IMG/VR virus record: IMGVR_UViG_3300030390_000671
Location: 1-22,878 of that record
Length of the DNA: 22,878 bases
Direction: 5' to 3' (one strand)
Source of the DNA: a virus
Position 1 is the stretch's first letter, and each line of letters starts with the position of its first letter. The translations under genes were made by a program, and so were the position numbers. Below the pieces are notes generated by a model, which was given only the letters and a program-made list of their open reading frames with translations, made no database searches and was not told the origin of the DNA. Shown one piece after another: positions 1 to 22,878 of the stretch.

Positions 1-14
1 TTTATTTTTTGCAT
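1..14 (-). CDS. possible start of the next gene (partial, cut by left edge)
   Basis: An ATG at position 14 follows the stop of the Cys-rich 52-residue gene by seven bases, a spacing like that between neighbouring genes. Only four complete codons (Met-Gln-Lys-Ile) are inside the window, so nothing can be said about the product. By analogy with XkdF-type head modules a capsid or head gene would be expected here, but that is inference only. Confidence 0.3.
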
Positions 15-21
15 TTTCACT

Positions 22-180
22 CTATGTTCTTGTAATTACACCTATCCCTTGTGCGTAAATAGAACCATCACAACATTCTCTAGAATATGTGCTTGTTTCC
101 CAACATAAACAGGCTCTAGTGTTGCTTGTTGGTGATGTTCTACTAGCTATAAATGTTTTTTTGTTTTTAGTGTTTCTCAT
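22..180 (-). CDS. Cys-rich 52-residue phage protein
   Basis: This short gene encodes 52 residues. It starts with ATG three bases after the stop of the 144-residue gene and ends with TAG. The N-terminus is basic and Ser/Thr-rich (MRNTKNKKTF). The rest holds a striking Cys pattern: Cys24 and Cys26 as ACLC, then Cys36-Cys37 as ECCDGS, followed by YAQGIG near residues 42-47. I recall similar short proteins with an A-C-L-C, C-C-D-G-S, AQGIG pattern in marine Bacteroidota phages, where they have no known function. Four clustered cysteines could bind a metal or form disulfides. Its place behind the protease and scaffold-like genes suggests a head-module role, perhaps a minor virion protein. The function is not known. 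Confidence 0.75.
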   Translation of the reverse strand: MRNTKNKKTFIASRTSPTSNTRACLCWETSTYSRECCDGSIYAQGIGVITRT

Positions 181-183
181 TTA

Positions 184-618
184 TTAGAAATATCCATTGT
201 CTTCTAATTCTCTAGTTATATTAGCTATTACGAGTTCACTAATTAAACTTTCTGCTTTTTTATAATTAGTAATAGATTCAGGTTTTACACCTAATTCTTT
301 GGCTGCATTTTTTGCTTTATCCAAAATACCATCAACTCTATCAAATATATCATTATTTTGATTAAGCATTTTCTGTCCTTTTTCTTCTAATTTATCTTTA
401 GCAGATTCCATTTTTTGAATTTCCTTTACTAGTGCGTTTTGTTTTTTATTAAATTCAGTAATTGATTTTTCAAATTCTTTATCAGAAACAACAGATTTTT
501 CTAGTTTAGACATTGCTTTACCTAAATCATCTACTATTCCTAATTCTACTTTAGCTAATTCAGTTTTATCTTTAGGTAATCTATTATAGATTTTGTTTAA
601 TTCGTTTGGTGTTTTCAT
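184..618 (-). CDS. coiled-coil protein, possible head scaffold
   Basis: A 144-residue, highly charged, almost wholly helical protein without Cys or membrane segments. Residues about 30-95 are rich in Lys/Glu heptads (for example KEFEKSITEFNKKQNALVKE), which predicts a long coiled coil. The ATG at 618 lies seven bases after the stop of the XkdF-like protease gene, so the two are almost certainly cotranscribed. Capsid scaffolds in protease-containing head modules are typically helical, charged, coiled-coil proteins encoded beside the protease, and that is the basis for the suggestion. No sequence motif proves it; it could instead be a minor structural protein. The C-terminus (ELEDNGYF) is not recognised. 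Confidence 0.7.
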   Translation of the reverse strand: MKTPNELNKIYNRLPKDKTELAKVELGIVDDLGKAMSKLEKSVVSDKEFEKSITEFNKKQNALVKEIQKMESAKDKLEEKGQKMLNQNNDIFDRVDGILDKAKNAAKELGVKPESITNYKKAESLISELVIANITRELEDNGYF

Positions 619-625
619 TTTTATA

Positions 626-1570
626 TTAATTTATTTTAGGATATAATTTTTTATAATCTCCAAGAATACCATCCAATTTAGGTAATAGTTTTCCTGTTTG
701 AACCAATTCAGGCACATCACTTGCTGATAAACCTAAATCCATAATTGCTTGTCTTACATCTTTACTGTCATTTACAATTACATCTAATTTTTTATTATAT
801 TCAACAAGTTCATTATCAAATTTTTCGTGTGCCTTTACATAAGCCAAATATGACCTGTCCATCACAGCAGAACTTTTCGCTAATGTTTTATCAAGTGCTT
901 GTGCATCTTTAAGAATAACAGCAGGTTTTTTTACTAATTCAATTTTTTTGTTTTCTAATTCTACTTTTTCACCTTTTACAATACTTTCTATTTTACCTAG
1001 TAATTGTTCTGCTAATTTTTCTTCTGACATATCTTCTTTAATCGATTCTTTAGGTCGTTCCATTTTGTCTGCAAAGTAGCCTTCAATAGAAAAACCTTTA
1101 ACTTTACCTGATTTAACATATTCGTTCCATATTTCATCGTTATTTACTTTTACTGCACCCATCCAAGTACCTACTGGTACATCTAAACCATACTTTCTGG
1201 ATTTATCATTTACTTCATCCTCAACTATCCAAGATTCAACAAGTGTAAGACCTTTTAATGTGTCTTTGTGTTCTAGTGTTGAGTTATTTTGGTAACCATT
1301 TTTAAGATACATCTGTGATGCCTTAACTATAGTTTCTTTAGAAAAAAAGATGTAGTAATCCCCTTCATCTCCATTTCTAAAAATAGGTTTATTAGGTATC
1401 AATAAAGCACCTAATAATATTTTTTTTTCTTTATCTAATTCTGCAAGTTTTATTTCTTGATTGTTTAAAGCAACAAAATCAGATTCTATTGCAGGACTTT
1501 CTACAATTGATATTGCATCAATCCCACTATCTTCTTGTTCTTCATCTAGTATTAGTTCTACTATTTTCAT
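626..1570 (-). CDS. XkdF-like prohead serine protease
   Basis: This 314-residue protein resembles the putative phage serine protease family of XkdF (Bacillus PBSX). Prohead proteases of this kind cleave scaffold and capsid during head maturation. The core spans residues about 45-175: GALLIPNKPIFR (54-65), DYYIFFSKETI (71-81), the likely catalytic His101 in LEHKD, GLTLVESWIVEDE (107-119), VPVGTWMGAVKV (131-142) and the likely catalytic Ser161 in KGFSIEGYF. Residues about 180-314 are helical and charged, and may act as a fused scaffold or delta-like domain. The ATG at 1570 lies directly behind a late-promoter-like motif (1572-1590). Unusually, the gene follows the tape measure gene rather than a portal gene. 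The family assignment is strong; the catalytic residues are inferred from motif position. Confidence 0.85.
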   Translation of the reverse strand: MKIVELILDEEQEDSGIDAISIVESPAIESDFVALNNQEIKLAELDKEKKILLGALLIPNKPIFRNGDEGDYYIFFSKETIVKASQMYLKNGYQNNSTLEHKDTLKGLTLVESWIVEDEVNDKSRKYGLDVPVGTWMGAVKVNNDEIWNEYVKSGKVKGFSIEGYFADKMERPKESIKEDMSEEKLAEQLLGKIESIVKGEKVELENKKIELVKKPAVILKDAQALDKTLAKSSAVMDRSYLAYVKAHEKFDNELVEYNKKLDVIVNDSKDVRQAIMDLGLSASDVPELVQTGKLLPKLDGILGDYKKLYPKIN

Positions 1571-1571
1571 A

Positions 1572-1590
1572 ATTATATAACGTATTTAAA
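1572..1590 (-). promoter_or_regulatory. late-promoter-like motif, copy 1 (before protease gene)
   Basis: Read on the minus strand this is TTTAAATACGTTATATAAT. Nearly identical copies stand in front of the tail chaperone gene (8541-8559) and the terminase small subunit gene (10624-10642). Here and at 8541-8559 the first T of TACGTTAT is exactly 14 bases before the A of the ATG. It lacks the TTTG end and T-rich -33 box of the three host-type promoters. If TACGTTAT acts as a -7 element, the transcript would begin at or just before the ATG and be nearly leaderless. Recognition by the phage sigma-like factor is inference. Confidence 0.55.
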
Positions 1591-1604
1591 GTTTAATTTT
1601 GTGT

Positions 1605-3509
1605 TTATCCTATTGTTGCTCCTTCAATTGTGTTTCTTTCTAATGCTTGTGCTGAAGTTACTTCACTAGCAACTACAAATGCTTGTATTGGTTGTTGTGA
1701 TTGATTGCCAATTGCATCTGCTAGTTGATTTGTTCCACTAGAACCTACTATATTAAATGCAGGTGGTAATGATGCAGGTGCTGTTGGGGTTGGAATATTA
1801 GGAACTGAAGCAGATGCACCACCTGCTTTAGCCTTAGTTTTAGAAACTGCTTTTTTAACAGACCTTATAATACCTACACCTTGTGCTATAGCACTAGCAA
1901 TAGTAATAAGGTTTTGTGGAAAACCAATCTTAGAACTTTCTGCTACGTTTTGTGATGTAGAAACTGCTGCTGATCCTATTGCTTCAACTCCTTTAAATGT
2001 AATTCTTTTTAAATCCATTATAGTTTCTTTCAATGCTAAACCTTGTTTTATAATTAATAAGGCTTGACCAATTCCAGATTCTGCATCTGCAAATTGTGAT
2101 ATTGCATCTACTACAGCTTTTTTATCTGCTATCTTTTGTTTGTCTAATGCTTCTTCTGCTGCTAATATTTCTGTATCTCTAGTTAAATTTGTTTGTCTAG
2201 ATTGTTCAGAAAATTCATCTAAAGCTATTTGTGCATCAATTTTAGCTTGTGTTCCTGCATTAGCATTATCTACTATGGCTTGAAGCCTAACAGTTTCTTG
2301 TTCTGATTCTAATAAATCAATTTCTTTTAGTGCTTCTAATCTTAACAATTCATCTTGTATTCTTTCTGCATTAAATCTTTTTTGTTCAATAGATAATTTA
2401 CTTTCACTTTCTATTTTAGAATTAATTAGTTCAATTTGTTCTTTGTCTAGTGCTAAATCATTAGATTTTTGTTCTGATCTAAATCCTTCTATTTGTGCTA
2501 AAACTCCTAGCTTTTCATTCCTAGCATCTAATAATGCAATGTAATCTTCATCCTTGCCTGTCAGTTCAAATTGTGCTTCTGCTGCTTTTAATACTGTTTC
2601 AGCATTTGCCAACATTTGTTTTTCTTGTAATTCTAAAACCTTTTTTAATTCGTTGTTAGCTTTTATTCTATCTTCAATACTATTTCTTTCTTCATCTCTA
2701 ATTTGTCTTTGCTGTTCTGCTTGTCTGTCATATTGTTCTATTAAACCTCTAGATTCTGCTGCTGCTATTTCTGCTGATTTTTTTAGTTGAATATTAGTTT
2801 TTGCCACTTCAGATGCTGCTTTTATATTTTCAGCACTAACTGCTTCTGCTGTAATTGCAGCAATATTAGATATTTCACCTACTGCTTCACCAAAATCACT
2901 TACTATGTTTCCTGCTGCATCAGCTACATCTGTACCTATATTTATAAATTCTTGACCAACTTCAGCTAAACCAGATTTTAATTCTGCAATTTTTGTTTCA
3001 TCACCATCACCAAAAAATGATTGTTCCCAAGCTAATTGTGCGCCTAATATTACACCTTTAATAACTTGAAATGCTGCCTTAATAGGTGTTAAAGCAATTG
3101 TTAAAAGGTTAGACATTATTCTACCTAAAGCATCAAAATTCTCGGAGTTACTAAATATTGCATCAGCTACTTGATTAAATATTATTTGTGCAGTATCAAA
3201 AGCAACATTTAAAGAATCCATTACTACTTGGTTTTCCTTTACTGCTTCTGAAATAAATTCAAATGCTTTTTGTAAAATAAACACAACACCAGTTACTTTA
3301 GCAATACTACCAATAGAAGCACTTACTTTTTTTATACCCTCAGAACTTTCTTTAGCACCCTTTTCAACATCTTTTAGCTGATCTTCTGTTTCTTTGTTAG
3401 ATTTTTTAACTTGGTTTTGTAAAGATTTTACTTCTTTTTCAAGCCTTTCAACATTTTTTAGTGCATCTTTTGAATTTAATTCAAATTCTACTTGAATTTT
3501 TTCTGCCAT
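1605..3509 (-). CDS. tail tape measure protein
   Basis: A 634-residue protein with the features of a siphovirus tape measure, which sets tail length and is ejected at infection. The N-terminal 60 residues are a charged coiled coil (for example LKNVERLEKEVKSLQNQVKK). A hydrophobic region follows at about 65-90, and a second at about 135-160. The middle third (about 235-470) is long, Gln/Glu/Lys-rich helix. A further hydrophobic stretch at about 475-555 precedes a Pro/Ala-rich linker and a conserved-looking tail containing AFVVASEVTSAQALERN. At 634 residues it is short; the usual 0.15 nm per residue would give a tail near 95 nm. No lysozyme or peptidase motif was seen. Its ATG lies inside the 50-codon gene 3488-3640, so translation is probably coupled. 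Confidence 0.82.
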   Translation of the reverse strand: MAEKIQVEFELNSKDALKNVERLEKEVKSLQNQVKKSNKETEDQLKDVEKGAKESSEGIKKVSASIGSIAKVTGVVFILQKAFEFISEAVKENQVVMDSLNVAFDTAQIIFNQVADAIFSNSENFDALGRIMSNLLTIALTPIKAAFQVIKGVILGAQLAWEQSFFGDGDETKIAELKSGLAEVGQEFINIGTDVADAAGNIVSDFGEAVGEISNIAAITAEAVSAENIKAASEVAKTNIQLKKSAEIAAAESRGLIEQYDRQAEQQRQIRDEERNSIEDRIKANNELKKVLELQEKQMLANAETVLKAAEAQFELTGKDEDYIALLDARNEKLGVLAQIEGFRSEQKSNDLALDKEQIELINSKIESESKLSIEQKRFNAERIQDELLRLEALKEIDLLESEQETVRLQAIVDNANAGTQAKIDAQIALDEFSEQSRQTNLTRDTEILAAEEALDKQKIADKKAVVDAISQFADAESGIGQALLIIKQGLALKETIMDLKRITFKGVEAIGSAAVSTSQNVAESSKIGFPQNLITIASAIAQGVGIIRSVKKAVSKTKAKAGGASASVPNIPTPTAPASLPPAFNIVGSSGTNQLADAIGNQSQQPIQAFVVASEVTSAQALERNTIEGATIG

Positions 3510-3640
3510 TTTATTTTATTTTTTGTTTGTTTAACACCTTCAGAAAATGATTCTGCTAGTTTATATTTACCTTGTGCAATTCTAATGTTTTCAGATTCAC
3601 CATTTACAATTTTTAATAATTCTAATATATTTTTTATCAT
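3488..3640 (-). CDS. 50-residue protein overlapping the tape measure start
   Basis: This gene encodes 50 residues beginning MIKNILELLKIVNGESENIR and ending KIKWQKKFK. It starts four bases after the stop of the 694-residue tail gene, and its last 22 bases overlap the tape measure start in another frame. Tight packing on both sides supports it as real. The protein is Lys-rich and mostly helical, with no Cys and no membrane segment. Small proteins made just upstream of a tape measure are often tail assembly helpers. No family is recognised, and the frameshift-type chaperone of this phage is elsewhere (7800-8539). Confidence 0.65.
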   Translation of the reverse strand: MIKNILELLKIVNGESENIRIAQGKYKLAESFSEGVKQTKNKIKWQKKFK

Positions 3641-3644
3641 AATT

Positions 3645-5729
3645 TTAATTTATTCCTAATACAGTGTTTAACAATTCAAATTCACTTTTACCATTAGTTA
3701 AATTAGTTGTTACAGAATTGATCTGGTAATTGTCTTGACCTATTTGTATTATTTGATTTAATTCTAAGTCAAAGAAAATTTTTAAAGGTAAATAAGCAGT
3801 AACTTTTGTTAACCTTCTTTGTCTGTTAAAAACATCAATTATATAATTAGAATATTGATTTTGAAATAATGTTCCTACAAAATCAGAACCACCAGTATAT
3901 TCGTTTACTTCATTTGTAAAATTAATATTAGTTGAACTAGATGAAGCAGATAAAGTTTTAGAATTAGATGGTATTATATAAGTAGGCAATCCAATTGTAT
4001 CGGTATTATTTGTACTATCATATTTTCGAAATGCAATATTAGTTGTGCTTGATTGTCTTATTGCATAAAATATTAATGGCAAACCATAATAGGGTTCTTG
4101 ATTTGAATCCACAAAATATCCATATTGTATGGATACTGCTGTTGGTGGGTTGTTTGCTGAATTATATAATCTTTCATATAAAAGATGCTCAAAACCAATT
4201 TCTATTTTATAAACATCTGTTGGAGTTGAAAATTCACCACCTGATGTACTATAATTTAAAGAACCCCAACCTGAGTTATTTAACTGCTCATATTGTTTAG
4301 CTAAAAAAGTACCCAACCCTTTATATGAAAATTGTATTTGTTTAAATGGTAAAGCTATGTTTATTGATGACTTTGTAACATCTAAAAAACTGTCTATGTT
4401 TGTTGGTGTTGTAGATGCTGCTGCATAATAACTGTCTAAACTTTTTACTTCAATAGTTCCATCACTTTCTACATAAGCAGTTAAATTAAACATTTGAAAT
4501 ATATTAGTTAAAAAATTTAAAATTGTCATTGCAGGAATTTGTTGCGTAATAATAAACTGTGTTGCGTTTTGATCTTCAAATAAAGCAGAGTTTTTATATA
4601 TATTAGGAACATTATTTCCTTGTTCTGTAATAGTCCAAGTTATGTTTCCTGTTGTAAAGCCTACTGATGTTGCACTTCTAATTTGTATTGCATAAGAACC
4701 TGCTCCAAGTGGTCCAGGACTTGCTCCTAAAAAACCAACAAAAAATGTTTGTGCTGTTGTTTTCTGTAATCTTTGTTCCCAAACTGCACCATTTCGCATT
4801 ACCCTTATATCGTATGGATCAGTAGTGTTTGGAACAACTTCAAGTTTTGTCATTGCATAATTTACATTAGCATCTAACAGTAAAAAACCTGCAATTGTAC
4901 TTGAAAATATTGATGGTGGACTGCCTTGTAAAACTAAATCATTTAATTCTGTCCAATTTTGTGTTACTTGTCCTGCTGCATCAACACTACCTTTTTTTCT
5001 ATGTAACCACATAAAAAGATTGTTAAACGCAGAATTTGAAGTGTTATTAAAAAAAGAATTACTAAAATTTATTTCACTAAACTGTGTTTGTATTGCATCT
5101 ATAATATATTGTAGTCTAACAGCAAATTTAAATTGATTAAATTGAATACCATTTGGTGTATTAGCAAAGCCATTCCAAAACACATTTCCATCTGCTCCTG
5201 TACTAGAACCACTTTTGTAAGTCATTCTATTCGTGTGAGTAATTAAAGGTGCAATTATTTTTACATTAAGGTTATTAGGATCAACTTGTAAGGCTGCTTT
5301 TATAGTATCATATTCGTAAGTAGTGTTTGCACCTGCTAAAGCTGCTAATCCACTTAGTTGTTCATCTCCTAATATATCCTTTAAATTTACAGTATTTCCA
5401 TAAAAAGTAATTCTATAAGTGTGAGGTGAATTGTTTTTAAGATCAACTCCTTGTAATGCTATAAATCCTGTTTTATATGGTATTGTATTTAATTCTAAAC
5501 TGCCAGGCACTTTGTTTCTTGCATCAAACCCATCTAATATATCAAAATTGTAATAGTGTTGGAATATACGATTATTAACAGGTGAAGCAGGTAAAGAAAA
5601 AGTTTTTGTAAATTCTGTAAATATCTTTGCAATATCTTTTACATTTTGAATAGTTTGTGTAAGTGAAACTGTTTCATCTTTAAATAAATCTATTCTTTCA
5701 TTTTGTATATATAATTGAAGTTTTTGCAT
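3645..5729 (-). CDS. large tail protein, probable tail-tip or baseplate hub
   Basis: A 694-residue protein rich in Asn, Thr and aromatic residues, as expected for beta-rich virion proteins. The N-terminus (RIDLFKDETVSLTQTIQNVK, then FSLPASPVNNRIFQHYY near 45-60) is of a type I recall at the start of large tail proteins in Bacteroidota phages. The C-terminal 70 residues contain YSNYIIDVFNRQRRLTKVTA and LPLKIFFDLELNQIIQIGQD, then a short sequence ending in ELLN. This resembles the last beta domain of tail hub proteins of the gp27/Tal type. The ATG directly abuts the stop of the 345-residue gene. Hub is the best reading, but no enzymatic domain was found and a different tail-tip role is possible. 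Confidence 0.6.
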   Translation of the reverse strand: MQKLQLYIQNERIDLFKDETVSLTQTIQNVKDIAKIFTEFTKTFSLPASPVNNRIFQHYYNFDILDGFDARNKVPGSLELNTIPYKTGFIALQGVDLKNNSPHTYRITFYGNTVNLKDILGDEQLSGLAALAGANTTYEYDTIKAALQVDPNNLNVKIIAPLITHTNRMTYKSGSSTGADGNVFWNGFANTPNGIQFNQFKFAVRLQYIIDAIQTQFSEINFSNSFFNNTSNSAFNNLFMWLHRKKGSVDAAGQVTQNWTELNDLVLQGSPPSIFSSTIAGFLLLDANVNYAMTKLEVVPNTTDPYDIRVMRNGAVWEQRLQKTTAQTFFVGFLGASPGPLGAGSYAIQIRSATSVGFTTGNITWTITEQGNNVPNIYKNSALFEDQNATQFIITQQIPAMTILNFLTNIFQMFNLTAYVESDGTIEVKSLDSYYAAASTTPTNIDSFLDVTKSSINIALPFKQIQFSYKGLGTFLAKQYEQLNNSGWGSLNYSTSGGEFSTPTDVYKIEIGFEHLLYERLYNSANNPPTAVSIQYGYFVDSNQEPYYGLPLIFYAIRQSSTTNIAFRKYDSTNNTDTIGLPTYIIPSNSKTLSASSSSTNINFTNEVNEYTGGSDFVGTLFQNQYSNYIIDVFNRQRRLTKVTAYLPLKIFFDLELNQIIQIGQDNYQINSVTTNLTNGKSEFELLNTVLGIN

Positions 5730-6767
5730 TTATCTAATATTATTTATATAATCAAAAGCATTTTCAAACTCTATTGTATATTCTATTAACCTATCATTTA
5801 CTGATGTTTTAAAATCAATATTAGAAGATTTAACTATAACTGGAACTATTTCATTAGTACTAGGATTTGAATTTTTAGGTCTTTCAAGCCAAACGTATTC
5901 TGACATTAATAATTGTTGAAACATTTCATTTGCTTGTTCTGGATAATATCCTGAAGATAAAGATAAAGTTTGCTTTGCTTGTGTATTAAATAATTTATTA
6001 GGTGCATTTTTAATATCATAAAATGCTTTTCCTAAAGTTGGGTAAACTATTGTATTGGATTTATAGTTTTCATTTGTTCTATTAACTTGTTTAGTTTCTT
6101 TTAAAAAGAACCATAAATCTTGTTGAACTCCATATTTATTTATGAATATAATTTTTGTACCAACTCCATATTTTGTACAATCTATTCTTTTAATAACACA
6201 AATTAAACTACCTTGTCCTGCTTGAGATGTTGCATTTCCATTAAAATTATATACTGCTGTAATTCCACTTTGACTAATATAACTAACATAACCTTCTTTA
6301 CCAGTTGGATAATATATTTGCCATTTAGGTGGTGTTGTTCCATCTGGATTTCCTGAAAAATTAGGAGCAATTAGAAACTCTGCACTTTGAACTGATATAA
6401 AAGGTACACTTGGATTTGCACCTTCATCAAATGTTCCATAGGCTTCAAAACCTGTATCTGTAATATTACCAGTTGTGTCATAAACAGTACCAGTTCCATT
6501 TATTAATTGGTGAGTTGATAAAACAGTAATTATTGCAACTGTTTGAATTGCATAAGATGATTGGTAAGTTATATTTAAATAATCTCTGACTAATTCAGCT
6601 ATATCAAATTGAACATTACTATTTAAAACTGGAGCATTTTTTATTAGTGTATATCTTAAAGTTCCATCTATTGTAATTTTGCAACTAACTGATAGTGGTG
6701 TTGCACTTCCAGATGCTGATGCTACTATGTTTTTATATTGTGGATTTCTTAATGCTATATTTGCCAT
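5730..6767 (-). CDS. tail structural protein, possibly distal tail (Dit)-like
   Basis: A 345-residue, beta-rich protein with many Asn, Thr, Tyr and Phe residues. Recognisable segments are SCKITIDGTLRYTLIKNAPV and VQFDIAELVRDYLNI near the N-terminus. In the middle is KIIFINKYGVQQDLWFFLKE, and the C-terminus ends LIEYTIEFENAFDYINNIR. I recall similar segments in unnamed tail proteins of Bacteroidota phages. It is encoded immediately before the hub-like protein, and small tail-tip proteins commonly precede the hub, hence the Dit suggestion. A tail tube role cannot be excluded, because no other obvious major tail protein is present in the window. The protein is about 100 residues longer than typical Dit proteins. 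Confidence 0.5.
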   Translation of the reverse strand: MANIALRNPQYKNIVASASGSATPLSVSCKITIDGTLRYTLIKNAPVLNSNVQFDIAELVRDYLNITYQSSYAIQTVAIITVLSTHQLINGTGTVYDTTGNITDTGFEAYGTFDEGANPSVPFISVQSAEFLIAPNFSGNPDGTTPPKWQIYYPTGKEGYVSYISQSGITAVYNFNGNATSQAGQGSLICVIKRIDCTKYGVGTKIIFINKYGVQQDLWFFLKETKQVNRTNENYKSNTIVYPTLGKAFYDIKNAPNKLFNTQAKQTLSLSSGYYPEQANEMFQQLLMSEYVWLERPKNSNPSTNEIVPVIVKSSNIDFKTSVNDRLIEYTIEFENAFDYINNIR

Positions 6768-6772
6768 TGTGT

Positions 6773-7333
6773 CTATTTTTCACCATATACCATTCGACTT
6801 TCTATGTCTGATATAAATGCTTTTGTTAAATCTAATTCGTACTTTTTTATTCCTGCTACAAAAGGTTTAGAAAAAAACAAAGTTGGTTTAATACCAGATA
6901 AATATATACTTCTAGTTATTAAATATTGCATTGTTTTTCTAGGTAAAAATTTACCAGTCTTTTTATCTCGAACACCATCTAGGTTTTTCTTTACAGTCCA
7001 TTTATTAATTGCTGCTCTAAGTCCTTTTGTTTTCATTGCACCAAACTTATAAGGACTATTAGGTGCTTTTTGTTTACCATAATATTTAGCATTTTGTGGT
7101 AATGCATTAGGATTTTTTCCCCTTACACCTTGATCAACAAATTCAGCATAATCAGCCATTAAAAATTCTACAATTAATGCCTGGTTGTCTTCTACTAATT
7201 TATATTTTAAAGAATTATATAAATTTCCACCATTTTTAGGATATGGTTTTGCTTTTGATAAATTAGATTTTGATTGTTGTATAACATACTTTGCATACTC
7301 ATTCATTACAGCTTCTACATTAGGTAAATTCAT
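6773..7333 (-). CDS. HK97 gp10-like head-tail or tail completion protein
   Basis: A 186-residue protein starting MNLPNVEAVMNEYAKYVIQQ. I chose the ATG at 7333 because it forms a TAATG overlap with the stop of the upstream gene; a TTG six bases earlier is a poorer start. The key segment is VEFLMADYAEFVDQGVRGK around residues 50-70, the Y-A-x-F-V-x-x-G signature of gp10-like proteins that finish the neck or tail of siphoviruses. The rest is basic. Position directly after the probable tail terminator fits. The alternative is a generic minor tail protein. Confidence 0.68.
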   Translation of the reverse strand: MNLPNVEAVMNEYAKYVIQQSKSNLSKAKPYPKNGGNLYNSLKYKLVEDNQALIVEFLMADYAEFVDQGVRGKNPNALPQNAKYYGKQKAPNSPYKFGAMKTKGLRAAINKWTVKKNLDGVRDKKTGKFLPRKTMQYLITRSIYLSGIKPTLFFSKPFVAGIKKYELDLTKAFISDIESRMVYGEK

Positions 7334-7803
7334 TAGCAAATATATATATCGTTATAAATTAAAATATCCATAGATACAGACCATCCTGCAAGTTGATTTT
7401 CAAACCTATCAAAGAAAGGATCTAGTGTAGGATTACTATCTATTTGATACATATCCCTATATAATTCACCCATTCTTAAACGTTGTATTAGTCTGTTAAG
7501 GACTGCTAATTGTGTGTTTAAAATATCTTGTTCATTATTGTTTCCTTTAAATCTATCAAATGTAGGTTCTTTAGATTGATCTACAATATCCATTGCAAGA
7601 ACTGTAACATTAAATCTTAATACTTGTTCTTCATCTGTAACACTATTAACTATAATATGAGCCATAGGAAATATGTCTTGTTTATTTAAATTAACATCTG
7701 TAATATCTCCTGATGTTACTGTGTTTATATTTATATCCTGAAGCAATTGTTCTTTAATTGTTTCTGTTAATTGATAATAACCCCTTACACCTTGATTGCT
7801 CAT
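7333..7803 (-). CDS. probable tail terminator or tail completion protein
   Basis: A 156-residue protein. The C-terminal part DPFFDRFENQLAGWSVSMDI followed by an LIYNDIYIC end is the most recognisable section. I recall similar FENQLAGW-type C-termini in small tail proteins of flavobacterial phages. Its size and its place directly before a gp10-like gene match tail terminators, which cap the tail tube and join it to the neck. Its ATG overlaps the stop of the -1 frame of the upstream gene as ATGA (7803-7800). This links its translation to ribosomes that have shifted frame rather than those ending at the zero-frame stop 83 bases earlier. Function is inferred from size and order. Confidence 0.6.
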   Translation of the reverse strand: MSNQGVRGYYQLTETIKEQLLQDININTVTSGDITDVNLNKQDIFPMAHIIVNSVTDEEQVLRFNVTVLAMDIVDQSKEPTFDRFKGNNNEQDILNTQLAVLNRLIQRLRMGELYRDMYQIDSNPTLDPFFDRFENQLAGWSVSMDILIYNDIYIC

Positions 7804-8539
7804 TTTATTTTGTTTTTTATTCTTTTAGCTTCTAAATCATTTTTTTCTTTCATATATTCTAAAGCATAAAGACATTTATGTAATCCTAGTTTAGTGATAT
7901 CTTCAAGTCTTGTAATATCTCCGTTAGCGAGTCCAGAGAAAAGTCCTTGATACCATCCCCATTTTCTTGAAAAATTTGTTGATGCATCGAGTTGTCCATC
8001 CTGTGTTGTTCCAAATAATCCATCATAACTTTCGATAAGTCTATCCCTAAATGATACAAAAAAAAAATTGAACCTAAAACAACATCTAAAGAAACTTCTT
8101 CTAATTTTTCCTTAGAATTAACATCATATTCTTTTATAATATATTTGTCTTGTATTTTATTTTTTATAGGTCTGTATAAAACATTCATAGGAATTAACAT
8201 ATTTTCCCAATCACCAATGTAAGTATCTAAATCAATATATTCACCTAAAGACATTGCATCAAAATCTGGAATTAATCCGTATTCAATATTGTTTAATCTA
8301 AATGTTCTAACAAGATCTGGTTTATTCTCAAACATATTATTTAAAATATGCACTATTTTATCAGCATCAGATAATTTTAAAAGTCTTACTGATTTAGCAT
8401 CAAGATTGCAGAATATCTCTATCATTTTACATTGCAGAAAATAAGCATCTGTATTGTTTTCTTGTATTTTTAAAAACTTTTGATATTGTTTTAAAGATAT
8501 TTCAGCCAAGCTATTTGGAATGATTAATTCTAATTTCAT
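7800..8539 (-). CDS. tail assembly chaperone, predicted -1 frameshift (GT-like) product
   Basis: After the slippery U-run, the -1 frame stays open for 86 codons beyond residue 160, giving a 246-residue fusion. The new part reads FVSFRDRLIESYDGLFGTTQ, then RKWGWYQGLFSGLANGDITR, and ends with a Lys/Glu-rich helix (KEKNDLEAKRIKNKIK). This looks like a folded protein, and the W-G-W-Y and G-D-I-T features match what I recall as small orphan ORFs at this place in related phages. The -1 frame has no good independent ATG near the slip site. Its TGA overlaps the ATG of the next gene (ATGA). Lambda G/GT-type chaperones use the same -1 strategy. The product is inferred, not proven. Confidence 0.7.
7886..8539 (-). 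CDS. tail assembly chaperone, zero-frame (G-like) product
   Basis: The zero-frame product has 217 residues (MKLELIIPNSLAEISLKQYQ start) and ends at a TAG at 7888-7886. It is a soluble, acidic, mostly helical protein. Segments such as RLNNIEYGLIPDFDAMSLGE and YIDLDTYIGDWENMLIPMNV are of a type I recall at the head of flavobacterial phage tail operons. Residue 158 onward reads through a run of ten U (codons ATT TTT TTT TTG), where a -1 shift gives a longer protein (see 7800-8539). By analogy with lambda gpG, the unshifted form would be the abundant chaperone that coats the tape measure protein. A late-promoter-like motif ends one base before the ATG. Confidence 0.75.
   Translation of the reverse strand: MKLELIIPNSLAEISLKQYQKFLKIQENNTDAYFLQCKMIEIFCNLDAKSVRLLKLSDADKIVHILNNMFENKPDLVRTFRLNNIEYGLIPDFDAMSLGEYIDLDTYIGDWENMLIPMNVLYRPIKNKIQDKYIIKEYDVNSKEKLEEVSLDVVLGSIFFLYHLGIDLSKVMMDYLEQHRMDNSMHQQIFQENGDGIKDFSLDSLTEILQDLKISLN
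8060..8066 (-). promoter_or_regulatory. slippery heptamer for -1 frameshift (U UUU UUU)
   Basis: On the minus strand a run of ten T covers 8067-8058. In the zero frame the codons are ATT TTT TTT TTG, so the heptamer T TTT TTT sits in the exact X XXY YYZ register for tandem -1 slippage. The run lies 172 bases before the zero-frame stop. I could not identify a convincing downstream stem-loop by eye. A homopolymer of ten can also cause transcriptional slippage or a sequencing error, which would give the same fusion. Confidence 0.65.
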
Positions 8540-8540
8540 A

Positions 8541-8559
8541 TATATATAACGTATTTAAA
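8541..8559 (-). promoter_or_regulatory. late-promoter-like motif, copy 2 (before tail operon)
   Basis: Minus-strand sequence TTTAAATACGTTATATATA, differing from copy 1 only in the last three bases. It ends one base before the ATG of the tail chaperone and lies downstream of terminator T1. A promoter is needed here if T1 works, because the tail genes would otherwise be cut off from upstream transcription. Confidence 0.6.
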
Positions 8560-8587
8560 ATTGATTTTTATAATAGACTAAGATAAT

Positions 8588-8617
8588 AAAAAAAGGGCAG
8601 CCATTTCTGACCACCCT
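8588..8617 (-). terminator. rho-independent terminator T1
   Basis: On the minus strand a 10-bp stem (AGGGTGGTCA with TGGCTGCCCT, three G-T wobbles) closes a GAAA tetraloop and runs into seven T. It follows the 48-residue Zn-finger-like gene. A second, upstream inverted repeat (8645-8652 with 8622-8629, eight perfect pairs, GATGTAAG and CTTACATC) encloses a T-rich loop and begins at that gene's stop codon. Confidence 0.85.
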
Positions 8618-8645
8618 AATAGATGTAAGATTACCCAAAAAAAAC

Positions 8646-8792
8646 TTACATCATATCTGCTTCAAAACAATTATTACTACAATAACCTTTGCTATCTATA
8701 GGCTTTTCACAATGATCACAAGTAAATTCTTTATCATTCCACCCTCTGTAGTCGTGTTCTTGTTTTACTAACCAATCATCATATCCCATCAT
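8646..8792 (-). CDS. 48-residue Zn-finger-like protein
   Basis: A 48-residue acidic protein beginning MMGYDDWLVKQEHDYRGWND. Four cysteines are spaced as CX2C-X9-CX3C (Cys25, Cys28, Cys38, Cys42, within CDHCEKPIDSKGYCSNNC), the layout of a small zinc ribbon or treble-clef knuckle. Its ATG overlaps the stop of the 93-residue gene as ATGA, so the two are translationally coupled. It is the last gene before terminator T1. A regulatory, protein-binding or nucleic-acid-binding role is plausible, but no family is recognised. Confidence 0.75.
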   Translation of the reverse strand: MMGYDDWLVKQEHDYRGWNDKEFTCDHCEKPIDSKGYCSNNCFEADMM

Positions 8793-9070
8793 AACTCTAA
8801 ATTTTTTAAGTGTGTGTATTTGTTTTTTAATTCCTGAAGTTCTAACCTAACTTTATTTCTTTCAAATCTATATTTACTAATCATCATATCTTTTGCCATA
8901 GCATCTTGATGAAGTCTAACAATATAAAAAGTAATGTCAAGATATTTAGATATTAAATTATCCAGGTCTTTATTTTCTGGTCTTGCCTTTTGCCATTCCT
9001 TTAGTTTTTCTAATACTACTATTGAGTTGCTGAGGTATTCCAAGTTGTGTATGTTTTCAATTGCGTTCAA
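8789..9070 (-). CDS. hypothetical helical protein, first gene of the P1 unit
   Basis: A 93-residue helical protein. It has no ATG: the frame opens with TTG at 9070 just after an in-frame TGA, so TTG is the most likely start (NAIENIHNLEYLSNSIVVLE follows). Central residues DITFYIVRLHQDAMAKDMMI look conserved, and I recall similar segments in unnamed flavobacterial phage proteins. The C-terminus (LELQELKNKYTHLKNLEL) is predicted coiled coil. The -7 box of promoter P1 ends only four bases before the TTG, so the mRNA may be leaderless or nearly so. It forms a two-gene unit with the Zn-finger-like gene. Function unknown. Confidence 0.75.
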   Translation of the reverse strand: MNAIENIHNLEYLSNSIVVLEKLKEWQKARPENKDLDNLISKYLDITFYIVRLHQDAMAKDMMISKYRFERNKVRLELQELKNKYTHLKNLEL

Positions 9071-9074
9071 TAAT

Positions 9075-9108
9075 CAAATATAACTTAATTTGAATTATAA
9101 ACAAAAAA
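9075..9108 (-). promoter_or_regulatory. host-type promoter P1
   Basis: Minus strand: a -33 box TTTTTTG (9108-9102), 19 bases, then TATATTTG (9082-9075), followed by ATTA. This matches the Bacteroidota housekeeping consensus (TTG, then TAnnTTTG). It sits between the terminase large subunit gene and the 93-residue gene. Confidence 0.8.
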
Positions 9109-9121
9109 CTTAATAACTTAT

Positions 9122-10330
9122 TTATGAAATATAATATGTTCCCCTATTTGGGTTCTGAAGTTGATATGAAACACTATATCTAATTGCATCAATTAAATGA
9201 TTCCATTTATCTTGTGGTGTCTTAGACTTTTTTTCTAACCAGGAATAGTTATTTAGTTCTTTGATTAAATTAATACTGCTATTATCAATTACTAAATCAT
9301 AGTCTTGTAATAGTGATATACCATAAGTTATAGATCCTTGACCTTTTATAGCTTTAACTACATTACACCCTTTAGCTTTTATTTCTGATAGTAATCTAGG
9401 TTCAGCAGAATCACCTACTATTAAATGGTCTTTTGCGTGTTTCATATTTAGTAAAGCTATTTCAGAAGTTGTTAAGCCTTTTAAATAAAAACATTCTTTT
9501 AAATATATAATTTTGTTTGTGTTGTCAATATTGGTTTCTACTAATGTAGATTCATCAGCAGCAAATCCATAATCTTGACCGAACACAGAAACACCTACTT
9601 TTTTAAATTGTCCTATTTTCCAATTATTAAATATTACACCCTCTGCTTTTGCTAACCATCCACCAAGCATTTGATGTTTGTATTTTTCTGGTCTGCGTTT
9701 CTTAATGTTTTCTATTTGGTTTAAATAGCTACTAGATAGATTATCTATATTATCTAAATAAGTTGTGTGTATATATGTGGTATTGTCTTTTGTTGTGTTG
9801 CTGCCATCCATTACACCTTTATCTTCAAAGAACCTATTATATATCCAATGTTCTTTTGTTACAGGATTAAGTATCATTATAACTCTGTTTCGTTGTTTAA
9901 GGTTTCTGACAGACAAATCTATTTTATCAAATATGTTTTCATCTACAAGTTCTTCTGCTTCATCCATAACCCAAGTGCTAACATTAGTTAAAGACTTTAG
10001 GTTAGCTGTTTGATCTCCTGATGATGTTTTGATACCTTTAAATAATATCTTACTACCAGACCTTTTATTTATGATTTCATCTTTAGTTATATGAAAGTCG
10101 TTTTCAATTTTAAGGGTTTCTATCTTGTCTATAAATTCTGGTATTATAGAAATATATGCAGATGCTAATGTAAACCTGGTAAATAGTATTGTATGCCCTG
10201 CTTCATAGGTTAGCAAAACTAATAATAAGTTAATTGAAAAAGATTTACCAGAACCTCGACCACCAGTTACTATAAAGTATCTTGAATCAGCTTGTGTTAT
10301 AGGACTGTACTTTTTATCTACTTCAATCAC
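9122..10330 (-). CDS. terminase large subunit (PBSX-type)
   Basis: The 402-residue motor protein cuts concatemeric DNA and pumps it into proheads. The ATPase half has Walker A GGRGSGKS (23-30), Walker B STWVMDEAEE with Asp123-Glu124, and a coupling motif MILNPVT (152-158). The RNase H-like nuclease half has Asp253 in GQDYGF, Asp307 in GDSAEP and Asp381 in LIDAIRYS, the expected acidic triad. Length and motif order match PBSX-type (Terminase_3) proteins. The start codon is GTG at 10330, overlapping the small subunit stop as GTGA; no in-frame ATG lies nearby. It is followed not by a portal gene but by the P1 unit and tail genes, which is unusual. Confidence 0.95.
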   Translation of the reverse strand: MIEVDKKYSPITQADSRYFIVTGGRGSGKSFSINLLLVLLTYEAGHTILFTRFTLASAYISIIPEFIDKIETLKIENDFHITKDEIINKRSGSKILFKGIKTSSGDQTANLKSLTNVSTWVMDEAEELVDENIFDKIDLSVRNLKQRNRVIMILNPVTKEHWIYNRFFEDKGVMDGSNTTKDNTTYIHTTYLDNIDNLSSSYLNQIENIKKRRPEKYKHQMLGGWLAKAEGVIFNNWKIGQFKKVGVSVFGQDYGFAADESTLVETNIDNTNKIIYLKECFYLKGLTTSEIALLNMKHAKDHLIVGDSAEPRLLSEIKAKGCNVVKAIKGQGSITYGISLLQDYDLVIDNSSINLIKELNNYSWLEKKSKTPQDKWNHLIDAIRYSVSYQLQNPNRGTYYIS

Positions 10331-10593
10331 TTAAATTTAATAAGGTCTTTAAAGTTAATGTTAAAACCTTCTGTAGATGTTATATCTACCGATTCTTTTG
10401 GTTTACCATATCTATATCCAAAATATAAAGACATTGCCCTAGAATCACCTTTTAAGACTTGCTGACCTAGTGTTTTAATTACTTTGTCATTATCTATTAG
10501 ATTGTCCATTTTCTCTATTAGCCTAACTTCATCAGCTTTTTTTGGTCTGCCAGATCCTGCTCTAGATCCACCATTTTTTTTTCTTTTATCCAT
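10327..10593 (-). CDS. terminase small subunit-like protein
   Basis: An 88-residue protein whose N-terminus (KKNGGSRAGSGRPKKADEVR) carries the basic, Gly-rich G-x-R-x-G-S-G-R-P-K-K motif typical of phage small terminase subunits. A helical segment with QQVLKGDSRAMSLYFGYRYG follows, of the kind found in the oligomerising core. Small subunits recognise viral DNA and deliver it to the large subunit, whose gene overlaps this one by four bases. It is shorter than most family members. A late-promoter-like motif and a 14-bp palindrome lie upstream. Confidence 0.82.
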   Translation of the reverse strand: MDKRKKNGGSRAGSGRPKKADEVRLIEKMDNLIDNDKVIKTLGQQVLKGDSRAMSLYFGYRYGKPKESVDITSTEGFNINFKDLIKFK

Positions 10594-10605
10594 AATTGAT
10601 ATTTT

Positions 10606-10619
10606 ATTGATTAATCAAT
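10606..10619. promoter_or_regulatory. 14-bp perfect palindrome before the terminase genes
   Basis: ATTGATTAATCAAT reads the same on both strands and lies between the late-promoter-like motif (10624-10642) and the terminase small subunit ATG at 10593. It would fall in the transcribed leader. It could be an operator for a dimeric regulator or part of a terminase recognition site. Its AT-rich make-up means chance remains possible. Confidence 0.4.
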
Positions 10620-10623
10620 CTTT

Positions 10624-10642
10624 ATTATATAACGTAATTAAA
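10624..10642 (-). promoter_or_regulatory. late-promoter-like motif, copy 3 (before terminase genes)
   Basis: Minus-strand sequence TTTAATTACGTTATATAAT, one base different from copy 1. It overlaps the last codon of the methyltransferase gene and is 43 bases (first T of TACGTTAT) from the terminase small subunit ATG, so the leader is longer than for copies 1 and 2. Confidence 0.55.
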
Positions 10643-11981
10643 TTACTTTTTTAATTCTTTCTGCTACAGCTTTAACAACATCTACTGTTACAGCATTACC
10701 ACACATCTTATATCTTTGTGAATCTGATATTGTTCCTAGTTCTTTTCCTGTCTTAGTCCAGTCATCTGGAAAACCTTGTAGTCGTTCACATTCAATAGGT
10801 GTTAATCTTCTTATTTTATTATCTAACACAGCTTGGTTACAAGCAGTATCTAAAGTTTGTGCAACACCTTTTCCAATTCTACCTCTACGAGTTTTTGAAG
10901 TAGGTACTGCATAATTTATACTATCTCCTTTCTTTACTGTTTCATATCCTTTCTTATTGTTTGTTTTTATCATAATTCTTTCATCTGCTGATTCTTTTGT
11001 TAAAGTAGGTGCTATTCCATCACTATCATAAACACGATTTGTTTTTTCATAAGTTCCAGGAATTTGAATAAAAGTTGTTATAGCTTTATCATATTTATTT
11101 TCTGTTATATTTAAAACATCTTTTAATTTAAACCAAATTTCAGCAGGTGGAATACTAAACCACTTTTCTCCATTTCTAAACCAATGTTCGACTTGACTAT
11201 AAGGAAAATTCATTTCTTTGCTTATTTGTTTTATTGATTTTGTTTTGTGTTTTCTTAAGAATAATCTAAGTTCTTTAGTATTTATATCATACTTTCTTTT
11301 TTTTACTGTTTCAGGAATATCGTGTGTAATTATTTTTTGTGCATTGAGTTTACGTTTAATAATGTAGCTTCCGTTTCCCTCATTTCTGTAACTGGCTGTG
11401 AGTGTATTGGTGTTTGTTTGTTGTCTTTGTAACTCATTAATCTTTTTATTGCTTTCTGTGATAGGAAATACTGGTTTTCCACTTCCGTTTGCAATATATC
11501 CGACAAGGTAGATTCTCTGTCTATTTTGGGGTAAAAACCACTTTGTATTAAGCAGTTGCCATTCAAGTCTATAACCCCCAATGTTGGTAAAGGCTTGGAT
11601 AATTGCCCAAAAGTCTGAGCCAGAGTTTGAGGAGAAAGTTCCTTTAACATTTTCCCAGATAAAAAAACGTGGTCTGCATTCTTTGATAAGCCTAATTGCT
11701 TCGGTAATAAGACTTGATCTTTCCCCATCCATTCCTTTTCTTTTTCCTGCCAGGCTAAAGTCTTGACAAGGACTTCCGAAAGTGATAACATCGATTCTTG
11801 GTAAGTTCCTTCCTTGAACATCTGTAATTGATTTGACATAAGTACTATTTTTAAAATTATGTTTATATACATCTATTGCATACTTATCTATTTCTGAATA
11901 GTATGTGTGTTTTATATTAAATACTTTTTTTAGACCTAAACTAAAACCCCCAATTCCACTAAATAAATCTAAGTGATTCAT
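10638..11981 (-). CDS. DNA (cytosine-5) methyltransferase with internal HTH-like insert
   Basis: A 447-residue C5 methyltransferase that transfers a methyl group from S-adenosylmethionine to cytosine. Motif I is LDLFSGIGGF (4-13). Motif IV is GSPCQDFS with catalytic Cys72, motif VI is WENVKG (109-114), motif VIII is PQNRQRIYLVG (151-161), motif IX is RRLTPIECERLQGFP (from 391), and motif X is MCGNAVTV (426-433). All catalytic motifs are present. The variable region holds an insert at about 234-291 (KTKSIKQISKEMNFPYSQVE, then HWFR) that reads as a helix-turn-helix and probably contributes to target recognition. With no restriction enzyme nearby it is best read as an orphan phage enzyme that protects DNA. 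A long +1-frame ORF runs inside it (11330-11872). Confidence 0.95.
   Translation of the reverse strand: MNHLDLFSGIGGFSLGLKKVFNIKHTYYSEIDKYAIDVYKHNFKNSTYVKSITDVQGRNLPRIDVITFGSPCQDFSLAGKRKGMDGERSSLITEAIRLIKECRPRFFIWENVKGTFSSNSGSDFWAIIQAFTNIGGYRLEWQLLNTKWFLPQNRQRIYLVGYIANGSGKPVFPITESNKKINELQRQQTNTNTLTASYRNEGNGSYIIKRKLNAQKIITHDIPETVKKRKYDINTKELRLFLRKHKTKSIKQISKEMNFPYSQVEHWFRNGEKWFSIPPAEIWFKLKDVLNITENKYDKAITTFIQIPGTYEKTNRVYDSDGIAPTLTKESADERIMIKTNNKKGYETVKKGDSINYAVPTSKTRRGRIGKGVAQTLDTACNQAVLDNKIRRLTPIECERLQGFPDDWTKTGKELGTISDSQRYKMCGNAVTVDVVKAVAERIKKVI
11330..11872 (-). CDS. possible overlapping gene in the +1 frame of the methyltransferase
   Basis: A same-strand, +1-frame ORF of 180 codons lies wholly inside the methyltransferase gene, over its residues 37-217, ending just before the HTH-like insert. 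It has ATGs at 11872 and 11839; the latter gives MSNQLQMFKEGTYQESMLSL. Later segments LPTLGVIDLNGNCLIQSGFY, STLSDIL and NQYFLSQKAIKRLMSYKDNK look protein-like. I recall phage proteins with an L-S-D-I-L then Y-F-L-S-x-K-A pattern near or over C5 methyltransferases, but cannot confirm it here. An open frame this long is unlikely by chance in such AT-rich DNA. It may still be a shadow shaped by the conserved methyltransferase codons. Confidence 0.3.
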   Translation of the reverse strand: MYINIILKIVLMSNQLQMFKEGTYQESMLSLSEVLVKTLAWQEKEKEWMGKDQVLLPKQLGLSKNADHVFLSGKMLKELSPQTLAQTFGQLSKPLPTLGVIDLNGNCLIQSGFYPKIDRESTLSDILQTEVENQYFLSQKAIKRLMSYKDNKQTPIHSQPVTEMRETEATLLNVNSMHKK

Positions 11982-11990
11982 AAAATTTTA

Positions 11991-12464
11991 TTATAGTACT
12001 TTTTGTTTCCACTCCCAAGCCTTAATTAATCTTTTAATATTTTCTTCTACATCGGCAGTTTTATCTTCTGGAATATCTCTAACTAACTTTACTAGTGGTT
12101 CTTTTAATTTAGTTTCGCAAGAATTACATTTATTTTCTAAGTAGTGTATTCTATCTATTTCATCATAGTTTAAATCACTTTTAAATGTAAAGATGTTTTC
12201 TATTTCTTGAAGTTTTTTGTTGTGTTTTTTATATAGACTATATTGTCTGCTGCTATGCATAACATTTGCGTGATCCATATTTTTACCTTGTAATTTAAAA
12301 AATACTGCAATATTAGTCCACCTCATACTTAATTTATTTCTAAGTATATTAGCTAATAAGGATCTGTATTCTACATATTTTCTTTGTCTTGTGTTTTTAA
12401 ATATATCTATTCCAGAAAATTCAATTATTTTATTAGCAATTTCAATAGGCTTTAAGTTATTCAT
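11991..12464 (-). CDS. DnaA domain IV-like DNA-binding protein
   Basis: A 157-residue protein with an N-terminal DNA-binding region like the C-terminal (domain IV) part of the replication initiator DnaA. RKYVEYRSLLANILRNKLSM (29-48) corresponds to the leading helices. WTNIAVFFKLQGKNMDHANV (49-68) then MHSSRQY matches the DnaA signature D-H-T-T-V-x-H-A-x-R-K. No AAA+ ATPase region is present, so it is not a full initiator. It could bind DnaA boxes at the phage origin or compete with host DnaA. The C-terminus (80-157) is charged and helical. It is cotranscribed with the Mom-like and methyltransferase genes, nine bases or so apart. Confidence 0.75.
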   Translation of the reverse strand: MNNLKPIEIANKIIEFSGIDIFKNTRQRKYVEYRSLLANILRNKLSMRWTNIAVFFKLQGKNMDHANVMHSSRQYSLYKKHNKKLQEIENIFTFKSDLNYDEIDRIHYLENKCNSCETKLKEPLVKLVRDIPEDKTADVEENIKRLIKAWEWKQKVL

Positions 12465-12473
12465 TTTTTTTTT

Positions 12474-13109
12474 TTAAAAAAGTTCAGTTTGTGTTGTTGT
12501 TTTATAGCTTGTATCATAGTTTGTGTTTTTTCCTTTTGGATAACTATATATTAAATAATTTAATTCTTTTTTCCATTTTGTTTTTTGTTTTTTATTACCT
12601 ATAAAATATATATATCTATGTTTAGAACTTCTAAATTTTCTATTTTTTTTAAAATCTATATTCTTATTATAGTGTCTACTATGTTTGTTGTTTTCATCAC
12701 CAATATCTGTTCTTTCTTTTGTTGCTCCAGTATAAAACCAATTAGTAGCTTGATATATATAACCATTGTGATTTTGTGCTGTATCTGCATAACTAACTAA
12801 AATTATATTGTCAAGCATTTTTAAAGATTGAGAAACAAAATAACTTAAAACATTTTTTTTTAATCCATCATTTACACATAATCTATTTAACTCATATACA
12901 TATTTAGAATTATGCCTACCACAAACTCCTATACATAAAGAATTACTTGCAGGTTTGCCAACAGTTAATATACCCTGCATTATTTTGTTATTAAACAAGC
13001 CAAAAGAATATGAAATTGATGGTATTCTTTTTGCATAGTGTTTATATAATAACCATTCTTTACAAAGTTCTTTTTTAATAGATTTTACTTTATAAATTTC
13101 TTTAATCAT
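12474..13109 (-). CDS. Mom-like DNA adenine modification protein
   Basis: A 211-residue protein that resembles the Mom family. Mu Mom (231 residues) converts adenine in DNA to a methylcarbamoyl-type derivative and blocks many restriction enzymes; its fold is GNAT-like. Recognisable parts are YKHYAKRIPSISYSFGLFNN (22-41), KYVYELNRLCVNDGLKKNVL (69-88), IILVSYADTAQNHNGYIYQA followed by TNWFYTGATKERTD, and SSKHRYIYFIGNKKQK near the C-terminus. I recall the same blocks in proteins labelled Mom-like in flavobacterial phages. The gene lies between the 5'-3' exonuclease and DnaA-like genes. No Com-type translational activator gene was seen upstream. The chemistry in this phage is inferred. Confidence 0.8.
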   Translation of the reverse strand: MIKEIYKVKSIKKELCKEWLLYKHYAKRIPSISYSFGLFNNKIMQGILTVGKPASNSLCIGVCGRHNSKYVYELNRLCVNDGLKKNVLSYFVSQSLKMLDNIILVSYADTAQNHNGYIYQATNWFYTGATKERTDIGDENNKHSRHYNKNIDFKKNRKFRSSKHRYIYFIGNKKQKTKWKKELNYLIYSYPKGKNTNYDTSYKTTTQTELF

Positions 13110-13136
13110 TTAATATTTTATTTATTAGCCCTTTAT

Positions 13137-13850
13137 TCATTGTGTTCTTAATTTTAAAAGGTTATAACATTCTGTGTATTTCTGTCTGGCTTTACCTTTA
13201 TATTTTTGTTGGAATAACAAATATAGTTGTTTAGTGTATTGATATTGTGTTTTACAATCTTTATAATATTTCTTTGCAAATGCTTTACCTTTTCCTTTAA
13301 AGTAGTTTACATTGTCTGCTGTATCTCCTACTATACATTGTTCATAGAAGTTATATAATGCTTCTTGTTTTGATATGTTAATTATTTGTTTGTGTTTGTG
13401 GTGGTAATTATATATCAAACAGGGGAATTGTTTATAATCCTTATCTATGCTAACAATCATTACTTCTTCTTTTCCTATTGTGTTACTAATTTCATACCAG
13501 TACCTAGCTACCAGGTCATCTGTTTCAATACCAAACCCAAAGATACTACTATATTGATCTTTAACGTATTGATGCATTTCGTGAAGTAGTGGTGGTAATG
13601 TTTGTTTTTTTCTGTTAGCTTTATATTTAGAAGTAAGAATTTTTCTAAAGTTTCCTTTGCTGCCATTAAATGTTATGACTTTATCTATTTCATAATGTTC
13701 TTCTAAGTCATTTACTATTTTCATAAATTGATGATCAAATTTAATTTTAGCATCTTCTATGTTTTCATAGTATGGATTGTCATCAGGATTTTCTTTTGAC
13801 CTGTAACAACTAGCAAAGATTAAACTATCAGCATCTACAAGTAAAATCAT
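13137..13850 (-). CDS. 5'-3' exonuclease, FEN/T4 RNase H-like
   Basis: A 237-residue flap endonuclease/5'-3' exonuclease of the PIN-like superfamily, the group of T4 RNase H and the N-domain of DNA polymerase I. It would remove RNA primers and flaps or process ends for recombination. Metal-binding acids are in LVDADSL (Asp6, Asp8), IETDDLVA (Glu109, Asp111, Asp112), VSIDKDYKQF (Asp136, Asp138) and VGDTADNV (Asp176, Asp179). YKANR (76-80) is the arch motif shared by the family. The glycine-rich K-G-K-G-K turn after GDTADNV fits the helix-hairpin-helix region. The ATG overlaps the stop of the 40-residue gene as ATGA. Confidence 0.92.
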   Translation of the reverse strand: MILLVDADSLIFASCYRSKENPDDNPYYENIEDAKIKFDHQFMKIVNDLEEHYEIDKVITFNGSKGNFRKILTSKYKANRKKQTLPPLLHEMHQYVKDQYSSIFGFGIETDDLVARYWYEISNTIGKEEVMIVSIDKDYKQFPCLIYNYHHKHKQIINISKQEALYNFYEQCIVGDTADNVNYFKGKGKAFAKKYYKDCKTQYQYTKQLYLLFQQKYKGKARQKYTECYNLLKLRTQ

Positions 13851-13969
13851 TTTTTTATTTCTTTAAAAACTTTATAATTGTTTCGCTGTAGAAGTTCTAT
13901 TGCTTTTTTAATTTTAACTTCATTTACTCTAAATGCGTTGAATATTTCGTTTTCGAATGGATGATTCAT
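13847..13969 (-). CDS. 40-residue protein coupled to the exonuclease
   Basis: Forty residues, MNHPFENEIFNAFRVNEVKI then KKAIELLQRNNYKVFKEIKK. Its TGA overlaps the exonuclease ATG as ATGA, strong support for translation. The C-terminal A-I-E-L-L-x-x-x-N-Y-K-V pattern is of a type seen in many short Bacteroidota phage proteins. It overlaps the end of the 43-residue gene 13929-14060 in a different frame. Function unknown. Confidence 0.7.
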   Translation of the reverse strand: MNHPFENEIFNAFRVNEVKIKKAIELLQRNNYKVFKEIKK

Positions 13970-14060
13970 TTTTATTATTTTTATTTATTTTACTTTCTTT
14001 TTTCTCGAAATTAAATTCTCTAAAATAATTATCATTTAAATAGTTTAAATACTTGTTCAT
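13929..14060 (-). CDS. 43-residue basic hypothetical protein
   Basis: The ATG at 14060 comes one base after the stop of the 45-residue membrane protein gene. The product (MNKYLNYLNDNYFREFNFEK start) is Asn/Lys-rich and ends SSIRKRNIQRI. It overlaps the next gene by 41 bases. Its composition is low-complexity and close to what this AT-rich DNA would give by chance, so spacing is the main support. Confidence 0.45.
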   Translation of the reverse strand: MNKYLNYLNDNYFREFNFEKKESKINKNNKNESSIRKRNIQRI

Positions 14061-14061
14061 T

Positions 14062-14199
14062 TTAAAATAATAATAATAAGAAAATAATTATAAAAAACCC
14101 TAATAAAGATATGCCGAACACAATCATATTACTTTCATATTGTTTATCCGACCTACCTTGTCTTGACCTGTACTGTCTAACCTTTTTTTCTTTTTTCAT
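14062..14199 (-). CDS. 45-residue single-pass membrane protein
   Basis: The first 22 residues are strongly basic (MKKEKKVRQYRSRQGRSDKQ), followed by a hydrophobic segment from about 25 to the end (MIVFGISLLGFFIIIFLLLL). The positive-inside rule puts the N-terminus in the cytoplasm. The ATG is one base after the stop of the preceding micro-gene. Such phage peptides often modify the host envelope, block superinfection or take part in lysis; nothing here decides which. Confidence 0.6.
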   Translation of the reverse strand: MKKEKKVRQYRSRQGRSDKQYESNMIVFGISLLGFFIIIFLLLLF

Positions 14200-14200
14200 C

Positions 14201-14290
14201 TTATGCAAATATCCAAAGTGATGCCCAGAATAAAGCAAATATTGTTACAATAAACATAAATTCAGATATTAATTTTAGTGTCTTTTTCAT
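14201..14290 (-). CDS. 29-residue membrane micro-protein
   Basis: The product is MKKTLKLISEFMFIVTIFAL then FWASLWIFA, a basic N-terminus followed by one hydrophobic helix that fills the rest. It is followed after one base by the 45-residue membrane gene. A 39-base gap upstream contains a short perfect hairpin (14307-14319). It could be an envelope-active peptide. The very short length keeps confidence moderate. Confidence 0.5.
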   Translation of the reverse strand: MKKTLKLISEFMFIVTIFALFWASLWIFA

Positions 14291-14329
14291 TTGTTTGTTT
14301 TTATAAGGCTGCTACAGCCATTTAATTAA

Positions 14330-14461
14330 TTAATAATTTCTAACTTGATTTTCTAATTTAGCTTTTTTTAGCATAGATTTTAAATCTATAATACAATTGA
14401 CTAATTGATTATCAGTCATTATTCTTAAATCTTTTGAGGTAACATAAATTAGTTTATCCAT
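14330..14461 (-). CDS. 43-residue helical protein, first gene after promoter P2
   Basis: The product is MDKLIYVTSKDLRIMTDNQL followed by a Lys-rich helix ending KLENQVRNY. The ATG is 20 bases downstream of the -7 box of promoter P2, a normal leader length, and the leader is A-rich (AAATAAAACAAACAAA). Small first genes of early phage operons are often host-takeover factors, but no family is recognised. Confidence 0.6.
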   Translation of the reverse strand: MDKLIYVTSKDLRIMTDNQLVNCIIDLKSMLKKAKLENQVRNY

Positions 14462-14480
14462 TTTGTTTGTTTTATTTAAT

Positions 14481-14512
14481 CAAATATATAACTAAATAAG
14501 TTATTAACAAAA
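14481..14512 (-). promoter_or_regulatory. host-type promoter P2
   Basis: Minus strand: TTTTG (14512-14508), 19 bases, TATATTTG (14488-14481), then ATTAA. It has the same spacing and the same TATATTTGATTA core as P1 and P3, and lies in front of the micro-gene, exonuclease, Mom-like and methyltransferase genes. Confidence 0.8.
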
Positions 14513-14528
14513 TTCAATAACTATTATC

Positions 14529-14945
14529 TTAGGAAAAGTTTATGTTTATTCTACTGGCTTGGTTTTCTTTTAGAAGGTAAACATCTTTTTTTAATCTTCT
14601 TTTTGTCCACATTGTAGTATCAGGACAATACATCTTAATTGGTTTTGGTAATTCTAGTGTGTTTAGCCAGTAAAGAAAATTACCTTTAGGATCATTAACA
14701 AAATATAATTTAATAATATTTTTATCTAAAGACATTAAATAATCATATTTATCTTTTTCAATTAATTTTTCTTCATAATATTTATTTCTGAATTTCATTT
14801 CAATTATACAATCAAAACCTTTTGGAGTTTTACCTTCTGCATCCCATCTAGAATTTCCTTTGCCAGTCCATTTTAAATCCCATCCATCAAGGTTTAAAAT
14901 CATCACTAATGCTTTTTCCCATTGATTAACTTTCTGGATTCCCAT
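14529..14945 (-). CDS. PD-(D/E)XK nuclease-like protein
   Basis: A 138-residue protein starting MGIQKVNQWEKALVMILNLD. I chose the ATG at 14945; a TTG twelve bases earlier is less likely. Residues 35-55 contain RWDAEGKTPKGFDCIIEMKF, where Asp45 and Glu49-x-Lys51 form the D...ExK pattern of PD-(D/E)XK nucleases, and a basic helix (RNKYYEEKLIEKDKYDYL) follows. The size suits a resolvase- or restriction-like phage nuclease. Substrate is unknown, and catalytic activity is inferred from motif alone. It overlaps the upstream gene by 20 bases and is the last gene before promoter P2. Confidence 0.6.
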   Translation of the reverse strand: MGIQKVNQWEKALVMILNLDGWDLKWTGKGNSRWDAEGKTPKGFDCIIEMKFRNKYYEEKLIEKDKYDYLMSLDKNIIKLYFVNDPKGNFLYWLNTLELPKPIKMYCPDTTMWTKRRLKKDVYLLKENQASRININFS

Positions 14946-15144
14946 TATTCCAAACAATATTTAAATCCTTAATCCATTTGTTTATTGTTTTAGGGGAGCA
15001 GGTGCAGGGTTTATAAAAACTATGCTTGTAATAGATGCTGTGTAATTCACACACCAGTTGAAATTCTTCTGCTGATATGTATTGTTTTGTACCCATTCTG
15101 AATACTGTCCAAAGTTTAAAATCTTTTTTTTCAAATTTTACCAT
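14926..15144 (-). CDS. 72-residue protein with HTH-like C-terminal half
   Basis: The product starts MVKFEKKDFKLWTVFRMGTK. Residues 26-68 read as helical and contain EEFQLVCELHSIYYKHSFYK then PCTCSPKTINKWIKDLNIVW. The S-P-K-T-I-N-K-W segment resembles the recognition part of a helix-turn-helix, and two Cys (CTC) precede it. I recall this segment in unnamed flavobacterial phage proteins. It overlaps both neighbours (7 bases upstream, 20 downstream), so it belongs to the coupled chain from 15834 to 14529. It may be a DNA-binding partner of the adjacent nuclease-like protein; that is inference. Confidence 0.65.
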   Translation of the reverse strand: MVKFEKKDFKLWTVFRMGTKQYISAEEFQLVCELHSIYYKHSFYKPCTCSPKTINKWIKDLNIVWNNGNPES

Positions 15145-15284
15145 CTTTTAATTTTAATCTTATTTAATTTTTTTCTTCTTTTATCACAGTTACATTTAGT
15201 TCCCTTAAATGCGTGATAGGTTTCAACTATATATTTGATGCCTGTGTATTTTGTAATGTAATATATTAAATCTCCTAATTTCAT
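15138..15284 (-). CDS. 48-residue conserved small protein with CxC motif
   Basis: The product begins MKLGDLIYYITKYTGIKYIV and continues through CNCDKRRKKLNKI (from residue 31) to a basic end. I recall short Bacteroidota phage proteins with the same K-L-G-D-x-I-Y-Y-I-T-K-Y-T-G-I and C-x-C-D-x-R-R-x-K-L-N blocks; their function is unknown. The ATG overlaps the stop of the 28-residue gene as ATGA, and the end overlaps the next start by seven bases. Confidence 0.75.
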   Translation of the reverse strand: MKLGDLIYYITKYTGIKYIVETYHAFKGTKCNCDKRRKKLNKIKIKRW

Positions 15285-15367
15285 TTTTTATATTTTTTGT
15301 AAATTAAATAGAATATTACTGAAACACTAATACATATTGGACAGGGGTGTAAAAAAGCTATATTCAT
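15281..15367 (-). CDS. 28-residue CPIC membrane micro-protein
   Basis: The product is MNIAFLHPCPICISVSVIFY then LIYKKYKK: a Cys-Pro-Ile-Cys pair, a hydrophobic helix and a basic end. It has ATGA overlaps at both ends (with the stop of 15364-15834 and the start of 15138-15284), which is strong evidence of translation despite its size. CPIC could bind metal or act as a redox pair. Function unknown. Confidence 0.6.
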   Translation of the reverse strand: MNIAFLHPCPICISVSVIFYLIYKKYKK

Positions 15368-15834
15368 ATTATTTTATTTAGGTGTGTTTTGTTTACTATA
15401 TATGTTTCACCATATCCAAAATCTTTTGTTTCTTTTAATTCATCAAATTTATTTCTTGATATTGATCCAACCAATTCTACTATGGGTAATTGCAACCAAG
15501 CTAATACATAACTATCAGCTTTTTTTCTTTCATATTGTTTTTTAAACATTAAAAGATTTGGTCGATATTTAGAAGTAGATGTTTTAACATCAACACCATT
15601 ATCAAAGTCAGTTCCATCATCACCCCTACCTATAATAGATATATCAATTTTTTTGCCAGAATATATAGAATAAGCTAATTCACCTAAAACTCCAACATAA
15701 TGTCTATGCCATCCTTCTTTATCTTTAAAGCAGTTAATACTGTTTTTAGTTTCTGCGTGGTTTTTTGAGCCTGATCTTTTCATTGCTAAGTCTTTACACC
15801 ATTGCATTTGTTCTGTAGTTAGTTTAATTTTCAT
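15364..15834 (-). CDS. PD-(D/E)XK nuclease-fold protein
   Basis: A 156-residue protein with a restriction-endonuclease-like layout: GVLGELAYSIYSG (48-60, Glu52), GRGDDGTDFDNGVDVKTSTS (69-88) with Asp76 or Asp78 and the Asp82-x-Lys84 pair, then a conserved strand-helix section (SYVLAWLQL, VELVGSIS). This is the E...D...DxK order expected of the PD-(D/E)XK fold. Possible roles are a resolvase, a nuclease acting on host DNA, or a DNA-modification partner. It starts with an ATGA overlap from the sigma-like gene and ends with one into the 28-residue gene. Confidence 0.7.
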   Translation of the reverse strand: MKIKLTTEQMQWCKDLAMKRSGSKNHAETKNSINCFKDKEGWHRHYVGVLGELAYSIYSGKKIDISIIGRGDDGTDFDNGVDVKTSTSKYRPNLLMFKKQYERKKADSYVLAWLQLPIVELVGSISRNKFDELKETKDFGYGETYIVNKTHLNKII

Positions 15835-16304
15835 AACAACTTTTTTAGTTTGTCTTTTACTTTGTTGTATGTGTTGTAAAGTGAATAATATTGTATATAA
15901 GATTTCCTGGAAAACTCAGCAATACTTTCACCAGAATTAATAATTTCAAATACCTTTCTATCATACCAATACATTTTAGATAGTTCTTCTTTTACTTTAT
16001 CATAACTTTCAGTATAATTTACATCATTGTTAGTCAAGTGTACATTGTCTAATGGTATCATTGATATGTTTTTGCCTTTTCGTTTTAAGTCAAGAAATAA
16101 AGTTCTAAGTGTTTTAAATATATAATAATAATTAATTTCATCATTATACATTATATCTAAACCTTTTTCTAATTTAAGTTGAATTTTGATATACATTTCT
16201 TGTGTGATATCTTCAGCAGTTCTTTTATTGCATCCAAAAGACATTACAATATCAATCCAGGTATTGTGTTTTTTTGCTACAAGAATCATTTTATTTTTAA
16301 CCAT
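15831..16304 (-). CDS. sigma-70-family-like transcription factor
   Basis: A 157-residue protein with the layout of a small sigma factor. Residues 28-75 (KRTAEDITQEMYIKIQLKLE, then YYYIFKTLRTLFLDLKRKGK) match region 2, where A-E-D-I-x-Q-E-x-Y-x-K-I is the core-binding and -10-recognition signature. Residues 110-157 (YDRKVFEIINSGESIAEFSR and a basic end) fit region 4 with a helix-turn-helix. It would redirect host RNA polymerase to phage promoters, probably the late motif at 1572, 8541 and 10624; that link is inference. It overlaps the ATPase gene by eight bases and the nuclease-like gene by four. Confidence 0.72.
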   Translation of the reverse strand: MVKNKMILVAKKHNTWIDIVMSFGCNKRTAEDITQEMYIKIQLKLEKGLDIMYNDEINYYYIFKTLRTLFLDLKRKGKNISMIPLDNVHLTNNDVNYTESYDKVKEELSKMYWYDRKVFEIINSGESIAEFSRKSYIQYYSLYNTYNKVKDKLKKLL

Positions 16305-17136
16305 TACTTTTTAAAGGGTCATATAAATCATCTACTACTACTGGTAAACCATAATCATTTACTTCAAAACTAAAAGTATCAAAGGCATAATTTCTACTTT
16401 GTTTACATCTTACAGTAACCCAATCTTTATTAACTGTGTTCTGTTCTAACTCAATAATTGTTTCTGATTTTTTAGCCAATGCCGAACCAAGATGTCCTGT
16501 CATTTTAGAAGTTCCGAAATTATTATGAATTACACAAATAATTGCACATTTATATTTTTCTGAAAGTTCCATTAATTTTTGAACACAAGCATTACACCCT
16601 ATTAAATCATTAACATCATTTACTAAATCAGCTACACCATCTAAACAAACTAAAGATGGTTCATTTAACTTACTCAAATAGTATTCCAAAAAATTCATCC
16701 TGTCTTTATGTGGAATAGTTCTTAGTGCAAATGTATTGTATTTACTTGCATCTGTTTTATAATCCATTGCAAATGGTCTGGAAAAACAATTCTGTGAATG
16801 CCACCTAGATTGTTCTGTGTCTATGTGTACACAGTTTCCATTACCTCTATGTCCTTTTAATTGACCACCATACATATTAGAACCACTTAAAAATACTGAA
16901 GCTAATAATGATATAAAAAAAGATTTTTTGGTTTTAGGTGGTGCAGCTAAACTAATAATATTTCCAAAACTGCAAATTGGAATAGGCAAAAGTTTATCAC
17001 CAGATCTTGATTTTATTAATTGTTCACCATAAGATAATGCTACTGGTGGATAGTCTATTTTTTCTTTTGTGTCTATATAACAATCTTCTTCAATTAATTG
17101 CATATAAAGATATTGCTCTGTTTGTTTTTCTGTCAT
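16297..17136 (-). CDS. RepA/DnaB-like replicative ATPase
   Basis: A 279-residue RecA-fold ATPase of the RepA/AAA_25 type, likely the replicative helicase or its equivalent. I start it at MTEKQTEQYL (17136): an ATG 42 bases upstream lies inside the stem of terminator T2. The Walker A position is degenerate, SLAAPPKTKKSFF (62-74), with Lys71-Ser72 kept but the glycines lost. Similar glycine-poor loops occur, as I recall, in Bacteroidota relatives. Other blocks are VHIDTEQSRW (103-112), Walker B SLVCLDGVADLV, VIHNN and HLGSALAKKSETIIELEQNT, the R-G-S-x-A-like motif near the C-terminus. It is followed by the sigma-like gene with an eight-base overlap. Confidence 0.82.
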   Translation of the reverse strand: MTEKQTEQYLYMQLIEEDCYIDTKEKIDYPPVALSYGEQLIKSRSGDKLLPIPICSFGNIISLAAPPKTKKSFFISLLASVFLSGSNMYGGQLKGHRGNGNCVHIDTEQSRWHSQNCFSRPFAMDYKTDASKYNTFALRTIPHKDRMNFLEYYLSKLNEPSLVCLDGVADLVNDVNDLIGCNACVQKLMELSEKYKCAIICVIHNNFGTSKMTGHLGSALAKKSETIIELEQNTVNKDWVTVRCKQSRNYAFDTFSFEVNDYGLPVVVDDLYDPLKSNG

Positions 17137-17147
17137 TAAATAAAGAT

Positions 17148-17181
17148 AAAAAAAAAAGGTACAGATTCTAAAATCCATACC
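17148..17181 (-). terminator. rho-independent terminator T2
   Basis: On the minus strand a 10-bp stem (GGTATGGATT with AATCTGTACC, two wobble pairs) closes a TTAG loop and is followed by ten T. It lies after the SSB-like gene and only 11 bases before the ATPase start, so it may be an attenuator that meters transcription into the ATPase and sigma genes. Confidence 0.85.
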
Positions 17182-17206
17182 CTTTATTATTATTAAAAAA
17201 GTATTC

Positions 17207-17533
17207 TTAGAATGGTAAGTCTGATGTGTGTGCAGATTCTGTTCCTGAAATTATATCAAGTTTTTTTTCTTCACGTTCTGCTAGGACTATATTTGAATCT
17301 GTCCATACTACTTTACCATTTCCTAAATAATTTTTAGGCTTTTTTGCTTCACGTTCTTCTTTAGTCTGTGAATCAGTTATAGCTACATTATTACCATATC
17401 TTGTTTCATCTTGAATAGATATTGTAAAATTGTAATATACTGGTGTTTTACCTTCAGCATCTGGTCTCCCTTTAATAAATTTTTCTTTAGGTAATTTATC
17501 TACCCTAATACTTGCATTAATTAGTGAACTCAT
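17207..17533 (-). CDS. single-stranded DNA-binding protein-like
   Basis: A 108-residue, beta-rich protein ending SAHTSDLPF. The acidic tail with a terminal D-L-P-F is the hallmark of SSB C-termini, which recruit replication and repair partners. The body (INASIRVDKLPKEKFIKGRP, YYNFTISIQDETRYGNNVAI, then AKKPKNYLGNGKVVWTD) is of a type I recall as putative SSBs in flavobacterial phages, and fits a short OB fold. It lies two bases after the ERF-family gene, a classic recombination pair, and is followed by terminator T2. Confidence 0.75.
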   Translation of the reverse strand: MSSLINASIRVDKLPKEKFIKGRPDAEGKTPVYYNFTISIQDETRYGNNVAITDSQTKEEREAKKPKNYLGNGKVVWTDSNIVLAEREEKKLDIISGTESAHTSDLPF

Positions 17534-17535
17534 AG

Positions 17536-18087
17536 TTATTGATTTTTATTGATTGTTAAATTATTTAATTGTTTTTGTATATCATCAGACATATTCCATT
17601 TTTCTTTTATGTCTTTTATTGTGTATTCACCAGAAATTATAGCATTTTCACAATTTTTTATATCATTCTTTTTTATTAACCAATTCTTTGGTTTTTCTTT
17701 TTTAGTTTTATTTATAGCATCTGAATCTTGAGTATCATCTATTAAAAATAAATTTCCTAAAGCATATTTTTTACCATAACTAGATGCAGTACCAAATTTT
17801 TGAGGTCGTTGCATACCTTTTTGATTTTCATCAACTGCAACAATTGCATCAGCAGGAATTTTATTTAATTTATCTTTTATAATTGCCCTAGACCTAATAA
17901 TACCATCACCCAAATATTTTTCAGTAGTTGTTACAGTTACATTATGCTTTAATGCTAAAGGTTTAATTGCTTCTAGTATATCTTCAGCACTTCTAAAATA
18001 ATATTTACCAAATGAATTATACCTTGTTTTTTTTACTTTTAATTCGTTTTGAATTTCTGTTAATTTTTGAAATAATGTTTTTTCCAT
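17536..18087 (-). CDS. ERF-family single-strand annealing protein
   Basis: A 183-residue recombinase of the ERF family (phage P22 Erf type), which anneals complementary single strands during phage recombination and genome circularisation. The N-terminal core contains KLTEIQNELKVKKTRYNSFG and YYFRSAEDILEAIKPLALKH. The signature FGTASSYGKKYALGNLFLID followed by DTQDSDA lies at about 97-123. The C-terminal 50 residues are a charged, helical linker and tail. It pairs with the SSB-like gene immediately downstream and belongs to the P3 operon. Confidence 0.92.
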   Translation of the reverse strand: MEKTLFQKLTEIQNELKVKKTRYNSFGKYYFRSAEDILEAIKPLALKHNVTVTTTEKYLGDGIIRSRAIIKDKLNKIPADAIVAVDENQKGMQRPQKFGTASSYGKKYALGNLFLIDDTQDSDAINKTKKEKPKNWLIKKNDIKNCENAIISGEYTIKDIKEKWNMSDDIQKQLNNLTINKNQ

Positions 18088-18091
18088 TTTT

Positions 18092-18262
18092 TTAAGTTAA
18101 GATATTATTGTTCTTTAAAATTTCTAATTTTGCATCTTTTAATATAAGTTTAGATTCAAGAAGATGAATTTTATTTAAAAGTGCTTCTACTTTATATTTA
18201 TATTCTAATATTAAAGTATCTTTTGTTTGTTGTGAGTAATTTTCTCTAAATGTTGCATCCAT
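18092..18262 (-). CDS. 56-residue coiled-coil protein
   Basis: The ATG at 18262 forms a TAATG overlap with the stop of the preceding gene, so I prefer it to an ATG 33 bases upstream that would lie inside that gene. The product (MDATFRENYSQQTKDTLILE start) is one long Leu/Lys/Glu helix, YKVEALLNKIHLLESKLILK, predicted to form a coiled coil. Function unknown; it travels with the ERF and SSB-like genes. Confidence 0.68.
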   Translation of the reverse strand: MDATFRENYSQQTKDTLILEYKYKVEALLNKIHLLESKLILKDAKLEILKNNNILT

Positions 18263-18417
18263 TATTCTATATGTGTTAAAGTTGATTTTAACCAAAATAT
18301 TTTATTCTCAAATAATTTTTGGTTTTTTGTATCACCCATTATAGATGCGTGTGAATGCATTGCTTCTAATGTTTTGATTTGTTTTTTAATGTCTTGTTTT
18401 TGTGTTTGTAATGCCAT
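18262..18417 (-). CDS. 51-residue helical protein, first gene after promoter P3
   Basis: I start it at the ATG at 18417 (MALQTQKQDIKKQIKTLEAM), about 31 bases below the -7 box of P3, in an A-rich leader. An in-frame TTG at 18450 overlaps the promoter and is rejected. The protein is Lys/Gln-rich and helical, ending FENKIFWLKSTLTHIE. No family is recognised. Confidence 0.68.
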   Translation of the reverse strand: MALQTQKQDIKKQIKTLEAMHSHASIMGDTKNQKLFENKIFWLKSTLTHIE

Positions 18418-18447
18418 TTTATTAATATTTTTTAAATTAAACTTAAT

Positions 18448-18480
18448 CAAATATAAACAATTTTGTTAATAAAACAAAAA
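18448..18480 (-). promoter_or_regulatory. host-type promoter P3
   Basis: Minus strand: TTTTTG (18480-18475), 19 bases, TATATTTG (18455-18448), then ATTAAG. It directly follows terminator T3 and drives the two small genes, ERF and SSB-like genes. Confidence 0.82.
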
Positions 18481-18487
18481 TAGGCAC

Positions 18488-18517
18488 AAAAAAAAAGGAT
18501 TAATAAATTAACCCCTT
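18488..18517 (-). terminator. rho-independent terminator T3
   Basis: Minus strand: a 10-bp stem (AAGGGGTTAA with TTAATCCTTT, two wobble pairs) with a TTTA loop, running into a T-tract of about nine that overlaps the stem end. It lies 40 bases after the NinG-like gene and just upstream of P3. Confidence 0.78.
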
Positions 18518-18556
18518 CTTTCATTAAAGACAAAACAAACAGAATGTAAATATATA

Positions 18557-18949
18557 CTATTCCATTAAATCTACAAAATTTTTATATCTAATAATCATTT
18601 CTTCTATTTCTGGATTGGTTAGTTTTATTATTTTTTTTGCTTTAATATGTAATCTTTCAGCAGTTCCTGAACCATATTTTTTATCTAGTTTATTACCAAA
18701 TACATACTGTTCACCATATTTAAATACGTTACATCCTGCACATTGAACCTGGCAGTTTACTTCATCCCATCTAGTTGAATAATGTTTACGACTTTGGAAA
18801 TGACCATTCTGTAATTTTTTCCAATGATCTTTTTTACCACAAGTAATACAAGTTGCTATATCATTAACTGCATTTTTTCTTCTAATATATATACTAAATA
18901 TTGTATCTAGTTTTTTAACTAATTTACTTCTAGTTAATTTTTTAGCCAT
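18557..18949 (-). CDS. NinG-like recombination protein (HNH-type)
   Basis: A 130-residue protein similar to lambda NinG (Rap), a Holliday-junction or D-loop endonuclease that aids phage recombination. The zinc-binding core is seen as CITCG (Cys34, Cys37), then LQNGHFQSRKHYSTRWDEVN (46-65, His50) and VQCAGCN (Cys70, Cys73). The C-terminal NKLDKKYGSGTAERLH and a final charged helix also fit. It is shorter than lambda NinG (about 204 residues) but of the length I recall in Bacteroidota phages. Its ATG abuts the stop of the 77-residue gene, and terminator T3 follows. Confidence 0.85.
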   Translation of the reverse strand: MAKKLTRSKLVKKLDTIFSIYIRRKNAVNDIATCITCGKKDHWKKLQNGHFQSRKHYSTRWDEVNCQVQCAGCNVFKYGEQYVFGNKLDKKYGSGTAERLHIKAKKIIKLTNPEIEEMIIRYKNFVDLME

Positions 18950-19183
18950 TTATTTGTCTTGGTGCTGTAGGAATTGTTTACCTATATTAGGATCTAATTT
19001 AGATATTACTTTATAGATATATCTACTATTTTTTTTAACTATATCTTTTTCTGATTTAGTAGTTTCACTACCACAATTTGTATATTGAATTGCATCAATT
19101 TCTAACATTTTATTTATTTTTTCAATCTTAGATATTGTTTTATAATTAAATATTTTATCTATTAATTCTTTTGAATATTGCAT
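18950..19183 (-). CDS. 77-residue hypothetical protein before NinG
   Basis: The product starts MQYSKELIDKIFNYKTISKI and ends KLDPNIGKQFLQHQDK. It is charged and helical, with one Cys and no membrane segment. I recall similar L-Q-H-Q-D endings in unnamed flavobacterial phage proteins. It is directly joined to the NinG-like gene (stop TAA then ATG). Upstream is the 166-base gap that follows the lysis block, so it may be the first gene of a short unit. Function unknown. Confidence 0.7.
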   Translation of the reverse strand: MQYSKELIDKIFNYKTISKIEKINKMLEIDAIQYTNCGSETTKSEKDIVKKNSRYIYKVISKLDPNIGKQFLQHQDK

Positions 19184-19349
19184 TATGTGTTTTTTATAAA
19201 AGTAATAAAAAAAAAGAAAGAAAAAAAAAGCCTACAAAAAAAGAAAGAAAATATATAAAAATGTTAGATTTATCTGAACCAATTATATCTCTATAAAAGT
19301 TTAGCAACTTAGTCAGATTTGCAACTGATTTGGTAAATATAGTAAAAAA
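19184..19349. other. 166-base intergenic gap with pyrimidine-rich leader
   Basis: No gene is seen. On the minus strand the part near the 77-residue gene is a long T/C tract holding two copies of a TTTTCTTTCTTTTTTT-like unit (19207-19229 and 19236-19251). A weak promoter candidate, TTG then 17 bases then TATAATTG, lies about 19280-19310. Two short direct repeats with TTGC 17 bases apart are nearby. No strong terminator was found for the lysis block; a weak bulged hairpin at about 19263-19279 precedes a U-rich stretch. Confidence 0.4.
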
Positions 19350-19778
19350 TTATTTATGTCTATTATTGCCCATTACTTTTTCAATTCCTCTAGAACCGAA
19401 ATAAGAAGCAAAAATAAGTTGCATTAATCCAGTAATTGAATCTAAAGAATAGTTTAAATACCATCCTATAACGTAAGCTAAAGAAAAAAATACTAATGTT
19501 AAAGGTCTTACATTAGCAGGCAACCATCCTGATTTAGAATCAGCTTCCCACCTTTTTGTAATTTCTTGCATTTCAATAATATCTTGTTCTAATAATTTTA
19601 ATGCAGTTTCTTTATCTTGTTGTGTAATTTCTACTGTTGGTGCTTGGCTAATTAAATTTTTTAAAATTCCTAATGCTCCTTGATCTGGCAATACATTACC
19701 AACATTGTTTAATAATTTAGGTGCAACTTTTTTTAGAAATATTCCAATTTTAGTATCAGAAAATTTTTTTTTAGACAT
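19350..19778 (-). CDS. phage holin, 3TM (GTA_holin-like)
   Basis: A 142-residue protein resembling the three-transmembrane holin family first described from gene transfer agents. Holins form inner-membrane lesions that release endolysin. The signature is the soluble stretch EITKRWEADSKSGWLPANVR (72-91), followed by hydrophobic helices PLTLVFFSLAYVIGWYL (92-108) and GLMQLIFASYFGSRGIEKVM. The N-terminal 60 residues are basic with a weakly hydrophobic section. The ATG overlaps the preceding stop as TAATG. It sits last in the lysis block, after the endolysin. Confidence 0.82.
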   Translation of the reverse strand: MSKKKFSDTKIGIFLKKVAPKLLNNVGNVLPDQGALGILKNLISQAPTVEITQQDKETALKLLEQDIIEMQEITKRWEADSKSGWLPANVRPLTLVFFSLAYVIGWYLNYSLDSITGLMQLIFASYFGSRGIEKVMGNNRHK

Positions 19779-19924
19779 TATTTCTTTTTATTAAGTAAAT
19801 ACCATTTTTGAATTGTGTAACCTATAGTAACACTTAGTAAAATAATTTTTAGAATCACATCTATATTAGTCATTGATATTGTAAAACTACCTGCATTTAT
19901 TAATAAAAGTTTATAATCTTGCAT
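19778..19924 (-). CDS. 48-residue membrane protein of the lysis block
   Basis: The product is MQDYKLLLINAGSFTISMTN, then a hydrophobic helix VILKIILLSVTIGYTIQKWY and a Lys-rich end. One transmembrane helix is predicted at about 23-40. I recall similar short proteins with a final G-Y-T-I-Q-K-W beside holins in flavobacterial phages. Its TAA overlaps the holin ATG. It may be an antiholin or a holin partner; the role is inferred from position. Confidence 0.75.
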   Translation of the reverse strand: MQDYKLLLINAGSFTISMTNIDVILKIILLSVTIGYTIQKWYLLNKKK

Positions 19925-19928
19925 AATA

Positions 19929-20057
19929 TTAATTTTTAAAGGCTTTGTAGCACATTGCTATTGCTTGATCTTTTTTATGATATTTCATTAGTTGAGGTAC
20001 ACACCTAACCATAAATTCACTTTGTTTTTCTCCTTGTTTTTTCTTTGGTATTGGCAT
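19929..20057 (-). CDS. 42-residue conserved phage protein (MPIPK..F..RC)
   Basis: The product begins MPIPKKKQGEKQSEFMVRCV and ends QAIAMCYKAFKN. The pattern M-P-I-P-K, then F-x-x-R-C, then Q-x-A-x-C is one I recall in short phage proteins across several groups, usually of unknown role and often near structural genes. Two Cys (19 and 36) may pair. It directly abuts the upstream stop. Its position inside the lysis block is noteworthy. Confidence 0.75.
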   Translation of the reverse strand: MPIPKKKQGEKQSEFMVRCVPQLMKYHKKDQAIAMCYKAFKN

Positions 20058-20201
20058 TTAATAAAATTTAAAGTGTAACACAATAATTAATAAATAAATA
20101 TTTAATTCACTATAATCAATTTTATCTTCTTTTGGTAAATAGCTGAAACCAACTAATAAACCAATTAAAGATCTATCTATTATAACAAAATCAAATTTCA
20201 T
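20058..20201 (-). CDS. 47-residue hydrophobic protein of the lysis block
   Basis: The product is MKFDFVIIDRSLIGLLVGFS, a charged middle (YLPKEDKIDYSELN), and a hydrophobic end IYLLIIVLHFKFY. Two short hydrophobic segments flank an acidic loop. The ATG overlaps the endolysin stop as TAATG and the TAA abuts the next ATG. Similar small proteins occur in flavobacterial phages as I recall; the function is unknown, perhaps membrane-associated. Confidence 0.68.
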   Translation of the reverse strand: MKFDFVIIDRSLIGLLVGFSYLPKEDKIDYSELNIYLLIIVLHFKFY

Positions 20202-20662
20202 TAGCAATCTTTACAGTCTGACCAAGTATAATATTTACCCCTTTTTTTAGTAACCAGAACTTGTTTTCTATTATCTTTTTTGTTTTTGTAAGAAACGTGA
20301 AGCCATACAGGCTCAATTCCAAATTCCCAAATTAATTGATCAAAATCAAGATTATCTTTTATGTAATGAAACATTTCTAAATTAGTTTTTCCACCCATAG
20401 ATGTAATATCAATTGCATTTCCAGTTAAATGACTTGAAACTGGACTTCCCTTGATACCACTATTTAAATCTTCAGATCTAAACATACTATTTACTTTAAT
20501 AGGTGAATCTACCCATTCCCTTAAAGGCTCAAAAACCTTTTCAGCCACTAATTCCATATTTTTAATATGTTCAGCTTTTGGCTTGTTATCTATGCTGTAT
20601 TGTTTAGCATAGTCAGAATGGGTTGCTTCTTTATAAGAAATGTGTTTACTTATTTTCTTCAT
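20201..20662 (-). CDS. endolysin, peptidase M15 family
   Basis: A 153-residue zinc peptidase of the M15 (Peptidase_M15_3) type, which cuts peptide cross-links in peptidoglycan. The metal-binding set is visible: His78 and Asp85 in SSHLTGNAIDI (76-86), and His122 in WLHVS (120-124), with Glu113 in LIWEFG as the likely catalytic base. The N-terminal ISYKEATHSDYAKQYSIDNK and VNSMFRSEDLNSGIKGSPVS are typical of the phage subgroup. There is no signal peptide, so export depends on the holin. It overlaps the 81-residue gene by 17 bases. Confidence 0.92.
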   Translation of the reverse strand: MKKISKHISYKEATHSDYAKQYSIDNKPKAEHIKNMELVAEKVFEPLREWVDSPIKVNSMFRSEDLNSGIKGSPVSSHLTGNAIDITSMGGKTNLEMFHYIKDNLDFDQLIWEFGIEPVWLHVSYKNKKDNRKQVLVTKKRGKYYTWSDCKDC

Positions 20663-20891
20663 CTTTTTCTGGTATTAATTCATAAGAACCATCCTGAAGG
20701 TTGATATTAACTTTACCATATTCTTCTTCTAGTTCTTTTTTAGATTTATCTTGTTCTACCATTAGTTCAACATACATATGATTTAAACTATGTATTTGAG
20801 TTTGTAGTAATCCCAAGTCGTGCAAAATTGCACCTTTCTTTTGTTCTTGTTCTTGTAAATTTTTTAATTCTAATTCTTTAATTTTTGACAT
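20646..20891 (-). CDS. 81-residue coiled-coil protein
   Basis: The first 60 residues are a Glu/Lys/Leu/Gln coiled coil (MSKIKELELKNLQEQEQKKG start). The end carries EYGKVNINLQDGSYELIPEK, a short beta-like tail that I recall as conserved in small phage proteins of unknown role. It overlaps the endolysin start by 17 bases, implying coupling. A chaperone-like or structural role is possible; nothing is proven. Confidence 0.72.
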   Translation of the reverse strand: MSKIKELELKNLQEQEQKKGAILHDLGLLQTQIHSLNHMYVELMVEQDKSKKELEEEYGKVNINLQDGSYELIPEKDEENK

Positions 20892-20926
20892 TTTATAATA
20901 TTTAAGTTAAGTTACTAAGATACTAA
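20889..20926 (-). repeat. imperfect junction repeat, copy B
   Basis: Minus strand from the base before the TAG of the 40-residue gene to the ATG of the 81-residue gene. It matches copy A (21043-21083) at TTAGTATC, TAGTA, CTTAA and ATAAAATG with a few substitutions and a three-base indel. Confidence 0.55.
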
Positions 20927-21045
20927 TATTTCCAATTACATTTGCATTTTGATAATGTAGATTCTAATTTTTCAACCCTCATATTTAATAATTCAATTTT
21001 TTCATCAATTGTTAATTCTACTTCTTCTTCAAAATTTTCTGGCAT
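20923..21045 (-). CDS. 40-residue acidic coiled-coil protein
   Basis: The product is MPENFEEEVELTIDEKIELL then NMRVEKLESTLSKCKCNWKY. It is acidic, a short coiled coil, and ends with Cys-Lys-Cys. It lies 34 bases after the fibre gene stop. The junctions on both sides are imperfect copies of each other (21043-21083 and 20889-20926). It may be a small fibre-associated protein or chaperone, from position only. Confidence 0.62.
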   Translation of the reverse strand: MPENFEEEVELTIDEKIELLNMRVEKLESTLSKCKCNWKY

Positions 21046-21083
21046 TTTATTATATTTTTTAGATTAAGCTACTATGATACTAA
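21043..21083 (-). repeat. imperfect junction repeat, copy A
   Basis: Minus strand from the base before the TAG of the fibre gene to the ATG of the 40-residue gene. It is the counterpart of copy B (20889-20926). In both copies the stop codon TAG, an AT-rich stretch and the next ATG occur in the same order. Confidence 0.55.
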
Positions 21084-22878
21084 GATGTATAACTACCAGA
21101 GGATGCAACAACATCAAAAACCTCTAGCACTCTACCAGTAGTGTGATTAATGTTTTTATATTGTAACTCTCCACTTGATGTTATTCGAAATTCAACATCT
21201 TTAGAATGAGTATGACCACTATCTCCAAGAATTGTAAAATAACAGGTATCGCGTATAACTGAGCCTGAAACCCTCCACATTTGACTAAAAGAATTTTCGC
21301 TAGTCATTAATAAAACACTATAACAACGAGCCTCTGTTCCAGTAAAAGTTAAAATTGTAACATAATTTGTAGTCGAAGTGTTGTTTCTTGTAATATCAAC
21401 TCCAAAAGATGCTTTTGTTCCTGCTACTGTTAATGCAGCTACAGGAGTTGTTCCTATTCCAACCTCGCCTGCGTGTAAAACAGTAATAGCCACTCCGTTT
21501 GCTGTACTTGTTCCATTGTCATTAATAGGTTTTATCGTATATTTTCCGTCATCTACACTTGTAGCAAAAACCCTTTCATTTGCAGTTGCTCCATTGTCAG
21601 ACATAACAACTCCTGCAAAAGCATCTCCTTCAATTATTACTTGTCCTCTAGTAGTACCACCATCAATATGAAGTTTTGTAGTTCCATAGGATGCTCCGTG
21701 TAAAGTTCCTGGCGTAGTTGTTCCAATACCTACGTCTCCTGCTGTTGTTATATATAGTCTTGGGTTTGCTCCACCACTAGATAAAACTAAACCACCTTGA
21801 GAACGTAATCCAAAATTTGCACTATCTAATCCTGTGAACAAAGTTGAACCATATCCTACAAAACCTCTCGGAGTACTTACTGAATCAGTTAATTTAATAT
21901 AAGCACCTGTTGAATTGTTAGAATTAAATACTGCAACTTGTTCGCCTGTAGTATTAACTGTTACATTTCCTGCAAAAGTTGCTGAAGTAGAATTAATTAA
22001 CATTCTTTGAACATTACCAGTTCTAATTTCTACTGCTGTTGAATTAAAACCAGTATTAATAATTCCACTAGAATTACCTGTTGAGTGAGAAAATTGTAAC
22101 CCATTAGTTCCGTTACCTACAACAGCTTCTGAGGTTATAGTAACCCCTGTACTTGTAGTTGCTAATTTTAAAGAATTGTCATTGTATAAATTTACTGCAC
22201 CATTTTCATTAGCATCAATCATACTTTCGCCATTAGCACCTTGTATTCTTAACGCACTACTTGCCCTTAAAAATAATAGTCCTGTTCCTGTATCAGAAAT
22301 ATAACTATCATTGCCATCGTGGTATATTCTTAAATCTCCTCCATCTCCGAATCTTGCTTGTACATTATCATAATGATGTGTTGTTTTTAAAAATCCAGTT
22401 TCAACTTCACTACCATCAACTCTAATATATGTAGATATTCCACCTGCACCATTATCTGCTTGAAATAGTATGTCTTTGTCAACAGTTAAACTTCTTATAC
22501 TTAAATTTTGATTATAAGAATCAATAAAATTATTTGTAGTATCGTGAAATATTTGTATATCTGCGCCTGTCCCAATTAGTAATTTTTTATTATCGTTTAA
22601 ACTTACATTTCCTTGAAAGTCTGCGTTTTGTGCTGCAGATAAAACGAGTGCAGTAGTTACAGAACTTCCTGTTGAAAATACTAAATTTGTCGAGTTAGAA
22701 TGTGATATTCTTGAAACTTCAGTTCCAGAATGTTTAATAATTATTCCTTCTGTAGAACCAGAAGAACCATCTAAAGTTAAAAGTGCATTTGCAGCTGTAT
22801 CTACATTTATATTTCCTGTAAAAGTTCCAGCACCTGTTACTGTTATACCTGTGCTTGTAGTTTCAAACTTTTTAGAAC
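21080..22878 (-). CDS. tail fibre-like protein (5' end beyond right edge)
   Basis: The frame is open from the right edge to the TAG at 21082-21080, so at least 598 residues belong to this gene; a Met at 22222 is internal, not the start. The protein is Gly/Thr/Ser/Asn-rich with short beta-strand repeats of the fibre type: GTFTGNINVDTAANALLTLD, GNVSLNDNKKLLIGTGADIQ, RFGDGGDLRIYHDGNDSYIS, GNVTVNTTGEQVAVFNSNNS and two VGIGTTP/VGIGTTTP motifs. This layout is typical of trimeric receptor-binding fibres. The C-terminus (FRITSSGELQYKNINHTTGR, then VLEVFDVVASSGSYTS) shows no S74 chaperone motif. Base composition is clearly richer in GC than in neighbouring genes. It lies before the lysis genes. Confidence 0.82.
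   Translation of the reverse strand, partial: SKKFETTSTGITVTGAGTFTGNINVDTAANALLTLDGSSGSTEGIIIKHSGTEVSRISHSNSTNLVFSTGSSVTTALVLSAAQNADFQGNVSLNDNKKLLIGTGADIQIFHDTTNNFIDSYNQNLSIRSLTVDKDILFQADNGAGGISTYIRVDGSEVETGFLKTTHHYDNVQARFGDGGDLRIYHDGNDSYISDTGTGLLFLRASSALRIQGANGESMIDANENGAVNLYNDNSLKLATTSTGVTITSEAVVGNGTNGLQFSHSTGNSSGIINTGFNSTAVEIRTGNVQRMLINSTSATFAGNVTVNTTGEQVAVFNSNNSTGAYIKLTDSVSTPRGFVGYGSTLFTGLDSANFGLRSQGGLVLSSGGANPRLYITTAGDVGIGTTTPGTLHGASYGTTKLHIDGGTTRGQVIIEGDAFAGVVMSDNGATANERVFATSVDDGKYTIKPINDNGTSTANGVAITVLHAGEVGIGTTPVAALTVAGTKASFGVDITRNNTSTTNYVTILTFTGTEARCYSVLLMTSENSFSQMWRVSGSVIRDTCYFTILGDSGHTHSKDVEFRITSSGELQYKNINHTTGRVLEVFDVVASSGSYTS

Follow-up and report, generated by a model that had tools for sequence, protein, structure and literature searches.

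A conserved run of nine to twelve U's very likely joins two selected reading frames in a putative tail assembly chaperone gene of marine Bacteroidota phages

The locus and its features

The window analysed here (22,878 bases) is an IMG/VR virus record in its entirety and, judging from its terminase, belongs to a tailed phage. Downstream of the terminase gene, a 217-codon open reading frame (hereafter the 0-frame) carries a run of ten T's in the context 5' CAA-T10-GTA (Table 1). A -1 slip at the heptamer U UUU UUU within this run would produce a 246-residue fusion, composed of 160 residues shared with the unshifted protein and 86 residues of the -1 frame. A first-pass annotation of the sequence had placed the end of the 0-frame, the heptamer, the 86 added codons and the ATGA overlap with the next gene where Table 1 gives them, and all prove right on rereading. 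Its account of the 0-frame is borne out as regards the ORF but overlooked the conservation of the 0-frame tail past the run.

Table 1. Position and character of the features discussed in the text.
Feature	Coordinates	Strand	Remarks
Terminase large subunit (terL)	9122..10330	-	Upstream of the pair
Intrinsic terminator	8594..8617	-	Just upstream of the chaperone-like gene; similar sequence in relatives
Promoter-like CGTTATA	8545..8551	-	-12 from the ATG of the chaperone-like gene
0-frame ORF	7886..8539	-	217 aa; folded core (residues 1-165) and alternative C-terminal tail; conserved in 450 loci
T10 (U10) slip run	8058..8067	-	T1-T10 = 8067-8058; in-frame heptamer U UUU UUU = 8066-8060; 9-12 T in 317/317 unique sites
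Dual-coding overlap of 0-frame tail and -1 extension	7886..8057	-	Both under selection by synonymous-resampling tests
-1 frame extension	7800..8060	-	86 aa and TGA (7802-7800); predicted all-helical; contains RKWGWYQGLFSGLANGDITR; conserved in the 103-row alignment A8
ATGA, -1 stop overlapping the next gene's start	7800..7803	-	Read from the sequence; -1 offset in 60/106 representatives
Next gene, 156 aa	7333..7803	-	phrog_30964, function unknown
188-aa protein, possibly tail completion/Neck1	6773..7339	-	phrog_5 matched by 2/35 relatives
Small ORF, 50 aa, unannotated	3488..3640	-	Directly before the tape measure gene, overlapping its start
Tape measure protein, 634 aa	1605..3509	-	BLASTP E 1e-15 to a 647-aa Flagellimonas prophage protein (locus L236)

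Conservation of the slip run

Among viral contigs, species genomes and phage records, 450 loci were found in which both parts are readable, 317 of them distinct at the slip site. Protein identity reaches 95% in the closest relative and falls to 26-27% in the most distant. The sequence group that carries the site is a large family of marine Bacteroidota phages, mostly uncultured. In single-protein searches of a phage collection of 50,697 records only the Nonlabens phages P12024S and P12024L were matched; the isolate P12024L shows the same arrangement at T9, and the cultured Flagellimonas onchidii XY-359 holds a prophage with the same arrangement.

The second frame is -1 to the first in all 450 loci and starts at the T-run in the same place. 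Nine T's are present at 179 of the unique sites, ten at 133, eleven at one and twelve at four, and an in-frame heptamer of the X XXY YYZ type (U UUU UUU) is found at all 317; runs of 7 or 8 T, or any other slippery sequence at the site, were absent from the 450 loci (317 unique). The first-pass annotation had proposed aligning relatives to see whether the register of the U-run and the -1 frame are kept together, and they are, in every locus, at 9-12 T. A run length that would let one frame read through, which it had named as evidence against the shift, was sought in the relatives and not found.

Selection on both reading frames

Beyond the run the median length of open 0-frame is 56 codons; of the complete sites, only P12024L (24) and one other locus, L156 (6), fall below 50. 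Selection was assessed in 104 representatives (85% clusters) by resampling synonymous codons with one of the two proteins held fixed. With the -1 protein fixed, 1.4% of draws left the 0-frame open, so that 1.4 of the 104 would be expected and all 104 were observed; with the 0-frame protein fixed, 0.8% left the -1 frame open (0.8 of 104 expected, again 104 of 104 observed). In the 0-frame, pairwise identity is 0.498 where the -1 protein alone would predict 0.305; in the -1 frame it is 0.568 where the 0-frame alone would predict 0.255. All 895 pairs show more identity in each frame than the other frame would force. The relatives are related by descent and counts among the representatives are not independent events, but the size of the dual-frame effect, with all 104 lineages open in each frame, leaves little doubt that both products are made, as the first-pass annotation had claimed.

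The 450 loci and the dual-frame selection provide comparative evidence of two products with a common N-terminus, obtained by recoding near the end of the first ORF; one gene is very likely recoded into proteins of 217 and 246 amino acids. Since both C-termini are encoded by the same approximately 55 codons and both are selected, the unshifted tail is a functional part of the protein rather than a read-through to the nearest stop. The mean distance to the stop among annotated SEA-PHAGES shifts is 26 nt (PMC10885494). What appears to be new here is that the 0-frame, too, remains open for about 55 codons past the run, with both frames selected. The long selected overlap shows that the "tail" of a frameshift can be functional, and genes of this kind probably escape scans that expect the 0-frame to stop near the slip site (at a mean of 26 nt in the PRFect training set).

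Polymerase or ribosome as the agent of the shift

The first-pass annotation assigned the shift to the ribosome. There is strong support for the -1 fusion at the U-run; as the agent of the shift, however, the ribosome does no better than RNA polymerase, which would give rise to the same protein and fits the lower limit of run length somewhat better.

Slippage of RNA polymerase on the T-run would add one U to part of the mRNAs, from which ordinary ribosomes would then read the -1 frame, as in the programmed transcriptional slippage of Shigella spa13 and mxiE; we give this close to an even chance. The site has an A/T homopolymer of conserved length, about nine or more, as such slippage demands (9-12 T in 317 of 317). 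Its length never drops below nine although the in-frame U UUU UUU needs only seven, and an A/T run of nine is the length at which selection against slippage becomes evident in many bacteria (PMC1088944). Where the run is followed by C (nine unique sites), the codon ahead of the two TTT codons is always TTT, which holds the run at nine; this state has, however, just two independent origins on the tree, too few for a tree test to decide whether the two ends of the run compensate for each other. The first and ninth T of the run are also explicable by hydrophobic or aromatic codons in both frames.

Further evidence comes from counting T-runs in the other genes of the related loci (583 kb), with expectations obtained by synonymous shuffling. 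Sense-strand runs of T>=8 occur five times in these ORFs against 40 expected, an 8-fold avoidance, and one of the five apparently lies ahead of the point where its ORF probably starts. Avoidance of in-frame T7 heptamers is slight (66 against 93 expected). The heptamer alone is thus tolerated and longer U-runs are not. The avoidance of T>=8 may stem from replication slippage, although runs of A>=8 are only 2-fold rarer than expected (78 against 165). The scarcity of T>=8 in the other coding sequence, together with the agreement of 450 out of 450 loci, also argues that the -1 relation at the T-run is not due to chance.

Classical ribosomal -1 frameshifting at U UUU UUU inside the run, as in lambda G/GT, has in our estimate somewhat less than an even chance. 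Known tail chaperones use ribosomal -1 shifts (PMC5009743), every site has the in-frame heptamer of U's by construction, and nine T's can arise from the heptamer plus flanking codons for hydrophobic and aromatic residues, which both frames retain. The same heptamer is, however, tolerated in other genes, and in a family diverged to 26% identity the site has not drifted to other slippery heptamers or to runs of 7 or 8. Nor does the run appear to have a stimulatory RNA structure: among 106 representatives, z-scores of pseudoknot-free folding were at background just upstream of the run and downstream of it, the interval 2-30 nt after the run included. Not all bacterial frameshift sites need such a structure.

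Two further origins of the run were considered. As a terminator it would lack a stem just upstream, and the actual terminator lies upstream of the gene. The run is unlikely to be a by-product of a Phe-rich stretch, TTC making up 22.5% of Phe codons upstream and none of 634 in the run, though the -1 frame constrains these bases as well.

From the floor of nine T's, the background level of RNA structure and the avoidance of T>=8, we lean slightly towards RNA polymerase slippage over ribosomal slippage. The site resembles Shigella spa13 and mxiE and the slippage of bacterial IS elements (PMC5009743, PMC1088944) in having an A/T run at slip length, and spa13 in particular in a C-terminal extension running into the start of the next gene. 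It differs from these in that they are not phage tail genes, in the conservation of its unshifted tail, and in that slippage here is predicted from the sequence.

Control of tail length needs a set ratio of the two chaperone forms, and to our knowledge the known cases set this ratio by means of the ribosome. We tentatively propose, at rather less than even probability, that throughout this large family of marine Bacteroidota phages it is instead RNA polymerase, slipping at a fixed T9-12, that sets the ratio of the short to the long product of a tail-assembly gene, with the two C-termini dual-coded over about 55 codons. A literature search that reached a minority of the subscription journals turned up no paper describing this site, nor any on transcriptional slippage in phage tail genes. 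With hundreds of phages bearing a pure U-run that has a floor of nine, the choice between polymerase and ribosome as setter of the ratio becomes directly testable in cultured hosts, namely that of P12024L or the Flagellimonas lysogen.

Structure and likely role of the two products

The 0-frame protein was modelled by AlphaFold2 with 103 relatives. The predicted core spans residues 11-160 at a pLDDT of about 92, and its last helix (151-190) includes the slip site; for most of residues 171-217, in the 0-frame tail, confidence is low (pLDDT <60), and the -1 domain is predicted to be all-helical at moderate confidence (pLDDT 74). In these models the folded core stops at the slip site, and both tails are mostly helical.

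Homology searches say little about function. The chaperone-like protein had no match in Pfam or NCBIfam, and PDB fold searches of both parts gave no useful match. The BFVD matches of the core cover a wide range of uncharacterised phage proteins; those to proteins named tail assembly chaperone are weak (E 0.11, the first match with a functional name, and E 0.69). All 103 relatives fall in phrog_32199, of unknown function, and 14 of the 103 weakly match phrog_166, "tail protein" (best 1.3e-4). A distant structural relative of the 0-frame protein occurs in Flavobacterium phage 6H (locus L307, 10030-10927, minus strand). It was left out as a further case because the frames near its 0-frame end are not joinable by one clean -1 shift; they look broken or doubly shifted, perhaps through a different recoding site or a sequencing error.

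The gene order offers more. In loci long enough, it is mostly conserved as terL, none to a few genes, the pair, proteins of about 155, 180, 345 and 700 aa, a small ORF and the tape measure gene. The small ORF (42-54 aa) also precedes the tape measure gene in the examined relatives of this layout and is absent in P12024L. The tape measure assignment in the window follows from the 647-aa Flagellimonas protein, which matches phrog_339, tail length tape measure (8.6e-9), and from its alignment with the window protein. Rather than lying between the major tail protein and tape measure genes, directly upstream of the latter, the pair follows terL, and four large genes and a small ORF intervene before the tape measure gene is reached. 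The gap that the first-pass annotation had remarked upon is thus real and holds across the family, but its count of four genes becomes five if the conserved 50-aa ORF is included.

Two observations concern the wider gene arrangement. The Flagellimonas onchidii prophage carries a permuted cassette (L236, 8674-20654), in which terL, a chaperone-like pair, tail genes and the tape measure come before protease, capsid-like, tail-tube-like and portal genes (capsid and tube identified by eye). In the window, a 180-aa ORF at 11330-11981 (minus strand) lies out of frame within a 447-aa DNA methyltransferase-like ORF and is probably spurious.

A chaperone role for the pair is likely and rests on the recoding pattern and the operon, as homology to a known chaperone is lacking in PDB, Pfam and NCBIfam. 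The label of tail assembly chaperone given by the first-pass annotation is accordingly plausible from architecture and operon context, but the family libraries and the PHROG add nothing to it, and the single structural match to a protein of that name is weak (E 0.11). Lambda and other long-tailed phages have tail assembly chaperones of the G/GT type, made by a ribosomal -1 shift (review PMC5009743). The present gene resembles lambda G/GT in that it belongs to a tail operon and its -1 extension ends at the start of the next gene. It differs in having a homopolymer of U9-12 as the site in every relative, in a selected 0-frame that runs about 55 codons past the slip, in its place after terL and five ORFs before the tape measure, and in the absence of detectable homology of the pair.

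Taken together, these data make it quite probable that one gene gives rise to forms of 217 and 246 aa through a slip at the conserved U-run, with both C-termini selected and a chaperone role like that of lambda gpG/gpGT. The two proteins would share a folded core of 160 residues, and the longer would carry a helical C-terminal domain in place of the unshifted tail; the shift would occur at the run of 9-12 U and depend on its length. By analogy with gpG/gpGT, the shared core may coat the tape measure protein while the rarer extended form recruits the tail tube protein, the level of slippage setting the ratio of the two.

A recoded gene with both products might also serve some other purpose, for instance as a packaging- or neck-related factor after terL. 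In every lineage examined the pair stands after terL and at a distance from the tape measure, which would suit such a role, as would the lack of chaperone homology. The pair shares its operon, however, with neck/tail-completion-like and tape measure genes, no further candidate chaperone pair was seen beside the tape measure, and a G/GT-type shift is typical of tail chaperones. We consider a role of this other kind unlikely.

Start of the -1 product

In P12024L and P12024S (JQ823123, JQ823122; Nonlabens/Persicivirga), ORF40 and ORF41 form a homologous pair directly after terL, with the -1 relation at T9 in P12024L. They differ from the pair of the window in being annotated as two unrelated hypothetical proteins, in a 0-frame tail of 24 codons as opposed to about 55, and in an internal ATG in ORF41. 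If that annotation were general, the pair would be two separate genes, the -1 ORF beginning at its own internal start codon, and P12024L indeed has a -1 frame ATG at the 0-frame stop. The first-pass annotation had recognised that a conserved ATG in the -1 frame would speak against a fusion; in the relatives it is almost absent, occurring ahead of the conserved WGWY motif in 2 of 106 representatives, at different places, so that an independent start is not the rule. The conserved -1 coding, moreover, starts at the run itself, and two separate genes are very improbable. Although homopolymers are error-prone, a sequencing or assembly error at the T-run or a decayed gene can be ruled out almost entirely, since the arrangement recurs in hundreds of separate assemblies, in isolate phages and in a prophage, and both frames are selected.

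Possible coupling to the next gene and transcription of the operon

The stop of the -1 frame overlaps the start of the next gene as TAATG, instead of ATGA, in 22 of 106 representatives. Given stop/start overlaps in most relatives, coupling of shifted ribosomes to translation of the next gene is plausible: having finished on its start codon, they may feed its translation. The next gene itself had been taken for a tail terminator, a reading that library searches do not support, as they returned no such family match.

The terminator upstream of the pair and the conserved CGTTATA at -12 suggest that the pair opens its own transcription unit. CGTTA stands at exactly -12 in 141 of 307 relatives, compared with 20 of 742 other ORF starts, within 35 nt, and CGTTATA occurs five times in the window against 0.97 expected. 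An element AAAA-N12/13-TAAWTACGTTATA is found on the minus strand at 8545-8551, 1576-1582 and 10628-10634: exactly 12 nt ahead of the chaperone-like gene and of an XkdF-like protease gene, and also upstream of the gene before terL. It is promoter-like and may serve as a late promoter of the phage, from which mRNAs almost without a leader would start.

The protein encoded at 15831-16304 (minus strand) resembles, by eye, a small phage sigma factor, though it has no Pfam match. At a similar place, the Flagellimonas prophage encodes a protein (L236, 7165-7683) with a weak match to sigma-70 region 4 (E 0.027), and the annotation of P12024L_35 includes sigma-70 region 2. The 15831-16304 protein is a possible reader of the CGTTATA element.
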